From Nocardioidaceae bacterium SCSIO 66511 (lineage in GTDB: Bacteria; Actinomycetota; Actinomycetes; Propionibacteriales; Nocardioidaceae): a stretch of DNA of 64,000 nucleotides. The notes beneath the pieces are model-generated. The model was not told where the DNA came from. It did no database searches and saw only the letters and a program-made list of their open reading frames with translations. The translations under genes were made by a program, and so were the position numbers. Below, in pieces: positions 1-64,000 of the stretch; within the stretch, counting starts at the first letter, position 1; each line of letters opens with the position of its first letter. Where the stretch lies: the NCBI GenBank assembly GCA_023100825.1, contig CP095846.1:3968001-4032000 (forward strand), read 5' to 3'.

Positions 1-503
1 TCGTCGAGGAGCTCACCCAAGGATTCCGGGTGCCGTCCGACGTCATCGCGTACGCCGCGCGGCTGCTGCCCGCAATTGCACCCGAGCTGGCTCCGCCGAC
101 GTCAGTACGAGAGGCAACCGGATCGCTCACGACCCACACCGGCGACGGTGCGTACGACCTCGCCCTCGACGCGGTCGGGCGGCTGGTCGACGAGCCCGGC
201 TCGATCGGCGTCGTCGTCGCCGATGCACAGCACGATGCGATGGCGAAAGCGCTCGACAACGAATCCATCTCGTACACGCGGATCGGCGCAGACGACGATA
301 TGTCCGCACATGTCGACCTCGTACCCGCGAGTCTGGTGAAGGGCCTGGAGTTCGACCACGTCGTGCTCGTCGAGCCCCAGGCGATCGTGGACGGCGAGGA
401 CGATCACGTGACCGGGCTCCGGCGGCTGTACGTCTGCCTCACCCGCGCCGTCACCTCGCTGACCATCGTGCACGCTCAGCCGCTCCCCGAGGCGCTGCGA
501 TGA
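1..503 (+). CDS. HelD/UvrD-like superfamily 1 helicase, C-terminal fragment
   Basis: Only the last 166 codons are in the window; the gene enters from the left and ends at a TGA that overlaps the ATG of the next gene. The visible part matches the C-terminal helicase lobe of HelD-type UvrD relatives: a FRVPSDVIAYAARLLP segment at the edge, a motif V-like KGLEFDHVVLVEP, and a motif VI-like RRLYVCLTRA near the end. In Actinobacteria, HelD/HelR ATPases bind RNA polymerase and release stalled or rifampicin-bound enzyme. That role is inferred, because the N-terminal arm that defines the subfamily is outside the window. A different UvrD-like ATPase is possible. Confidence 0.8.
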   Translation, partial: VEELTQGFRVPSDVIAYAARLLPAIAPELAPPTSVREATGSLTTHTGDGAYDLALDAVGRLVDEPGSIGVVVADAQHDAMAKALDNESISYTRIGADDDMSAHVDLVPASLVKGLEFDHVVLVEPQAIVDGEDDHVTGLRRLYVCLTRAVTSLTIVHAQPLPEALR

Positions 504-1060
504 ACTGGCGTGCAGAGCTGGAGCGCCGCTGGGCAGAGCCGCATCGACACCACCACGACGCCGAGCACCTCGCCGAGGTGCTGACTGCGCTCGACGTACT
601 TGCGGCCGGCGGCGAGCACTTTGGCGACGGGCCCGTACGCACGGCTGCGTGGTTCCACGACGCGGTCTACGATCCGCGGGCGCTCGACAACGAAGAACGC
701 TCCGCGCAGCTTGCGCTCGAGCTTCTGCCGGAATCCGAGCAGCCAGTAGAGGTTGCCCGCCTCGTACGCGCGACCCGTACGCACGAACCCGCCGATGCAG
801 ACCTCAACGCCGCCGCGCTGTGCGACGCCGACCTGTCCGTACTCGCGTCCGGCAGAGAGCGCTATCGCCGCTATGCCGCCGAGGTGCGCCGCGAGTACGC
901 ACATGTCCCCGATGACGAATTCCGTACCGGCCGCGCGACGATCCTCGAGGGATTCCTGCGGCGTTCGCAGCTCTTCACGACGCCAACCGGCCGCAGGCTC
1001 TGGGAGTCCGCGGCCCGAGCGAACCTCGAGAACGAGATCGCCTCGCTTCGCTCAGGATGA
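500..1060 (+). CDS. HD-domain metal-dependent phosphohydrolase-like protein
   Basis: A 186-residue protein resembling the predicted HD-superfamily phosphohydrolases of the COG4339 type. It has a His-rich segment HHHDAEHL (residues 17-24), the HD pair in AAWFHDAVY (49-57) and a later LCDADLSVL segment that could supply another metal ligand. Substrate unknown; most HD proteins act on phosphomonoesters or nucleotides. The start is an ATGA overlap with the helicase, so the two genes are probably translationally coupled. Its end overlaps the convergent DUF4031 gene by 9 bp. Family assignment is good, function is not. Confidence 0.82.
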   Translation: MNWRAELERRWAEPHRHHHDAEHLAEVLTALDVLAAGGEHFGDGPVRTAAWFHDAVYDPRALDNEERSAQLALELLPESEQPVEVARLVRATRTHEPADADLNAAALCDADLSVLASGRERYRRYAAEVRREYAHVPDDEFRTGRATILEGFLRRSQLFTTPTGRRLWESAARANLENEIASLRSG

Positions 1061-1315
1061 GTGCTTGCGGCGTCTCAGCCCGTTCGCGATCAGCGCGTGC
1101 ACGAGCTCCTTACTGGACACCGGCGTTGCTCCGGCGGCCACCACGGCATCGAACATCCGGTCCGGCACGTCGTAGTGATCTCGCTCGAACAATCGCTGCG
1201 GCAGACCCTGCGCCCGCGCGAACGCGTGCAGCTCGTCGTACGACGCCGTGCTCACCAGATGTGACCACATCCGTCCGTGGCCGGGCCAGGACGGTGGATC
1301 GATCAGAATCGTCAT
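1052..1315 (-). CDS. DUF4031 domain-containing protein
   Basis: A compact 87-residue protein beginning MTILIDPPSWPGHGRMWSHL, the hallmark start of DUF4031 proteins: a conserved WPGHGR-WSHLVS block, then a Tyr/Glu-Leu-His segment and an acidic/aromatic ERDHYDVP motif. The family has no established biochemical role. A longer open frame extends upstream, but the family's conserved N-terminus fixes the start at MTILID. Convergent with the HD-domain gene, overlapping its last codons. Confidence 0.82.
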   Translation of the reverse strand: MTILIDPPSWPGHGRMWSHLVSTASYDELHAFARAQGLPQRLFERDHYDVPDRMFDAVVAAGATPVSSKELVHALIANGLRRRKHSS

Positions 1316-1361
1316 GCATCCCTCCGTCCGCGCGTACGGACAACGATGCCAGACTTGTCCG

Positions 1362-1709
1362 ATGCCGCCGTCGGATGCGCTCGATATAGCGCGCGCCCGC
1401 GTCCTCCACGACCTGTGCGCACGCGACCTCGACGACGCCCGCACGGTGTCCCTTCTCGACGAGGTCGTCGCCGGCCGCAGGTGGTGGGTCGACGAATGGC
1501 CGGACGGCGCAGCGTTCCTCCCCGGCCTGGTTGCACAGGACCTACAGGATGCCTTACACGACCGCGGGGTCCGCTGGCCACAGTGCACGGCGTGCGACAC
1601 CGAGGCGCTCCACTCCCTGCACGTCGACCCGCCGCTCGACGTGACGCCGTCATGGGTCTGCGACGAGGGCGCGGTCGTTGCCGCGCGCGTCGGTGAGCTC
1701 GACCGCTGA
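1362..1709 (+). CDS. Hypothetical protein, small, possible CxxC zinc site
   Basis: A 115-residue soluble protein of unknown function, divergent from the DUF4031 gene. Acidic N-terminal half with LHDLCARDLDDARTVSLLDE, then a tryptophan-rich WWVDEWPDG segment. The C-terminal third contains WPQCTACDTEALHSLHVDPP and a later Cys (SWVCDEG); together Cys-x2-Cys, His and Cys could bind zinc. I do not recognise a named family. The start at MPPSDALD is chosen because the frame further upstream runs through the divergent promoter region and into the neighbouring gene. Confidence 0.6.
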   Translation: MPPSDALDIARARVLHDLCARDLDDARTVSLLDEVVAGRRWWVDEWPDGAAFLPGLVAQDLQDALHDRGVRWPQCTACDTEALHSLHVDPPLDVTPSWVCDEGAVVAARVGELDR

Positions 1710-1740
1710 ACACCGTCTGTCCGCAAAGACTCGACGGCGC

Positions 1741-1767
1741 TGTCACGAATCGAGTAACGCAGACGTC
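1741..1767 (+). promoter_or_regulatory. Candidate ECF41-type promoter
   Basis: TGTCACG and CGTC are separated by 16 nt, 37 bp upstream of the carboxymuconolactone decarboxylase start codon. The ECF41 promoter reported for other bacteria has TGTCACA at -35 and CGTC at -10 with about this spacing. Because the sigma gene downstream carries ECF41 signature motifs, autoregulation of the two-gene operon is likely. The match is one base off the -35 consensus. Confidence 0.65.
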
Positions 1768-1804
1768 AGAACAGTCGAGACACCATCGATGAAGGGGGTT
1801 ACCC

Positions 1805-2245
1805 ATGAACCAACGGCTCAAGTTCGCCGAGACGGCACCCGACGCGTACAAAGCAGTGCTCGGGCTGGAGAAGTACAACCGTCGCTCGGTCGACCCGGTC
1901 GTCTACGAACTCGTGAAGATCCGCGCGTCCATCCTGAACGGCTGCTCGTTCTGCATCGACATGCACACTCGCGACGCCATGGAGGCCGGCGAGACGACGC
2001 AGCGACTGTTCGGGGTCGGCGCCTGGCGCGAGGCGCCGTTCTACACCGAGAAGGAACGTGCCGCGCTCGCTCTCACCGACGCGGTCACCAAGCTCGGCGA
2101 CGACGGTGTGCCCGACGACGTGTGGGATCAGGCTGCGGCGGTCTGGGACGACAAGGAGCTGGCCGACCTGTTGACCGCCATTGCGACAATCAATGTGTGG
2201 AACCGGCTGATGGTCTCGACCCAGACTCCGCCTCCGCTGCGTTGA
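1805..2245 (+). CDS. Carboxymuconolactone decarboxylase / AhpD-like peroxidase family protein
   Basis: A 146-residue protein with the AhpD-like signature NGCSFCIDMHT: redox pair Cys47/Cys50 and nearby His54. Members act as peroxidases or alkylhydroperoxide reductase adaptors, or as decarboxylases. The CxxC plus His pattern favours a thiol redox role. The start is preceded by GGGGG at 1795-1799, and the stop overlaps the TTG start of the sigma gene (TTGA). ECF41 sigma factors are typically encoded next to carboxymuconolactone decarboxylases, oxidoreductases or epimerases, so this is the expected target of the downstream sigma factor. Confidence 0.9.
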   Translation: MNQRLKFAETAPDAYKAVLGLEKYNRRSVDPVVYELVKIRASILNGCSFCIDMHTRDAMEAGETTQRLFGVGAWREAPFYTEKERAALALTDAVTKLGDDGVPDDVWDQAAAVWDDKELADLLTAIATINVWNRLMVSTQTPPPLR

Positions 2246-3096
2246 CGTCGCAGCAGTCGACCGACGAGCCGGTCTGGACGGCCGAGCGTCCGCGTCTGCT
2301 GACGCTCGGCTACCGCATGCTCGGCTCGTGGCACGACGCCGAAGACGTGGTCCAGGAGGCAGGGCTGCGCTGGGCTTCGGCCGATCGTGGAGACGTGGAG
2401 ACACCTGGCGCGTACCTGACGACGATCGTGACCCGGCTCTCGATCGACCGGCTTCGGGCGCGCCAGCGCAGCATCGAGACCTACGTGGGGCCGTGGCTGC
2501 CCGAACCCGTCGCCTCCGAACGGCTCCCGGACGACCTGGCCGCCGACGGTTCCTCGCTTTCGCTCGCGACCCTGCACCTGATGGAACGAATGACACCACC
2601 CGAACGGGCCGCGTACGTACTGCGGGAGGGATTCTCGTACTCATTCCGTGAGATCGGCGCGATCCTCGACCGTACGGAGTCCGGCGTACGCCAGCTGTTC
2701 CACCGTGCCAGAGGGCGGGTCGGCGAAAGGGCCCGCTTTCAGGCGGACCCGCGCGAACACGAACGCCTGCTACGCGCCGTCATCGACGCCTCCCGCGCCG
2801 GCGACATCGAGGAGCTAGAACGCGAGCTGCACGACCAGGTCGTGCTCTGGTCCGACGGTGGCGGCAAGACGGCAGCAGCGATCAACCCGATCTACGGACC
2901 GTCGAAGGTTGCGCGTTTTCTCGCCGGCATCTACGGGCGGCAGCCATCGGAGTTCGTACTCGCCGAGGTCAACGGGCTACCGGCGTTCGAGGTCACCGGA
3001 CCCAACGGCCGGCGGATCATCGCGCTCGGCCTCGTCGACGGCAAGGTCGCCGGCGTGTACATGGTCGCCAATCCGGACAAGCTCTCGTACGTGTAG
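2242..3096 (+). CDS. ECF41-family RNA polymerase sigma factor with C-terminal SnoaL-like domain
   Basis: From the TTG start the protein is 284 residues: region 2 (about 12-75, LGYRMLGSWHDAEDVVQEA), region 4 (about 115-165, FSYSFREIGAILDRTESGVR) and a fused NTF2/SnoaL-like domain (about 175-284). Three ECF41 hallmarks are present: WLPEP in the linker (85-89), DGGGK in the C-terminal domain, and NPDKL near the end. In this group the C-terminal domain replaces an anti-sigma factor and tunes activity. The frame is open far upstream, but TTG at the end of the preceding gene gives the expected N-terminus; GTG at 2197 is an alternative. Confidence 0.88.
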   Translation: MTSQQSTDEPVWTAERPRLLTLGYRMLGSWHDAEDVVQEAGLRWASADRGDVETPGAYLTTIVTRLSIDRLRARQRSIETYVGPWLPEPVASERLPDDLAADGSSLSLATLHLMERMTPPERAAYVLREGFSYSFREIGAILDRTESGVRQLFHRARGRVGERARFQADPREHERLLRAVIDASRAGDIEELERELHDQVVLWSDGGGKTAAAINPIYGPSKVARFLAGIYGRQPSEFVLAEVNGLPAFEVTGPNGRRIIALGLVDGKVAGVYMVANPDKLSYV

Positions 3097-3129
3097 CGGT
3101 GCGGCGCGGGTGGGGCCTTTGCTTCGACA

Positions 3130-3725
3130 CGACTACTCGTCTGCCGGGCTCGGCGTCGCTGTCGGCTTTCCGTCTCCTGCTGGCTCGGTGAAAGACGCGG
3201 CGACGCGGGAGCCGCAGCTACTGGCTTGGGTTGCTTGCCGGCTTTCCCGTTCCGGTCGGATCTTTGCGGGGTCGGTGGGTGGTGGTTTACCAAGTAAGCA
3301 TGGTGAAGCGCCGCTTTGCATGGCAGATGCACCGTGCACAGTGACAGGTTGCCATGTCCGTTGGTACGTACGTGGCCACCGTGACAGGAGTCCACTCGCT
3401 CGGGCTCGCCCGCGTCGCGCGCGCCCCGACCGTCGTGCGGTTTGCCTTGGGACCAAGGCAAACAGTCACTGTCCCAAGGGACACTCCCCGTGGACAGTGA
3501 CAACCGCCCTTGGGAAGCTTCCACCTTACCCCGCAATCGCCCTAAAGTGACGGGAGAGCCGCCAAGCAACCAAAGCGACGTGGCGGCTCCGCGCGTCGCC
3601 GCGTCTTTTGCCCAGCCGAAGACAGCGGGGGCGGCGACAGCGCGCCGGAATCGGGCAGGCGATTAGTCGTACCGAAGAAGCGGGGCGAGTCGACAGTGAA
3701 GCCTAGCCAGGCAGGCGGGTAGTCG
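3130..3725. repeat. Convergent-gap palindromic element, copy A (inverted, with extra nested palindromes)
   Basis: Fills most of the gap between the sigma gene and the convergent thiolase gene. Ends are CGACTACTCGTCTGCC and GGCAGGCGGGTAGTCG (3710-3725), terminal inverted repeats shared with the other copies. Each arm is the approximate reverse complement of the other, including the block AAAGACGCGGCGACGCG. The conserved core (3286-3343) lies in reverse orientation relative to copies B, C and D. It contains hairpin TTTACCA/TGGTGAA and the paired words CTTTGCA/TGCACAG. An additional block at about 3396-3535 occurs only here. No credible gene is seen. Confidence 0.85.
3441..3515. repeat. Nested and interlocking inverted repeats inside copy A
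   Basis: Three perfect inverted repeats are packed into 75 bp. TTTGCCTTGG (3441-3450) pairs with CCAAGGCAAA (3453-3462) over a 2-nt loop. GTCACTGTCC (3465-3474) pairs with GGACAGTGAC (3492-3501). TCCCAAGGG (3472-3480) pairs with CCCTTGGGA (3507-3515). The last two overlap and cross, so as RNA they would be alternative stems or a pseudoknot. Copies B, C and D lack this block. Confidence 0.85.
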
Positions 3726-3751
3726 CACGGCAAGCCAGAACCGGAGAGGCG

Positions 3752-4930
3752 TCAGCTCGCAGCCTCGTTCTCGAGTACGACGGCCAGGCCCTGGCCGACG
3801 CCGATACAGATCGCCGCAACGCCCCACCGACTGCCGGTGTGGCGAAGCACGCGGGCGAGCGTGCCGAGTACGCGCGCACCGGACGCCCCGAGGGGATGGC
3901 CGATCGCGATCGCACCGCCCCACTGGTTGACGATGTCGGGGTCGACCTTCCAGGCGTCGAGGCACGCCAGCGACTGGACCGCGAACGCCTCGTTCAGCTC
4001 GACCGCACCGACGTCACTCCAGCGGATTCCGGCTCTTGCCAGCGCCCGGTTGGCAGCCTCGACGGGTGCGTACCCGAACTCCTGCGGATCGAGCGCCATC
4101 GCTCCGCGTCCGGCGATCCGTGCGAGCGGGTCGCGACCGATGGAAGCACCCGCGCGCTCCGAGCCGATCAGTACGGCAGAGGCACCATCGCTCAGCGGCG
4201 ATGAGTTGCCCGCCGTGATGCTCCCGTCGGGACGGAACGACGACTTGAGACCGGCCAGCTTCTGCAACGTGCTGTCGGCACGGATCCCCTCGTCGCGGCC
4301 GAGGTCTGCGCCGCCGACCGAGACGGTGAGGTCGTCGTACAGTCCGTCTGCCCACGCACGATCCGCGCGCTGGTGCGAGCGCAACGCGAATTCATCCTGT
4401 CGCTCACGCGAGATCGCGAACTTCTCCTGGAGTTGCTCGTTGCACTCCCCGAGCGAAGCGGTCCATTCCCGCGGCATCCGGGGATTCACCAGCCGCCAGC
4501 CGAGTGCGGTCGACACAGCCGTGAGATTGCCGGCGGGGTACGCCTTCGACGGCTTCGGCAAGACCCACGGCGCACGGGTCATCGACTCGACGCCACCAGC
4601 CAACACCAGCTCGGCATCGCCTGTTTCGATGGTTCGCGACGCGATCATCGCCGCGTCGAGGCTTGAACCACACAGTCGGTTGACGGTTGTACCGGGCACG
4701 CTGGTCGGCAACCCGGCGAGCAGGGCGGACATGCGTCCGACGTTGCGATTGTCCTCGCCCGCGCCGTTGGCGTTGCCGAACACGACCTCATCGATCGCCC
4801 CGGGGTCGACACCTCGCTCGACGATCGCCTCGATCACCGTTGCGCCCAGATCGTCCGGGCGTACGTCGGCAAGAGCGCCACCGAATCGCCCGAACGGTGT
4901 CCTCACCGCGTCATATACGTACGCCGACAT
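3752..4930 (-). CDS. Acetyl-CoA C-acyltransferase (thiolase)
   Basis: A 392-residue type II thiolase catalysing CoA-dependent cleavage or condensation of 3-oxoacyl-CoA. Landmarks: N-terminal VRTPFGRFGGAL, acylated Cys87 in NRLCGSS, His345 in GHPLGASGAR and the second cysteine Cys375 in CIGVGQG. The NEAFA loop is also present. Length and motifs fit the PcaF-like group (beta-ketoadipyl-CoA or general 3-ketoacyl-CoA thiolase); substrate cannot be read from sequence. The start MSAYVYDAVRTPFG follows a GGAG-like RBS. Upstream on the same strand, 41 bp away, is a TetR gene. Confidence 0.93.
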   Translation of the reverse strand: MSAYVYDAVRTPFGRFGGALADVRPDDLGATVIEAIVERGVDPGAIDEVVFGNANGAGEDNRNVGRMSALLAGLPTSVPGTTVNRLCGSSLDAAMIASRTIETGDAELVLAGGVESMTRAPWVLPKPSKAYPAGNLTAVSTALGWRLVNPRMPREWTASLGECNEQLQEKFAISRERQDEFALRSHQRADRAWADGLYDDLTVSVGGADLGRDEGIRADSTLQKLAGLKSSFRPDGSITAGNSSPLSDGASAVLIGSERAGASIGRDPLARIAGRGAMALDPQEFGYAPVEAANRALARAGIRWSDVGAVELNEAFAVQSLACLDAWKVDPDIVNQWGGAIAIGHPLGASGARVLGTLARVLRHTGSRWGVAAICIGVGQGLAVVLENEAAS

Positions 4931-4971
4931 CCCACTCCGTTCTCCATGACCACAGATCCTGATTGACGATG

Positions 4972-5610
4972 CTAGTGTCGCGCCGCCGCCCGGCCGTCGG
5001 CCTCGTCGATGGCGGGGGCGAGCGGAGCGAGTGCAGCGCGAAGCGCATCCGGGAGATCGCCCGACACCACGACCAGACCGCCGCGCGTCGAATCCGACGG
5101 CGTGTGGAGCCACTTGTCGACTGCGACACGCACCGCTGCCGCGACCGCTGCTGCCAGTACGCGCGCCGCGTACTCCTCGCCAGCGAACCGCTCGAGGAAC
5201 ACCGCGCTGAGCGGACCTTCGACAGCGCCGGTCTCGTCGAGATAGGCAGCGCGCAAGGCGACACTGGCCGAGATCATCGACAACGCCTTCTGCGCGCCGT
5301 CATCAGCGTGGCAGTACTGCTCCACGATCGCATCCACGACAGCATCGGCGAGGCGGACACCTGCGGGTGCCTCCGCAACGGCCGCCGCGACCCGCTCATC
5401 GCGTTCGGCGGTCACGGCGGCGACTATCGCATGCTCCCGGCTCGCGAAGTAGTTGTTGTACGTGCGCACCGAGACTCCCGCTGCCGCTGCGATGTCGTCG
5501 ACGCGAACGTTGGCCGGTCCGCGCTCGGTGGCCAGCCGCAGCGCAGCCGCGCGCAGCGCCTCATGCGTTGCCCGCTTCTTCCGCTCTCGCAACCCGGTCG
5601 CGCCCGCCAT
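4972..5610 (-). CDS. TetR family transcriptional regulator
   Basis: A 212-residue TetR-like repressor. N-terminal helix-turn-helix is at about residues 10-55 (RERKKRATHEALRAAALRLA, then VRVDDIAAAAGVSVRTYNNYFASREH); the C-terminal half is an all-helical ligand and dimer domain. The open frame continues upstream, but it would run over a perfect palindrome that looks like the operator. Start at MAGATGL is therefore preferred; MGPMAG three codons earlier is equally possible. Co-directional with the thiolase gene downstream and divergent from the TIM-barrel gene, so either or both may be its targets. Confidence 0.88.
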   Translation of the reverse strand: MAGATGLRERKKRATHEALRAAALRLATERGPANVRVDDIAAAAGVSVRTYNNYFASREHAIVAAVTAERDERVAAAVAEAPAGVRLADAVVDAIVEQYCHADDGAQKALSMISASVALRAAYLDETGAVEGPLSAVFLERFAGEEYAARVLAAAVAAAVRVAVDKWLHTPSDSTRGGLVVVSGDLPDALRAALAPLAPAIDEADGRAAARH

Positions 5611-5639
5611 AGGTCCCATCCTGCCATAACCTTTCGTAT

Positions 5640-5653
5640 ACGCAAATTTGCGT
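5640..5653. promoter_or_regulatory. Perfect 14-bp palindrome, likely TetR operator
   Basis: ACGCAAATTTGCGT is a perfect inverted repeat in the 99-bp gap between the divergent TetR and TIM-barrel genes. Its AT-rich centre stands out from the GC-rich surroundings. Position and symmetry fit an autoregulatory TetR operator controlling both directions; this is inferred from context. Confidence 0.65.
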
Positions 5654-5709
5654 GCACGCACTTTTTCGGTCTACGGTCGAGCCGACATCGACCCGAATGG
5701 AGCATCAAG

Positions 5710-6741
5710 ATGCGCGGCAAAGGCATGACGTACGACACCGGCTTCGTCCATCGAGGGCACATCTCACGCGGCGAACTCGACGCCGACGTCGTCCGCCGAG
5801 AGCTGACGATCATCCGCGACGACCTGCACTGCAACGCGGTCCAGATCACCGGGGGGATCCCAGACCGGTTGGAGCTCGTCGGCACTTGTGCCGCCGAGCT
5901 CGGCCTCGAGGTCTGGTTCTCGCCCTATCCGCTGGAGCGCGACCCGGCAGACATACACGCGCTCTTCGCCGACTGCGCACAGCGCGCCGAGCGGCTCCGC
6001 AGCTCGGGCGCGGAGGTGGTGTTCGTCGCCGGAGCCGAGCTCAGCATCATGAACCCGGGGTTCGTACCCGGCGATTCCCAACAGCAGCGACTCGACCACC
6101 TGCTTGGTGACGTCGAGCGCCGCAGCGAACGCTTCAGAGACACCAGCCAGCGCGTCAATGCGTTCCTCCGCGACACCGTTGCGATCATCCGCGAGTTGTT
6201 CCACGGCAAGGTCACGTACTGTGCGATCCCGTTCGAACAGATCGAGTGGGACATGTTCGACATCATGTCGGTCGAGCTCATCCGGTCGGCGGCAATAGCG
6301 GACCAGTACCGGGCCGGCGTACGTCAGCTCGTCGCGAGCGGCATGCCGGTCGCGATCACCGGCTTCGGCACCGCAACGTACCGCGGCGCCGGTGACGGCG
6401 GCGGCCGTGCGATGGAGATCGCCGAGTATGACGAGAACAGCGGTTCGCCCGTGCGACTGCTGGAGGAGTACGAACGCGACGAAGCCGGTCAAGCCGACTA
6501 CGTACGCGAGCTCCTGGAGATCTTCGAGGCCGAAGCCGTCGATTCGGCGTTCGTGTTCCTGTTCGCCCTCGAGACGTACCCGCACCGCCCTGACGGCGAT
6601 CCACGCGACGACCTCGACCGGGCAAGCGTCGGCATCGTCAAGACACTCGAAGGCCGCCGCGGGGAGACCTACCCGGACATGACCTGGGAGCCGAAGGAGG
6701 CATTCAGCGCCGTCGCCGGGCACTACCGCACCTCACGATGA
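5710..6741 (+). CDS. TIM-barrel conserved protein (often annotated abortive phage infection protein)
   Basis: A 343-residue actinobacterial protein. It starts MRGKGMTYDTGFVHRG and has the segments DDLHCNAVQITGG, GLEVWFSPYP, EVVFVAGAELSIMNPGF and FFGTATYRGA-like GFGTATYRGAGDGGG. These alternate as expected for a beta/alpha barrel with acidic residues at strand ends, resembling glycoside hydrolase folds. Homologues are frequently labelled 'abortive infection protein', but I know of no evidence for phage defence. The start is the first Met of the conserved N-terminus. It ends 2 bp before the convergent GAF regulator, so no independent terminator separates them. Confidence 0.7.
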   Translation: MRGKGMTYDTGFVHRGHISRGELDADVVRRELTIIRDDLHCNAVQITGGIPDRLELVGTCAAELGLEVWFSPYPLERDPADIHALFADCAQRAERLRSSGAEVVFVAGAELSIMNPGFVPGDSQQQRLDHLLGDVERRSERFRDTSQRVNAFLRDTVAIIRELFHGKVTYCAIPFEQIEWDMFDIMSVELIRSAAIADQYRAGVRQLVASGMPVAITGFGTATYRGAGDGGGRAMEIAEYDENSGSPVRLLEEYERDEAGQADYVRELLEIFEAEAVDSAFVFLFALETYPHRPDGDPRDDLDRASVGIVKTLEGRRGETYPDMTWEPKEAFSAVAGHYRTSR

Positions 6742-6743
6742 GG

Positions 6744-7874
6744 TCAGGCCGGGTCGAGCCCCAAACGCGCGTCCAGCTCCTCGCGAACCGCCACCACCCC
6801 GGGCGCCGTCGACTGTGGCAGCACCGGACCGCGGTACGCAGCGCGGGCACCTTCAATGTCGCCGGCGTCGAGCAGGTCGCGGATCTCCTGGATATCGGTA
6901 CGTACGCCCGGCCCCAGCCGGTACGGCCGGGAGGCCAGTTCGACAGAGCCGAGCGCGGATCGCAATCTCGACATCTCGGCGCGAATGGTGACGGTCGCCT
7001 GTTCGCGTCCGCTCAGCGCCATCGCCAGCTCGTCGCCGGTCAGTCCGTCGGGTGCATCCGCGAGCAGTACGAGGATCTCACTGTGTCGCAAGCTCAACCG
7101 TTGCAGCCGATGGCCTTCGTACAGGGTCGCGCAGTGTAGGCCGAGCGTCTCCACCCTGGCGGGCGCGATCGGGTCCTCGGCGGCCGCACCCGGCTCCGAG
7201 GCCAGACCGATGAACCGAAGCTCGGATTCGACCGCCGCTACCGTTGCGCGTACGAGGGACAAACTCTGCGCAGAGGCCACCTCGTCGCCGCCCGTGACGT
7301 CGAGGGCGCCGAGGATGCCGCCCGTTTCAGGGTCGTGGATGGGCGCCGCCGAACAACTCCACGGCGTCACCGGGCGGGCGAGGTGCTCGGCACCGAAGAT
7401 CGCGACGGCATCGTCGAGGACGAGCGCGGTGCCGGGAGCATTGGTGCCCACCGCCGACTCACTCCAGTCGGCGCCCTCCATGAAATGCATCGCCTCCGCA
7501 CGCGAGCGCAGTGCGGAATGTCCGTCCACCCAGAGCATCCGGCCGGCGTTATCGCTGACGGCCACCACGAGCCCGGCGTCGGTCGCGCTTTCGACCAGCA
7601 GGGTGTGGATCACCGGCATGACCGCCGCCAGCGGGTGCTCGCGGCGCAATCGATCGAGCTCATCGTCGCTCAACGAGACGGGAGCGGCGGGCGCCTCCGG
7701 GTCGACTCCGTGTCGCAGGCTCCGTCGCCAGGAGTCGAGCACGACCCGGCGTACGTCGCCCGCGGGGCGGCCGGTAGCCAGAAAGTCGTCATGCGCCAGG
7801 CGAAGCAGCCGGCCCCGTGCAGCCGGGTCAACACCGTGCGGATACGCCGCAACCACTCGATCCGGGTACGACAT
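6744..7874 (-). CDS. GAF domain-containing transcriptional regulator
   Basis: 376 residues. The N-terminus (VVLDSWRRSLRHGVDPEAPA) and central GAF domain (about 85-215, with WSESAVGTNAPGTAL and PWSCSAAPIHDPETGGILG) resemble AcoR-type activators. There is no AAA+ sigma-54 module and no Fis helix-turn-helix. Instead a C-terminal domain (about 245-330, LSLRHSEILVLLADAPDGLTGDELAMAL) looks like a winged helix. Such proteins usually sit next to dehydrogenase operons in Actinobacteria. Here it follows coxG by 31 bp on the same strand, so it is a candidate sensor-regulator of the cox genes. Ligand unknown. Confidence 0.8.
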   Translation of the reverse strand: MSYPDRVVAAYPHGVDPAARGRLLRLAHDDFLATGRPAGDVRRVVLDSWRRSLRHGVDPEAPAAPVSLSDDELDRLRREHPLAAVMPVIHTLLVESATDAGLVVAVSDNAGRMLWVDGHSALRSRAEAMHFMEGADWSESAVGTNAPGTALVLDDAVAIFGAEHLARPVTPWSCSAAPIHDPETGGILGALDVTGGDEVASAQSLSLVRATVAAVESELRFIGLASEPGAAAEDPIAPARVETLGLHCATLYEGHRLQRLSLRHSEILVLLADAPDGLTGDELAMALSGREQATVTIRAEMSRLRSALGSVELASRPYRLGPGVRTDIQEIRDLLDAGDIEGARAAYRGPVLPQSTAPGVVAVREELDARLGLDPA

Positions 7875-7905
7875 GCCCCAACCGTAGCCGCAAACTCGGG
7901 GAAGA

Positions 7906-8625
7906 TCAGCGCTTGCGACGGATCAGCTTGTACAGCACGAACGCTACGGCGAGCCCGATGACGTACGGCGCTGCCCGCTTGGCGATCACCGGACCGACGG
8001 TCGCCATCAGGTTCAACTCTGCTCCGTCGGCCTCGGCGCCGGGCTCGGATGGCGCTCCCCCGCCGGTCGTACGTACTGCGCCGTTCGTATCCGCCGCTGC
8101 CGCAGCTGCAGCGGTCGACGCAGCCGTCGGCTGGCCGGCGCCCGCGGCCGCAGGCTCGGGCTCCTCCGCCGCGGGCTCCTCGGCCGAGCCGAGCTTCCCG
8201 GCGATGCAGTCGACGAACTGCCCGAGCAGCTTGTCGCTGACATCCTGGATAACTCCGCGACCGAACTGCGCAGGCTTGCCCGTGATCGCGAGATCGGTGC
8301 CCACTTCGACCGCCGTGCCGTCGCCGTCCGGAGTGAGTTGCGCAGTGACTGTCGCCGACGCCGTGCCGTTGCCGCGGCGGTCCTTGCCCTTCGCCTCGAT
8401 CACTGCGCGGCGGGCAGACTCATCGCGTTCGATGAACTGCCCCGTGCCGTTGTACTGCAAGGCGATCGGGCCCAGCTTGACCTTCACGCTGCCCTTGAAC
8501 TCGTCGCCCTCGACCGATGACAACGTGGCGCCGGGGAAGCACGGCGCGATCCGCTCGAGGTCGTTGAACGCGGCCCACGTCTCGTCGACAGATGCGGGCA
8601 CGGTGAACTTGTGTGTGAGCTCCAT
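7906..8625 (-). CDS. coxG: CoxG-like SRPBCC family protein with C-terminal membrane anchor
   Basis: A 239-residue protein. An N-terminal SRPBCC (START-like) domain of about 150 residues begins MELTHKFTVPASVDETWAAFND. Then comes an Ala/Glu/Pro-rich linker (about 150-205) and a C-terminal transmembrane helix (APYVIGLAVAFVLYKLI) ending in RRKR. This is the architecture of CoxG, which recruits CO dehydrogenase to the inner membrane and helps deliver electrons to the quinone pool. It is last in the leftward coxS-coxL-coxM-coxG order. The start is set by the conserved N-terminus; upstream codons of the frame overlap coxM. Confidence 0.88.
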   Translation of the reverse strand: MELTHKFTVPASVDETWAAFNDLERIAPCFPGATLSSVEGDEFKGSVKVKLGPIALQYNGTGQFIERDESARRAVIEAKGKDRRGNGTASATVTAQLTPDGDGTAVEVGTDLAITGKPAQFGRGVIQDVSDKLLGQFVDCIAGKLGSAEEPAAEEPEPAAAGAGQPTAASTAAAAAAADTNGAVRTTGGGAPSEPGAEADGAELNLMATVGPVIAKRAAPYVIGLAVAFVLYKLIRRKR

Positions 8626-8663
8626 TGGCCTCTTCCCTACTCGGTGTTGTGCACGCCCGGCGG

Positions 8664-9512
8664 TCAGGCCCCTGCGGCCGCCCGCAACGCGCGTCCTGTC
8701 AACACCGTAGCCAGATGTCGGCGATAGTCCGCATCGCCGTTGAGGTCGGACGGCGGGTTCGTACCCTCGGCGGCAGAGGCAGCGGCAGCGTCGATCGCAT
8801 CGACCGTGCGGCCCGCGACCGCCTGCTCGACCGCAGTGGCCCGGATCGGCGTCGATCCCATATTCGTCAACGCCACGCGGGCCTCGGCGATCGTCGGGCC
8901 GTCCATCCGCACCGTGGCCGCGACTCCGACGATCGACCATTGCTGGGCGACACGGGTGAACTTCTGGTAGTCGGCGTTCCAGCCCGTGTGCTTGGGGATA
9001 CGTACGTGGGTGAGGATCTCGTCTTCGCCGACTGCCGTCGTGAAGAGGTCTTCGAAGAAGTCCGCCGCCGCGACCGTACGCGTACCTCCCGACCCGGCAA
9101 TGGCGAACTCTGCACCGAGCGCGAGCGCCGGCGCCGGCAGGTCACCCGCCGGATCGGCGTGGACGAGGGCGCCGCCGAACGTTCCGCGGTGGCGGACCTG
9201 TGGATCGGCAACCGTCAGCGCCGCCTCGGTGATGAGCCCCGCGTGCTCGGCGACCAACCGGTCGTTCGCAACGACGTGATGCGGTGTCATCGCACCGATG
9301 ACGATCGCATCGCCGTCGTCACGTACGCCCGACAGGCCGTCGACGCGACCGAGGTCGACGATGACCTCTGGCGCGGCCATCCGGAGTTTGAGCACGGGGA
9401 TCAGGCTCTGCCCTCCGGCGAGGACCTTCACATCGTCGCCCGCACTGGACAGCAGGGCGAGCGCCTCGTCGACCGAGGCGGGTGCGTGGTAGTCGAACTG
9501 TGCGGGGATCAC
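8664..9512 (-). CDS. coxM: Molybdenum hydroxylase FAD-binding subunit (CoxM-like)
   Basis: 282 residues from a GTG that overlaps the coxL stop codon (GTGA). The FAD fold of the CO dehydrogenase/xanthine dehydrogenase medium subunit is evident: [20 protein letters not shown] start, AGGQSLIPVLKLRMA (about 33-47), then TVADPQVRHRGTFGGALVHA and DPAGDLPA, which contact FAD. It passes electrons from the 2Fe-2S clusters of CoxS towards the membrane acceptor. Translational coupling with coxL matches the conserved subunit order. Confidence 0.92.
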   Translation of the reverse strand: MIPAQFDYHAPASVDEALALLSSAGDDVKVLAGGQSLIPVLKLRMAAPEVIVDLGRVDGLSGVRDDGDAIVIGAMTPHHVVANDRLVAEHAGLITEAALTVADPQVRHRGTFGGALVHADPAGDLPAPALALGAEFAIAGSGGTRTVAAADFFEDLFTTAVGEDEILTHVRIPKHTGWNADYQKFTRVAQQWSIVGVAATVRMDGPTIAEARVALTNMGSTPIRATAVEQAVAGRTVDAIDAAAASAAEGTNPPSDLNGDADYRRHLATVLTGRALRAAAGA

Positions 9513-11896
9513 TGGTCGTCTCCTGTCGCGCTGCTGCCACTCGTACTCGATGCCGCTCGGATCGTTTGCCACACCCGGCTCGGTGAGCACGGCATCTCCA
9601 TCGCCGTGACGCCGAGCGGTCTCAACGCGTCGATCACGCCGTTGACGATCGCGGGAGTCGATGCGATCGTGCCCGCCTCGCCGACGCCCTTGACACCGAG
9701 GACGTTCGTCGTCGACGGAGTCTCCGTACGCTCGGTCTCGAACGACGGTACGTCTGCCGCGCTGGGCACGAGGTAGTCGACGAACGAACCGGTCACGAGG
9801 GTGCCGGACTCGTCGTGCACGGCTTCCTCGAACATCGCCTGGGCGATGCCTTGTACGAGCCCGCCGTGCACCTGGCCGTCGACGATCAGCGGGTTGATCA
9901 CGTTGCCGATGTCGTCGACGCATACGTACTTGCGCAACTTCACCTCACCGGTCTCGGTGTCGACCTCCATAGCGGCGAGGTGCGTACCGTGCGGGAAGGA
10001 GAAGTTCTGTGGGTCGAAGGTGGCCGACGAGTCGAGACTCGGCTCCATACCGTCGGGCAGGTCGTGCGCCGCAAACGTCGCCAGCGCCAGATCGGCGAGT
10101 GCGACGCTTTGATCGGTGCCCTTCACCCCGAGCTTGCCCTCGCTGAACTCGATGTCGTCGGCATTGGCCTCGAGCATGTGCGCGGCGAGCACCTTCGCCT
10201 TCTCGATCACCTTGTCAGCCGCCGCGACGACCGCCATACCGCCGACCGCTAGCGACCGCGAGCCGTAGGTGTCCATGCCCTTCGCGGCGATCTGGGTGTC
10301 GCCGTGTAGCACCTCGACGTCCTCGAACGGCACGCCGAGCCGGTCGGCCACGATCTGGCTCCACGCGGTCTCGTGCCCCTGGCCATGCGGGCTGGTGCCC
10401 GTGACAACCTCGATCTTGCCCGTGGGCAGGACTCGGATGTCGGCGTGTTCCCAGCCGCCCGCGGCGTAGCTGAGCGACCCGAGAACTCGTGACGGCGCCA
10501 GGCCGCACATCTCGGTGAACGTCGAGACGCCGAGCCCCAGCTGCACCTTGTCTCCGGCGTCACGCCGTCGCTGCTGCTCGGCACGCAGCTCGTCGTACCC
10601 GAACATCGCCAGCGCCTTGTCTGTTGCTGCCTCGTAGTTGCCGCTGTCGTACTCGAGCCCGGCGATCGTCGCGAACGGGAACTCCTCGTGTTTGATCCAG
10701 TTCTTGCGACGAAGCTCGATGGGGTCCATGTCGAGCTCGGCGGCAAGGTCGTCCATCAACCGCTCGATCGCGTAGGTGGCCTCGGGTCGCCCCGCACCTC
10801 TGTACGCATCTGTCCATGCCTTGTTGGTGAACAGGTTGTTGCACTCGAAGCGGTACGCGGGGAACTTGTAGATCGAGTTGAACATGAACGCGCCGAGGAT
10901 CGGAACACCCGAGGTGACCAGCCCGAGGTACGCGCCCATGTCGGCGAGCAGGTTGACCGAAAGGCCGGTGACAGTGCCGTCGCGGTTGGCGGAGATCCGC
11001 AGCCGCTGCACTTGTGCGCGCCCGTGGTGCGCGGCCATCAGCGACTCGCTGCGGGTCTCGGTGTACTTGCACGGCTTGCCCGTACGCTGCGCGGCCAGCG
11101 TGGTGATGAACTCCTCGGGCGTGACCTGCAGCTTGCCGCCGAATCCGCCTCCGACGTCGGGAGCGATCACCCGGACCTTGCTCTCGGGGATGCCGAGCGA
11201 CATCGACAGCATCAGCCGCAGGATGTGCGGTACCTGCGTTGCAGACCACATGACGAGCTGTTCGCCGGTCGGGTCGACCACGGTCGAACGTGGCTCCATG
11301 AACGAAGGGATCAACCGCTGCTGGTGGTACGTACGCTCCAGCACGACCTCGGAGTCTCGTGCGGCCTCGGACGCGCTACCGCCCGTACCGGCCTCGGCCG
11401 AGTCGAACACCCATGTGGCGGAGAGGTTCGTACCCAGATCGGGATGGGCGAGCACGTCGCCTTCGTACGCCTCCTCGAGATCGAGCAGCACGGGGAGCTC
11501 GTCGTAGTCGACGTCGACGAGCTCGGTGGCATCGCGTGCCTCCGCGGCCGACCGAGCGATCACACAAGCAACGACCTCACCGGCGAAGGCGACCCGGTCG
11601 ACGGCGATCGCCGGATGGTCAGGGGCCTTCTGATCTTCGGTGACGGGCCAGGCATTGGGCAGGCTGCCTTGTACGTCAGCGACATCGGCTCCGGTGAGCA
11701 CGGCGATGACGCCGGGTGACTGCTTGGCCTCACTGGTGTCGATTGACGTGATGCGAGCATGTGCGAACGGGCTGCGCACCATCGCGATGTGCAGCATGCC
11801 CGGCAGGACGACGTTGTCGGTCCAGCGGGTGCGGCCGGTGATCAGCCGGCGATCTTCCTTACGTCGACGAGGTGTGCCGATCTCCGTGACGGTCAT
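9509..11896 (-). CDS. coxL: Molybdopterin-binding aldehyde/CO dehydrogenase-like large subunit (form II CoxL)
   Basis: 795 residues; the molybdenum cofactor subunit of a hydroxylase heterotrimer. GGGFGGK at 249-255 and the active-site loop AYRGAGR at 364-370 place it in form II CoxL-like proteins. True form I aerobic CO dehydrogenases carry AYxCSFR with the Cu-binding cysteine. The catalytic Glu lies in [10 protein letters not shown] near the C-terminus. Physiological substrate is therefore uncertain (CO, aldehyde or purine-like compound). Start ATG overlaps the coxS stop (ATGA). Confidence 0.93.
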
Positions 11897-12390
11897 GCCG
11901 CCCCCTCGGCCGATGCGGAGCTGCTTTCCTTCGCGGCGGTCTGCACGGCCTTGACGATGTTCTGGTAGCCGGTGCAGCGGCACAGGTTGCCCTCGAGCCC
12001 GTTTCGTACGGTCTCTTCGTCGGGGTCCGGATGCTCGCCGAGCAGGTCGATCGACTGCATGATCATGCCGGGCGTACAGAAGCCGCACTGCAGCGCGTGG
12101 CATTCGTGGAACGCCTTCTGGACGGGGTGGAGCTCGCCGTCCTGCTCGAGTCCCTCGATCGTCGTGACCTCGTGTCCGTCGGCCTGGACCGCGAACATCG
12201 TGCACGACTTGACGCTCACTCCGTCGAGGTGGACGGTGCACGCACCGCAGTTCGTGGTGTCGCAGCCGACGACGGTGCCGGTCTTGCCGAGGCGCTCGCG
12301 CAGATACTGCACCAGCAGCATCCGGGGCTCGACATCATCGCTGTAACGAACCTTGTCGACGGTGAGATTTATCGTATGCCGGGTAGCCAT
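11893..12390 (-). CDS. coxS: 2Fe-2S iron-sulfur subunit (CoxS-like)
   Basis: 165 residues; the small subunit carrying two 2Fe-2S clusters. Plant-ferredoxin-like cluster: Cys43, Cys48, Cys51 and Cys63 ([16 protein letters not shown]). Second cluster: Cys102, Cys105, Cys137 and Cys139 (QCGFCTPGM and NLCRCTGY). First gene of the leftward coxS-L-M-G operon, with an AAGGAG Shine-Dalgarno sequence about 6 nt before the ATG. The promoter region upstream holds a Crp-like site and direct repeats. Confidence 0.95.
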
Positions 12391-12439
12391 TCCAGCTCCT
12401 TGGGGAGTTCGCCGCTGGGGTGACTCCGTTCTACACCTG

Positions 12440-12474
12440 TGTGACACGGGCCACAACGTTGCACGGACGTTGCA
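12440..12474 (-). promoter_or_regulatory. Candidate Crp/GlxR-like site and direct repeats upstream of coxS
   Basis: TGTGA-N6-CCACA (12440-12455) differs by one base from the Crp/GlxR consensus half-sites TGTGA/TCACA and lies about 50 bp before the coxS start codon. It is followed by two copies of ACGTTGCA (12456-12463 and 12467-12474), one helical turn apart. Crp-type regulators are known to act on CO dehydrogenase genes in mycobacteria, so the position is suggestive. The adjacent direct repeat could serve a second regulator such as the GAF protein. This is a divergent gap, so the ABC exporter gene could also be affected. Confidence 0.45.
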
Positions 12475-12567
12475 GGTGGCACGCCGACCCCTCTGGCCAC
12501 GGGCACAGTCGCGGTTCTCCCTTCAGGCAGATGTGCGCACCGGCCCACCGGCGATTTGCTAGGTGGC

Positions 12568-13539
12568 ATGAACACGAACACCCGAACCTCGACCGAGTAC
12601 GTCGTGAACGTACGCGGCCTCACCAAGTCCTACGGCGGCCGAGCGGTCGTCGACGGACTCGACCTCGATGTCCGCGCCGGCGAGGTCGTGGGACTGATCG
12701 GCGCCAACGGTGCCGGTAAGACCACGAGCGTCGAATGCCTGCAAGGTCTGCGCCGACCCGACGCCGGTCACGTACGCGTGCTCGGCCTCGATCCCGTACG
12801 TGATGCCGAGCGCTTGCGGCCGCAGCTGGGCAGCCAGCTGCAGAGCTCGGGCCTGCCGGATCGGCTCCGGGTCGGGGAAGCGATCACCTTGTTCTCCGGC
12901 CCGCGTGCGACCGATGCCGACCGGCTGCTTGAACAGTTCGGCCTCGCTCATCGCAGAAGCTATCCCTTCGCTGGTATGAGCGGTGGAGAGCGTCAGCGGC
13001 TCTTCCTCGTCCTCGCTCTGCTCAACCGACCGCGCCTGGTGATCCTCGACGAGCTCACCCAGGGCCTTGATCCGGCAGCACGACGCGAGGTGTGGTCGGC
13101 AGTCGAACAACTGCGAGACGCCGGGACCACCGTCCTGCTGGTCACCCACGAGCTCGACGAGGCCGAGGCGCTGTGTGAACGCGTTGTGGCGATGCGCGAC
13201 GGGAAGGTACTCGACGAAGGCACGCCGGCAGAGCTCGTGATGCGCCACTCGGGAGGTGCCACGGTGCGCTTCAGCGTTCCGCCGGCGGCCGACGCCGGCA
13301 CCGCGACGATGCTGCAGGAGCTGAACGCCATCCCAGGGGTGATCGCAGTGACCCGCGAGGACGCCCAGGTCGTCGTTCGCGGCAGCCGTGAGGTGATCGC
13401 ACATACGGGTGCGTGGTTGGTCGCGCGCCGAGAGCCCATCCCGGACGACCTGCACGTCGAGGTCCCCGACCTCGAGGACGCATTGCTGCACCTCCTCGAC
13501 CACTCCGAACAGCAGACAACGACGGGAGTCGCATCATGA
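12568..13539 (+). CDS. ABC transporter ATP-binding protein (multidrug exporter type)
   Basis: 323-residue nucleotide-binding subunit: Walker A GANGAGKT (45-52), signature MSGGERQR (137-144), Walker B LVILDEL (157-163) and the switch His in LLVTHELDEAEAL. A C-terminal extension of about 100 residues follows the ATPase core, as in DrrA/CcmA-type exporters. ATG at 12568 is preceded by AGGTGG; a TTG four codons upstream is possible. It is coupled by an ATGA overlap to the permease. Likely exports a hydrophobic drug, peptide or lipid, under the two-component system that follows. Confidence 0.92.
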   Translation: MNTNTRTSTEYVVNVRGLTKSYGGRAVVDGLDLDVRAGEVVGLIGANGAGKTTSVECLQGLRRPDAGHVRVLGLDPVRDAERLRPQLGSQLQSSGLPDRLRVGEAITLFSGPRATDADRLLEQFGLAHRRSYPFAGMSGGERQRLFLVLALLNRPRLVILDELTQGLDPAARREVWSAVEQLRDAGTTVLLVTHELDEAEALCERVVAMRDGKVLDEGTPAELVMRHSGGATVRFSVPPAADAGTATMLQELNAIPGVIAVTREDAQVVVRGSREVIAHTGAWLVARREPIPDDLHVEVPDLEDALLHLLDHSEQQTTTGVAS

Positions 13540-14318
13540 CCACGACTATCGCTTCGCCGAATCCGGCGCCTGCTCGTACGCACCACCGATCGGCGACCCG
13601 CCGACTGTTCGCCACGGAGCTGCGGCTACTGACCCGGGACCCGCTCACCTTGACGTTCGTCTTCGCGTTCCCGATCGTGACCATGCTGATCATCGGCGGT
13701 TCCTTCGGCACCGAGCCCGATGACGTCTTCCCGATCAACCCCGCCCACTGGTACGTCGCGTCGTACTTCACCGTCGTCATCGGCGCCACCGGTCTGATCA
13801 TGCTGCCCGTGCACATCGCGTCGTACCGGGAACGCGGCGTGCTCCGCAGGTTCGCCGCAGCCGGGTTCCCTCGCTGGTCGTTCGCGATCGCCGAGCTCAT
13901 GGTCGGCCTGATCGCAATCGTCGTCGCGGGCGCGTTGCTGCTCGCGGTCGCGGCACCCGTGTACGGAGTGCCGGACGTCGACCAGCCAGTGCGAGTCGCA
14001 GTGGGTATCGCGGTCGGTGCCGTGGCGTTCGTCAGCATCGGTGTGCTGCTCGGCACCGTGTTGCCGTCGGCCCGATCGGCCCAGGCGATCGGCCTGCTGC
14101 TGTTCTTCCCGTCGTTCCTCCTCGGGGTCGGCGGGCCGCCACCGGGAGCGATGTCCGACACACTGGCCGATGTCTCCGACGTACTTCCGCTGGCGATGGC
14201 CAACGAGGCCATCCGGGAACCCTGGCTGGGGTTGGGTTCGGCCACCGGCTCCCTCCCGGTCGTCACGGCAATCGCTGTCATCGCAACCGTGCTCGCGGGC
14301 CGACGAACCGCACTGTGA
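13536..14318 (+). CDS. ABC-2 type transporter permease
   Basis: 260 residues with about six transmembrane segments, for example TLTFVFAFPIVTMLIIGGSF, then blocks near VASYFTVVIGATGLIML, FAIAELMVGLIAIVVAGALL, VAVGIAVGAVAFVSIGVLLG and IGLLLFFPSFLLGVGG, and a final TM at the end. The cytosolic coupling segment SYRERGVLRRFAAAGFPRW is typical of DrrB/ABC-2 permeases. It pairs with the upstream ATPase to form an exporter. The next gene, a histidine kinase, begins 18 bp downstream on the same strand. Confidence 0.9.
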   Translation: MTTTIASPNPAPARTHHRSATRRLFATELRLLTRDPLTLTFVFAFPIVTMLIIGGSFGTEPDDVFPINPAHWYVASYFTVVIGATGLIMLPVHIASYRERGVLRRFAAAGFPRWSFAIAELMVGLIAIVVAGALLLAVAAPVYGVPDVDQPVRVAVGIAVGAVAFVSIGVLLGTVLPSARSAQAIGLLLFFPSFLLGVGGPPPGAMSDTLADVSDVLPLAMANEAIREPWLGLGSATGSLPVVTAIAVIATVLAGRRTAL

Positions 14319-14336
14319 CGATCGGCGCCTATTCTC

Positions 14337-15422
14337 ATGCTCATGATCGAGCGGGCAGCGCGAGTCGCGGCTCCGGTCGCACTGGCGCTGTTCGCCGTGA
14401 TCGGTGCCGCCGTGAGCCAGCGGCCCACGGCGGTCGCGATCGCTGCCTGTTCGGTGGTGATCCTGGTCGGGGTCTTGACCACCTGGCGCGATCTCGACCG
14501 ATGGTCGTTGGTCGCGGCCCTTGCCGGCGCGGGCGCTGGTCTCGTCGTCATCTGTCATACGCAGGCGTCGAACCTCGGTTGGTTCGGCTTGTGCGTCATC
14601 GCCGGCTGGGTAGCGCTACGTGCACCGGGCCTGCCAACCGTCGTGACCGGTGTCGCGGCGGTCGGAGTGCTCGTCGGCGAGATACTCGCTGTCCCCGACG
14701 AACCGGGATGGGGTGCCTGGACGGCCGGAGTCGTCTTCACCGTCACCGCGTGTTCCTTCTCCCGACGACAGCAGGACCTCGTCGAACGACTCCGGGAGGC
14801 CCAGGCCGGGCTGGCAGACCGCGCTCGCACCGACGAACGCAACCGGATAGCCGGTGAGATGCATGACGTGATCGGCCACGCTCTCACCGTGTCTCTCCTG
14901 CACGTGACGAGCGCACGACTGTCACTCGACGAGGACACCGAAACGGCTCGAGCTTCGCTCACCGAGGCCGAGCGCGTCGCGGCACAGAGCCTCGACGAGG
15001 TACGCGCGGCCGTCGGCCTGATGCGTACAGCCGATCCGGGTCAGGTTGCTCCGATGCCCTCGGGCGCCGACGTGGCCGAGCTGGTCGAGTCGTTCCGTCG
15101 TACGAGGACGCCGGTCGAGCTCGACGTACGAGGCGACTTGGGCGAGCTGGGAGCGACCAGGGGGCTCGCCATCTACCGAATCGTGCAGGAAGCACTGACG
15201 AACGCGGCACGGCACGGCGACGGATCGACGGTGACCGTGGAAGTCGAGGTCACGGAGGAGGACACGACCGTGAACGTAGTCAACGGCGGCTCCACGCACG
15301 TCGGGATCGTGGAGGGCTCAGGACTGATGGGCATGCGTGAACGGGCAGAGTCGCTGGGCGGCCGACTGTCGGCCGGGCCGTCGCCAGACGGCTGGCGGGT
15401 CGAGGCGGTGTTGCCCCGATGA
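14337..15422 (+). CDS. NarL-family sensor histidine kinase
   Basis: 361 residues: an N-terminal membrane domain of five or six helices (about 8-145), then a HisKA_3 dimerisation domain with phospho-acceptor His176 in RNRIAGEMHDVIGHALT. A HATPase domain follows, with IVQEALTNAARHG as N-box and GLMGMRERAESLGG as G-box. The short extracytoplasmic loops suggest sensing within the membrane, as in LiaS/DesK-like kinases. ATG at 14337 or 14343 are both possible. It overlaps the response regulator by ATGA, and both follow the ABC exporter they probably control. Confidence 0.92.
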   Translation: MLMIERAARVAAPVALALFAVIGAAVSQRPTAVAIAACSVVILVGVLTTWRDLDRWSLVAALAGAGAGLVVICHTQASNLGWFGLCVIAGWVALRAPGLPTVVTGVAAVGVLVGEILAVPDEPGWGAWTAGVVFTVTACSFSRRQQDLVERLREAQAGLADRARTDERNRIAGEMHDVIGHALTVSLLHVTSARLSLDEDTETARASLTEAERVAAQSLDEVRAAVGLMRTADPGQVAPMPSGADVAELVESFRRTRTPVELDVRGDLGELGATRGLAIYRIVQEALTNAARHGDGSTVTVEVEVTEEDTTVNVVNGGSTHVGIVEGSGLMGMRERAESLGGRLSAGPSPDGWRVEAVLPR

Positions 15423-16099
15423 GCTCCGAAACCGATCCGGGCGCGAATGTACGCGTGCTGCTGGTCGACGATCAGGAGCTCGTTCGTACGGGGTTGCGCG
15501 GCATCCTGCGCACCCGCTTCGGCTTCGAGATCGTCGGTGAGCTGTCGAGCGGAGCCGGCGTCGTCGAGGCCTGTGCCGAACTCGTGCCGGACATCGTCGT
15601 GATGGACGTACGGATGCCCGGCGTCGACGGGGTGAGCGCAACGAAGGCACTCCGCGAGGTCGCCGATGCGCCTCCGGTGCTCACGCTGACGACCTTCGAG
15701 GACGAAGAGATCCTCGCCGGGGCGCTTCGCGCGGGTGCCGCCGGATTCCTGCTCAAGGGCGTCCCGGCAGAAGATCTGCAACGCGCCGTTCGCACCGTCG
15801 CCGACGGCGGTTCGTGGCTCGACCCGGCGGTGACGGACCGCGTGCTGTCGACCTACCGCGACGCCGCCGCGCCCGCACTGCCCGGCTCCGAGGTCGACCG
15901 ACTCACTCCACGCGAACGCGAGGTGCTCTCGCTGATCGGCACCGGACTGACCAATACCGAGATCGCTGCGCGGCTCGTACTCGGCGAGGGCACGGTGAAG
16001 ACTCACGTCGGCCACATCTTCGCGAAGCTCGACCTGCGCGACCGGCCGGCGGCTGTGGTGTTCGCGTTCGACAACGGGCTCGTACAGCCCGGGCGGTAG
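15419..16099 (+). CDS. NarL/LuxR-family response regulator
   Basis: 226 residues: receiver domain (about 10-125) with acidic pocket VDDQE (17-21), phosphorylatable Asp63 in VMDVRMPG and the conserved Lys in GFLLKGVP. A LuxR-type helix-turn-helix follows (about 158-210, LTPREREVLSLIGTGLTNTE...GTVKTHVGHIF). Partner of the preceding kinase through translational coupling. The likely regulon includes the ABC exporter just upstream. Last gene before palindromic element copy B. Confidence 0.94.
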   Translation: MSSETDPGANVRVLLVDDQELVRTGLRGILRTRFGFEIVGELSSGAGVVEACAELVPDIVVMDVRMPGVDGVSATKALREVADAPPVLTLTTFEDEEILAGALRAGAAGFLLKGVPAEDLQRAVRTVADGGSWLDPAVTDRVLSTYRDAAAPALPGSEVDRLTPREREVLSLIGTGLTNTEIAARLVLGEGTVKTHVGHIFAKLDLRDRPAAVVFAFDNGLVQPGR

Positions 16100-16127
16100 T
16101 CGCCTCAGCTCTTGCTTCCTTCGGGTG

Positions 16128-16601
16128 CGACTACCCGACTGCCCGATTCCGGTTCACAGTCGGATTTCCCGGCTCCTTCGGCTGGGCAAAGACGCGGCGA
16201 CGCGCGGAGGCGCCATTTCGGATCGGTTGCTTGGCGGCTTTCCCGCCACCTTAATGAGGGATCGGGGTAACGTTCGACTTCGGCGTCACTCCCATACCGG
16301 TAGTCGCTGGCGTACCAACGAGCACGGCAACCTGTCACTTTGCACGGTGTCCCTGCCATGCAGAGTGGAGTTTCACCATGTTTACTTGGTGAACGACCAC
16401 CCATCGACCCCGCAAAAGCCAACCGAAACGGGAAAGCCGGCAAGCAACCGAGCCACGTAGCTGCCGCTCCCGCGTCGCCGCGTCTTTGCCCAGCCGGAGC
16501 GAGCAGGAAAGCCGACAGCGAGCAGAACCGAAGCGGCGAGATGTCGAGCGAAAGAAGCGGGAAGGCAGACAGCGAGCCGGAATCGGGCAGGCGGGAGGTC
16601 G
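16128..16601. repeat. Convergent-gap palindromic element, copy B (474 bp)
   Basis: Lies between the convergent response regulator and PIG-L genes. Terminal inverted repeats are CGACTACCCGACTGCC (16128-16143) and GGCAGGCGGGAGGTCG (16586-16601). The left arm contains GGGCAAAGACGCGGCGACGCG and ends in CACCTTAAT near 16255; the right arm is its approximate reverse complement (GCCGCGTCTTTGCCC). Core hairpin 1 is CACTTTGCA/TGCAGAGTG (16336-16344 with 16359-16367). Core hairpin 2 is TTCACCA/TGGTGAA (16372-16378 with 16387-16393). From 16602 to about 16700 there are further degenerate arm-like units. No gene is supported in the gap. Confidence 0.87.
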
Positions 16602-16714
16602 CCGAACGAAGCGGGAATCCGAGCGCGACGAGAAGCGAAGCGGCGAGTAGTCGTAGCGAGGAAAGCCAACAGCGACGAGAAGCGGGGAGTCGGGTAGCCG
16701 TGCCGCGGAAGCCA

Positions 16715-16748
16715 CGAGGGCTGACCCACACCGGTGGGCCAGCCCTCG
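16715..16748 (-). terminator. Hairpin terminator after the PIG-L gene
   Basis: CGAGGGCTG (16715-16723) pairs with CAGCCCTCG (16740-16748), with an inner CCCAC/GTGGG stem and a 4-nt loop. It lies 11 bp past the PIG-L stop codon, the usual place for an intrinsic terminator, although the following T-tract is weak, as is common in GC-rich actinobacteria. Confidence 0.75.
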
Positions 16749-16759
16749 CGGTCAACCGC

Positions 16760-19471
16760 TCAGCGGATTCGCACCGCCGTACTCGTCGTACCTCCGGCCT
16801 TGGCGTCGTACCCGAGGAGTACGCGTACCGCGCCCTTGGCCTTCGGGATACGCACCGTACGCACACCGGGCTTCAACGCCTTGGTCACCGACCCGACGGC
16901 CTTGCCGTCAGAGTCGACGGCGAACAGGTGTGCCGAGCCTGGACCGCGCACCTTGACGCGCGCGACAACCGCCTTGCCCGAACGCTTGGCATTCACCAGC
17001 GTCGCGGACTTCGCCTTGACCGCGGCCCGCCCGCCGGACAACGCGACGCCGGTACGCGCCGCCTGCGCGATCGACTGCGGCGAGTCGATACTCTCCAGCG
17101 CGTCGAGCGGGATCACCGGGTCTTGGGTCTCGACCTCGGGCGGTGTCCATCCGGGAAGCTCGGCGATGCCCCAGCGGTAGGGGTCGCCCTGCACGCCGCC
17201 CCAGGTCGACCAGCCGATGCGGGTCTGACCGGCCTTGTCCTGGGTGTCGGAGTCGTAGATGAACAGGTTCAGCCCGAGGTGCTCGGGGTCGACGGTCGAC
17301 GGCAGCGCCGACGCCGGGATCTTGCCCTCGATCACATAGCCGGTGAACGGCTCCTTGAGCTTCGAGGCGACCTCGATATCGGGGTTGTCGATCGGACCCT
17401 GCTTGTTGTCCGCGTCGCGCGCGGTGCATGGTCCGCCCTCCTCGGTCGTCGGCAGCACGAGCTGCTTGAACGTCGAGGAGGTGTTCTCCGAACGCCCGTC
17501 GGGGTCGATCGCAACCTCGAGCGAGTCCGTACGCCAGTGCCGCTTGCAGTCGGACTGCGACAGCACGCTGCCCAGCTCGTCGTCGACGACATCGACCGCG
17601 TAGTAGAGGTCATCGCCCTTGCGGGTCAGGTAACCCGTGGCCGAGCAGTCCTCCGCGCTCTCGCATTCGTCGCCCTCCCAGCGCCGGCTCAGGTCGATCT
17701 CTGCGGTGTACTCGTCGTCGCCGATCACGCCGTCGACCTCTGGCGCCGCGGCGGACTCGTCGATCGTCGTCGCCGGCACGAGTTCCAGGGCCGGCTCAGT
17801 CGTTGACGTAGCGGCGTTCGACGTCGTCTCGATCGAGTACGCATAGTCGCCCTCGTCGCCGCCTTCGTTCGACGTCGGCAGCGAGTCGTCGGTGTTGGTC
17901 ACCTCGAAATCGACTGTCGTCGACTCACCGGCAGCCAGATCCGCATACGGCTTCGTCGCCTGGTCTGCCTCGAACCCGTCGGGCAGATCCAGCGAAACGT
18001 CGCCCGACTGTGCGTCGTCGCCAGCGTTGTGCACGTCGACAGTGACCGTACGCGAGCCGCCGCTCGGCAGCGTCTGCACCGGCTTCACGGTGCCCTTCAG
18101 CTGAGGTACGCCGGTCTCGTCGGCCCAGTCGTGGAACGTCGCGACCCGCGGCAGCAGCTGCTGCTCGCCGGTCACGGCCGCCGCAACCTGGAGCTGTTGG
18201 TTGCTGTAGCCGCTACGACCACCGGCAACGGAGACGTCCGTCGACACCAACGCCCGTTTGTTGGTCTCCGCGTCATCGGCGGCGGTGACGGTGACGGTGC
18301 GCTGCTTCGTACGCCCCTTCTTCAAGTCACCGAAGGAGACGTTCTTCTTCGCCTGCCAACCGGCCGGCACCCGTACTCGCGCGGTCGCATTCTTCAGTGC
18401 CTTGCCCTTGGGCGCGGTCAGGCTGATGCGCACCTTGGCGGATCCGCCCGGTGTCACCTCGAACTGGTCCGTCGACATGTCCAGCTGGGTCCCGAGGGGC
18501 AGGCCCCCGCGCTCCTGCAGCACGGCGCCTTCGAGCATCGTGGCCGACGGTGCGGCCTCGGAGCCGCCGTCACCGCGTACGAACGGCACCCGCGAGTCGA
18601 TCTGCTGCATGAAGTCACAGCCGAGCTTGTTCGGGTCCGGGTCGGGGTCGGGGAACCCGGCCCAGCCCTGCGATGCGTACTGACGCTGGGCCTCCCGCTC
18701 GATCTGTGCCCAGGTCTTGTCCTGGCTCGCCGAGCGACGACCGCTCCAGACGCCGTAGATGTCGTCGGCAGGGTTCGCGGGCGCCATCGTCGTCGAGCAC
18801 TTGGGGCCGTTCGACGCGCCACTGCCCCGCACACCGCTGGAGAACAGCTTCTTCGGCGCGTACGCCTGCAGACCCTCCTTGCGGAGTTGGCCCGGGAACC
18901 GGTTCGGGTCACCGGCGGCGTAGTACGCCTCTGTCGCCAGCAGCGAGGCCTCCTGGTGGCCACCGTGGTTGCCGGGGCTCGGCGCGGTGTCCATCGTCAT
19001 GATGATGTCGGGGGTCGTCTCGCGGATGACTCGTACGAGCCTGCCGAGGGAGTCCTGGTGGCCCCAGGTCTCGCGGTGCAACGGCTCGCTGACCGAGTAG
19101 TAGAAGTCGACCTTGTCGAGGTTGTAGACATCGCTCACGCTCGCGTGGCCGACGGCAGACCGCTCCTCGGCCTCGCGGATCAACCCGAGCGCAGGCCCCT
19201 CCTCCGGACCGACGGCGTTGCCGCCGCCTTCGCCTCGGGTGACGGTCACGACTCCGGTACGTACACCGAAGCGCTCACGCCACTCGCCGAACATCGACAG
19301 CCGCCCGGACTCGTCGTCTGGATGCGCGCCGACGAACAGTACGTCGAGGTCCGCGGGGTCTCTCGGTGGTGCCACTTGCCGCTCGGAATCGGCCGTCGCA
19401 GGCTGCACTGCGAGCGTTCCCGCCACCAGCACAGCACCGACGACCGCCGTAGCTTGTCGTCCCAGTCTCAT
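16760..19471 (-). CDS. Secreted PIG-L family deacetylase with C-terminal sugar-binding (CBM9-like) domain
   Basis: 903 residues with a signal peptide (hydrophobic AVVGAVLVAGTLAVQPATA, cleavage near residue 27). The PIG-L/LmbE domain (about 42-300) has the zinc motif AHPDDE (49-54) and the HxxE-type GGHQEA with His172. Such enzymes hydrolyse N-acetyl groups of GlcNAc-containing substrates. The middle holds two beta-rich NEW3/Ig-like regions (about 340-560). A CBM9-like sugar-binding domain (about 575-775, VDGVIGDDEY, DDLYYAVDVVDDE, TDSLEVAIDPDG) precedes a Lys-rich beta tail. RBS GAGGAGG precedes the ATG. Last gene downstream of the sugar importer on the same strand; likely works on extracellular amino-sugar polymers. 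Confidence 0.88.
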   Translation of the reverse strand: MRLGRQATAVVGAVLVAGTLAVQPATADSERQVAPPRDPADLDVLFVGAHPDDESGRLSMFGEWRERFGVRTGVVTVTRGEGGGNAVGPEEGPALGLIREAEERSAVGHASVSDVYNLDKVDFYYSVSEPLHRETWGHQDSLGRLVRVIRETTPDIIMTMDTAPSPGNHGGHQEASLLATEAYYAAGDPNRFPGQLRKEGLQAYAPKKLFSSGVRGSGASNGPKCSTTMAPANPADDIYGVWSGRRSASQDKTWAQIEREAQRQYASQGWAGFPDPDPDPNKLGCDFMQQIDSRVPFVRGDGGSEAAPSATMLEGAVLQERGGLPLGTQLDMSTDQFEVTPGGSAKVRISLTAPKGKALKNATARVRVPAGWQAKKNVSFGDLKKGRTKQRTVTVTAADDAETNKRALVSTDVSVAGGRSGYSNQQLQVAAAVTGEQQLLPRVATFHDWADETGVPQLKGTVKPVQTLPSGGSRTVTVDVHNAGDDAQSGDVSLDLPDGFEADQATKPYADLAAGESTTVDFEVTNTDDSLPTSNEGGDEGDYAYSIETTSNAATSTTEPALELVPATTIDESAAAPEVDGVIGDDEYTAEIDLSRRWEGDECESAEDCSATGYLTRKGDDLYYAVDVVDDELGSVLSQSDCKRHWRTDSLEVAIDPDGRSENTSSTFKQLVLPTTEEGGPCTARDADNKQGPIDNPDIEVASKLKEPFTGYVIEGKIPASALPSTVDPEHLGLNLFIYDSDTQDKAGQTRIGWSTWGGVQGDPYRWGIAELPGWTPPEVETQDPVIPLDALESIDSPQSIAQAARTGVALSGGRAAVKAKSATLVNAKRSGKAVVARVKVRGPGSAHLFAVDSDGKAVGSVTKALKPGVRTVRIPKAKGAVRVLLGYDAKAGGTTSTAVRIR

Positions 19472-19550
19472 CGAAACCTTCTCCTCCTCATGACATGGCA
19501 GGCAATTGGATATTGCGGTTCCCCGAAACGCGGCAGTGGTACTGAACTGG

Positions 19551-20357
19551 CTAGCCCTTCACCGACCCCTCGACCATGCCGCGGATGAAATGTCGTTGGG
19601 CAAACAGGTAGAACGCGATGACCGGCAGCGCGACGAGAACCGCCCCGGCCGCGAGCAGCGACGTGCCGGCGGTGTACTGCCCCTTGAAGAACGCCAGCCC
19701 CAGCGGCGCCGTGCGCATCGACTCGTCGGTGATCATCACCAGCGGCAGCAAGAACTCGTTCCAGGTCCACATGAAGACCAGCACCATCATGGTGATGATC
19801 GCCGGACGCCCCATCGGCATCAGGATCGAGGCGAAGATGCGGAAGTGGCCCGCGCCGTCCAAACGTGCCGCCTCGACGACCTCGGCCTGCGAGCTGCGGA
19901 AGTACGCACGCATCCAGAACGTGCCGAACGCGAGCGACTGCGCCACCTGAGGCCAGATCAGCGAGGTGTACGAGTCGAGTAGATGCAGGTCGCGCAGGTC
20001 GTAGTACAACGGGATGACGATCGCCTCGCTCGGGACCATCAACCCGAGCAGCAGCAGGTAGAACAACACGCTCGACCCGCGAAACCGCATCGTGCCGAAC
20101 GCGTACCCGGCGAGGCAGGCGAAGAGCGTACTGATGATGACGACGCTGCCCGACACGATCACGCTGGTCTTGAGGTACGAGCCGAAGTGCCCGCGCTCCC
20201 AGGCCGTCGCGAAGTTGCCGAAGTCGACACCGCTCGCGTTGATGCTCTCGGGCTGGATCGCCGTCCACAGGATCAACAGCATCGGGTACAGCGCGAACCC
20301 GGCCGCGACGATGAGCACCGCGTACGTCACGGTGCGCTCGACGGAGGAGCTTCTCAT
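19551..20357 (-). CDS. Carbohydrate ABC transporter permease (MalG-like)
   Basis: 268 residues with six transmembrane helices and the EAA loop EVVEAARLDGAGHFRIFASILMP, which docks on the ATPase. N-terminal VTYAVLIVAAGFALYPMLLILW is typical of MalG-type subunits. The start ATG overlaps the MalF-like stop (ATGA). No ATPase gene is encoded in the locus, so a shared MsiK-like ATPase elsewhere in the genome probably energises it, as in many actinobacterial sugar importers. Confidence 0.93.
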   Translation of the reverse strand: MRSSSVERTVTYAVLIVAAGFALYPMLLILWTAIQPESINASGVDFGNFATAWERGHFGSYLKTSVIVSGSVVIISTLFACLAGYAFGTMRFRGSSVLFYLLLLGLMVPSEAIVIPLYYDLRDLHLLDSYTSLIWPQVAQSLAFGTFWMRAYFRSSQAEVVEAARLDGAGHFRIFASILMPMGRPAIITMMVLVFMWTWNEFLLPLVMITDESMRTAPLGLAFFKGQYTAGTSLLAAGAVLVALPVIAFYLFAQRHFIRGMVEGSVKG

Positions 20358-21298
20358 CGGGAGTCCTCCGCGCTCTCGGACAGTCGGTTGATCAAGATGG
20401 TCGCGAGCAGGATCAGCACCATCAGGATGAGCGCGATCGTCACACCGGTGCCGACCTCGCCCTTCTGCATTGCCCGGTCGTACACCTCGAAGGCCGGAAC
20501 GGTCGAGGCGTATCCGGGCCCGCCGCTGGTCATGACGTAGACGAGGTCGAACGTACGAAGTGCCGCGACCATGGTGAGGGTCAAGGCGACGGCCATCTCA
20601 CCGCGTACGGCCGGGAAGCTGACCGCCCGGAACTCCCGGAAGAACCCCGCCCCGTCGAGTCGCGCCGACTCGTACAGCTCGCGCGGCACCTTCGACAGGC
20701 CGGCGAGGAAGAGCACCGTGCACAAGCCGGTGCCGACCCAGACGCCGACGACGCCGACCGCGATCAGCGCGAAGCTCTCGTCGCCGAGCCACCCGCGCGT
20801 GAGGCCGCCGAGGCCGATCGCGCTGAGCACATCGTTGAGCGGACCGTCGGGCGCGTAGATGTCTCGCCACGCGACGGCGACGACAGTCAGCGCGACGACC
20901 TGTGGCAGGAACAGCACCGTACGGAAGAAGCCGAGCCCGTGCAGTTTGGACCGCGTCATCAGACCGGCGACCAACATGCCGAGCGTGACCGGGATGAAGC
21001 TGAAGAAGACCACCAGCACCGCGGCGTGCAAGAACGGCGCTCGTAACTCCGGGTCGGTGAGCACCTCAGTGTAATTGCCGAGCCCGACCCACGTGCCGAC
21101 GCTCAGGCCGTCCCATTCGAAGAACGACAGCCAGACCGCGTGCAGCAGCGGCGCGAGCAGGAACAGCGCGAAGACGACCAGTGCAGGCGCGACGTAGAGG
21201 TACGCGACGAGCCTGGGCTCTCCGGGAGGACCGGCCTGCCGGCGGCCCCCCCGGAGAGGTTTGGGTGCGGGTTCGGCAACCGCGGTGGACTCAGGCAA
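20354..21298 (-). CDS. Sugar ABC transporter permease (MalF-like)
   Basis: 314 residues: a Pro/Arg-rich N-terminal tail, six transmembrane helices starting LVAYLYVAPALVVFALFLLA, and an EAA loop LYESARLDGAGFFREFRAVSFP. Starts with TTG, 9 bp after the binding-protein stop codon; there is no strong RBS, so translational coupling is likely. Forms the importer channel with the MalG-like subunit. Substrate is not deducible from the permease. Confidence 0.92.
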   Translation of the reverse strand: MPESTAVAEPAPKPLRGGRRQAGPPGEPRLVAYLYVAPALVVFALFLLAPLLHAVWLSFFEWDGLSVGTWVGLGNYTEVLTDPELRAPFLHAAVLVVFFSFIPVTLGMLVAGLMTRSKLHGLGFFRTVLFLPQVVALTVVAVAWRDIYAPDGPLNDVLSAIGLGGLTRGWLGDESFALIAVGVVGVWVGTGLCTVLFLAGLSKVPRELYESARLDGAGFFREFRAVSFPAVRGEMAVALTLTMVAALRTFDLVYVMTSGGPGYASTVPAFEVYDRAMQKGEVGTGVTIALILMVLILLATILINRLSESAEDSR

Positions 21299-21306
21299 CG
21301 CTCTGC

Positions 21307-22686
21307 CTACCCACCGCTGTTCTCGGAGACGAAGCCGCTGTAGTCATCCTCGAGCGCAGCGAGGAAGTCATCGACGGACTCCGAACCGGCACCGAGCTTC
21401 TGGAGGTTGCCGGACAAGGTGTCGTAGAAGTCCGGCGTCGCATAGTCGAGGTACGGCACCAAGGCGTCGTCGGAGTTGACCTGGTCCCACGCCTGGAACA
21501 CCTCGGCGCGTACGCCCGAGACGTCGGCCTTGTCGGCGTCGACGACGGGCAGGTTGCCCGCATCGGCCATCTTGACCATCGCGTCTTCGTTGGTGATGAA
21601 GTCGATGTACGCAGCGCCGACATCGGCGTTGTCGGTGGCGTCGGTGACCGCGTACGGGAGGCCGGTGCCGCCCGTGACCGCCTGCTCACCGGACGAACCG
21701 ACCGGCGGCAGCATGAAGCCGAGGTCGTCACCGAGCGCCGGTACGAGGTCCTCCGCAAGCAGCCAGGTGCCCGCGATCAGGAAGACACCGTCGCCCTTGG
21801 CGAAGTTCTGCCAGGCCTTGTCGTAGTCGAGACCGTTGAAGTCCTTGCTGAAGTAGCCGTCCTTCGCCCAGTCGGCGAACGTCTGCGCCGCCTGCTTGTT
21901 CTCATCGGTCTCCCAGGAGCCGCCTTCGCGCCCGAACCCGAGCGTACGAATATCGTCACGCGGCACGAACTGGTTCTGGATGAACCCGAAGTCGTGAATG
22001 CCCGGCCAGCCGTCGATGTTGCCGAACTGGATCGGTGTCTCGCCGGCGTCCTTCGCGGCCGCAAGCGCCTTCTCGAAGTCCTCGGTGGTCTTCGGCGCGT
22101 CGATCCCGAGCTCCTCGAGCTTCGCCTTGTTGTACCAGAGGCCGACCATCTCGCCGAGCTGCGGAACGCCGTACAAGTTGCCCTCGCCGAACGTCGCACC
22201 GTCGTCGGTGTACGACGACAGCGCGCGTACGCCCTCCGGGAAGCGGTCGTCCCAGCCGTACGCCTCGGCGTACCCGTCGAGCGACTGCAGGAGGCCGGCC
22301 TTCACGAACTGCCCCATATCGGAGCGGCCGTTGTTGGCCTGTACGACGTCGGGCGGGTCCTCGTCGTTGCTGATCGCGAGTCGTAGCGTCTTGCGGAGGT
22401 CCTCGAACGACCTGGAGACGCGGTCGATCGTGACGTTCGGGTACTTCTTCTCGAACGCCGCGTTCAGCTCGTCCATCGTCTTGCTCGCGGCGCCGCGTAC
22501 CTCTTGGTCCCATACGGTCAAGGTGACGTCGCCGGCGTCGGCGATGTCGGTGTTGACGTCCGACTTCTTCGTCTCCGTGCCGCCGCCGTTGTCGTCGCCG
22601 GGCGCACATGCGGCGGCTGTCGCCAGTGCGAGCGCAACGCCTCCCGCCGCGATGACGCGCCCGATCCGGCGCCGTGAACCTCTCAT
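21307..22686 (-). CDS. Extracellular sugar-binding lipoprotein of the ABC importer
   Basis: 459 residues. The signal peptide MRGSRRRIGRVIAAGGVALA runs into a lipobox-like TAAAC (Cys near residue 27), followed by an acidic/Gly linker. The mature domain is a family 1 solute-binding protein: LTVWDQEVRG, YPNVTIDRVSRSFEDL, PPDVVQANNG and LPYAVTDATDN. AAGGAG-type RBS lies 7 nt before the chosen ATG; an alternative start five codons upstream (MKEKA) is less likely. Preceded by the PfkB kinase gene on the same strand. Confidence 0.93.
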   Translation of the reverse strand: MRGSRRRIGRVIAAGGVALALATAAACAPGDDNGGGTETKKSDVNTDIADAGDVTLTVWDQEVRGAASKTMDELNAAFEKKYPNVTIDRVSRSFEDLRKTLRLAISNDEDPPDVVQANNGRSDMGQFVKAGLLQSLDGYAEAYGWDDRFPEGVRALSSYTDDGATFGEGNLYGVPQLGEMVGLWYNKAKLEELGIDAPKTTEDFEKALAAAKDAGETPIQFGNIDGWPGIHDFGFIQNQFVPRDDIRTLGFGREGGSWETDENKQAAQTFADWAKDGYFSKDFNGLDYDKAWQNFAKGDGVFLIAGTWLLAEDLVPALGDDLGFMLPPVGSSGEQAVTGGTGLPYAVTDATDNADVGAAYIDFITNEDAMVKMADAGNLPVVDADKADVSGVRAEVFQAWDQVNSDDALVPYLDYATPDFYDTLSGNLQKLGAGSESVDDFLAALEDDYSGFVSENSGG

Positions 22687-22711
22687 TGCCTTCTCCTTCA
22701 TTCCTGGCCCC

Positions 22712-23845
22712 CTACGACGCGTCGGTTCCCCGCTGCGTGACTCCCGTCGGCCGCGGGCCGTGGCGGCCGTGTTCCTCGGTGCTGTAGTGGAACCCGACGG
22801 TCGGTACGGCGCGTTCGAACACCCGGTGCTCGACGGTTGCGAGTACATCCTCGAGGAAACCGTAGTCTCGAGCGAGACGGGGCTGTTCCTTCGCCTCGGT
22901 CCACCAGTCGCAGACGTCGCCCCAGCCGGGCGATGCGAGTGCTCCGCCGAAGTCACGTACGGACAGCGCCGCGCCGAGGTTGGCGAACCGCAGCCGCTGC
23001 GTCAGCGACCAGCCGGCAAGGGTTCCGTGCATGAGCGAGGCGAGGAAGACGTCGCCCGCTCCGGTCGGGTCGAGCGCCGGCACCGAGAGGCCCGGCACCC
23101 ATGCGGTCTCGCCGGTCGTGGCGTCCGCGGCGAACGCACCGCCGCTCCCGGCGGTCACCACCGCGAGTGGAACCCAGTCGCGCAGCACCTCGAGCGCGGC
23201 ACCGGGAGTGTCGGTACCGGTGAACGACATCGCCTCGTCGGCATTGGGTACGAACGCGTGACAGCCCTCGAGGCGTTCGCGCAGGGAGTTTCTGTCCCAG
23301 ACGCCGCTTTCGTCCCAGCCGAGGTCGGCGAAGACCAGGCTGCCGTCGGCGATCACGCTGTCGACCCACTGCGGGCGCTTGTCGCCCATATCCGCGAAGC
23401 ACGCTCGCGTACGCGGCGGTGCGCCGACGATGTCGTCGGGCGAGACGGGCGGCTCATGTGCGTGCGTGACCATCGCGCGGTCGTCGTCGTAGGCGAGGGA
23501 GACGGTGACCGGTGAGTGCCAGTCGTCGAACCTCTCGGCGCGGCTCAGATCGACGCCTTCGCACTCGGAAAGGGTCGTCCAGCAGAAGTCGCCGTAGTGG
23601 TCGGCGCCGAACGCAGCCGTCAGAGCCGTACGAAGGCCGAGTCGCGACGCAGCGACAGCGAGATTGGCGGCGCCTCCGGGGCTCGAGCCCATACCGCTCG
23701 ACATGATCTCTTGACCGCCCACCGGCGCCGAACGCAAACCGGTGAAGATGATGTCCAGGAAGACGGTGCCCGCGACGAACACGTCGAACGGCTCGGCGTC
23801 GGACTCTGAGGGCTCAGGCGCCACAGCGGCGTCGGGTTCGGTCAC
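22712..23845 (-). CDS. PfkB family carbohydrate kinase
   Basis: 377 residues from a GTG with an ideal AGGAGG 6 nt upstream. Ribokinase-like fold: VAGTVFLDIIFTGL at the start, glycine-rich SSPGGAANLAVAASRLGL and the C-terminal anion-hole signature DPTGAGDVFLAS with catalytic Asp. It phosphorylates a sugar or nucleoside; substrate unknown. First gene of the leftward operon with the importer and PIG-L enzyme, divergent from DeoR. It could phosphorylate imported sugar inside the cell, which would fit the 6-phospho-glycosidase-type GH4 enzyme across the divergent promoter. Confidence 0.9.
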   Translation of the reverse strand: MTEPDAAVAPEPSESDAEPFDVFVAGTVFLDIIFTGLRSAPVGGQEIMSSGMGSSPGGAANLAVAASRLGLRTALTAAFGADHYGDFCWTTLSECEGVDLSRAERFDDWHSPVTVSLAYDDDRAMVTHAHEPPVSPDDIVGAPPRTRACFADMGDKRPQWVDSVIADGSLVFADLGWDESGVWDRNSLRERLEGCHAFVPNADEAMSFTGTDTPGAALEVLRDWVPLAVVTAGSGGAFAADATTGETAWVPGLSVPALDPTGAGDVFLASLMHGTLAGWSLTQRLRFANLGAALSVRDFGGALASPGWGDVCDWWTEAKEQPRLARDYGFLEDVLATVEHRVFERAVPTVGFHYSTEEHGRHGPRPTGVTQRGTDAS

Positions 23846-24019
23846 GTGCAACCTCCTGGAAGCAGTCTCATCGATCTGCACAGGTTTGCGCAAGTACGTA
23901 TGGCAATGAAATGTTCTGCGCGAGTGACCGCCCAACTCCGCACCATCGACGTCCAGATGTGCTCGTTTCGGCATGGACGCACGTAGCGGTGCGCGATTCT
24001 GACTGATAATGTTCACGAC

Positions 24020-24775
24020 ATGCTGGCGCAACAGCGATACGAGCGCATCCTCGAACGGCTCCGTACCGACGGGCCTGTCGAGGTCGGCTCCCTCGCACAT
24101 CAGCTCCACGTGAGCGAAGCGACCATCCGCCGCGACCTGCGTACGCTCGAGGACCGCCAGCTCGTGAACAGGCTGCACGGCGGAGCTTCGCTACCGACGG
24201 CACAGGAACCGCCGTTCGCCCACGTCGCGACCAGCCATGTGTCCGATAAGGACGCCGTGGCCCAAGAGGCCGCCGGGCTCGTCGAAGACGGCGACGTCGT
24301 ACTCCTCGACATCGGCACGACCACCCTGCGCCTCGCGTCCGCACTGCGCGGGCGTTCGGTCACCATCATCACGTCGAGCCTCGCCGTGTACGAAGAGCTC
24401 GCGAACGACACGTCGGTCGAGCTGATCCTGCTCGGCGGCGTCGTACGCCGCAACTACCGTTCGATGGTCGGGTTCCTGACCGAGCAGGCGCTGCGCCAGG
24501 TACGCGCCGGCACGCTTTTCCTCGGCACCAGCGGCGTGCGCCCGGACGGCACCGTCCTCGACACGACGGTCGTCGAGGTGCCGGTCAAACAAGCCATGAT
24601 CGCCGCGGCCGAGCGCGTCGTACTGCTCGCCGACGGAAGCAAGTTTCCCGGCGGAGGGCTCGCCCGGGTGTGCGGCACAGCCGAGGTCCACGACCTCGTG
24701 ACCACCCAAGACGCCGACCCCGCGACGCTCACCACCTTCAACGACGCCGGCAGCGCCGTCCACCTCACATCCTGA
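24020..24775 (+). CDS. DeoR/GlpR family transcriptional regulator
   Basis: 251 residues: N-terminal winged helix (about 5-57, RYERILERLRTDGPVEVGSL, then VSEATIRRDLRTLEDRQLV) and a C-terminal sugar-phosphate-sensing DeoR domain (DGDVVLLDIGTTTLRLA, LLADGSKF). Such repressors usually sense phosphorylated sugars made by their target operon. A TGATAAT -10-like box at 24004-24010 lies only 9 bp before the ATG, suggesting a very short or absent leader. It is divergent from pfkB-importer and 25 bp upstream of the GH4 gene, so it is the probable local regulator of both arms. Confidence 0.92.
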   Translation: MLAQQRYERILERLRTDGPVEVGSLAHQLHVSEATIRRDLRTLEDRQLVNRLHGGASLPTAQEPPFAHVATSHVSDKDAVAQEAAGLVEDGDVVLLDIGTTTLRLASALRGRSVTIITSSLAVYEELANDTSVELILLGGVVRRNYRSMVGFLTEQALRQVRAGTLFLGTSGVRPDGTVLDTTVVEVPVKQAMIAAAERVVLLADGSKFPGGGLARVCGTAEVHDLVTTQDADPATLTTFNDAGSAVHLTS

Positions 24776-24800
24776 CGCGGCACAAAGGAGACCCGATCTG

Positions 24801-26138
24801 ATGAAGCTGACCGTGCTCGGTGGCGGAGGATTCCGCGTACCACTCGTGTACCGCGCGTTGCTCGGCGACGACAGCGCCGTCACCGATCTCGTGTTGTACG
24901 ACGTCGACCGTGCCCGGCTGGAAGCGATCGCCGCCGTGCTCGAGCAGGTTCGCGTCGACGACGGTCGCCCGGGTCCACGGATCAGCTTGTCCACCGACCT
25001 TGCCGAAGCCGTCGACGGCGCCGACTTCGTCTTCTCCGCCATCCGAGTCGGGGGGCTCGTCGGACGCGTGTGCGACGAGCGGATCTCGCTGGCGAACGGC
25101 GTTCTCGGGCAGGAGACCACCGGTGCCGGCGGAGTCTGTTACGGACTCCGCACGGTGCCGGTGGCTCTCGAGATCGCCGACACCGTCGCGAAGCACGCAC
25201 CCGGCGCGTACGTCATCAACTTCACGAACCCCGCCGGCATGGTCACCGAGGCCATGTCGCGCGTACTCGGCGACCGGGTGATCGGCATCTGTGACTCGCC
25301 GGTCGGGCTGTTCAAGCGGGTGGCACGTGCGCTCGATATCGGCTACGCGGATGCGACGTTCGAGTACGCCGGCCTGAACCATCTCGGCTGGCTACGTCGC
25401 GTCATCGTCAACGGCGAAGACCGGCTTCCTGCACTGCTCGCCGACCGCGACCGACTGCTCGGCATCGAAGAAGGCCGGCTGTTCGGCCCGGAGTGGTTGG
25501 AGACGCTCGGTGCCGTACCCAACGAGTACCTCTGGTACTGGTACTACAACGCCGACGCGATCGCCGCGATCGAGGCCGCGGGCCAGACCCGCGGCGAGTA
25601 CCTCGTCGCACAGCAGGCAGGGTTCTACACCGAGACCGCGGAGGGCAATCCGTACGACGCGTGGGACCGCACCCGCCGTGCGCGCGAGGAGTCGTACATG
25701 GCCGACAGCCGCGACTCGTCCGGTGCCGGCGAGCGCGACGAGGAAGACCTCGACGGCGGCGGGTACGACAAGGTAGCGCTCGACCTGATGCATGCCATCG
25801 CTCTCAACCAGCCCACGCGGCTGGTGCTCAACGTGGCGAACTCCGGCACCCTCGCGGGGCTCGACTCCGAGGCCGTCGTCGAGGTGCCGTGCATCGTCGA
25901 CTCCTCCGGCCCGCGCCCGCTGCCGGCCGAGCCGCTCGCCGCGTACCAACAGGGTACGGTCACCTCGGTCAAGGACGTCGAACGTACGACCATCGAGGCC
26001 GCCGCGTCGGGTTCGATGCGACTCGCGGTACGCGCGCTCGCTTTGCATCCGCTGGTCGACTCGGTGACACGAGCACGTTCGATCCTCGAGGCACAGGTCG
26101 AGCAGGTGCCGGCGCTCGCACGCGTTCTCCGCGGCTGA
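24801..26138 (+). CDS. Glycoside hydrolase family 4 (6-phospho-beta-glucosidase-like)
   Basis: 445 residues. GH4 enzymes use NAD+ and Mn2+ in a redox-elimination mechanism. Seen here: Rossmann start MKLTVLGGGGFRVPLVYRAL, the INFTNPAGM segment (139-147), metal ligands Cys164 in GICDSP and His194 in GLNHLGW. The CDSP context is typical of enzymes handling 6-phospho-glycosides. RBS AAAGGAG is clear. Encoded behind DeoR, within a locus whose importer is ABC-type, not PTS, so either the PfkB kinase supplies the phosphate or the enzyme acts on a non-phosphorylated glycoside. Confidence 0.92.
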   Translation: MKLTVLGGGGFRVPLVYRALLGDDSAVTDLVLYDVDRARLEAIAAVLEQVRVDDGRPGPRISLSTDLAEAVDGADFVFSAIRVGGLVGRVCDERISLANGVLGQETTGAGGVCYGLRTVPVALEIADTVAKHAPGAYVINFTNPAGMVTEAMSRVLGDRVIGICDSPVGLFKRVARALDIGYADATFEYAGLNHLGWLRRVIVNGEDRLPALLADRDRLLGIEEGRLFGPEWLETLGAVPNEYLWYWYYNADAIAAIEAAGQTRGEYLVAQQAGFYTETAEGNPYDAWDRTRRAREESYMADSRDSSGAGERDEEDLDGGGYDKVALDLMHAIALNQPTRLVLNVANSGTLAGLDSEAVVEVPCIVDSSGPRPLPAEPLAAYQQGTVTSVKDVERTTIEAAASGSMRLAVRALALHPLVDSVTRARSILEAQVEQVPALARVLRG

Positions 26139-26145
26139 GTCGCCC

Positions 26146-27090
26146 TCACCAGCCTCGTAGGAGTTCCTCGGCCTTGGCGAAGTCCGCGATGACGTCGGCG
26201 ACCGAACGCTCCTCGGTCAGCATGCCGACGCCTTGACCTGCATAGAGGTACGCAGTGTCGTAGTCCTCTGCCGCCCGCGCCGACTGCAGCCGACGGGCCG
26301 CATCGTCGTCGACGGCGAGCTCTTCCAGCCGATCGGCCCACCGGTCGAAGTACGCGTTGCGTAACGCCCTACCGCCGAACTCGGGTGGCCACGCGTGCCG
26401 CTGCGCAACATCGAACACCCGCCCGTACGCGGTGTCGGTGTCATCGGTCTCCAGCAGCATCCGGCGCGCCGCAGGTGTGTTGGCCGCCTCGCGGCAGCCG
26501 AGGAACGCAGTGCCGACCCATCCACCAACCGCACCTGCAGCGAGCACTGCAGCGAGACCCCTCGGCCCGGCGATTCCGCCCGCGACGGCAACCGGAGTGT
26601 CGATCTCCTCCAGCACGTACTGCAGGAGTGGCAGCGTTCCGACGGCATCGCGGCCGTGACCGCCGCCTTCTGCTCCCCGGGCAACGACGAGGTCGGCTCC
26701 GGCATCCTCAGCCCGTCGCGCGTCCGCCAGGTTGCCTGCCTGTACGGCGACGGTGATGCCGGCATTCGCGAGTCGAGAAACGTGGGGTTCGAAAGCTCCG
26801 AAGCTCACCGACACGAGCGCAGGCTCGGCAGCAGCGACCGCCTCCAGTTGGTCGGGGTTGTCCTGAAGTGCCCAGGCCATCAGGCCGAAGCCGAACGGAC
26901 GTCCGTCCGCACCGGCGAGTCGACCCTGCTCTGCGATCCACGCGCTGTCGCGAGCGCCTCCGACTCCGACCATGCCGAGCCCGCCGGCAGCCGAAACTGC
27001 AGCGGCCAACGCGCCGTCGCCCGGCCCTGCCATCGGCGCCGAGATCACAGGTACCGCGAGACCGAACTGTCGCGTCAACCACGTCTGCAT
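26146..27090 (-). CDS. Nitronate monooxygenase (2-nitropropane dioxygenase-like)
   Basis: 314-residue FMN-dependent TIM-barrel protein. N-terminal VPVISAPMAGPGDGALAAAVS, the central ARGAEGGGHGRD segment typical of class I nitronate monooxygenases, then VAVAGGIAGPRGLAAVLAAGA and GGWVGTAFLG for phosphate and FMN binding. It oxidises propionate-3-nitronate or related nitronates, or acts on enoyl substrates. Start is MQTWLTRQ; upstream codons overlap the XdhC gene. It is the distal gene after the moxR-VWA-xdhC set and ends 7 bp from the convergent GH4 gene. Confidence 0.9.
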   Translation of the reverse strand: MQTWLTRQFGLAVPVISAPMAGPGDGALAAAVSAAGGLGMVGVGGARDSAWIAEQGRLAGADGRPFGFGLMAWALQDNPDQLEAVAAAEPALVSVSFGAFEPHVSRLANAGITVAVQAGNLADARRAEDAGADLVVARGAEGGGHGRDAVGTLPLLQYVLEEIDTPVAVAGGIAGPRGLAAVLAAGAVGGWVGTAFLGCREAANTPAARRMLLETDDTDTAYGRVFDVAQRHAWPPEFGGRALRNAYFDRWADRLEELAVDDDAARRLQSARAAEDYDTAYLYAGQGVGMLTEERSVADVIADFAKAEELLRGW

Positions 27091-27100
27091 GAGCCTGGGT

Positions 27101-28228
27101 TCAGTCGTGATGGATTCGGCCGGCGAGTTCGCTGAGCCGCTCCCCGCCTCCGCCCCACCGGGTAGCGATGATCTCGGCGGCGATCGATACCGCGGTCTCT
27201 TCCGGCGTACGCGCACCGAGGTCGAGGCCGACGGGGCTCGACAACCGCGACAGCTCCTCGTCGGTCAGACCCGCCTCGCGGAGGCGGGCGAGCCGGTCGT
27301 CGTGGGTGCGCCTTGACCCCATCGCACCGATGAACGCGGGGCGGTGCGAGTCCTCCATGCGCAACGCGACCTCGAGCAGGGGTACGTCGAACTTCGGGTC
27401 GTGGGTCAGCACCGCGATGACCGTACGCTCGTCGACGGCGTCTTCCTCGATCTGCTTCTTGAGGTAGCGGTGCGGCCAGTCGACGATCACGTCGTCGGCG
27501 TGTGCGAATCGCCGCGACGTCGCGAACACGGGTCGCGCGTCGCACACCGTGACGTGGTAGCCCAGGAACGAACCCTGTCTGGCAACCGCGGCCGCGAAGT
27601 CGATGGCGCCGAACACGAGCATCCGCGGCTTCGGCGCGAACGATGCCGCAAACACGCGCATACCCTCGCCACGGCGCTGCCCCTCCGGGCCGTACGTGAT
27701 CATCGCGCTCTTACCGGCGGCCAGCAGGCCGCGTACGTCGTCGGAGACCGCATGGTCGGCGCGTTCGAGCCCGAGGGTGCCCTCGACCGCATCGGGCCGG
27801 ACGATCAGGCGCCTGCCGATCCAGTCCGAGTCGGGATGGTCGACGACCGTCACGATGGCAACCGGGCGGTCGGCCTCGATGTCGTCGGCGATGCCGCCGA
27901 GCTCGGGAAAGGTCTGTTGGGACACGGGTTCGACGAATACGTCGAGGATGCCACCACAGGTGAGCCCGACCTCGAAGGCATCGTCGTCGCTCACGCCGTA
28001 ACGCTGCAGCACGGGCTCTGCCTTCTCCACGACCTCCTGCGACAGCTCGTACACCGCGCCCTCGACGCAACCGCCGGAAACCGAACCCACCGCACGACCA
28101 TCGGGAAGCACCAGCATCGACGCGCCGGCCGGACGAGGCGCCGAGCGGAAAGTGTCGACGACCGTGCCCATGCCGACGGTGCCGCCCTCTCGCCAGGCGG
28201 CCACCAGCTCTGAAAGTACGTCACGCAC
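27101..28228 (-). CDS. XdhC/CoxF family molybdenum hydroxylase maturation protein
   Basis: 375 residues from a GTG. The N-terminal XdhC domain contains GSVSGGCVEGAVYE and the conserved cysteine LTCGGILDVFVEP. The C-terminal Rossmann domain has PRMLVFGAIDFAAAVARQG and TVCDARPVFATSRRF; the GAIDFA form is the CoxF-like subtype. XdhC proteins bind the molybdenum cofactor, protect its sulfurated form and insert it into xanthine- or CO-dehydrogenase-type enzymes. Its first 8 bp overlap the VWA gene. The natural client here is the form II CoxL 15 kb away. Confidence 0.92.
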   Translation of the reverse strand: MRDVLSELVAAWREGGTVGMGTVVDTFRSAPRPAGASMLVLPDGRAVGSVSGGCVEGAVYELSQEVVEKAEPVLQRYGVSDDDAFEVGLTCGGILDVFVEPVSQQTFPELGGIADDIEADRPVAIVTVVDHPDSDWIGRRLIVRPDAVEGTLGLERADHAVSDDVRGLLAAGKSAMITYGPEGQRRGEGMRVFAASFAPKPRMLVFGAIDFAAAVARQGSFLGYHVTVCDARPVFATSRRFAHADDVIVDWPHRYLKKQIEEDAVDERTVIAVLTHDPKFDVPLLEVALRMEDSHRPAFIGAMGSRRTHDDRLARLREAGLTDEELSRLSSPVGLDLGARTPEETAVSIAAEIIATRWGGGGERLSELAGRIHHD

Positions 28229-29348
28229 GCTTCAAGCCTGCCACGGACTCGCCACGGGGTTCACCGATCTCAGCGAGGAGCTCGGCGAAGGTACGCATGG
28301 AGTGCCCCGCGACCAGGGCGTCGACATGCGGTAGCACGGCGGCGATTCCGCCCTGCACGGGTTCGTACCCGACCTTGCCTCGGTGGGGATTCGCCCAGAT
28401 CAACCGGTACGCGAGGCGAGACAGGCGTTCGACCTGCTCGCCGAGCATGACCGGGTCACCGCGCTCCCAGCCGTCGCTACACACGACCACCACTGCGTTG
28501 CGCGCCATGCCCCGCTGGCCCCACCTGTCGACGAACGCGCGCAGCACCTCGCCGAGTCGGGTACCTCCGGACCAGTCGGGCACCGATTGCCCGGCGGTCG
28601 TCAACGCCTGCTCCGGGTCGCGCAGACGCAGTGCCGTCGTCACCCTGGTGAGCCGGGTGCCGAGCGTGAACACCTCTGTCGTACGCGGCGCCGAGCAGAC
28701 GACCCGATGAGCGAGGCGGAGCAGGCTATCTGCGTACGGCTCCATCGAACCGGACACGTCGATCAGCCAGACCGTACGTCGCGAGCGTACGCGTCGCCGC
28801 CGGTAGCGCAGCGGACCCGGCTCCCCGGCTCTCCGGAGCTGATCGCGCACCGTGCGCGCCGGGTCGACCTCGCCACGCCGGGTATGGCGACGGCGCGGAC
28901 TGCGGCGGGTGGGCGAATGGGGTTGGAGGCGCGCGAACATGCGGTTCAGCAGCACCCGCTCGGCCGGCGGCAGCTCGGCGACGTCACGGTTACGCAGTAC
29001 CTCGTCGGCGCTGGCCAGCACCGAAAGGTTATGGGAGTCGCCGTCATCGGCGGAACCACCGGAAGAGAGATCCGCCTGCGGTACCGAACGCGTTTCGGTA
29101 CGTCGCTTGTCGCGCAGCGTCAGCGGCTCGGCGCTGAACCACGACTCGAACGTCGCATCGTAGGCGGCATGATCGTCGGGCGACGCGCACAACGTGGCCC
29201 GACCCGCCCAGTAGACAGCCGTACGGTCGTCGGCGCCGACCTTCGAGACGGCGTCGAGGAAGGTCTGCGTACGGTCGGCCGTCACCGCGACACCGGCGGC
29301 AACAACTGCGCCGGCGAAACCGGCCAGGATCTCGTCGGCGTCGTTCAC
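28221..29348 (-). CDS. VWA domain-containing CoxE-like protein
   Basis: 375 residues from a GTG, 10 nt after the MoxR stop codon. A helical N-terminal half and an Arg-rich linker (about 145-192) lead into a von Willebrand A domain starting WLIDVSGSM, with the MIDAS Asp-x-Ser-x-Ser at 197-201 and a second metal ligand region in WSGGTRLGEVL. Paired with a MoxR ATPase, this is the CoxD/CoxE chaperone arrangement needed to mature the CO dehydrogenase active site. In form II systems it may assist cofactor insertion generally. Confidence 0.88.
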   Translation of the reverse strand: MNDADEILAGFAGAVVAAGVAVTADRTQTFLDAVSKVGADDRTAVYWAGRATLCASPDDHAAYDATFESWFSAEPLTLRDKRRTETRSVPQADLSSGGSADDGDSHNLSVLASADEVLRNRDVAELPPAERVLLNRMFARLQPHSPTRRSPRRRHTRRGEVDPARTVRDQLRRAGEPGPLRYRRRRVRSRRTVWLIDVSGSMEPYADSLLRLAHRVVCSAPRTTEVFTLGTRLTRVTTALRLRDPEQALTTAGQSVPDWSGGTRLGEVLRAFVDRWGQRGMARNAVVVVCSDGWERGDPVMLGEQVERLSRLAYRLIWANPHRGKVGYEPVQGGIAAVLPHVDALVAGHSMRTFAELLAEIGEPRGESVAGLKRA

Positions 29349-29358
29349 GGCTGCTGTC

Positions 29359-30246
29359 TCATGTGCGCAGTAACCGATCCAGAGACTCGCGTACGCGGTC
29401 GAGGTCTTCGCGGTACTTGCACACGGTGCCGATCGTCGCCGCCGCCGTCTCCAGGTCGAGCTCCTCGCGACCGAGCTGGCGCAGCGCCCGTGCCCAGTCG
29501 AGAGTCTCGGCGACACCGGGGGGTTTGAGCATCTCCTCGGTGGCGCGAAGCTGCTGGACGGCGGTCGCGACCTGCTCGGCGAGCAGCTTCGGTACGTCGG
29601 GGATGCGAGCGCGCACGATCTCGATCTCGCGGGCGAGCCCAGGATGGTCGATCCAGTGGTAGAGGCAGCGGCGCTTCAACGCGTCGTGGAGCTCGCGGGT
29701 GCGGTTGGAGGTGAGTACGACGATCGGCGGCTCGGCCGCGCGTACGGTGCCGAGCTCGGGGATGGTGACCTGGTTCGTCGACAGCACCTCCAACAGGAAC
29801 GCTTCGAACTCGTCGTCGGCTCGGTCGATCTCGTCGATCAGCAGGATCGCCGGACTCTCCCGAAGGGCACGCAGGATCGGGCGAGCGAGCAGGAACCGGT
29901 CGTCGAACAGCGACTGCTCGACCGCCTCGGCATCGAGGTCACCGCGAGACGTCGCCTCGAGCGTGCGCAGATGCAGGATCTGGCGGGTGAAGTCCCAGTC
30001 GTACAACGCCTGGGTCGCATCGATTCCCTCATAACACTGCAGGCGTACGAGCGGCAGCGCGAGCGACTCGGAGAGCGCCTCGGCGAGAGCGGTCTTGCCG
30101 GTGCCCGGCTCTCCCTCGAGCAGGATCGGACGCTGCATGGCGAGGGCGAGGTAGCTGACCGTCGCGAGACCTTCGTCGGCGAGGTAGTCCACCGAACGCA
30201 GCCGCTCGGCGAGCGAACCGGGGGAAGCGGGTACATGATCCGACAC
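29359..30246 (-). CDS. MoxR family AAA+ ATPase (CoxD-like)
   Basis: 295 residues from a GTG. Walker A GEPGTGKT (45-52), Walker B ILLIDEIDRADDEFEAF (about 133-149), sensor 1 Asn in VVLTSNRTRELHDALKRRC. MoxR ATPases act with VWA partners to remodel or activate metalloenzymes; CoxD is the member serving CO dehydrogenase. First gene of the leftward moxR-VWA-xdhC-nitronate monooxygenase run, divergent from the cytidylyltransferase gene. Confidence 0.92.
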   Translation of the reverse strand: MSDHVPASPGSLAERLRSVDYLADEGLATVSYLALAMQRPILLEGEPGTGKTALAEALSESLALPLVRLQCYEGIDATQALYDWDFTRQILHLRTLEATSRGDLDAEAVEQSLFDDRFLLARPILRALRESPAILLIDEIDRADDEFEAFLLEVLSTNQVTIPELGTVRAAEPPIVVLTSNRTRELHDALKRRCLYHWIDHPGLAREIEIVRARIPDVPKLLAEQVATAVQQLRATEEMLKPPGVAETLDWARALRQLGREELDLETAAATIGTVCKYREDLDRVRESLDRLLRT

Positions 30247-30363
30247 ACGACCACCCTAATCCCAGCGCGAAAACGCCCTACCGGCGACGCGACACCGTAC
30301 GTTCGGGTAGCGTTCACCGATGACCTGGCCGCGTCCGGTGGCCGACGACGCAAGGAGACGACT

Positions 30364-30762
30364 GTGGCCGACCGTACGGTCATCACCTTTGGCACCTACG
30401 ACGTGTTCCACGTCGGCCACGTACGGCTGCTCGAACGCGCCCGCGCCCTCGGCGACCGACTTGTCGTCGGTGTGTCGTCCGACGCGCTGAACATCAGCAA
30501 GAAGGGCCGCCCGCCGGTCTACGCCCAGGACGAGCGGATGGAGATCGTCGCTAGCCTTCGCGCCGTCGACGAGGTGTTCGTCGAGGAGAGCCTCGAGCTC
30601 AAACGCGAGTACATCATCGAGCACAAGGCCGACATCCTGACGATGGGCGACGACTGGAAGGGCCGCTTCGACGAGATGTCCGACCTGTGCGAGGTCGTGT
30701 ACTTCCCGCGTACGCCCTCGGTGTCGACGACGGCGTTGATCGAGCACATCTCCAACCGCTGA
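30364..30762 (+). CDS. Glycerol-3-phosphate cytidylyltransferase-like nucleotidyltransferase (TagD-like)
   Basis: 132 residues from a GTG with AAGGAG 6 nt upstream. Class I nucleotidyltransferase: FGTYDVFHVGHVRLLERA carries the HxGH motif, and RTPSVSTTALI near the C-terminus matches the KMSKS-equivalent RTxGISTT motif of TagD. It would make CDP-glycerol or a related CDP-alcohol from CTP. No other teichoic acid genes are nearby; it stands alone between the divergent MoxR gene and element copy C. Confidence 0.88.
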   Translation: MADRTVITFGTYDVFHVGHVRLLERARALGDRLVVGVSSDALNISKKGRPPVYAQDERMEIVASLRAVDEVFVEESLELKREYIIEHKADILTMGDDWKGRFDEMSDLCEVVYFPRTPSVSTTALIEHISNR

Positions 30763-30785
30763 CGCGTTGCCGGTTCTCGCCGGTA

Positions 30786-31122
30786 CGACTACCCGCCGCT
30801 TCGGCTGGGTTCGCTGTCGGCTTTCCCGCTCCTTTCGGTCCTGACGTATTCCGTGGCCAGGTTGTGCCAGTTCGCTACCGGCTTTCCGGCTTCTTTCGGT
30901 CCTGAAAAGACGCGGCGACGCGCGGGGGTGCCATTTCGGTTCGGTTGCTTGGCGGCTTTCTCGCCACCTTAATACGGGTTCGGGGTGAGGTTCTCTTTTC
31001 GGGCCACTCCCGTACCGGTGGTCACCGGCGCACCAACGGGCACGGCAACCTCCCACTTTGCACGGTGTCCCTGCCATGCAAAGTGGAGTTTCACCATGTT
31101 TACTTGGTAAAGCACCACCGAC
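30786..31122. repeat. Convergent-gap palindromic element, copy C (right arm missing)
   Basis: Left end CGACTACCCGCC at 30786, left arm with AAAAGACGCGGCGACGCG and GGTTGCTTGGCGGCTTTC, CACCTTAAT near 30965. The core has a perfect 10-bp stem CCACTTTGCA/TGCAAAGTGG (31053-31062 with 31077-31086), then TTTCACCATG...TTGGTAAA. Similarity to copies B and D stops about 9 bp before the stop codon of the convergent MocA-like gene, so the reverse-complement right arm is absent. The left arm also holds an additional duplicated CTTTCGGTCCTGA unit. Located between convergent genes like the other copies. Confidence 0.83.
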
Positions 31123-31130
31123 CAACGAAC

Positions 31131-31691
31131 TCAGCGGGAGTCGATGTCGATGCCGGATGCGAGGTCGGAACAGTCGACTGTCGCTACCTCGCGACTCGCG
31201 AGGTAGTCGCGCGCGCCGCGGTCACCGACGGCAGCCGCGATCGCACCCGGCCAATGGTCGCGGCCGATCACGACCGGATGCCCCGGTCGTCGGTCGTCGT
31301 ACGCGGCCCGCGCCAGCGCGTCGGGTGTCGCGACCGCGACCATCCGCTCGATGACGTCGGCGCCGACATCGGGCAGATCGACCAGGTGGATGACCGCCGC
31401 ATCGGCGCGCGAGTTGGTAGCCAGTGCGCTCAGCCCGACCCGCAACGACGCGCCCATTCCGTCGGACCACGCCGATGCGAGCACGGTACGTACGGGCTCG
31501 TCCTCCAGCAGTTTTCGTACGCGCTGAGCCGCGGCTCCGACGACAACGACCACCTCGTCGCATCCGCCGTCACGCAGTACGCGCGCGGACGACACCGCCC
31601 ACGCAACACCGTCGGCGCCCTCGACGAGTGCCTTCGGTCCGCCCATCCGGGTACCCGCCCCGGCGGCGAGCAAGAGTCCGGCAACGCTCAT
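31131..31691 (-). CDS. MobA/MocA-like molybdenum cofactor nucleotidyltransferase
   Basis: 186 residues: NTP-transferase fold with GLLLAAGAGTRMGGPKAL at the N-terminus (nucleotide-binding loop), Asp of the metal site in HLVDLPDVGADVIERM, and RRPGHPVVIGRDHW near the end, typical of MocA. MocA converts molybdopterin to the cytosine dinucleotide form used by CO dehydrogenase/xanthine dehydrogenase-type enzymes, which is what coxL needs. Start MSVAGLLLAAG is fixed by the family N-terminus. Lies 34 bp downstream of the dipeptidase gene on the same strand. Confidence 0.85.
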   Translation of the reverse strand: MSVAGLLLAAGAGTRMGGPKALVEGADGVAWAVSSARVLRDGGCDEVVVVVGAAAQRVRKLLEDEPVRTVLASAWSDGMGASLRVGLSALATNSRADAAVIHLVDLPDVGADVIERMVAVATPDALARAAYDDRRPGHPVVIGRDHWPGAIAAAVGDRGARDYLASREVATVDCSDLASGIDIDSR

Positions 31692-31725
31692 CGTCTGCGT
31701 CCTCCGTTCGGTCTTCGCAGGTCCG

Positions 31726-32808
31726 TCATGATCTCTCCGCGGCCCGCAGTACGCGCAGCGCATTGCCGCGGGCGAGGAGTCCGAGGTCATCGTCGGACCA
31801 ACCTCGTTCGGCCAGCCGGGCCAACAGGTTCGGGTAGCACGAGACGTCCTCGAGACCGCGGGTGAGGAAGTTCGTGCCGTCGAAGTCGCCTCCGAGTCCG
31901 ACGTGCTCAACTCCCGCGACCTCACGTACGTGCTCGATGTGCGCGACCACGTCGTCGATCGTCGACTCGGGCGGAGGATCGGTCTTCGCGCGCTCGTCCA
32001 TCACCGGATCGAGGTCGGCGAACCGGCGCGGGTCGAGGCCGCGCTCCGCGGTGAGCTCGAGGCACTCCTCGTACCAACGGGCAGCGGCCGGACTGGTGAA
32101 CATTGGCACGAAGGTGAGCATGCACACCCCGCCGTTGTCGGGCAGCCGGCTGAGTATGTCGTCGGGCACGTTGCGCGCGACGTCGCACACCGCGCGCACG
32201 TTCGAGTGACTGAAGATCACCGGCGCCGCGGTCACGTCGAGGGCGTCTCGCATGACACCCGCACTGACATGCGACAGGTCGACCAGCATGCCGATGCGGT
32301 TCAGCTCGCGGACCACGTCGCGGCCGAAGTCGTTGAGCCCGCCAAGCGCCGGATCGTCGGTCGCGGAGTCGGCCCACGGCACGTTGTCGTTGTGCGTGAG
32401 CGTCAGATAGCGCACGCCCAGGTCGTACATCGCACGCAGCGTGCCGAGCGACTCATTGATGCTGTGGCCACCCTCCATTCCCAGCAGCGATGCGATCCGG
32501 CCGTCGGCGATCGCCTCGACGACGTCGTCAGCAGTACGCGCGAGAACCAGGTCGTCGTACCGCTCGACCATGCGATGTACGAAGTCGATCTGCTCGAGGG
32601 TCGCCGTGACGGCGCTGTCGCCGGCAAGGCTGGAAGGTACGAACACCGACCAGAACTGAGCACCGACACCACCCGCGCGGAGCCGAGGAAGGTCGGTGTG
32701 CAGCTCCGGCCGTGCGTCACCGACGTCGCCGCGGTCCAGGTCGTACCCGAACACGTCGCGGTGCGCCCACGGTAGGTCGTTGTGGCCGTCGAGGATCTCG
32801 AGTCCCAT
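31726..32808 (-). CDS. Membrane dipeptidase family protein (peptidase M19)
   Basis: 360 residues. Zinc-dependent renal dipeptidase fold: first metal ligands His9 and Asp11 in DGHNDLPW, bridging Glu in [11 protein letters not shown], His residues in VDLSHVS and IFSHSN, and the GLGGDFDG motif near the C-terminus. It cleaves dipeptides, including D-configured C-terminal residues. No signal peptide is visible, so it is probably cytoplasmic. Divergent from the membrane protein gene that follows. Confidence 0.92.
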
Positions 32809-32969
32809 GACCCCGATCGTTACACAGAGTCACGAACGGGCGCTCGCGACGGGGTCGCCGAGCTGGTTGGTTGCAGTCGTAGACGAAAGTCGTACTGATG
32901 TAGACCAAACGCCGTACCGCAGCGCTCAGGCCCGGGCGAGACTGGAGACATCTGAAGCAGAACCAAGCC

Positions 32970-33680
32970 GTGGAGCCGCCCAAATTGTCCGCCCCTGACC
33001 GGTCCGATGACCGGGAAACCGTCCCCGGGTACACGCGAGGCGACCGCCTCTTCATCGTCGTCGTCTTTCCGCTCCTCGGCCTGTTGATCGGAGCAGGCAT
33101 CCATCCGCTCGCCGAATGGGCGTCCGACGTCGACGCGCTGCCGTTCGGCCGGTTCAGCGATGTCGTCGCGAAGCTCGACCCGTGGTGGGCACAGGCCGCC
33201 ATCGCCGCCGTGGGCCTCCTCGCCGGCGCGGCGTTCGCGACGTACGCGCTGTTGGAGACCGTCACGGTCAGGATCGGGCCGGACCAGCTTCAGCTCAAAC
33301 GCGGTGATGCGACCTGGTCGATCGCACGGGCAGACGTCGATGCGGTGTTCGTCGAGTCCAAGCAGATCGTCGTTCTGGACCAACACACCGCAGAGTTCGC
33401 CCGCAAACCCTTCGAGGGCGACCAGGAGCTGCTGGCGACCTCGCTCACCAAGCTCGGCTATCCGTGGTCCGACGGCGATCCCCACGCCGCGTCGTACCGG
33501 CGGTGGATCGACGAGTCCCCCGACCTCACCGACGCCGAGCACTTCATGCTCCGTACGCGGGCCAAGGCGCTCAGCGCCGGCGACTCCGACGAGGCCGACG
33601 ACCTGCGCGCGGAGCTCAGCAGAGTCGGGCTGGTCGTACGCGACGAAGGACACCGGCAGTACTGGCGGCGCACCCAGTAG
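32970..33680 (+). CDS. Membrane protein with PH-like domain (YqeB-like)
   Basis: 236 residues from a GTG. Two transmembrane helices (LFIVVVFPLLGLLIGAGIHPL at about 27-47 and AAIAAVGLLAGAAFATYALL at about 75-95). Then a beta-rich PH-like segment (TVRIGPDQLQLKRGDATWSI, VDAVFVESKQIVVLD) and an acidic helical tail ending HRQYWRRTQ, recalling the C-terminal domain found in YqeB and cysteinyl-tRNA synthetases. Function unknown. No strong RBS is visible; the start could be leaderless. Confidence 0.72.
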   Translation: MEPPKLSAPDRSDDRETVPGYTRGDRLFIVVVFPLLGLLIGAGIHPLAEWASDVDALPFGRFSDVVAKLDPWWAQAAIAAVGLLAGAAFATYALLETVTVRIGPDQLQLKRGDATWSIARADVDAVFVESKQIVVLDQHTAEFARKPFEGDQELLATSLTKLGYPWSDGDPHAASYRRWIDESPDLTDAEHFMLRTRAKALSAGDSDEADDLRAELSRVGLVVRDEGHRQYWRRTQ

Positions 33681-33707
33681 GACTCAGACTGATGCACACT
33701 GGTGTTC

Positions 33708-34970
33708 ATGGACGACGTCGAAGCCAAGGTGCTCGCGCAGGTCGACGAGGACCAGATCGCCGCTGACCTCGCGGCGCTCGTGAGCATCCCGAGCGTCGAC
33801 GGCAGCGACGCCGAACATGAGGTGCAGGCGTGGAGCGCCCAGCGGCTCGGCGAGCTCGGCCTCGATGTCGACCACTGGCGCATCGATCTGGCCGCGGTGC
33901 GCCAGGATCCGGAGTTCCCGGGCATGGAGGTCGAACGCGAGGAGGCCTGGGGCTGCGTCGGTACGTTGCCGGGCACCGAGCCCGACGAGTGGCCCGCGCT
34001 GATCCTGAACGGCCACGTCGACGTCGTACCCCCCGGTGACCTCGAGCTGTGGCCCAACCACGACCCGTTCACGCTCCGCCTCGTCGACGGCGAATGGTGG
34101 GGGCGCGGAGCCAACGACATGAAGGGCGGTGTCGCCGCGATCATCGGCGCGGTCGCGGCGCTCAAGCGCGCGGGCGTACACACCCGCCGCTCCCTCGCCG
34201 TGCACTCGGTCGTCGGCGAGGAGGACGGCGGACTCGGCACCTACGCCACGCTGCTGCGCGGACACACCGGCGACGCCTGCGTCATCGCAGAACCGACCGC
34301 CCGCGACATCGTGTCTGCCAACGCCGGTTCGCTCACGTTCCGGATCGTCATCCAGGGCCAGTCGACACACGGCTCGCGGCGTACGACCGGCGTCAGCGCG
34401 ATCGAGAAGTTCGAGGTCGTACACGCGGCATTGCGCGACCTCGAGCATGAGCGCAATCAGGACGTCGATCCGCTGTTCGCGCATCTCGACCTCGGCTGGC
34501 CCATCTCCGTCGGCATCATCAGCGCGGGCGACTGGGCGAGCACGGTGCCCGACCGATGCACCATCGAGGGTCGATACGGCGTGATGCCCGGGGAGTCGGT
34601 CGTCGACGCGAAGGCAGCGTTCTTCTCGAGGGTGATGGCCGCCTGCCTCGAGGACCCTTGGCTTCGTGACCATCCGGTCGAGCTGACCTGGCCGGGCGGT
34701 CTGTTCGCACCAGGCCAGCTGATCGACGGGCATCCGCTGCTCGAGCAGATGCAGCGTGCCGCGGTTGACGCCGGAGCCCCGATGCCGAAGCCGATCGGCG
34801 GCCCCTACGGATCCGATCTGCGGCAGTACGCCGCGGTCGGCGTTGCGACTCTGCAGTACGGTCCGGGCGACGCGCAGTACGCACACTCCGTCGACGAGCG
34901 AGTCGCCGTCACCGATGTCGTGCAGTGCGCTCGGGCGTACGCCCTGATGGCATTGCGAGCATGCGCATGA
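33708..34970 (+). CDS. M20 family metallopeptidase (ArgE/DapE/ACY1-like deacylase)
   Basis: 420 residues. Di-zinc amidohydrolase: ILNGHVDVVPPG supplies the first His/Asp, WWGRGANDMKGG the bridging Asp, VVGEEDGGLG the catalytic Glu pair, and AEPT a further ligand. A lid domain (about 200-310) separates the halves. It deacylates an N-acyl amino acid or cleaves a peptide; exact substrate open. ATG at 33708 is chosen; GTG two codons earlier is possible. Its stop overlaps the amidase gene start region. Confidence 0.9.
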   Translation: MDDVEAKVLAQVDEDQIAADLAALVSIPSVDGSDAEHEVQAWSAQRLGELGLDVDHWRIDLAAVRQDPEFPGMEVEREEAWGCVGTLPGTEPDEWPALILNGHVDVVPPGDLELWPNHDPFTLRLVDGEWWGRGANDMKGGVAAIIGAVAALKRAGVHTRRSLAVHSVVGEEDGGLGTYATLLRGHTGDACVIAEPTARDIVSANAGSLTFRIVIQGQSTHGSRRTTGVSAIEKFEVVHAALRDLEHERNQDVDPLFAHLDLGWPISVGIISAGDWASTVPDRCTIEGRYGVMPGESVVDAKAAFFSRVMAACLEDPWLRDHPVELTWPGGLFAPGQLIDGHPLLEQMQRAAVDAGAPMPKPIGGPYGSDLRQYAAVGVATLQYGPGDAQYAHSVDERVAVTDVVQCARAYALMALRACA

Positions 34971-35785
34971 TGCCCGCGCGCACCCTGCCAGCACTCGGCT
35001 GCGCCGTCGTACTCGCGGCCGGCGCATGTGGATCTCCCGGCGACGACAGCGATCACTCGGACGGCACGTCGACCGAGACGCCCACGACCACGACCACGAC
35101 TACCTCCGAGGCGGCTCGCAAACCCCTGCGCGGCAAGCGGATCGTGATCGACCCGGGCCATCAGCTGGGCAACGCGAGGTTCCCCGACAAGATCAACCGG
35201 CCCGTACCTGCCGGCGGGTTCAAGAAGCCGTGCAACACCACGGGCACCTCCACGAACGGCGGTTTCGCGGAGGCAACGTTCAACTGGCGGGTCAGCAAGC
35301 TGCTTGCGCACAAGCTCCGCAACCTCGGCGCGAAGGTGCGGCTGACGCGACATTCGAACCGCCGTGACCGTTGGGGCCCGTGCGTCAACGTACGCGGGCG
35401 CGCCGGCAACAAATGGAAGGCGCATCTCAAGATCAGCGTGCATGCCGACGGGTCGTCGGCGGGCAACCGCGGGTTCCATGTGATCGCACCGACGAACCGC
35501 AAGCCATGGACCTCCGATATCTATCGTCCGTCGAAGCGGCTTGCCAAGGCTGCGCGGCACGGTCTGCGCAAACGGCATTTCCCGGTCTCCAACTACATCG
35601 GCTCGCACGGACTCGACTACCGCGGCGACCTGGGCTCGCTGAACCTGTCGAACGTGCCGACCGTCATGGTCGAGCTCGGCAACATGCGCAACCGCCGCGA
35701 CGCGTCCGCAATGACGAGCCGCAAGGGACGCCATCGGTACGCGCGTGGCCTGCTGACCGGCGTACGCACGTACCTCCACCGCTGA
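34961..35785 (+). CDS. N-acetylmuramoyl-L-alanine amidase lipoprotein (amidase_3)
   Basis: 274 residues. Lipoprotein signal with lipobox LAAGAC (Cys near residue 23), then a Ser/Thr/Asp-rich linker with a poly-Thr run (about 30-52). The amidase_3 domain has zinc ligands His in VIDPGHQLGN, Glu in GGFAEATFNW and His in KISVHADGS, and the catalytic Glu in TVMVELGNMRN. It cleaves the amide between MurNAc and the stem peptide outside the membrane. ATG at 34961 overlaps the last codons of the M20 gene; ATG codons at 34967 and 34970 are alternatives. Confidence 0.92.
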   Translation: MRMMPARTLPALGCAVVLAAGACGSPGDDSDHSDGTSTETPTTTTTTTSEAARKPLRGKRIVIDPGHQLGNARFPDKINRPVPAGGFKKPCNTTGTSTNGGFAEATFNWRVSKLLAHKLRNLGAKVRLTRHSNRRDRWGPCVNVRGRAGNKWKAHLKISVHADGSSAGNRGFHVIAPTNRKPWTSDIYRPSKRLAKAARHGLRKRHFPVSNYIGSHGLDYRGDLGSLNLSNVPTVMVELGNMRNRRDASAMTSRKGRHRYARGLLTGVRTYLHR

Positions 35786-35927
35786 TCCGGCGCCGCGCGA
35801 CACGCAGAGCAGATAAGGGCCCAGTTCCAAGTACGCCAGGGAAACGGTTCTACCCCGACGACTGCAGTGACTGGCACAAGGGCCGCGCCTGAGCCGACAC
35901 CTCTGGCATCGGCATTAGGGTTCTGAC

Positions 35928-36614
35928 ATGGCTGCCGTCGTCATCCGTGGGGTCAACGTTCGGTTGGGTGGGCGCGCGATTTTCACCGGAGTCGATCTCA
36001 ATGTCGGACCGGGCGAGGCGGTCGCCGTCGAGGGAACCAGCGGTGCTGGCAAGTCAACCCTGCTCCACGTCGTCGCCGGCCTCATTCGACCCGAGTCAGG
36101 CTCCGTCGAAATCGGAGGAGAGCGGATCGATCGGTTGAGCGACCGACGACGTAGCGCCGTACGTCTGCGGCTGGTCGGGTCGGTGTTCCAGTTCGGCGAG
36201 CTTCTGCCGGAGTTCAACGTGATCGAGAACGTCGAGTTGCCATTGCGCCTGCTCGGCTGGCGACGCGAACCCGCACATGAGCGCGCCCTTGCCTGCCTTC
36301 GTGAGGTTGGTATCGAGGAGCTCGCGAAGCGCTCACTAGCGCAGGTCTCCGGCGGCCAGATGCAGCGAGCGGCGATCGCGCGCGCGGTCGCTCACGATCC
36401 CCGCGTCATCCTCGCAGATGAGCCGACCGGATCACTCCACCCCGAGGCCGCCGAGCACGTCATGCAACTCCTGACGCGTACGTCACGACGGCACGACGCC
36501 GGTCTGATTGTGGTGACTCACGACCGCGCGGTGTCGGCCCAGTGCGACCGCACCCTCCGCCTTAGCGGCGGTCTGCTACAGGCTGACGGTGCTAGGAACG
36601 CGGCATCCACGTGA
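35928..36614 (+). CDS. ABC transporter ATP-binding protein (LolD/MacB type)
   Basis: 228 residues: Walker A GTSGAGKS (36-43), signature SGGQMQRA (141-148), Walker B VILADEP (160-166) and switch His in VVTHDRA. The short length and Q-loop context QFGELLPEFNVIENVELPL are typical of the LolD/FtsE-like group that powers FtsX-type permeases without transporting through a canonical channel. Overlaps the permease start by GTGA. Preceded by a 142-bp gap in which I see no gene. Confidence 0.92.
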   Translation: MAAVVIRGVNVRLGGRAIFTGVDLNVGPGEAVAVEGTSGAGKSTLLHVVAGLIRPESGSVEIGGERIDRLSDRRRSAVRLRLVGSVFQFGELLPEFNVIENVELPLRLLGWRREPAHERALACLREVGIEELAKRSLAQVSGGQMQRAAIARAVAHDPRVILADEPTGSLHPEAAEHVMQLLTRTSRRHDAGLIVVTHDRAVSAQCDRTLRLSGGLLQADGARNAAST

Positions 36615-38590
36615 TAACCAGAGACGCCGCCCTGGGATTTCGACTCGCGGTGCTCTCGGGCTACACCGCCAGGATCCGTGCACTATTGCTCGGCCTGATG
36701 GTCGCAATCGTCACGTTCATCGGCCTTGGCGTCGCGGCAAGCCCCGGCGTGATGTCTGCGCAGGAGGAGCGATCGGCAAGTCGACTCCCAGTGATCACGC
36801 AAAGAACCGACGATTCCCACCTCCTGGTGGACTCGGGGTGGGACGAGGACGCGAGCCTGGGTCGATGGAACGGCCACGACATCAGCGGGTTGTACGTCCA
36901 CGGGCACCCGGATGCGCCCGCGCCACCGGGGATCGACAGTCTTCCGCGGCCGGGGACCATGTACGTCTCCCCCGAACTCCGCAAGCTGATTGCGTCGGAT
37001 CCGGTGGTAGCGGCATTATTCGAGCAGTACCGCATCGTCGGCACCGTGGCAGACGACGGACTTATCCGGCCTGCCGAACCGATGGCTGTCGTAGGGGTTC
37101 CACGCACGGCCGACGCCCTCCAGCCCGCGCGTGGATTCGGTGTCGCCGATAGCACGGTGCACGACGACTCGACGACTCAGAGACTCAACGTCGTCGTGAC
37201 CGGTATCGTCGTCATGCTGATCGTGATCCCTTCGTCCGCACTGGTCGTCATTGGCGCCCGGATGTCGAGCGCCGAACGAGCAGGGCGAGCTGTCGCTCTC
37301 CACCTGCTCGGCCTGTCGTGGCCGCGGGTGCGCCTTGTACTCGCCTTCGAGACCATGCTCATCGCGCTACCTTCGGCAGGCCTTGGGCTCGCGGCGTTCC
37401 AGGTCGTACGCCGTCACCTCACGTCGATCCCTGGCACCGATTTTGACTTCTTCGCGTCCGACGTCGCAGTAGCACCGCTCTGGCAGGCGCTGGCCACGCT
37501 GTCCGTGGTGGTCTCCACAACGCTCGTCGCCGCGTCGGCAAGCCGCCCGAACTCGTCGAGCGTTCGCACGGCAAGCGTGTCAGCCCGTACCCGCCGGGCG
37601 CCGCTGGTCCTAGCCCTCGTCGGTCTGGCGCTAGTCCTCGGCACCTCGTTCGTGCCCGGTCTGGCAGACCCAATCCCGGCGGTCGGTCTGTACGTCGGCG
37701 TACTGGCGCTGGCGATCGGAATCCCGCTCTCCGGGCAGATCATCGTCAAGACGGTCGCGCGATACTGCGCCGAGCTGACTCGGTCTGTTGCATCGACCCT
37801 CGGGTTTCGCATCTCGGCGAACGCTCCCGGCTCCGCGGTACGCATCGCGTCGGCGCTCGCAGCGGTGATCGTCATGCTCGGATTTGTAGGTCCGTTTCTG
37901 ACTGTCCTAAACGGCAGCAACGCGGCGAGGGCGGATGAGCTCACCACTGCGCACCGAGCGATCCCGGTCACCGTCTTCCAGCCCGGTGAGCGACTGGAGT
38001 CGGTCGACTTCACGGCATGGGAAGGCGTCGCCGACGTGGAGCGCCTTCAGGACAAGCGCGGCCATACACGCCTGCTTCGACTCACCGTACGCGGCGACTA
38101 CGCAAAGGAGACGCAGGCGAGGATCGCCGGCCTCGACACGTCCGCCGATCCCCGCTTCGGCGGCGACCTGGAGTGGGTCGACCCCGATGACGCGCAGTAC
38201 ACCGCGCAGACGATGATTATCGCCGTCGGCGCGGCCGTGTGCCTGCTCCTGGCCATGCTCGCGTTGACGATGGCGGCGCTCGGCGACGCGCGCTCCCGCC
38301 GTGCGCGCGTACGCGGGATGAAGCTCATCGGCGGGTCGACGCTGGACACCGCGCGAGCACATCTGACCTCGACCGCGCTTCCCATCGCTCTTCTGGGCAT
38401 AGTGGCGGCCGGCGCGGCGACACTAACGTGGCGCGCAATGCTGCATCTCGATGACCGCACCGTTGCAAGTTGGTGGTTCTATCTAGGGCTGGCGGCCGGA
38501 TCGGTGGCCGTCGGCGTCGTCATCAGCGTCGTAACTGCCCCTACCATGACCTCCACGCTGAAGCCGGACGAGCTGTCGACAAAGGCATAG
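36611..38590 (+). CDS. FtsX-like ABC permease
   Basis: 659 residues from a GTG in a GTGA overlap. A single N-terminal TM helix (about 22-46) is followed by a large extracytoplasmic region (about 47-195). Then come TM blocks near 198-220, 240-265, 290-310, 330-385 and 415-435, a second extracytoplasmic region (about 440-535) and three C-terminal TMs (about 540-645). The RRARVRGMKLIGGSTLDTARAH segment resembles the FtsX/MacB coupling region. Likely an antimicrobial-sensing or -expelling or mechanotransmission system with its ATPase; no regulator is adjacent. Base composition is slightly less extreme than neighbours. Confidence 0.85.
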   Translation: MITRDAALGFRLAVLSGYTARIRALLLGLMVAIVTFIGLGVAASPGVMSAQEERSASRLPVITQRTDDSHLLVDSGWDEDASLGRWNGHDISGLYVHGHPDAPAPPGIDSLPRPGTMYVSPELRKLIASDPVVAALFEQYRIVGTVADDGLIRPAEPMAVVGVPRTADALQPARGFGVADSTVHDDSTTQRLNVVVTGIVVMLIVIPSSALVVIGARMSSAERAGRAVALHLLGLSWPRVRLVLAFETMLIALPSAGLGLAAFQVVRRHLTSIPGTDFDFFASDVAVAPLWQALATLSVVVSTTLVAASASRPNSSSVRTASVSARTRRAPLVLALVGLALVLGTSFVPGLADPIPAVGLYVGVLALAIGIPLSGQIIVKTVARYCAELTRSVASTLGFRISANAPGSAVRIASALAAVIVMLGFVGPFLTVLNGSNAARADELTTAHRAIPVTVFQPGERLESVDFTAWEGVADVERLQDKRGHTRLLRLTVRGDYAKETQARIAGLDTSADPRFGGDLEWVDPDDAQYTAQTMIIAVGAAVCLLLAMLALTMAALGDARSRRARVRGMKLIGGSTLDTARAHLTSTALPIALLGIVAAGAATLTWRAMLHLDDRTVASWWFYLGLAAGSVAVGVVISVVTAPTMTSTLKPDELSTKA

Positions 38591-38627
38591 CGACCCTCCG
38601 CACCATCCACCGCAGTACGCTGGACCC

Positions 38628-38759
38628 ATGATGTGGTTCCTACTGATCATTGCCGCGGTCGTTGTTGTGTACGTGTTCCGCGTGCAGATCATGGCGAAGG
38701 TGCTCGGCCAGTCCGAGGATCGCGTACGCCGAGCGATCGAGCGCCGCAAGCGCGGCTGA
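38628..38759 (+). CDS. Small membrane protein, 43 residues
   Basis: Reads MMWFLLIIAAVVVVYVFRVQ followed by a basic amphipathic tail with ERRKRG at the end: one N-terminal transmembrane helix with a cytosolic positive tail. Codon third positions are GC-rich in the second half, consistent with coding. A second ATG directly follows the first. The 37-bp gap to the FtsX-like gene and the 12-bp gap to the convergent MFS gene leave this as the only sensible content. Function unknown. Confidence 0.6.
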   Translation: MMWFLLIIAAVVVVYVFRVQIMAKVLGQSEDRVRRAIERRKRG

Positions 38760-38771
38760 GCGACCGAAGAG

Positions 38772-40007
38772 TCAGGCGGCGGGCTCCGGCTCACGCCGTC
38801 GCTGCTGTTCGTCGCGCAGTGTTTTGCCTGCGGTGACGGCCAGCAACGTCGCAACAACACCCGCACCGACGGTCACCGCGTACGCGGGCGTGTGCCCGCC
38901 CCAATCGGCCAGCCGGCCGCCGAGGCCGGATCCGACCGCATAGCCGATACCGGTCGCACCGGCCAGCACCGTCATCACCGCGCCTAGCCGGCGCTGCGGC
39001 GTGATGCGCTCGGCCATCGTGAACACACAGATCATGTACGGCCCGACCGCGCATCCCAGCACCAGCAAGGTGATCGCGGCGCTGCCGAGGGTGTCGACGA
39101 ACAGCAGCGGCAGCGACAGGACCAGCAGCGCACAGGCGAACACGCGGAGACGCTGCTCGTACCCGAACGACTCCGGCAGTACGACGATCGCGAGCGCCAG
39201 CGTCACACTGCCGACGCCGAGGAGCGCGTGCATCAACCCGGTCAGTCCGGGCATTCCGGCCGAGGTCGCCAGCACCGCCGAGCCGGTCTGCACCGAACCG
39301 AAGATCGTGCCGACGGTCAACTGCATGATCGCGAGCACGATGATGATCGGGCTGAGCGGCGTGTGCCCGGTGTCGAGCGTCGCCGATGCATCGCGACGGG
39401 TGAGGTCGGCGCTCGGGTGCAGTGCGAACCACGACCCGAAGACCAGGAGCAGCGCGGCCGCGAAGGTGAGCGCGGCGGCCGGGCTGAGTACGGCGATCGC
39501 ACCGCCCACGAGCGCCGGGCCGAGTACGAAGGACGCCTCGTCGGCGGCACCTTCGTACGAAAAGGCCGTGTCGACGAGACGGCGCTGCTCCGGCCCTGAG
39601 CCCACCGTCATCGGCCGCCACCGCACGCGCGCGAGCGGGCCGACCTGCGGCAGGGCCACGCCCGCGACACCCGCGACGACACCGAGCACCGGCCAGGCGA
39701 CACCGGTCTGTGCGAGCAGCACCAATGCGAACAAGGCAGCCCCGCCGGCGAGACTCTGGCCGAGCACGACGAGCCGCTGACCGACCCGATCGGCGAGCGC
39801 GCCCCAGAAGGGTCCGGCGAGTGCGTTCGCGACGGCGAGCACACCGGCGCATGCGCCGCCGGCGCCGTAGCTGCCGGTGGCGGCGGAGACGAGGACGAGC
39901 GTGCCGATCTGGCTCATGGCCAGCGGCAACCGGCCGAGAAAGGCGATCAGTACGTACAGCGGTCCGGCAACCTCGAGGAGGCGCCGGTAAACGCGAAGCG
40001 AAGACAC
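38772..40007 (-). CDS. MFS transporter
   Basis: 411 residues from a GTG, with twelve predicted transmembrane helices in two halves. A motif A-like loop lies after TM2 (GALADRVGQRLVVLGQ). The cytosolic mid loop and the second-half repeat (AERITPQRRLGAVMTVLAG) are as in drug or metabolite efflux carriers. Ends with basic RDEQQRRREPEP tail. Substrate unknown. Divergent from the SigE-family sigma gene, with a hairpin repeat in the 286-bp gap between them; the rest of that gap shows only possible promoters. Confidence 0.9.
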   Translation of the reverse strand: MSSLRVYRRLLEVAGPLYVLIAFLGRLPLAMSQIGTLVLVSAATGSYGAGGACAGVLAVANALAGPFWGALADRVGQRLVVLGQSLAGGAALFALVLLAQTGVAWPVLGVVAGVAGVALPQVGPLARVRWRPMTVGSGPEQRRLVDTAFSYEGAADEASFVLGPALVGGAIAVLSPAAALTFAAALLLVFGSWFALHPSADLTRRDASATLDTGHTPLSPIIIVLAIMQLTVGTIFGSVQTGSAVLATSAGMPGLTGLMHALLGVGSVTLALAIVVLPESFGYEQRLRVFACALLVLSLPLLFVDTLGSAAITLLVLGCAVGPYMICVFTMAERITPQRRLGAVMTVLAGATGIGYAVGSGLGGRLADWGGHTPAYAVTVGAGVVATLLAVTAGKTLRDEQQRRREPEPAA

Positions 40008-40132
40008 GGACTATCCGATACTGCGATGCGGCGGGCCATGAGACCCGGGGCGAACGGCAGACACAACGCCTCGCCACGACCAGAATACGCCACGGTGCGC
40101 CGTGCAACCGAATCGACCGTCGGCCCGCCGAT

Positions 40133-40198
40133 CCCGCCGAAGTACGCCGTCGTGCCACATGAGCGCCGTCTATTGGCACGACGGCGTACCTCGGCGGG
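40133..40198. repeat. Hairpin repeat, copy 1, upstream of a sigma gene
   Basis: Two 25-nt arms (40133-40157 and 40174-40198) are inverted repeats with one mismatch, separated by a 16-nt loop (CATGAGCGCCGTCTAT). The arms begin CCCGCCGAAGTACGCC and end in GGCGGG. The same hairpin occurs upstream of the next sigma gene with the loop in the opposite orientation. Lies 96 bp before the sigma start codon. Confidence 0.88.
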
Positions 40199-40293
40199 TG
40201 GATTCGGGTCCATTCAGATCCAACCGATTGTCGATGTATCGCGTTCTCATTGTGACGGTGCGCGAGAACCGTGGACCGAGAAAGGGGTGCGAC

Positions 40294-40800
40294 ATGGCCG
40301 ACGACGACTTCTCCGAGTTCGTCACGCGGACCTGGCCGCATCTCGATCGGATCGCGCTCGCTCTCACCGGGTCCCGGCACGACGCCGACGACCTGCTGCA
40401 GAACTCCTACGTGAAGGCGTACAAGGCGTGGCCGAGGATGCTGCAGATGGAGCGTCCCGAGGCGTACGCGCGGCGGATTCTGGTCAATGAGTCGACCTCG
40501 TCGTGGAGGCTGCGGTGGCGACGACGCGAGCAGTCGACTGCTGCACCACCCGAGACCGCGTCCGCCGCACCGCAAGATGCGTACGCGACGCGCGATGCCG
40601 TATGGCGAGATATCCAGCGCCTCCCTGCACGGCAACGCGCCGTCCTCGTACTCCGGTACTACGAGGACCTCGACGTACGCGAGACCGCCGAGGTCCTCGG
40701 CGTATCGACCGGGACGGTCAAGAGCCAATGCAAGGCGGCACTCGACAAGCTTCGCCTCGCCCTCGGCGAGGCATCGACCGCGAAGGCGGACAACCGATGA
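40294..40800 (+). CDS. SigE-family RNA polymerase sigma factor (cassette 1)
   Basis: 168 residues: region 2 (about 8-75, FVTRTWPHLDRIALALTGSR, DADDLLQNSYVKAYKAW) and region 4 (about 110-160, LPARQRAVLVLRYYEDLDVR, GVSTGTVKSQCKAALDKL). This compact layout is the actinobacterial SigE-like (ECF) family. AAAGGGG precedes MADDDFSEF at a good distance. Overlaps its membrane partner gene by ATGA, the usual arrangement for a sigma/anti-sigma-like cassette. A CAACC-N16-CGTT promoter candidate lies at 40221-40245. Confidence 0.92.
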   Translation: MADDDFSEFVTRTWPHLDRIALALTGSRHDADDLLQNSYVKAYKAWPRMLQMERPEAYARRILVNESTSSWRLRWRRREQSTAAPPETASAAPQDAYATRDAVWRDIQRLPARQRAVLVLRYYEDLDVRETAEVLGVSTGTVKSQCKAALDKLRLALGEASTAKADNR

Positions 40801-41942
40801 ACATCGACGAACTCGTGCGGGAGTCGCTCAATCACGGCGTCGACTCCCTGCCGAAGAGCGAGCCCGAGCCTGTACGCGTACGCGCCCGCGTACGCCGTAG
40901 AGCGAAAGCACGGATCTTCCTGCCCGCGATCGCAGCCGCCGGGGTGATCGCCGCCGTGAGCGTTTTCGCGGTCGACCCGTTCGGCTCCGACGCGCCCGTC
41001 GAGCCGACGGTCGGCACCGCGGACGATGTCGCCACGTACATCACGTATCCGAACCGCGTCCACCTCGACGGACACACGTACAAGGCCGGGCACGCGCGCG
41101 GAGACACGCTCGAGGCGAGCACGGTGACGTCGGCCGGGTTCGTCTACATCGGTTCCGACGATTTCCCGTATCTGATCGATCGTCACGGCACGGAGGCGAG
41201 AATCGGCGAATCGACCAACCCGAACGACTCGGACAAGGCTTGGCAGAGCTTGGCCGGTTCGGCCGATCACCGATACGCGGCATGGGCTTCGGACACCGGA
41301 GGCGAGTTCTCGGTGAGCCTGTTCGACGCCGAGCTCGGAGACGTCGTCGCCCGTCGCAACATCGACTGCGGCTCCGTCGTACCCGATGACGGCCGATGTG
41401 GGTACGTGACCGCGGTTGCAGACGGCGTCGTGTATCTCACAGCCAACTCGAAGCAAGGCCCGTTGACCGTCGGCTGGGACCCGTCGCTACCGAGCGCCGA
41501 CCAGGTGTACCCCGTCACGGAGCCCGGCACGCAGGTGACGACGACCGCGGCCAAGACCATGCTCGTCGCCGGAAAGGGCGACGTGTACGACCACGACGGC
41601 GAGCCGATCGGGGCCGACTGGACAGTGGTACCGGTCAAGCTCTACGGCTCGGACCTCACCTCGGTCGTCACCGCAGACGGGCGTTGGCGCTTCACGTTCT
41701 CCGGAAAGGAAGAGACACAGAGCGAGGACACGCTCTCGGCCGTCAATGTCCACACCGGCGAGTCGGTCGAGCTCGCGGCGTCGGTGGGGAATGCGCGCAT
41801 CGACGATGACGGCAGCGTCCTGGTCATGACAAACGGCAACGGCGGCAAGGCCCGTAGGCTCATGGACTGCGTACTCCCATCCGGCAAGTGCTCGACGGTT
41901 GTCGATGACCTCGGCCAGTCCAGCGACTTCGCCGGCTCCTGA
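40797..41942 (+). CDS. Membrane-anchored partner of SigE-family sigma factor (putative anti-sigma/sensor, cassette 1)
   Basis: 381 residues. A short cytosolic N-terminus (MNIDELVRESLNHGVDSLPK, then Arg-rich RVRARVRRRAKAR) precedes one TM helix (FLPAIAAAGVIAAVSVFAV, about 42-60). A beta-propeller-like extracytoplasmic domain of about 310 residues follows, with repeated short strands (GFVYIGSDDFPYLIDR, RYAAWASD, GVVYLTANSK) and three Cys-containing loops. It pairs with the upstream sigma gene through ATGA. A role as anti-sigma factor or envelope sensor is inferred from arrangement; no ZAS motif is seen. Confidence 0.75.
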   Translation: MNIDELVRESLNHGVDSLPKSEPEPVRVRARVRRRAKARIFLPAIAAAGVIAAVSVFAVDPFGSDAPVEPTVGTADDVATYITYPNRVHLDGHTYKAGHARGDTLEASTVTSAGFVYIGSDDFPYLIDRHGTEARIGESTNPNDSDKAWQSLAGSADHRYAAWASDTGGEFSVSLFDAELGDVVARRNIDCGSVVPDDGRCGYVTAVADGVVYLTANSKQGPLTVGWDPSLPSADQVYPVTEPGTQVTTTAAKTMLVAGKGDVYDHDGEPIGADWTVVPVKLYGSDLTSVVTADGRWRFTFSGKEETQSEDTLSAVNVHTGESVELAASVGNARIDDDGSVLVMTNGNGGKARRLMDCVLPSGKCSTVVDDLGQSSDFAGS

Positions 41943-41966
41943 GAGACACCGCTCAGGGCCGCCGGT

Positions 41967-42032
41967 CCCGCCGAGGTACGCGGTCGTGCCAATAGAAGGG
42001 GCTCATGTGGCACGACGGCGTACGTCGGCGGG
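41967..42032. repeat. Hairpin repeat, copy 2, upstream of a sigma gene
   Basis: 25-nt arms (41967-41991 and 42008-42032) pair with two mismatches around a 16-nt loop ATAGAAGGGGCTCATG. That loop is close to the reverse complement of the loop in copy 1, so the whole element is inverted relative to copy 1. Lies 24 bp after the partner gene of cassette 1 and 90 bp before the cassette 2 sigma start. Confidence 0.88.
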
Positions 42033-42121
42033 TGGGTGTGGGGCCCGGCCGTGCAACCGAATCGCCGCCGGCAGTCGTCACGGATGACGGCAGGGTCAAT
42101 ACTGGCGAGGCGGAGGGGCGC

Positions 42122-42637
42122 ATGAGACGCAGTGAGCGCGACGAGTTCGACGCATTCATCCTGGCGGCTTGGCCGCGGCTGTTCCGCACGGCGTACGCGC
42201 TGACGGGCAACCGGGCCGATGCGGAAGACATGCTGCAGAGCGCGTTCGCCAAGGCGTACGCCAACTGGCGCAAGGTGCGCCGGGCAGGCAGCCCAGAGGC
42301 CTACGTACACCGCATCGTCGCCAACGAGACCGTGACCGCCTGGCGGCGGCGCTGGAGACACGTCGAAAGGTCGTCGGCCGCGCCTCCGGATGCCGTGGCG
42401 CCCGGGCATGCCGAGGCAGTGAGCGATCGCGCGACGTTGTGGGAGGCGATCCAGGCGTTGCCGCCGAGGCAGCGCGCCGTCGTGGTGCTCCGGTACTACG
42501 AGGACCTCAGCGAGAAGGACATCGCCGCAGTGCTCGGAATCGCGCCCGGCACCGTGAAGTCCCAGGCGAGCCACGGGATCAAGGCCCTACGAAGCCACCT
42601 TCAAACCGTAACCATGACTGAGGGGGAGGCCCTGTGA
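42122..42637 (+). CDS. SigE-family RNA polymerase sigma factor (cassette 2)
   Basis: 171 residues, paralogous to cassette 1: region 2 (FILAAWPRLFRTAYALTGNR, DAEDMLQSAFAKAYANW) and region 4 (LPPRQRAVVVLRYYEDLSEK, GIAPGTVKSQASHGIKAL). The start MRRSERDEF follows GGAGGGG. Overlaps its partner gene by GTGA. A CAACC-N17-CGTC promoter candidate lies at 42054-42079. Identity between the cassettes is strongest in the VVLRYYEDL segment of region 4. Confidence 0.92.
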   Translation: MRRSERDEFDAFILAAWPRLFRTAYALTGNRADAEDMLQSAFAKAYANWRKVRRAGSPEAYVHRIVANETVTAWRRRWRHVERSSAAPPDAVAPGHAEAVSDRATLWEAIQALPPRQRAVVVLRYYEDLSEKDIAAVLGIAPGTVKSQASHGIKALRSHLQTVTMTEGEAL

Positions 42638-43809
42638 ACATCGACCAGCTGATCAAGGAATCGATCGACGACGCGGCCGGTCCCGCACCGGCCCCGGACC
42701 TGGACCGGATCCACCAGCGCGGACGCCGGCGCTCGACCGTACGGGTCGGAGGTGCCGCACTCGCAACGCTGGCCGTCGTCGCGGCCGGTACGTACGCCGT
42801 GCATGGCATCGGCGGCGGCACCGACGAGATCGAACCGGCCAACGCGCCGGGTGGCCACTCCGCCGCCTACCTCACGTCGACCGAGGACTCGTTCTTGCTC
42901 AATTGGGCCGGCCGCGCCATCGAGGCCGAACACGCAGGATCTGCCCAGATGCCGGCGATGACGAAGGCGGGACTGGTGTATCTCGCCGACGACGGTGTCC
43001 CCTACCTGATCGACGGTTCCGGGCGCGAGAAAGCACTCGGTGCCGCGGTGGACAGCCCTCCCGGAGAACGCGACGGATGGGCGATCGTCGCCTCCGACAC
43101 GGCCGGGGGCCAAGCTGCGTGGGCGCACTACTTCCGCGGCGACGTGACGGTCAGCCTGTTCGATGCGAGCACTGGAAAGGTGCGGACGAGTCCGACCTTC
43201 TCCTGCGCAGAGATCGCGGCGGGTTGCGATTACGCCACCGCTCAGGTCGTCGAGAACGGAACTGTGTACCTCACGGCGTCCGACGATCGTTCGGGCGACA
43301 GCACGATCGTCTGGGCACCCGAACGGCCGGCGGGTGAGCGGTTGTACCCGCTCACGGATCCGGGCACATCGCTCGCGGCCGCAGGCCCGGGACAGTTGGT
43401 TTTGGACGGGCCGGGCGACGCGTACGGCGGTCCGGATCGAGCCCCACTGCCTGCGTCGACCGACGTCTCCCGGCTGGGCCGGGACGAGACTCGTGACGCG
43501 GAGTCCATGCCGATGTCCGCGGACGGGCAGTGGCGAGTGATCGACCCGCAGGATTTCATCATGCCGCAACGAGATCGTGCGAATCCGGTCCCGGTGGCCC
43601 AGAACGTCGTCACCGGACGAAAGGTCTCGATCGACGTGCCCGACGTCGATGATGTCACCTTCGACGCCGACGGAAGCCTGCTGGTGATCGTCAGGACCGG
43701 TTCTGGTCAGCGCATGGACGATTGCGAGATCCCGTCCGGCACGTGCACCACGGTGATCGAGCACATCGACGGCCCCGATGCCGTCTTCGCCGACGGCGGG
43801 GTCAGGTAG
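42634..43809 (+). CDS. Membrane-anchored partner of SigE-family sigma factor (cassette 2)
   Basis: 391 residues from a GTG, homologous in layout to the cassette 1 partner. Cytosolic MNIDQLIKESIDDAAGPAPA and Arg-rich RRRSTVRVG lead to one TM helix (GGAALATLAVVAAGTYAVHGI, about 40-58). A propeller-like outer domain contains GLVYLADDGVPYLIDGSG, AAWAHYFRGDVTVSLFDAS and a paired-Cys loop (SCAEIAAGCDY). The shared start MNIDxLxxES and propeller words show duplication of the whole two-gene cassette. Function inferred as anti-sigma or sensor. Followed by a strong hairpin. Confidence 0.75.
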   Translation: MNIDQLIKESIDDAAGPAPAPDLDRIHQRGRRRSTVRVGGAALATLAVVAAGTYAVHGIGGGTDEIEPANAPGGHSAAYLTSTEDSFLLNWAGRAIEAEHAGSAQMPAMTKAGLVYLADDGVPYLIDGSGREKALGAAVDSPPGERDGWAIVASDTAGGQAAWAHYFRGDVTVSLFDASTGKVRTSPTFSCAEIAAGCDYATAQVVENGTVYLTASDDRSGDSTIVWAPERPAGERLYPLTDPGTSLAAAGPGQLVLDGPGDAYGGPDRAPLPASTDVSRLGRDETRDAESMPMSADGQWRVIDPQDFIMPQRDRANPVPVAQNVVTGRKVSIDVPDVDDVTFDADGSLLVIVRTGSGQRMDDCEIPSGTCTTVIEHIDGPDAVFADGGVR

Positions 43810-43827
43810 ACCGAGTCCGCACAGACA

Positions 43828-43857
43828 ACGGCCCCCGGCGCGTACGCCGGGGGCCGT
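43828..43857. terminator. Bidirectional hairpin terminator between cassette 2 and groEL
   Basis: ACGGCCCCCGGCG (43828-43840) pairs perfectly with CGCCGGGGGCCGT (43845-43857) over the tetraloop CGTA. It sits midway between the convergent sigma-partner and groEL genes and would stop transcription from both sides. There is no T-tract, as usual at this GC content. Confidence 0.85.
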
Positions 43858-43896
43858 GTCCGTGTAGCGGGAAGCTACGAGCGAGTCGGCATCGAC

Positions 43897-45645
<1,749 letters not shown>

Positions 45646-45676
45646 TCATCGGCTCGGTCCGCTTACTTCGATGCTG

Positions 45677-45703
45677 CTGGCACTCTCTTATCGGGAGTGC
45701 CAG
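45677..45703 (-). promoter_or_regulatory. CIRCE operator 1 upstream of groEL
   Basis: CTGGCACTC, a 9-nt spacer, then GAGTGCCAG: a perfect 9-bp inverted repeat with CIRCE geometry (consensus TTAGCACTC-N9-GAGTGCTAA). HrcA binds CIRCE and represses chaperonin genes until heat shock. Located about 135 bp upstream of the groEL start codon. Confidence 0.9.
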
Positions 45704-45711
45704 CCTCATGT

Positions 45712-45738
45712 TTAGCACTCGGCACAGACGAGTGCAAA
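45712..45738 (-). promoter_or_regulatory. CIRCE operator 2 upstream of groEL
   Basis: TTAGCACTC, a 9-nt spacer (GGCACAGAC), then GAGTGCAAA: seven of nine positions of the right half-site agree with consensus and the left half-site is perfect. It begins 8 bp beyond operator 1, so two HrcA dimers could bind side by side. Confidence 0.9.
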
Positions 45739-45779
45739 CGGCGGCCCGGACCTTGTCGTGGCGACCGTGCTCGGCGCGT

Positions 45780-46889
45780 TCAGCCCGCCCGGGTGAGCGC
45801 CGGGGTCGCTTGGGGGCTGCGCCGCTGCCAGTACGCGAGCGTCGCGACCACAAGGGCAGGGCCCCACAGCCACAACGGAAGGATCAGCACGAGCCACACT
45901 TCGCTCTCCACGAACAGACCCTGCTGGATCATCGAGCGGCCGGCGATCGTCAGCAGCATCCCACCGACCAGGCCCGGGATCACCGCCGCCATCACCGGTA
46001 CGACGCGGCCACCGACGAACGGCACCCACCGCGGGAAGACCTCACCGCGCGGACGGATCAGCCCGAGTGTCAGCCACAGGCAGCATTCGGAGACAAGTCC
46101 GAGGAGGATGCCCATCAACCGCATCGACGGCTCGAGTTCGGTGTCGCCCGCAAGGAACGGCCACGGCGTGAGCCAGGTGAGTCTTGACAGCGCGTACGGG
46201 ACCGGGCTCAGCGCCGCGACCCACGTCGCGCTGACACCCCAGCGGGCGATCCACGCCCGAATCGCGATGACGGCCCGGCCCGGCCCGGCCGCTCTGACAT
46301 ACGAGGTGACGACACCGACCCAACAACCAGCGACGGCCAGCATCAACAGCAGATACAGCGGCCGCGCGCCGACCTCGGCGAACCCGCCGCCGACGCCGCG
46401 GCCGAGGTCAGCCATGGTGTCGACCCGGAGCACTCCCCCGGCGACGCCGAGCGTCACGAGCCCGGCAATCCCGGACGCGACGTACCACCGAGTCCGTCGA
46501 TTCCGCAGACCGTCGCGCAGCTTCGTACCCAGCAGCACGGGCGGGAGTACGAACGCGAGCAGATAGGCAGCCAGGATCAGGATCTGAATGTCCGGAGCCA
46601 ACAGCCCGAGGGCGATCGCCTGCCCGGCTGCGAGGGCGAGCAGAAATCGACTCCCGGGACCACGCAGGCACTTCAGCCCGGCGGCGATGAGCAGCCCGAG
46701 CACGCCGACGCCGATAGCGAGTGCTCCGGCGAGCCGGTGATCGGCCGCACCGAGCAATGAGCTGTCGCCGAAGTCGTCGCCCGGCCCGAACGGGTACGTG
46801 TCGGCATCGACGCACCACAGCAGGCCGACCGACGCGACGAACAGCGACCCGCAGGCCGCCGCGAACAAGGTTCTCGGAGTTGCTCCCAT
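45780..46889 (-). CDS. Multi-pass membrane protein, unknown function
   Basis: 369 residues with about ten transmembrane segments (for example TLFAAACGSLFVASVGLLWC, ALAIGVGVLGLLIAAG, ILAAYLLAFVLPPVLLG, LYLLLMLAVAGCWVGVV, VPVMAAVIPGLVGGMLLTI and VWLVLILPLWLWGPALV). There is a conserved-looking periplasmic WCVDADTYPFGPGDDFG loop after TM1. It is not a recognisable transporter family to me. ATG at 46889 follows a GAGGG sequence. Upstream is a LysR gene on the same strand; downstream lies the groEL promoter region. Confidence 0.7.
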   Translation of the reverse strand: MGATPRTLFAAACGSLFVASVGLLWCVDADTYPFGPGDDFGDSSLLGAADHRLAGALAIGVGVLGLLIAAGLKCLRGPGSRFLLALAAGQAIALGLLAPDIQILILAAYLLAFVLPPVLLGTKLRDGLRNRRTRWYVASGIAGLVTLGVAGGVLRVDTMADLGRGVGGGFAEVGARPLYLLLMLAVAGCWVGVVTSYVRAAGPGRAVIAIRAWIARWGVSATWVAALSPVPYALSRLTWLTPWPFLAGDTELEPSMRLMGILLGLVSECCLWLTLGLIRPRGEVFPRWVPFVGGRVVPVMAAVIPGLVGGMLLTIAGRSMIQQGLFVESEVWLVLILPLWLWGPALVVATLAYWQRRSPQATPALTRAG

Positions 46890-46980
46890 GACGAACAACC
46901 CTCACCCGCGGGCCATTCGGATCCCTCCCCCGTCAGGGTGAACAGCACGACTCGGTGGGGTGGGACCTCGCTGGGCGAAC

Positions 46981-47886
46981 TCAGTACGCCGAGTCGACGG
47001 CCTCGGCGGCACGCACGAGCGCCGTCAGTGCAGCACGCACGGCCCGCCGCTCGGCGCGATCGGGACGAATCAGCGCGAAGATGTACCGGGCCGTCGGGAT
47101 GCCGGCGAGCGGGCGCAGAACGATCCCGTCGCGGGGGCGCGTGGTAAACCGCGGGAGCACCGCGAGCCCGTGACCGGCCGCCACCATCGCCTCGACCAGT
47201 CGGTTGTCGCGAATACCGCGCTGGGCGTACGTCAAGGTCGTGCCTGTGTGTGCGGCGACGGCATCGAGGACGGACTCGAACGGGAACCCCGGCGGTACGC
47301 CGATCCAGGTCTCGCCGGCGATCTGCTCGGGCGTCACCCGCGTACGCCCGGCGAGCGGATGGGATGAGTACAGCGCGATATCGAGAGGCTCTCGAACCAG
47401 CGGCTCGATCCGAAGATGGCCAGTGTCCGCGCTGGGCCGCTCGGCGAGACTGTGCGCGATGACAATGTCGTGGTCGAGCGTCAGCGACGCATAATCGGCC
47501 TCGGCGACGTCCTCGTCTGTGAAGGTCACCCGGATTCCCTGGTCTCGGAGGTCGCGCAGCGCCGTCGGTACCAGGAACTCCGCCGCGCTCGCGAGGCCCG
47601 CCATCGTCACCCGCCCGCTCGGCGCGTTGCGGAACTCGTCCCATTCGGCGCGTGCGGACTCGAGTGCGGTCGCGACGCCGGTGGCGGCGCGAGCAAGTAC
47701 GCGCCCGGCCTCGGTCAGACGTACGCCGCGCCCGTGTGGCTCGACGAGAGGTACGCCGAAGTCTCGCTCCGCAGTACGCAACTGCTGCGAGACCGCCGAC
47801 GGTGTGCGGTGCGTGGCGGCGGCAACCCGGGTTACGCTGCCGCGCTCCGCGAGCTCTCGGAGTAGCTCGAGGTGGCGAATATCCAT
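46981..47886 (-). CDS. LysR family transcriptional regulator
   Basis: 301 residues: N-terminal winged helix-turn-helix (MDIRHLELLRELAERGSVTR, then THRTPSAVSQQLRTAERDFG, residues 1-60) and a periplasmic-binding-like effector domain (about 90-295). Divergent from an EamA transporter gene with only 63 bp between them, the standard LysR/transporter arrangement, so it probably controls that exporter in response to its substrate. Two palindromes occupy the gap, one covering its own start codon. Confidence 0.93.
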   Translation of the reverse strand: MDIRHLELLRELAERGSVTRVAAATHRTPSAVSQQLRTAERDFGVPLVEPHGRGVRLTEAGRVLARAATGVATALESARAEWDEFRNAPSGRVTMAGLASAAEFLVPTALRDLRDQGIRVTFTDEDVAEADYASLTLDHDIVIAHSLAERPSADTGHLRIEPLVREPLDIALYSSHPLAGRTRVTPEQIAGETWIGVPPGFPFESVLDAVAAHTGTTLTYAQRGIRDNRLVEAMVAAGHGLAVLPRFTTRPRDGIVLRPLAGIPTARYIFALIRPDRAERRAVRAALTALVRAAEAVDSAY

Positions 47887-47904
47887 GTAGGCAACCTACA
47901 TGGA
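47882..47904. promoter_or_regulatory. Perfect 10-3-10 palindrome over the LysR start codon
   Basis: TCCATGTAGG, CAA, CCTACATGGA: a perfect inverted repeat whose left part contains the LysR start codon. A protein bound here would block translation or transcription of the LysR gene directly, or the hairpin could act in the mRNA leader. Contains TAGGCAACCTA, which fits a LysR-type box. Confidence 0.72.
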
Positions 47905-47908
47905 CAAT

Positions 47909-47928
47909 GCACAAACTTTTGCTTGTGC
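47909..47928. promoter_or_regulatory. Second palindrome in the LysR/EamA gap
   Basis: GCACAA (47909-47914) and TTGTGC (47923-47928) form an inverted repeat around an 8-nt AT-rich spacer. It lies next to the first palindrome, as expected for the activation and repression subsites that LysR tetramers bind. Confidence 0.6.
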
Positions 47929-47949
47929 TAATAGAACAGCGTCCGGACC

Positions 47950-48879
47950 ATGGAGGTCATGCCCATCCGTGATCGCACGCTTGCCGCCACTGTCGCGGTG
48001 CTGTGGGGGATCAACTTCATCGCGATCCATCTGTCCCTCGAACACTTCCCGCCGATGTTCCTCGTCGCACTGCGGTTCGCCCTGATCGCGGTACCGACGG
48101 TGCTCTTCGTACCCTGGCCCGGCGTACGCATCCGCTGGCTCGTCGGCTACGGCACGGGCTTCGGCGTCCTCCAGTTCGCCTTCCTGTACTGGGGCATGTC
48201 TGCCGGCATGCCGACCGGGCTCGCCTCGCTCGTACTGCAGGCATCCGCACCGTTCACCGTCATTCTCGGCGCAACGCTGCTGCGCGAGCGCGTGTCCGGC
48301 CGGCAGGTGCTCGGAATCGTGATCGCGATCGGCGGCCTCGCGGTCGTTGGTTCACATCGCGCTCAGATCGCCGCCGTACTGCCGTTCCTGTTGACCCTCG
48401 CGGGCGCATTCGGCTGGGCCATCGGCAACGTATGCAGTCGGCAGGCCCGACCCCGCAACCCACTTCAGCTGACCCTGTGGATGTCGGTCGTACCGCCGAT
48501 TCCGATGGCCGCGGTCGCGCTGCTCGTCGAAGGACCGGATCGCATCGAGGACTCACTGACCAGCGCGCTCACCCCGGAAGCGCTGCCGGCGCTGCTCGGC
48601 CTGGCGTACACCGTGATCATCGCGACCGTCCTCGGGTCCGGCCTGTGGACCTGGCTGATGAGTCGACATCCCGCCGGCGTGGTCGCGCCGTTCTCGCTCC
48701 TCGTCCCGGTCACCGGAATGACCGCGGCGGCGGTGTTCCTCGACGAGCGGGTAAGCGCGTACGAGGTCGCCGGCGGCGCGATCGTGGTTGCCGGCGTCCT
48801 GCTCGGGAGCGCCCGACGACGCCCCCGGCGCGCGGGGCTCAAGCCACAAGACCGATACGATCGGGCAGTTGCCCGGTGA
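47950..48879 (+). CDS. EamA family (DMT) transporter
   Basis: 309 residues, ten transmembrane helices in two EamA repeats: TLAATVAVLWGINFIAIHLS, EHFPPMFLVALRFALIAVP, then the second repeat after about residue 155 (WAIGNVCSRQARPRNPLQLT). Ends with a basic tail. Drug/metabolite transporter family, probably exporting an amino acid or metabolite. A second in-frame ATG three codons downstream (MPIRDR) is an alternative start. Controlled, by arrangement, by the divergent LysR regulator. Confidence 0.9.
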   Translation: MEVMPIRDRTLAATVAVLWGINFIAIHLSLEHFPPMFLVALRFALIAVPTVLFVPWPGVRIRWLVGYGTGFGVLQFAFLYWGMSAGMPTGLASLVLQASAPFTVILGATLLRERVSGRQVLGIVIAIGGLAVVGSHRAQIAAVLPFLLTLAGAFGWAIGNVCSRQARPRNPLQLTLWMSVVPPIPMAAVALLVEGPDRIEDSLTSALTPEALPALLGLAYTVIIATVLGSGLWTWLMSRHPAGVVAPFSLLVPVTGMTAAAVFLDERVSAYEVAGGAIVVAGVLLGSARRRPRRAGLKPQDRYDRAVAR

Positions 48880-48912
48880 CGGGTAGTCACAAAATCGATT
48901 CAGGAGATGTAC

Positions 48913-49983
48913 ATGCGCTTGACACAGCCGACACGGGGGCGGCGGGTGCGACGCGTCGTCGCTGTCGCCGCGGCACCTGCTCTCGTCGCGGGGCTCGCCC
49001 TGCCAGCGACGATGGCAACTGCTTCCGAGTCCACTGCTGAAGCCGGCAATGATCCCGCTCGCAAGACCGCGGAACCAGTGCCGTACGCATCGCAGACCGT
49101 CAACCTCGCCGCCGCGCGTGCGCAGAGCGCCGCGGAGTACTGGACGCCCGAGCGGATGGCGAACGCCGTACCCGGCGATCGAATCACCCGCCAGGCGGCA
49201 AAGCACCAGCCGTCCGCGTCGCGTACCGCACCGGAGCCGACCAGGCCGCAGCTGGTGTCCAAGGCAGCGCTTCCGAGCTCGCCAGATGCGCGCAAGAAGA
49301 AGGTCCGTAAGTCGAAGACGATCGGCAAGGTCTTCTTCAAGACGCGCAAGGGCGTCAACATGGTGTGCTCCGGCGCTGCGATCAACTCCAAGCGCAAGAA
49401 CATGGTGATGACCGCGGGTCACTGCGTCCACGGCGGCCGCGGCAAGGGCTGGCACAAGAAGTGGATCTTCGTACCGGGTTACGGGCCGGGCAATACCGCC
49501 CCGAACGGCGTGTACGGCGCGACCACGAAGGTCGCGATGAAGGGCTGGATCAAGCGCAGCAACTTCAACTACGACACCGCCCTCGCCCTGGTGAAGCCGG
49601 TGAAGTTCACCAAGAAGAAGCTGGTGAAGAACGTCGGCGGCTACGGCCTGCAGGTCGGTCGCAGCCACAAGCGCCGCCTCGCCGCGGTCGGCTACTCCCA
49701 GCTCGGTCGCAAGGGTGACAAGCAGACGTCGTGCCGCAAGCGCAGCCATCGCGCGGTGCACGGCAAGCAGATCAAGCTGCGCTGCCACAACCTCACCCCG
49801 GGCTCCAGCGGCGGGCCGTGGATCAAGGGCAAGGTACGTATCGGCAAGAAGAAGCGCTCGGCCCTCAACGGTGTTGTGAGCAACGGTGTCGGCAAGCGTA
49901 AGCACCCGAAGTTCATTCGTTCGCCGTACTTCGACCGCAAGGTTCTGAAGATGTACAAGGCGTACCGCAAGAAGAAGCGGTGA
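48913..49983 (+). CDS. Secreted trypsin-like serine protease
   Basis: 356 residues with a Tat-like or Sec signal (MRLTQPTRGRRVRRVVAVAA, hydrophobic stretch, cleavage near ATASES). A propeptide-like region follows (about 40-130). The catalytic triad is visible: His in MVMTAGHCVHGG, Asp in FNYDTALALV and Ser in TPGSSGGPW. The mature domain is exceptionally rich in Lys/Arg (for example RKKKVRKSKTIGK and a final RKKKR), unusual for this genome. ATG at 48913 is chosen because AGGAG lies 6 nt upstream; the ATG two codons earlier is too close to it. Confidence 0.9.
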   Translation: MRLTQPTRGRRVRRVVAVAAAPALVAGLALPATMATASESTAEAGNDPARKTAEPVPYASQTVNLAAARAQSAAEYWTPERMANAVPGDRITRQAAKHQPSASRTAPEPTRPQLVSKAALPSSPDARKKKVRKSKTIGKVFFKTRKGVNMVCSGAAINSKRKNMVMTAGHCVHGGRGKGWHKKWIFVPGYGPGNTAPNGVYGATTKVAMKGWIKRSNFNYDTALALVKPVKFTKKKLVKNVGGYGLQVGRSHKRRLAAVGYSQLGRKGDKQTSCRKRSHRAVHGKQIKLRCHNLTPGSSGGPWIKGKVRIGKKKRSALNGVVSNGVGKRKHPKFIRSPYFDRKVLKMYKAYRKKKR

Positions 49984-49995
49984 CTTCGCTCTAAC

Positions 49996-50038
49996 AGATC
50001 GGCCCGACCCCCGCATTTCGCGGAGGTCGGGCCGATCT
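49996..50038. terminator. Strong hairpin terminator between the protease and cold-shock genes
   Basis: A 14-bp stem (AGATCGGCCCGACC, 49996-50009, with GGTCGGGCCGATCT, 50025-50038) extended inside by CCGC/GCGG with a 5-nt loop ATTTC and one internal mismatch. TCTTATG follows on the plus strand. It lies between convergent genes and can serve both. Confidence 0.9.
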
Positions 50039-50076
50039 CTTATGCCAAGAGTGAATTCAAGTGTTGGGTGAAGCGG

Positions 50077-50277
50077 TTAGACCGCGCTGACCTCGTGTGC
50101 CTCTCGACCCTTCGGCCCATCGACGACCTCGAAGTCAACGGCCTGGCCGTCCTCGAGGGTCTTGTAGCCTTCGGACTTGATCTTGGACCAATGGACGAAC
50201 ACGTCGTCCTGACCGTCGACGGCGATGAAGCCGTAGCCTTTATCTGCGTTAAACCACTTCACGGTGCCGCGCACCAT
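50077..50277 (-). CDS. cspA: Cold-shock protein (CspA family)
   Basis: 66 residues, the usual size: [20 protein letters not shown] with RNP1 KGYGFI and RNP2 VFVHWSKI. Binds single-stranded nucleic acid and melts RNA structure. The start follows GGAG at a good distance; the frame runs further upstream but the family N-terminus is clear. The 5' leader contains an 8-bp perfect hairpin, consistent with temperature- or structure-dependent control. Confidence 0.96.
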
Positions 50278-50330
50278 ACGTACTCCAAGTTGCTCGTGCT
50301 GAAGACCATTCTGCTGGTCCCTGTGGATAT

Positions 50331-50351
50331 GAGCGGTCACTAAGACCGCTC
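50331..50351 (-). promoter_or_regulatory. Hairpin in the cspA 5' leader
   Basis: GAGCGGTC (50331-50338) and GACCGCTC (50344-50351) form a perfect 8-bp inverted repeat with a 5-nt spacer, 54 bp before the cspA start codon. It could be an operator or an mRNA structure; cold-shock leaders often carry regulatory structure. Confidence 0.55.
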
Positions 50352-50438
50352 GGATTTGACCCTATCCCAGCGCGGCATTCGTGCGGAGTTCATGAGCTCG
50401 TCAACATTTGCATTTCAGGAGCCGTACGAATGAGCAGG

Positions 50439-51065
50439 TCACTCCGACTGCGTGTAGGCGGCAACAGTCCGCTCTGCGGCGGCCCGGGCGGCATCTGCCG
50501 GAGTTCCGGCCGCTTCATGCGCGTCGGCCCAACTGCGCCCGCTCAGCTCGATGTAGCGGACGCCGTCCGCCGACGCTGACCACGCCATGCCCGCTTCGTG
50601 GCTCCAGGGATCTCCGGTGAGCTCGGCGCCCAGGCCCAACAGACCCAGCTCCCATCCGATACCGACCGCGGCGGGCCCGAACTCCGCCCAATGCTCGCCC
50701 GCGACCGCCAGATGCTCGACGGTGACTCGGGCGTCACCAGAGTCGTCCTCGTCGAAGCGAACGTCGATCCAGCTGACGTCGCCGCCGTACTCCCAGGTGG
50801 CGGTGAACGAGTGCGGCGGCTCGCAGGTCAGCACCTCGCCACCGGCGTTGCCCTCCAGCTGATAATGCCCGCTGACTTTCAAGTCGCCGGTCACCGGTAC
50901 GAGCCATCTCCCAATGCGCTCGGGAGTTGTGCACGCGCTCCAGAGGTCGGCGACCGTCGTGTCGTACGAACGACGAAAACGGACCACCCAACCCTGACCG
51001 GCCTCGAGTACCTGACCGCCGACCTCGCGGCGTACTTCGTTGACCTCGCGGTCGACGTCGATCAT
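50439..51065 (-). CDS. SRPBCC (AHSA1-like) family protein
   Basis: 208 residues. START-like ligand-binding fold: VVRFRRSYDTTVADLWSACT, then TPERIGRWLVPVTGDLKVSG, and TATWEYGGDVSWIDVRF. The C-terminal third adds a helical region (WADAHEAAGTPADAARAAAE). These proteins are commonly paired with ArsR regulators in Actinobacteria. Its ATG overlaps the ArsR stop codon, so the two are co-translated. Ligand unknown. Confidence 0.88.
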   Translation of the reverse strand: MIDVDREVNEVRREVGGQVLEAGQGWVVRFRRSYDTTVADLWSACTTPERIGRWLVPVTGDLKVSGHYQLEGNAGGEVLTCEPPHSFTATWEYGGDVSWIDVRFDEDDSGDARVTVEHLAVAGEHWAEFGPAAVGIGWELGLLGLGAELTGDPWSHEAGMAWSASADGVRYIELSGRSWADAHEAAGTPADAARAAAERTVAAYTQSE

Positions 51066-51433
51066 GATGCGCTCCTCGCTGTATCCGATCGGCTCGATCC
51101 CGCATCGCGGCGTCGGTCCCGCTTGCCGCGCGCGACCTCTGTCGCCAACGCATCCAGCCGGGGCTCCCAGACGGCACGAAAACGGTCGAGCCACGTGTCG
51201 ATTTCGCGGAGCGCGCTCACCTCGATCGAGTAGAGCCGCTTGGCGCCGACGGCGCGTACCGACGCCAACCCGGCATCTCGCAGCACCTTCAGATGCTGCG
51301 ATACCGCCGGTTGGCTGATCTTGAACTCTGCCTGGATGGCCTCGCACATGGCCCCGGAGGACAGTTCTGACTCGGCCAGCAACTCCAATATGCGTCGGCG
51401 AACCGGGTCACCGACTACGGAGAACGCGTCCAC
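51062..51433 (-). CDS. ArsR family transcriptional regulator
   Basis: 123 residues from a GTG. Winged helix-turn-helix (MDAFSVVGDPVRRRILELLA, then ISQPAVSQHLKVLRDAGLAS, VGAKRLYSIE). The CxC metal box of ArsR/SmtB metal sensors is absent, so it is more likely the metal-independent kind paired with SRPBCC proteins. Overlaps the SRPBCC gene (ATGA). A perfect 12-bp palindrome 21 bp upstream of the start is its probable operator. Confidence 0.92.
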   Translation of the reverse strand: MDAFSVVGDPVRRRILELLAESELSSGAMCEAIQAEFKISQPAVSQHLKVLRDAGLASVRAVGAKRLYSIEVSALREIDTWLDRFRAVWEPRLDALATEVARGKRDRRRDAGSSRSDTARSAS

Positions 51434-51454
51434 CCCCGCAGAGTATCAGCGTCT

Positions 51455-51466
51455 ACTTATATAAGT
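51455..51466 (-). promoter_or_regulatory. ArsR operator candidate, perfect 12-bp palindrome
   Basis: ACTTATATAAGT is a perfect AT-only-centred palindrome in a GC-rich region, 21 bp upstream of the ArsR start codon and just after the stop codon of the sulfur carrier gene. AT-rich 12-2-12 or shorter symmetrical sites are typical for ArsR proteins, so autorepression is likely. Confidence 0.7.
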
Positions 51467-51472
51467 CCAGTC

Positions 51473-51748
51473 TTAACCGCCCGCGACCGCCGGGATCACC
51501 GACACCTGGGTGCCGTCGGGTGTCGCCGTGTCGAGGCCGTCGGAGAAGCGCACGTCGTCGTTGCCGACGTAGATGTTGACGAACCTGCGCAGCGCACCTT
51601 GCTCGTCGACGACCCGCGCCTTGATACCCGGATAACTGCCGTCAAGCGAGTCGATCACCGCCGAAAGCGTCTCGCCCTCGGCGTCGACCTGAGACTCCCC
51701 GCCGGTGTAGGTGCGCAGGATGGTGGGAATGCGGACGGTCACGCTCAT
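51473..51748 (-). CDS. MoaD/ThiS family sulfur carrier protein (CysO/MetO-like)
   Basis: 91 residues, ubiquitin-like fold: MSVTVRIPTILRTYTGGESQ start, RRFVNIYVGNDDVRF in the middle, and the C-terminal Gly-Gly (VIPAVAGG) that is adenylated and thiocarboxylated. Closely resembles mycobacterial CysO, which supplies sulfur to CysM. Here it follows the threonine-synthase homologue by 17 bp under a SAM riboswitch, which matches the metM-metO arrangement reported in Streptomyces: thiocarboxylated MetO donates sulfur to make homocysteine. Activation by a MoeZ-like enzyme elsewhere is expected. Confidence 0.9.
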   Translation of the reverse strand: MSVTVRIPTILRTYTGGESQVDAEGETLSAVIDSLDGSYPGIKARVVDEQGALRRFVNIYVGNDDVRFSDGLDTATPDGTQVSVIPAVAGG

Positions 51749-51765
51749 AGTGGTTCGCTCCTCGC

Positions 51766-53025
51766 TCAGATCAGATCGGCGGCAGTGAACGCCGAGTACG
51801 TCGGGTCGATCGTCGCAGCCGGACCGACCCGGTCCGCGACGGCGTCGAGTGTCTTCAACCCATCGCCGGTGTTGAACACGACGGTCTCGGCATCCGGATC
51901 GAGCTGGCCGGTATCGACCAGCTTCTTCAGGGTCGCAACCGTGACTCCGCCAGCGGTCTCGGCGAAGATGCCTTCGGTTCGGGCGAGCAGCTGGATACCT
52001 TCGCGTACCTCGTCATCGCTGACGTCCTCGACCGTGCCACCGGTACGTCGGGTGACGTCGAGGACGTACGGCCCGTCAGCCGGGTTGCCGATCGCGAGCG
52101 ACTTCGCGATCGTGTCGGGCTTCACCGGTTGCACGACGTCGTGGCCGTCGCGGAACGCCTGTGCAACGGGCGAGCACCCGGTGGCCTGGGCGCCGAAGAT
52201 CTTGTACGGCGTGTCCTCGACGAGCCCGTGCGACACGAACTCGCGGAAGCCCTTGTCCACTTTGACCAGCTGCGCACCCGATGCGACCGGAATCACCACC
52301 TGCTGCGGCAGACGCCAGCCGAGTTGTTCGGCGACCTCGAAACCCAGCGTCTTCGATCCCTCGGCGTAGTACGGCCGGACATTGACGTTGACGAACGCCC
52401 AACCCTCCTCCTCGCCGGCGATCTCGCTGGCGAGCTTGTTCACGTCGTCGTAGTTGCCGCGTACGGCCACCAGCGTCCCGCCGTACACCGCCGTCGTGAC
52501 GATCTTCGGCCGCTCGAGGTCCTCGGGGATGAACACGACGCTCTTGATGCCGGCCCGAGCGGCGGCCGCGGCGACGGCGTTCGCCAGGTTGCCGGTCGAG
52601 GGACACGCGAGCACGTCGAGCCCGAGCTCGCGGGCTGCGGCGAGCGCGACCGCGACGACGCGGTCCTTGAACGAGTGGGTCGGGTTGCCGGAGTCGTCCT
52701 TCACCCAGAGCTTGCGCAGACCCAGCTCACGCGCCAGGTTGTCGGCCTGGATCAGCCGGGTGAAGCCGGGTTCGACGTTGGGAATCGTGGCGATGTCATC
52801 GCGTACGGGCAGCAGCGACCGGTAGCGCCAGATGTTCTTCGGACCGGATTCGATCTGCTCGCGCGTGATCGGCGGGAAGTCGTACGCGACCTCGAGTGGG
52901 CCGAAGCACTCCAGACAGGCGTAGTACGGACCGAGTTGCTGCTCGGTGCCACAGGCGCGACATCGCAGGTTCGTCGCGTGGCCGAAAGTACCGGTCGTCG
53001 GTGGGGTGTCGATGACTGCGCTCAC
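51766..53025 (-). CDS. thrC: Threonine synthase-family PLP enzyme, candidate MetM homocysteine synthase
   Basis: 419 residues from a GTG. N-terminal zinc ribbon CRACG...CLECF (Cys22, 25, 37 and 40), PLP-binding Lys120 in NPTHSFKDRV, phosphate loop STGNLANA, and C-terminal VFNTGDGLKTLD. By homology it is threonine synthase acting on O-phosphohomoserine. The SAM riboswitch upstream and the sulfur carrier gene downstream instead suggest MetM, a threonine-synthase relative that makes homocysteine from O-phosphohomoserine and a thiocarboxylated carrier. A separate true thrC would then exist elsewhere. GAGGAGGAGG lies before the start; upstream codons of the frame fall inside the riboswitch. Confidence 0.9.
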   Translation of the reverse strand: MSAVIDTPPTTGTFGHATNLRCRACGTEQQLGPYYACLECFGPLEVAYDFPPITREQIESGPKNIWRYRSLLPVRDDIATIPNVEPGFTRLIQADNLARELGLRKLWVKDDSGNPTHSFKDRVVAVALAAARELGLDVLACPSTGNLANAVAAAAARAGIKSVVFIPEDLERPKIVTTAVYGGTLVAVRGNYDDVNKLASEIAGEEEGWAFVNVNVRPYYAEGSKTLGFEVAEQLGWRLPQQVVIPVASGAQLVKVDKGFREFVSHGLVEDTPYKIFGAQATGCSPVAQAFRDGHDVVQPVKPDTIAKSLAIGNPADGPYVLDVTRRTGGTVEDVSDDEVREGIQLLARTEGIFAETAGGVTVATLKKLVDTGQLDPDAETVVFNTGDGLKTLDAVADRVGPAATIDPTYSAFTAADLI

Positions 53026-53037
53026 GAGGGCCTCCTC

Positions 53038-53172
53038 CTCATCTCTCCCGGGCCGACCTTCGGCGCGGGACGGAATTAGCACCATGACCGGCGAGCGCAC
53101 GGAGCGCAGTTGTATCGCTGGCTGGTTGCCGGGGCTTCGTCGGGCCGTATCCCTCTGCCCCTCTTGATGAGC
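53038..53172 (-). promoter_or_regulatory. SAM riboswitch (SAM-I/SAM-IV clan)
   Basis: On the minus strand the leader reads GCTCATCAAGAGGGGCAGAG, then GGCCCGACGAAGCC, CCGGCAACC, and later GGTGCTAATTCC, ending GAGAGATGAG. These are the invariant words of the S-box clan, in order and at normal spacing. P1 is formed by CTCATC (near 53171) and GATGAG (near 53043). The 3' P1 strand abuts the GAGGAGG Shine-Dalgarno sequence of the downstream gene, so ligand binding probably controls translation. It predicts that SAM or methionine supply represses the metM/metO-like genes. Confidence 0.9.
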
Positions 53173-53236
53173 GGGCTCCAGCGTAGCGAGTCGTCTCAGA
53201 TGCTGTTAATCGCGTCCGAAATGTGGACGCCGAGCA

Positions 53237-54061
53237 TCAGGCGGCGAGTTCGTCGGCGAGCGCGCCGAGCCACTCGGCGACTGCCGCCGGACCGGGTAGC
53301 ACCAGATCGGAGCGCGCGACGAGGGCATCTTGCTCATGCGATGCCGATGCGACGAGCAGCCCCGGAATGCCGCGCGTACGCAGCTCGTCGACAGCGTCGT
53401 ACGCGGGTAGGTCGCCGAGGTCGTCACCGGCGAACACCACCTGGCGCGCACCGGTCTCTTGCTGCAGAGCGTGCAGCGCGACCCCCTTGTCGGTTTCGCC
53501 GCTGCGAAGCTCGATCACGCTCTTCCCCGGTTCGACGAGCAGGCCCAGCCGCTCCGCCAGCTCTCGTACCGGCCCGTCCAACTTCGCAAGATCGGCTTCC
53601 GGGTTCGCACGCCCGCGGGTGTGCAACACGATCGAGCGGCTCTTGTGCTCGACACGCAGATCCGCCAACCCGCCTTCGGCCAGCAACTGCGGCAGAGCTT
53701 GCTCGACCTCTCGAACTGCCGGAGGAGGCGGCGGAGCGATAGTCGGGCCGTCGGGGGCATCCCAACGCTCGGCGCCGTACTGGCCCAGGATGGTCAGCGT
53801 TTCGAGTCCTGGCACTCCGGCGAACCCGCCGAGTCGGACGGCCGCGTCGGCGGGCCGCCCCGTCACGATCGCGATCCGGGCAAGCAGCGGACCGAGTCGC
53901 CCGAGCGCAGTCACGGCCCGCGGATCGGCCGCCGCGTCGTCCGGATTGTCGATGATCGGTGCGAGGGTGCCGTCGAAGTCCAGCGCCAGCAAAGTGCCCG
54001 CAGGGTCGCGGCGGATCGCATCCATCGCGCGCGCACCGTCTGCCGTGACGATCTCGGTCAT
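53237..54061 (-). CDS. otsB: Trehalose-6-phosphate phosphatase
   Basis: 274-residue HAD phosphatase: nucleophile Asp in LALDFDGTLAPI, motif II in IAIVTGRPADAAVRL, and motif III/IV Lys plus Asp-Asp in VFAGDDLGDLPAYDAV. Removes phosphate from trehalose-6-phosphate to give trehalose. otsA is not in the window; it may lie elsewhere or the strain may make trehalose-6-phosphate by another route. It ends 64 bp before the SAM riboswitch, on the same strand. Confidence 0.92.
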   Translation of the reverse strand: MTEIVTADGARAMDAIRRDPAGTLLALDFDGTLAPIIDNPDDAAADPRAVTALGRLGPLLARIAIVTGRPADAAVRLGGFAGVPGLETLTILGQYGAERWDAPDGPTIAPPPPPAVREVEQALPQLLAEGGLADLRVEHKSRSIVLHTRGRANPEADLAKLDGPVRELAERLGLLVEPGKSVIELRSGETDKGVALHALQQETGARQVVFAGDDLGDLPAYDAVDELRTRGIPGLLVASASHEQDALVARSDLVLPGPAAVAEWLGALADELAA

Positions 54062-54191
54062 GGGGTCGATCCTCGCGTACGTGAGCTCTCGAGTGCGACG
54101 CGCCCCGCATCCGATTCAAACCGATTCGGGTCGAGAACGCTCCTTGCCCTGTGAACGACGACAATGAGAACCGACGAGCGGGGATGACAGT

Positions 54192-54686
54192 TTGCGACAC
54201 GTCGATGACTTCACCGAGTTCGCGGCATCGGGTGAACAGCGGTTCTACCGGCACGCCTACCTCTTGTGCCGAGACGCCGATAGGGCTCGCGACCTGGTCC
54301 AGACGACCCTGCTGAAGCTCTACCGCGTGTGGGATCGCGTACGTCGTGCCGAGCACCCGCATGCATATGCGCACAAGACGCTGGTGCGTACGTACCTCGA
54401 CGACGAACGTCGGTCGCGTCGCGCACGCCGGCTCGAGGCCATGCCGGACCCGACGCCCGCAGACACCGGTTCCGACCTACGGATGACGATCCTCGACGCC
54501 CTCCAAGAGCTGCCTCCGCGAGCTCGCGCCGTGGTGGTCCTTCGCTATTGGGAGGACTACAGCGTCGCCCAGACCGCCGAACTCATGTCGTGCAGCCCCG
54601 GGACGGTCAAGGCACAGTGCTCACGGGCACTCGGCCTGCTCCGCGACCGACTCGGCGAGTCATTCCACCACCTGATCGAAAGCTGA
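54192..54686 (+). CDS. SigE-family RNA polymerase sigma factor (cassette 3)
   Basis: 164 residues from a TTG preceded by GGGGATGA. Region 2: GEQRFYRHAYLLCRDADRAR, DLVQTTLLKLYRVWDRV. Region 4: LPPRARAVVVLRYWEDYSVA, MSCSPGTVKAQCSRALGLL. It belongs to the same family as the cassettes near 40 and 42 kb. The following gene, 7 bp downstream, codes for a single-pass membrane protein, repeating the sigma/partner layout. ACAATGAGAAC (54161-54171) upstream also occurs, inverted, before cassette 1. Confidence 0.9.
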   Translation: MRHVDDFTEFAASGEQRFYRHAYLLCRDADRARDLVQTTLLKLYRVWDRVRRAEHPHAYAHKTLVRTYLDDERRSRRARRLEAMPDPTPADTGSDLRMTILDALQELPPRARAVVVLRYWEDYSVAQTAELMSCSPGTVKAQCSRALGLLRDRLGESFHHLIES

Positions 54687-54693
54687 GGCCACT

Positions 54694-55464
54694 ATGTCTC
54701 CCGCCGACCTTCGTAGCAGGCTCTCCGAGGAGATCTCCGATCTCACTCCCATGCGTACGGTGGTTCCCGACGTACTCAACGAGGGGGCCAGACGACACCG
54801 CGCGCGCCGTGTCGCGAGCGTCGGGCTGGCTGCGGCAGCCGCCGGCCTGATCATCCTCGGTACCGCCTTGGCGCCACGTCTCTCGGACGACGGCCCCACC
54901 GCGTCGTCGAACACGCCGGCGAAGCAATCCGATAACGTCCCAAAGACCCAGACCAGGGACGAGTTCGATGCGTGGGCGGCACAGAGGTTCGGCGAGCTCC
55001 TGCCCGCGAGGTTCGGCGAAGTGCGCGCGACGACACGCCACTCCTTCGCCGCCTGGGTCGACGGCCGGAAGGTCGGCTTCAACATCAACGTCACCAAGAC
55101 CGACTGGGAGAGCTCGACGGTCGATCCATCCGACGTCGATCTCGCTCCGTCGTGTTCGGACTTCGGCCCGGACTGTGCCGCGTTGCCGAGCCAGAACGCC
55201 ATCGCGTACCACGATTCGCCCGCGTCCGCCGGGATGAAGCTCTATCTCGACGGTCGGTCGACCGCAGCGGACGGGATCGCATTGAACTTCTTCGGTAAGG
55301 CCGCCGACGGACCCCTTCCGATCAGCAACGAAGAGATTCTCTCGATGATCGACTCGGAGGGGTTCGAAGAGATCTGGCGCGAGTACACCGCGCACCCGAA
55401 ATGGGTCTACTCGAGCACGCTCGTAATGCTCGAGCCCACCGACCGCGCTAGATCGCAGCGGTGA
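54694..55464 (+). CDS. Membrane-anchored partner of SigE-family sigma factor (cassette 3)
   Basis: 256 residues: cytosolic MSPADLRSRLSEEISDLTPM and Arg-rich ARRHRARR, one TM helix (VASVGLAAAAAGLIILGTAL, about 41-60), and an extracytoplasmic domain of about 190 residues with two Cys in SCSDFGPDCAAL. The outer domain differs from the propeller domains of cassettes 1 and 2. Likely an anti-sigma or sensor partner by position. Its last 17 bp overlap the convergent LytR_C gene. Confidence 0.68.
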   Translation: MSPADLRSRLSEEISDLTPMRTVVPDVLNEGARRHRARRVASVGLAAAAAGLIILGTALAPRLSDDGPTASSNTPAKQSDNVPKTQTRDEFDAWAAQRFGELLPARFGEVRATTRHSFAAWVDGRKVGFNINVTKTDWESSTVDPSDVDLAPSCSDFGPDCAALPSQNAIAYHDSPASAGMKLYLDGRSTAADGIALNFFGKAADGPLPISNEEILSMIDSEGFEEIWREYTAHPKWVYSSTLVMLEPTDRARSQR

Positions 55465-56053
55465 GGATCAGGCTGAGGCGCTCACCCGACATCGGCTTGA
55501 CGGCCGCCATGATGCGGCCGACGCCGAGGGAGTCGGCGAGCAGCTTGGCCTGATCTTCCATGCCGGGTGGGTAGTAGACGGTCGTACTCGGGATAGCGCC
55601 GTACCAGTTGTCGACGCCGCCGATCGAGAATCCCGCGGACTCGACATTGCCCGAAACCGAAGCGGCGAGATTCGTGATGCCGGAGTTGTTGTAGACGTCG
55701 ACCGTGGCGTCGGGGCTCGCCTCGGGCTTCTGAGGCTTCTTCTTCGGTTTCTCGACCGGCTTCTTCTCCGGCTTGGTCTGCTTATCGCTCTTGGCCGGCT
55801 CATCCGACTTATCGGACTCATCCGATTTGTCGGTTTTGTCGGTCGCGTCGGTCTTGGCCGGCCCGTCGCTCTTCGGCGGGTCACTCGACTCTGGTGGGTC
55901 GGTGGTCTTGGTGGGCTCGGACTGCGGCGACGCTTCGTCGGTGTTGTCGTTACTGGTGGTGATGAAGTACGTGAGCGTCGCGATGACGACGACGGCCAGG
56001 CTCGCGGCGATCAGCCACGACGGTAGGCGGAAGGCCGAATCGCGGGTGTTCAT
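55448..56053 (-). CDS. LytR C-terminal domain-containing membrane protein
   Basis: 201 residues: short cytosolic N-terminus, one TM helix (LPSWLIAASLAVVVIATLTY), a long low-complexity linker (about 35-115) rich in Asp/Lys/Ser/Pro repeats such as KTDKSDESDKSDEP, and a LytR_C domain (about 117-200, VDVYNNSGITNLAASVSG, STTVYYPPGMEDQAKLLADS). LytR_C domains are found in cell-wall polymer attachment proteins and stand-alone envelope proteins. The linker repeat suggests a flexible reach through the wall. Follows the DUF3263 gene by 16 bp. Confidence 0.85.
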   Translation of the reverse strand: MNTRDSAFRLPSWLIAASLAVVVIATLTYFITTSNDNTDEASPQSEPTKTTDPPESSDPPKSDGPAKTDATDKTDKSDESDKSDEPAKSDKQTKPEKKPVEKPKKKPQKPEASPDATVDVYNNSGITNLAASVSGNVESAGFSIGGVDNWYGAIPSTTVYYPPGMEDQAKLLADSLGVGRIMAAVKPMSGERLSLILTAAI

Positions 56054-56069
56054 CGTCGGGCCCTCATGC

Positions 56070-56378
56070 TCATGTCAACTCGATGCCCAGTCGGCGCGCA
56101 GACCGGGCGCGCTGGCGCGCATGACGCATCCGACGGAGGCGCTTGACGAGTAATGGGTCGTGCGCGAGTGCGTCCTCGCGATCGATCAGGGCGTTGAGCA
56201 CCTGGTAGTACCGCGTCGCGGAGAGGTCGAACTTCTCCCGGATCGCCTGCTCCTTCGCGCCGGCGTACTGCCACCATGTGCGCTCGAAGTCGAGGATGGC
56301 TGCGTCGCGTTCCGAGAGGCTGCTGGTGCCGGCCGGCCGGCCCTGCGACACGACATGTGCGGGATCCATACCGCCCAT
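56070..56378 (-). CDS. DUF3263 domain-containing protein
   Basis: 102 residues. Contains the DUF3263 pattern LSERDAAILDFERTWWQYAG, then KEQAIREKFDLSATRYYQVL and LIDREDALAHDPLLVKRLRR: a small helical, helix-turn-helix-like actinobacterial protein of unknown function, possibly DNA-binding. It is next to the LytR_C gene, a pairing often seen in Actinobacteria. ATG three codons downstream (MDPAHV) is an alternative start. Confidence 0.88.
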   Translation of the reverse strand: MGGMDPAHVVSQGRPAGTSSLSERDAAILDFERTWWQYAGAKEQAIREKFDLSATRYYQVLNALIDREDALAHDPLLVKRLRRMRHARQRARSARRLGIELT

Positions 56379-56422
56379 CGTAGGCGACGAACCACAACGA
56401 TGTCATTTGGCACAATGCCTGC

Positions 56423-57424
56423 ATGTCGCAGCATCCGGCCGACCCACCGCAGCCCATTCGATGGGGCATCCTCGCAACAGGCAAGATCGCCGAGTCGTTC
56501 GCAACCGATCTCGCCGTGGTTTCCGATGCAACCCTCGCCGCGGTGGGGTCGCGCACTCTTGGCTCCGCGCGTGACTTCGCCGACCGTCACGGCGCCGCAC
56601 GAGCGTACGGCAGCTACGCGGAGCTCGCCGCCGACCCGGAGGTCGACGTCATCTACGTCGCGACCCCGCACGGACGCCATGTCGAGGACGTCCTGCTGTG
56701 CTTCGAGCACGGCAAGCCGGTGCTGTGCGAGAAGGCGCTGACGCTCAACGCCCGGCAAGCACGCGAGCTCGTCGCCGCAGCGCGTGCGCGCGGCGTGTTC
56801 TTCGCGGAGGCGATGTGGATGCGCTGCAATCCCCGCATCCGGCATCTGCTGCGCTTGGTCACCGACGGCGCCTGCGGTGACGTACGCCAGGTACGTGCCG
56901 ACCTCGGGTTCGTACTGCCGACAGATGCGGCGGCTCGGCTGGTCGACCCTGCGCTCGGTGCGAGCGCCCTGCTCGATGTCGGCATCTACCCACTCACCTT
57001 CGCCTACCTGGTGCTCGGCGCACCAGACGAGGTGGTCGCCGCCGGAGCCCTGTCGGATCGCGGGGTCGACCTGAACGGTGGCGCGACCCTTACCTACGCC
57101 AACGGCGCCGTCGCAAACGTCTCCTGGACGCAGATCGCGTGGTCCGACGCGACCGCCTCGATAGCCGGCGACGGCGGCCGGATCGAGGTCGCCTCCCGGA
57201 TGCACATGCCGCCCACGTTCTCCCACATCCACGGATGGGAGACCCATACGTACGCCGATCCCGTCATCGGTCGCGGATACGCGCACGAGATCATCGAGGT
57301 CGGCGACTGCCTGCGCGCCGGTCGTACCGAGTCGGAGATCCTGCCGCTCGACGACACCGTCGAGATCATGGCGCTGATGGATCGGATGCGTGAGCAGTTG
57401 GGCGTGCGCTACTCGGTCGACTAG
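56423..57424 (+). CDS. Gfo/Idh/MocA family oxidoreductase
   Basis: 333 residues: NAD(P)-binding Rossmann start IRWGILATGKIAESFATDL (residues 12-30), the EK of LCEKALTLN (103-104) and a substrate-binding alpha/beta domain from about 125 (AMWMRCNPRIRHLLRL, DVGIYPLTFAYLVLG). Oxidises or reduces a sugar, inositol or related polyol; exact substrate unknown. Divergent from the DUF3263 gene and convergent with the SWIM gene across element copy D. Confidence 0.92.
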   Translation: MSQHPADPPQPIRWGILATGKIAESFATDLAVVSDATLAAVGSRTLGSARDFADRHGAARAYGSYAELAADPEVDVIYVATPHGRHVEDVLLCFEHGKPVLCEKALTLNARQARELVAAARARGVFFAEAMWMRCNPRIRHLLRLVTDGACGDVRQVRADLGFVLPTDAAARLVDPALGASALLDVGIYPLTFAYLVLGAPDEVVAAGALSDRGVDLNGGATLTYANGAVANVSWTQIAWSDATASIAGDGGRIEVASRMHMPPTFSHIHGWETHTYADPVIGRGYAHEIIEVGDCLRAGRTESEILPLDDTVEIMALMDRMREQLGVRYSVD

Positions 57425-57455
57425 GTACGGTGTCGGGTTCCGATTGCCTGCGGTG

Positions 57456-57985
57456 CGACTACCCGACTGCCCGGTTTCCTTCGCTGTCGGCTTTTCCCGC
57501 TTCCTTTTGTGCGACTACCCGCCTGCCAACTTCCGTTCGCGCTCGGCTTTCCTCGCCCCTTCGGTTCGGCAAAGACGCGGCGATGCGCGGAAGCCGCCAT
57601 TTCGGTTCGGTTGCTTGGCGGCTTTCCCGTCACCTTAATATGGGACCGGGGTAACGTTCGACTTCGGCGTCACTCCCCTACCGGTAGTCGCTGGCGTACC
57701 AACGAGCACGGAAACCTGTCACTTTGCACGGCGAATCTGCCATGCAAAGCGGAGTTTCACCATGTTTACTTGGTGAACGACCACCCACCGACCCCGCAAA
57801 CGCCGACCGAAACGGGAAAGCCGGCAAGCAACCGAGCCACGTAGCTGCCGCTCCCGCGTCGCCGCGTCTTTGCCCAGCCGGAGCGAGCAGGAAAGCCGAC
57901 AGCGAGCAGAACCGAAGCGGCGAGATGTCGAGCGACAGAAGCGGGAAAGCCGAAGGCGAAGCCGTGCAGGGCAGGCGGGTAGTCG
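57456..57985. repeat. Convergent-gap palindromic element, copy D (with tandem left end)
   Basis: Two left ends, CGACTACCCGACTGCC (57456-57471) and CGACTACCCGCCTGCC (57512-57527), precede one left arm; the right end GGCAGGCGGGTAGTCG is at 57970-57985. Measured from the inner left end the element is 474 bp, the same as copy B. The left arm has GGCAAAGACGCGGCGATGCG and CACCTTAAT near 57637. Core: CTTTGCA/TGCAAAG (57722-57728 with 57743-57749) and TTCACCA/TGGTGAA (57756-57762 with 57771-57777). The right arm matches the reverse complement of the left. No gene is supported in the gap between the convergent oxidoreductase and SWIM genes. Confidence 0.87.
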
Positions 57986-58016
57986 TACAGCCGAAAAGTC
58001 AGACGACCACCCCGCC

Positions 58017-58652
58017 TCAGCGCACAGCAGCAAGTAGCTCAGACGCCTTCGCTGCAGCGAGGTCGACGAGGGCGCCCAGGTCGTTCGCGGGCCGATTTGC
58101 CCGCGTACTGAGCTGACCGGACAGTTCCTCCTCGCCGCGTCCGCGCAGCAGCATCAGTACGAACGGGTCGGCGTCGAGCAGCCATGAGACCTGATACGCC
58201 AGCGCTGCCGCGTGTACGCACGGCAGCTCCCAGGCATCACAGCCGCACTCCGGCTCGAGGTCGCCGATCGACGGCAGCAGCGCGACATCGGCCGCCGCGG
58301 CCGAGTCGATCAGCTCGGCCGGCATCTCGCCATCGAGTAAGGCGAGCAGATGCCCGGACTTCGCCGAGATCTCGTCACTGAACCGCTCCCATTGGGTGTC
58401 GGAGAGCTGTTCTACGCGTACGACAGCGCGGAACTCATCGAGCGACGGATCGCGTACGGTCGCGACCACCTGACCCGGCTCGACCATGATCGCGCCGACA
58501 TGGCCCCGCCTCGCGTACGCGCGGCCCTTGCGAAGCTGCCCGAGATCGAGCGAGGTGTCTTCGAGCGCACCGACCCATGCCTTGCCCCACCAGGTACGAG
58601 CGAACGAGCGCGCAGCGTGCGTCGGCGGGAAGGGTTCGAACACCAGACTCAT
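58017..58652 (-). CDS. SWIM zinc finger protein
   Basis: 211 residues. The SWIM motif CxCx(n)CxH is CGCDAWELPCVHAAAL, with ligands Cys136, Cys138, Cys145 and His147. N-terminal half FARTWWGKAWVGALEDTSLD is typical of actinobacterial SWIM proteins encoded beside SNF2 helicases. Probably a DNA- or protein-binding accessory of the helicase; its ATG overlaps the helicase stop codon, so both are made together. Chromosome maintenance role is inferred. Confidence 0.9.
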   Translation of the reverse strand: MSLVFEPFPPTHAARSFARTWWGKAWVGALEDTSLDLGQLRKGRAYARRGHVGAIMVEPGQVVATVRDPSLDEFRAVVRVEQLSDTQWERFSDEISAKSGHLLALLDGEMPAELIDSAAAADVALLPSIGDLEPECGCDAWELPCVHAAALAYQVSWLLDADPFVLMLLRGRGEEELSGQLSTRANRPANDLGALVDLAAAKASELLAAVR

Positions 58653-61249
58653 ACTTGCCTCCTCAGGCTGACCAGCTCCTCCAGCTCGCTGTCGCTCAGC
58701 TCCGACAACGCGCCCTCACCCGACTCGAGCACCGCATCCGCGAGCTCGCGTTTGCTCGCCAACATCGCGGCGATGCGATCCTCGATCGTGCCCTCGGCGA
58801 CCATCCGGTGGACCTGTACGGGACGGGTCTGACCGATGCGGTACGCCCGGTCGGTCGCCTGCGATTCAACGGCGGGGTTCCACCAGCGGTCGTAGTGCAC
58901 CACATGGTCGGCCCGAGTCAGGTTGAGCCCAGTACCCGCCGCCTTGAGGGACAACAGGAACACCGATACGTCACCACGCTGGAACCCGTCGACCAGCTCC
59001 TGGCGCCGCGAGACCGGCGTACTGCCGTCGAGAACGTACGCCTCGACGCCCTTCGCCGCGAGATGCTGCTGCAGCAGCTTCGCCATCGCGACGTACTGGG
59101 TGAACACCAACGCGGCGCCGCCTTCGCTGAGGATGACATCGAGCAGCTCGTCGAGCAGCTCGAGCTTGCCGGAGCGGCCCGCGAGCCGGGAGGTGTCCTC
59201 GCGCAGGTACTGCGCCGGATGGTTGCAGATCTGCTTGAGCGCCGTGAGCATCGCGAAGATCCGGCCCTTGCGGTCGATGCCTGCCTCGCCGGCCGTGACC
59301 TCGCTCATGCCTTCGCGTACTGCGGCCTCGTACAGCCCGATCTGCTCATCGCTCAGCGACACGAACTGGTCGGTCTCGGTCTTGCGTGGCAGCTCGGGCG
59401 CGATCCCCGGATCGGTCTTGTGCCGGCGCAGCATGAACGGCGCCACCAACCGTTTCAACCGCTCGGCGACCACCTCGTCGCGCCCGGTCTCGACCGGGTC
59501 GCCGTAGCGCCGGCGGAACTCCCCCGCCGTGCCGAGCAGGCCCGGCACGGCCCAGTCCAGAATTGCCCACAGCTCGCCGAGGTGGTTCTCGATCGGCGTG
59601 CCGGTGAGCGCAACCCGTGCCTGTGCGCCGATCCGACGCAGCTCCCGGGCCGTGTTTGAGTGTGGGTTCTTGATGTGCTGCGCCTCGTCCGCGACAACGA
59701 GACCCCATGCCACCGACGCGAGCCGGTCGGCGTCGCGGCGCATCGTGCCGTACGTCGTGAGGACGAAGCCCTCGGTCACCTCGTCGACGGAGCGATCTTG
59801 GCCGTGGAACCTTCGCACGGGTACGCCGGGCGCGAACCGCTCGATCTCTCGCTCCCAGTTGCCCATCAGCGACGCCGGACAGACGACGAGAGTCGGCCCG
59901 GCCGAGACTGCACTCTCCACGCGCGCAAGGTGCAGCGCGATCACCGTGATCGTCTTGCCCAAACCCATATCGTCGGCGAGACAACAGCCGAGACCGAGTG
60001 ACGTCATGCGGTCGAGCCACCGGACACCGCGTAACTGGTAGTCGCGGAGCGTTGCCCGCAGCGCCGCCGGCTGGACCAACGGTTCGACACCGTCTTCACC
60101 GGCCGCAAGCCGATCGCGCACCTCGGCGAGGTCGGGCGCCACAGTCACGTCGCTGTCTCGTCCGCGACCGACCGAGATGCGACCGCTCAGCGCGGCACCG
60201 ATCGCCTCGATGCCGGTGACCGGCGTGCGCGAACGCTCTCGGGCGCGCTCGATGACCTCACCGGGTACGACGACCCACTGATCACGCAGGCGTACGACCG
60301 GTCGGGTCGACTCCGCCAGCAGGTCGAGCTCGGCCTTGCTCAGCTCCCGCTCACCAACGGCCACCTGCCAGCGAAAGTCGAACAGCGCCCCTTCGCCGAG
60401 TGCACCTGTGCCACCCGACGCATCGCCTCCGAGCTGCACCCGCGTACGTACGTCTGTCACAAGTGACCGCGGCCATCTGACCTCGACTCCTGCCGCCCGC
60501 AGCCGGGTGGCCGCCGAGCCCGCGAGCTCGACCGTCTCGTCGTCGGTCAACTGGACACGGTCGGGCACAGCGCGCTCGAGCACGCGCTCCAGCGGCGGCC
60601 AGGCGAACGCGGCCCGCCGGATTGCGAGCAGCGCATCGACCTGGGTGTGCCCGCCGAAACTCGAGCCTGACCACAGCTCGTCAGCCCCGACGAGCCGGCT
60701 CGGCTCGTCGGGCGCGTAGAAGGCAATCGACGCAGACAGGTCGCCGAGGTCTGCGCTGCCGACAACGTCGTGCTCGACGCGAAGTACGACGCGAAGCTCC
60801 GCGCGCGGAGCGACGCCCATCGTCGCGTACGGCGTGGGGCTCTCGCCCGGTTCCTCTTGGCGACGGGGCAGCACATCTGCACACGCATCGAGGTACGCAC
60901 GAAGCTCAGCCGCCGTTGCGGCCGGGTCGGGAGGACACTCGGCAACCAGCGCTTCGATTCGTGCTTCGTCGTCGGCGTCCAGCGGACCGGCACGCCACTC
61001 GTCGACATCGTCATCGGTCAACTGCGGGGTGATTCGGCGCCGCTCGACCAACTCGAGAGCGAACACAGTGGCGCAGCACCACCATCGAACAGACTCCGAT
61101 GCACCATCGCGATATGCCCTCAACAGCAGAGGGATCGCCTCTTCGACGCGGTACTCGTGTACGCCGTCGTCATGCGTATGACCCACGACGACCCGGCCCT
61201 CGCGGGCCGGGCTGCCGGGGACGTAACGGACGTGCTCGATCAAATTCAC
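58649..61249 (-). CDS. SNF2-family DEAD/DEAH box helicase
   Basis: 866 residues from a GTG that overlaps the ABC permease stop (GTGA). About 400 N-terminal residues form a non-catalytic domain. The helicase core follows: motif I DDMGLGKT (426-433), motif II DEAQ (521-524), motif III ALTGTPIENH, and C-terminal FTQYVAMAKLLQQHL and YRIGQTRPVQVHR. SNF2 ATPases translocate on duplex DNA and remodel nucleoprotein. Paired with the SWIM gene, as in many Actinobacteria. A long open frame upstream of the GTG overlaps the permease and is not coding. Confidence 0.93.
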   Translation of the reverse strand: MNLIEHVRYVPGSPAREGRVVVGHTHDDGVHEYRVEEAIPLLLRAYRDGASESVRWWCCATVFALELVERRRITPQLTDDDVDEWRAGPLDADDEARIEALVAECPPDPAATAAELRAYLDACADVLPRRQEEPGESPTPYATMGVAPRAELRVVLRVEHDVVGSADLGDLSASIAFYAPDEPSRLVGADELWSGSSFGGHTQVDALLAIRRAAFAWPPLERVLERAVPDRVQLTDDETVELAGSAATRLRAAGVEVRWPRSLVTDVRTRVQLGGDASGGTGALGEGALFDFRWQVAVGERELSKAELDLLAESTRPVVRLRDQWVVVPGEVIERARERSRTPVTGIEAIGAALSGRISVGRGRDSDVTVAPDLAEVRDRLAAGEDGVEPLVQPAALRATLRDYQLRGVRWLDRMTSLGLGCCLADDMGLGKTITVIALHLARVESAVSAGPTLVVCPASLMGNWEREIERFAPGVPVRRFHGQDRSVDEVTEGFVLTTYGTMRRDADRLASVAWGLVVADEAQHIKNPHSNTARELRRIGAQARVALTGTPIENHLGELWAILDWAVPGLLGTAGEFRRRYGDPVETGRDEVVAERLKRLVAPFMLRRHKTDPGIAPELPRKTETDQFVSLSDEQIGLYEAAVREGMSEVTAGEAGIDRKGRIFAMLTALKQICNHPAQYLREDTSRLAGRSGKLELLDELLDVILSEGGAALVFTQYVAMAKLLQQHLAAKGVEAYVLDGSTPVSRRQELVDGFQRGDVSVFLLSLKAAGTGLNLTRADHVVHYDRWWNPAVESQATDRAYRIGQTRPVQVHRMVAEGTIEDRIAAMLASKRELADAVLESGEGALSELSDSELEELVSLRRQV

Positions 61250-62037
61250 CTTCCGAGTTTCTGATAGCCGCGCACAGCAAGAGCACCGAAGACGACACCC
61301 AGGAGAAGCGGCCAGACGACGGCAAGGAGCGCCGCATTCTCGACCGCCCATGCGTCCCCGCCCGTACCGGGGCTCGACAGTAGCTCGCGTACGGCCGAAA
61401 CCGTTGCGGACAACGGATTCCAATCGGCGACGGGAGCGAGCCAGCCCGGCATCGTCTCGGTCGGCACGAACACGCTGGAGACGAAGCCCAGTGGGAACAC
61501 CAGAATCTGGACGAGCGCTGTCGCATCCGGCGAGTCGATCAGGACGCCGAGGAAGATGCCGATCCAGATCATCGAAGCGCGCAACAGCAGAAGCAGCGCC
61601 ATCGCGGCCACGAAGTCGACCGGCGACGCATCGAACCGCCATCCGATCAGCAGCCCACATCCCACCAGAGCAACGAGATTGAGCGTCGAGTCGAGAGTGT
61701 CGGCGACCGCCCGGCCGCCGAGGATCGCCGAACGCGACATCGGCATGGCCCGGAATCGGTCGGACAACCCGGCCCGTTTGTCGGCAACGACATTGAGCAT
61801 CGTCGCTTCGAGTCCGAACATCATCGACATGCCGAGAATCCCGGGCACGACGAAGTCGACATAATCCCCTCCGCCCGGCACCTGCATCGCGCCGCCGAAC
61901 AGGAACCCGAACATGAGCATGAACATGAACGAGAAGAGGATGCCGGCGATCGGCGTCATCGGCTCACGCCGCCAGTGCAGAAGGGCACGCTTGGTCAGCG
62001 TCCAGCTGTCGCCGACCGTGTTGGTGAGCGCACTCAT
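61246..62037 (-). CDS. ABC-2 type transporter permease (DrrB-like)
   Basis: 263 residues with six TM segments: PIAGILFSFMFMLMFGFLFG, VDFVVPGILGMSMMFGLEAT, STLNLVALVGCGLLIGW, VAAMALLLLLRASMIWIGIF, LVQILVFPLGFVSSVF and the last near VWPLLLGVVFGALAV. The RAGLSDRFRAMPMSRSAILGGR segment is the DrrB-type coupling loop. Its ATG overlaps the ATPase stop (ATGA). Exports a drug-like or lipid substrate with the upstream ATPase. Confidence 0.92.
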   Translation of the reverse strand: MSALTNTVGDSWTLTKRALLHWRREPMTPIAGILFSFMFMLMFGFLFGGAMQVPGGGDYVDFVVPGILGMSMMFGLEATMLNVVADKRAGLSDRFRAMPMSRSAILGGRAVADTLDSTLNLVALVGCGLLIGWRFDASPVDFVAAMALLLLLRASMIWIGIFLGVLIDSPDATALVQILVFPLGFVSSVFVPTETMPGWLAPVADWNPLSATVSAVRELLSSPGTGGDAWAVENAALLAVVWPLLLGVVFGALAVRGYQKLGR

Positions 62038-63020
62038 GCTGCCTCCTCGTTGTCTTCGGTGTCCGCAGGTAGAGGCGAACCGGTGACGGTCAAGAACACA
62101 TCGTCGAGCGTCGGCCGCCTGATGCCGATGTCGTCGATGGCGACCTCGAGCTCATCGAGCCGGCGCAGCGCAGCATCGAGCGCACGAACGCGATCGATGA
62201 CCGGCGCCGAGACGGTACGTGTCTCGGCGCGCGCGGCGGCGCCTGCGGCAACGACATCCGCGATCGCGGCGCGCGCCAGGTCGAGCTGAGCATCGTCGCG
62301 TACGACCACCTCGAGGTGGTCGCCGCCGGCCTTTGTCTTCAGCTCGTTGGCGGTGCCCTCGACGATCACCCTGCCTGCCTGCATGACTGCAATGCGATCC
62401 GCGAGCTGATCGGCTTCGTCGAGGTACTGCGTGGTCAGCAGCACCGTCGTGCCGAGCTCGACCAACGCACGCACCGCCGCCCACATCTCGTTGCGGCCGC
62501 GCGGGTCGAGCCCGGTCGTGGGCTCGTCGAGGAACAACACCTCGGGTCGCAGCACCATGCTCGCGGCCAGATCGAGGCGCCGACGCATTCCGCCGGAGAA
62601 CTTCTTGACCGACCGATCACCGGTGTCTGCGAGGTCGAACCGTTCGAGCAGCTCATCGGCGCGCCGACCGGCCGCCTTGGCGTCGAGGTGAAACAGCCTG
62701 CCGAACATGACGAGGTTCTGCCGGGCGTTGAGCACCTCGTCGACCGCGGCATTCTGCCCGACCAGACCGATCCGCGTACGTACGAGCTCCGGCTCTTTCG
62801 CGACATCGTGACCTGCGACGGCCGCCCTACCCTTCTCCAGACGAGCGAGCGTGGACAGCACGCGCACCGCCGTGGTCTTGCCCGCGCCGTTCGGACCCAA
62901 CAACCCGCAGACCGACCCCTGTGCGACCTGCAGGTCGAAGCCGTCGAGCGCTGCCACTTCGTCTTTCGTACCCCCATAGACCTTGCGGAGACCATCCGCA
63001 TCGATCGCTACTGCTGGCAC
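62034..63020 (-). CDS. ABC transporter ATP-binding protein (daunorubicin-resistance DrrA-like)
   Basis: 328 residues from a GTG. Walker A GPNGAGKT (about 41-48), signature FSGGMRRRLDLA, Walker B EVLFLDEPTTGLDPRGRNEM, switch His replaced by Gln in LLTTQYLDEADQLA, as is usual for DrrA-type ATPases. A C-terminal extension of about 95 residues (EVVVRDDAQLDLARAAI, TLDDVFLTVTG) is the DrrA signature region. First gene of the leftward chain ABC-permease-helicase-SWIM, divergent from a TetR gene that probably controls it. Confidence 0.94.
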   Translation of the reverse strand: MPAVAIDADGLRKVYGGTKDEVAALDGFDLQVAQGSVCGLLGPNGAGKTTAVRVLSTLARLEKGRAAVAGHDVAKEPELVRTRIGLVGQNAAVDEVLNARQNLVMFGRLFHLDAKAAGRRADELLERFDLADTGDRSVKKFSGGMRRRLDLAASMVLRPEVLFLDEPTTGLDPRGRNEMWAAVRALVELGTTVLLTTQYLDEADQLADRIAVMQAGRVIVEGTANELKTKAGGDHLEVVVRDDAQLDLARAAIADVVAAGAAARAETRTVSAPVIDRVRALDAALRRLDELEVAIDDIGIRRPTLDDVFLTVTGSPLPADTEDNEEAA

Positions 63021-63058
63021 CCGATCCCCCTCCGAAGAGAACTATGCAAATGAAACTG

Positions 63059-63089
63059 CGTACACCGTATCATAACTACGTACAGCGTA
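63059..63089. promoter_or_regulatory. Paired CGTACASCGTA repeats, TetR operator candidate
   Basis: CGTACACCGTA (63059-63069) and CGTACAGCGTA (63079-63089) are direct repeats spaced 20 bp start to start, two helical turns, in the 91-bp gap between the divergent ABC and TetR genes. Each also has a partial GTAC-N3-GTAC symmetry. Position makes it the best operator candidate for the TetR protein. Confidence 0.5.
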
Positions 63090-63111
63090 CTCAGTTTTAG
63101 GATAAGCACCG

Positions 63112-63846
63112 ATGAGCACCGAATATTCCGGCAGCGGCGATCTGCAACGGACCCTCGACCTGATGTGGGGTACGACCGCCGCGCCCAGCAGAGGTCCGCG
63201 GCCCGGCCTGTCCATCGAACGGATCGTCGAGGTCGCGATCGGCGTCGCCGATGCCGACGGACTCGCCGCCGTCTCGATGCGCCGGATCGCCAACGAGCTG
63301 GGCATCGGGGTGATGGGGCTCTACCGTTACGTGCCGAGCAAGGGCGAGTTGGTCGACCTGATGCTCGACGCCGCACAGCGCGACGTCCCCGATGCGTACC
63401 CACTCGGCGACGACTGGCGCTCCCGGCTGCGGATCGTCACCCAAGAGCTGATCGAGCACTACCGCCGCCACCGCTGGCTGCTGCAGGTCTCGCAGGCGCG
63501 CCCGCTGATGGGTCCCGAGTCGATCCGCACGTACGACGACGCGCTCCGCTGTATGGACGGGATCGGCCTCACCGACCACGAGATGGCCTGGACGGTCACG
63601 ATGCTCGACTCCCTCGCGCGCGGAGCCAGCCAATGGAACGTCGAGTACAAGGAGGCAGCCGAGCGCACCGGCATCAGCGATGAGGACTGGTGGGCAGCCC
63701 AGATGCCCTACATCACCAAGGCGATGGCCGACGGCGAGCACACGACGATGGCCCGGGTCGTCGCGAACGACCCCTACGAGGACGACACCGACTACGTCAT
63801 CGACCGAGCCCTCGACGGCATCGCAGCCCTCATCTCCCGCCGATGA
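63112..63846 (+). CDS. TetR family regulator (TetR_C_1-type)
   Basis: 244 residues. The DNA-binding domain (about 33-80) is preceded by a 30-residue extension: LSIERIVEVAIGVADADGLA, VSMRRIANELGIGVMGLYRY. The C-terminal domain (about 95-240) with DWRSRLRIVTQELIEHYRRH resembles the tetracycline-repressor type ligand domain. Divergent from the DrrAB-like exporter, so probably its drug-responsive repressor. Its last 17 bp overlap the convergent gene at the window edge. Confidence 0.92.
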   Translation: MSTEYSGSGDLQRTLDLMWGTTAAPSRGPRPGLSIERIVEVAIGVADADGLAAVSMRRIANELGIGVMGLYRYVPSKGELVDLMLDAAQRDVPDAYPLGDDWRSRLRIVTQELIEHYRRHRWLLQVSQARPLMGPESIRTYDDALRCMDGIGLTDHEMAWTVTMLDSLARGASQWNVEYKEAAERTGISDEDWWAAQMPYITKAMADGEHTTMARVVANDPYEDDTDYVIDRALDGIAALISRR

Positions 63847-64000
63847 AGACGCCGGCCGCGGCGGCCGCGAGCGCCGCCCGGGCCGACTGATCGGCGAGCT
63901 CCTCGGTCAGCGCCTGCCCACTCTGCAGCAGCGCGTAGTAGAGCGGCGCCGACACTGCGCGGATGACCTGCCGAGCGTCGGTGCCCTCTGGTAGCTCGCC
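63830..64000 (-). CDS. TetR family regulator, C-terminal fragment (incomplete)
   Basis: The last 56 codons of a leftward gene that continues beyond the window. They read ELPEGTDARQVIRAVSAPLY, then YALLQSGQALTEEL and ADQSARAALAAAAAG, ending FIGGR. The segment APLYYALLQSGQALTEELAD is characteristic of the C-terminal ligand domain of many TetR regulators. No start is visible, so the assignment rests on these residues only. Convergent with and overlapping the preceding TetR gene by 17 bp. Confidence 0.7.
   Translation of the reverse strand, partial: GELPEGTDARQVIRAVSAPLYYALLQSGQALTEELADQSARAALAAAAAGVFIGGR

Follow-up and report, generated by a model that had tools for sequence, protein, structure and literature searches.

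In the CysM/CysO system, cysteine is made from O-phosphoserine by beta replacement. In Wolinella succinogenes, a protein thiocarboxylate feeds homocysteine synthesis through HcyS/MetY, in which MetY is a fold-type I enzyme acting on O-acetylhomoserine. A further route, MetM/MetO, was reportedly discovered as a consequence of many Streptomyces lacking the canonical genes. This route was described in Streptomyces albulus (Hasebe et al., 2024, doi 10.1128/aem.01247-24), where a SAM riboswitch lies before metM according to PMC12172450. The same source reports that a Microcystis protein 51.6% identical to MetM produced threonine in vitro, and that its high expression did not raise cell methionine (PMC12172450). 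In S. lividans TK24, a SAM riboswitch is followed by SLIV_16930 and SLIV_16925, a two-gene transcript that the available part of PMC8079986 files under threonine biosynthesis. The route and its riboswitch are already in print for S. albulus, and the locus described here, found in a window of 64,000 nucleotides, is a well-supported further example. Genomic context, distribution and sequence indicate that it is very probably a metM-metO operon under a SAM-I riboswitch, making homocysteine for methionine.

The features of the locus are collected in Table 1. The initial annotation had seen a SAM riboswitch, a threonine-synthase homologue and a Gly-Gly carrier arranged as an operon, and this layout was borne out by RF00162, TIGR00260, Pfam ThiS and the PAVAGG end of the carrier. 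The RF00162 match (gathering score 44.4, E 5.2e-15) is alone in the window in reaching an Rfam gathering score, and it is the single RF00162 match in the 4,609,448 bases of the genome, which is one contig. Mechanical ORF calling places the metM start within the aptamer, at the GTG of position 53100. Translation probably begins instead ten bases past the aptamer, at the GTG of position 53025, which is preceded by GAGGAGGAGG. The metM stop and the metO start are separated by 17 bases. Neither hom nor thrB is among the neighbors of the locus, which are an ArsR gene and a gene for trehalose-phosphatase. Immediately past metO, on the same strand, lie an ArsR-type regulator and an AHSA1-domain protein as overlapping ORF calls (51062-51433 and 50439-51347, minus strand).

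Table 1. Features of the putative metM-metO locus, in window coordinates.
Feature	Position	Strand	Evidence
SAM-I (S-box) riboswitch aptamer, RF00162	53036..53173	minus	cmscan 72.4 bits, full model 1-108
Ribosome-binding stretch overlapping and abutting the 3' strand of aptamer helix P1	53026..53041	minus	sequence GAUGAGGA / GGAGGCCCUC / GUG
metM, threonine-synthase-like PLP enzyme, 419 aa, predicted O-phosphohomoserine-dependent homocysteine synthase	51766..53025	minus	profiles, context, distribution
metO, ThiS/MoaD-fold sulfur carrier, 91 aa, Gly-Gly end	51473..51748	minus	ORF and Pfam

MetM scores 285.7 bits against the NCBIfam threonine synthase model TIGR00260, whose cut-off is 167.1, and also matches Pfam PALP. 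Its predicted structure (pLDDT 89.0) has the threonine synthase fold. The best VIA-align match is Arabidopsis 2c2b (Z 43.5, rmsd 2.6, 400 aligned), bacterial threonine synthases follow at Z 37.5-39.5, and the top rows in Foldseek are likewise threonine synthases. Taken alone, TIGR00260 would name MetM a threonine synthase, which weighs against a role in homocysteine synthesis, as does the threonine made by the Microcystis protein. The passed cut-off and the nearest folds would fit a second threonine synthase, tied to SAM since threonine and methionine share O-phosphohomoserine, with the carrier as an unrelated neighbor. Such a reading could also draw on the longest fold match, 2c2b, being a solved complex with SAM, and on the Microcystis ThrC with its reported identity to MetM and its product in vitro (PMC12172450). 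It nevertheless appears very improbable, given that a normal thrC already exists in a hom-thrC-thrB cluster, that three positions conserved in five solved enzymes are altered in all 86 complete MetM sequences, and that it gives no reason for the complementary metX/metY pattern described below. In addition, SAM-I switches usually turn genes off, which is the opposite of what a SAM-activated branch enzyme of the plant type would need.

The residues in question were compared across the 86 complete MetM sequences, that is, the 88 orthologues of the class survey minus L112 and L120, which run off their contigs; alignment A1 holds 33 of the 86. Four N-terminal cysteines (C22, C25, C37 and C40) are conserved, and K120 of the PTHSFKD motif, the presumed PLP lysine, is invariant. 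Leu147, Arg217, Tyr220, Ser224, Ala248-Ser249-Gly250, Lys255 and Lys308-Ser309 are constant in 86/86. At these columns, the ThrC of the same genome reads Thr, Asn, Arg, Gln, Gly-Asn-Ala, Ala and Thr-Ala. In terms of threonine synthase motifs, the Thr of STGN-T is replaced by Leu147, the Arg before x-E-G by Tyr220, and the first Asn of GN-x-GN by Ser249, again in all 86. The five solved threonine synthases carry Thr, Arg and Asn at MetM positions 147, 220 and 249; three distant paralogues within the class retain the arginine in the Tyr220 column. We take the Arg and Asn of columns 220 and 249 to contact the substrate phosphate in the Thermus threonine synthase, and a literature search returned no paper for this contact. 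As the comparison set comprised the genome's own ThrC, the five solved enzymes and the three distant paralogues, the signature may belong to a broader subfamily with true threonine synthases among its members. A plain threonine synthase was rejected on the basis of the altered positions and the separate thrC.

That separate thrC is 33% identical to MetM and lies between hom and thrB at G000:C1:3,378,625. The initial annotation had suggested looking for a second thrC near hom/thrB, and its presence there means that MetM is not the only threonine synthase homologue of the genome. With a dedicated thrC in hom-thrC-thrB, the genome has separate means of making threonine, and O-phosphohomoserine would come from ThrB. 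The accompanying expectation that the canonical homocysteine genes would be absent did not hold, as metX (PRK00175, 453.8 bits against 331), metY (TIGR01326, 631.9 against 495.1) and a cystathionine gamma-synthase candidate (PRK07811, 654.8 against 513) are all present; for metY, the equivalog PRK08248 was not passed (657.4 against 726). The retention of metY-metX and cystathionine gamma-synthase counts against a strict need for MetM. MetM is not the sole predicted homocysteine route, and deleting metM alone would not necessarily make the cell dependent on methionine. Among the predicted routes in this genome, only metM stands behind a SAM-I switch, and the seven regions of the genome that hold the other pathway genes (thrC, metY-metX, MoeZ, cystathionine gamma-synthase and the CysO trio) contain no Rfam element at gathering score.

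A MoeZ-type E1/rhodanese gene (NF005902, 711.3 bits against 647) precedes metY-metX by about 0.6 kb on the same strand. The metX and metY genes and this gene, the genome's only strong MoeZ-type match, stand close together on one strand (L019:5308-10326), and MoeZ is expected to serve both CysO and MetO. At C1:1.39 Mb, a separate trio encodes a desampylase/Mec-like protein, a CysO-like protein and a CysM-like protein (C1:1,390,785), the Mec-like gene scoring 69.3 bits against NF041370, below the cut-off of 130. This trio bears on a further alternative, namely that MetM catalyzes another sulfur or PLP reaction in which the carrier is the donor, in the manner of CysM/CysO; the product might for instance be cysteine, cysteate or a secondary metabolite containing sulfur. 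MetO does resemble CysO: it is identical to the CysO-like protein of this genome at 47 of 91 positions, and its best solved relatives are 3dwg (listed as culture filtrate antigen cfp10A) and 4n6e, the former of which we take to be CysO of M. tuberculosis. Since that trio stands apart from metM-metO and the SAM switch points to methionine, this alternative is considered highly improbable. Cysteate synthase was rejected as a name for MetM at 73.5 against a cut-off of 324.9 for TIGR03844, and so was an assignment of MetM as the genome's CysM, as the CysM-like gene sits beside the CysO-like gene.

The distribution of metM was surveyed in 118 genomes of the class, evenly drawn at a completeness of at least 90% and including the genome studied here, with MetM, RF00162, TIGR01326 (metY), TIGR01392 (metX) and PF04204 (MetA) as queries. 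metM was counted at E ≤1e-120 and MetA at E 1e-40. Every TIGR01392 match, in the 118 genomes as well as in the 14 controls, fell short of the cut-off of the model, so metX was counted by E-value, leaving out weak MetX-like matches in G017 and G046. Genomes unlisted for a search were taken as absent, and the RF00162 search of the class used stricter filters that lose weak matches. On this basis, metM orthologues occur in 88 of the 118 genomes, all at least 61% identical to the MetM of this locus. A match in G007 (41% identity, E 1.3e-77) and second matches in G058 (37%) and G008 (34%) were not counted. Among the best 80 matches listed from named genomes, the closest relatives reach 82% identity and belong to Nocardioidaceae such as Kribbella. 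A contig titled Spirochaetaceae bacterium (L189) carries a metM 72% identical to the one here and is probably mis-binned.

RF00162 lies directly upstream of metM on the same strand in 88/88 cases, and these account for 88 of the 96 RF00162 matches in the survey. The 20 named loci picked from the best 80 listed, which include Kribbella, Nocardioides, Actinomadura, Streptosporangium, Amycolatopsis and Nonomuraea, all have RF00162 ending at most 80 bases from the matched region. Both metX and metY are missing from 47 of the 88 metM genomes (34/67 at a completeness of at least 98% and contamination of at most 5%). metY is present in 40/88 metM genomes, which weighs against the homocysteine reading, compared with 26/30 genomes without metM (Fisher p 8.7e-05, a guide only as the genomes are related). 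No metM genome contains MetA, both matches falling in genomes without metM. Of these 30 genomes, 25 carry metX together with metY, and metX or metA occurs in 27; the remaining three (G007, G010 and G071) have none of metX, metY and metA. Within one genus of the same family as the locus, G054 carries metM and lacks metX and metY, whereas G079 carries metX and metY and lacks both metM and the switch.

Eight of the 96 RF00162 matches lie away from metM, of which seven were inspected, L210 being too short. A script listing of the ORFs that follow gave nothing usable after L204 and L205 and mixed genes after the others. In three genomes without metM, a metY-like gene stands in the vicinity: 3.5 kb on along the same strand in G002 (L206, where the RF00162 score of 41.1 bits is under the gathering score), 2.9 kb on along the same strand in G056 (L205), and 137 bases away on the opposite strand in G021 (L204). 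By coordinates, no metY-like gene was seen near RF00162 in G027, G048 and G100.

The 88 metM loci of the survey also bear on how the switch may act. The 5' strand of helix P1 reads CTCATC in 88/88, its partner strand GATGA ends 8-20 bases (median 15) upstream of the chosen start codon, and the ribosome site abuts P1 in 88/88. The start codons were chosen by a script near the aptamer by their likeness to a Shine-Dalgarno arrangement, which biases these spacing figures slightly in that direction; the starts of L066 and L076 were corrected, and in L102 and L106 the aptamer ends found by the class search fall short, with the start 257 and 244 bases on. This spacing leaves no space for a separate terminator, and occlusion of the ribosome site by P1 is thus the likeliest mode. 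A transcription terminator as expression platform was rejected, as a simple consensus scan found none between 50900 and 53400. The folding energy of the leader is no lower than that of shuffled sequence (z -0.90; 37/200 shuffles equally stable), and support for the switch therefore rests on the covariance model.

MetO matches Pfam ThiS at 54.8 bits, above the cut-off of 22.5, ends in a plain Gly-Gly (...PAVAGG), and matches the NCBIfam carrier models SAMP1 and moaD_arch below their cut-offs. With TIGR00260 and Pfam ThiS above and these two carrier models below cut-off, the profile scores fit the earlier suspicion that automated annotation would label the pair thrC plus moaD. For the survey, metO was scored as next door when a phmmer match at E ≤1e-3 and 70-130 aa started at most 600 bases away (700 in named loci), which held for 64 of the 88 metM loci and for 59 of the best 80 named loci among the matches listed. 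The metO start overlaps the metM stop (gap -4) in 23 of the 64 pairs, suggesting translational coupling. The 24 loci without a neighboring metO argue against the MetM/MetO reading; two of them run off the contig, leaving 22/86 assessable loci. They cluster in few clades, with at least four state changes on a MetM tree built by a quick method that gave a long-branch warning at the outgroup. These loci, which have metM and the SAM switch with no metO in the downstream stretch covered, are L034, L035, L037, L040, L047, L051-L054, L102, L104-L108, L111, L113-L117 and L119.

From such loci and their repeated changes on the tree, it could be argued that MetM is a homocysteine synthase with no need of MetO in the cell, drawing on free sulfide or on another carrier such as CysO, with its neighbor being incidental. 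We regard this as unlikely, because the majority of loci keep metO adjacent, many of them with the overlapping start, and a metO that is not adjacent may lie elsewhere in the genome. Cells with such loci would need another source of the carrier.

The C-terminal end of MetO varies among the loci. Among the 64 survey proteins, the end is Gly-Gly in 49 and Gly-Gly-Cys in 13, with Gly-Gly-Cys-Ala and Gly-Gly-Ala occurring once each, and the 59 carriers from the best 80 named loci among the matches listed comprise 50 with Gly-Gly, four with Gly-Gly-Cys and five with other residues. The extended proteins are those of L036, L049, L056-L061, L069, L075, L076, L078, L092, L095 and L109 in the survey and nine of the 59 from named loci, including L128, L131, L134 and L168; L128, from Kribbella sandramycini, is one of those with Gly-Gly-Cys. 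All 14 survey cysteines after Gly-Gly are encoded by TGC, and the tail changes state at least seven times on the tree. Mec cuts the CysO-cysteine adduct, and the QbsE carrier of Pseudomonas likewise requires a JAMM protease to expose its Gly-Gly. Since Gly-Gly-Cys imitates the CysO-cysteine adduct, we tentatively propose that tailed MetO in several actinomycete lineages could be an inactive pro-carrier, which the Mec-type JAMM protease that serves cysteine synthesis would have to trim, although we consider this rather improbable. A single base separates TGC from the stop codon TGA, so that a neutral origin of the tail would be easy as well. If true, methionine synthesis would be tied post-translationally to the cysteine pathway, in addition to the SAM switch.

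The proposal of the initial annotation that the locus follows the MetM/MetO homocysteine arrangement is thus supported by the separate thrC, the switch upstream of every metM surveyed, the metX/metY pattern, the changed residues and the presence of MoeZ. In the proposed pathway, the MoeZ-type enzyme would adenylate MetO at the terminal Gly-Gly and then use its rhodanese domain to form the thiocarboxylate. O-phosphohomoserine made by ThrB would be taken up by MetM, a fold-type II PLP enzyme, with elimination of phosphate, and the MetO thiocarboxylate would then deliver sulfur at the gamma carbon to form homocysteine for methionine and SAM. At high SAM, binding to the leader would stabilize P1, the 3' strand of which continues directly into the Shine-Dalgarno sequence, and lower metM translation.

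As metM is present in 88/118 genomes and a curated model labels the enzyme a threonine synthase, actinomycete methionine pathways are likely misdrawn. Within this sample, the constant pairing of metM with SAM-I (88/88) provides a simple re-annotation rule, and the present genome, which has both routes and only metM behind SAM-I, is a natural case for asking why two homocysteine synthases are kept. A literature search that lay outside Hasebe et al. (2024) and covered the tails lightly returned no report of class-wide counts, the P1 arrangement or Gly-Gly-Cys tails. The metM-switch arrangement is not mentioned in the available parts of PMC3766115 and PMC1262725; the latter states that no conserved RNA structure occurs upstream of methionine operons in Actinobacteria, which the RF00162 matches upstream of metM run against.

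Among known systems, the solved threonine synthases 6cgq, 2zsj, 1uim and 2d1f share with MetM a common fold, 32-35% identity and presumably the same substrate, and the genome's own ThrC departs from MetM at the residues listed above. The HcyS/MetY system has a protein thiocarboxylate in common with MetM/MetO and differs in the fold type and the substrate of its enzyme. The CysM/CysO/Mec system of Mycobacterium, the subject of PMC3227635, similarly combines a PLP enzyme with a thiocarboxylated carrier activated by MoeZ; in contrast to metM, this genome's copy of the system (L023) has no SAM switch beside it. The S. lividans TK24 locus is alike in layout, with RF00162 before two genes, as far as the available part of PMC8079986 describes it. 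The closest likeness is to S. albulus MetM/MetO, which has a threonine-synthase homologue with a downstream Gly-Gly carrier and, in front of them, a SAM riboswitch (PMC12172450). The locus described here differs in its host, a Nocardioidaceae-like genome in which metY-metX and a cystathionine gamma-synthase are retained as well.
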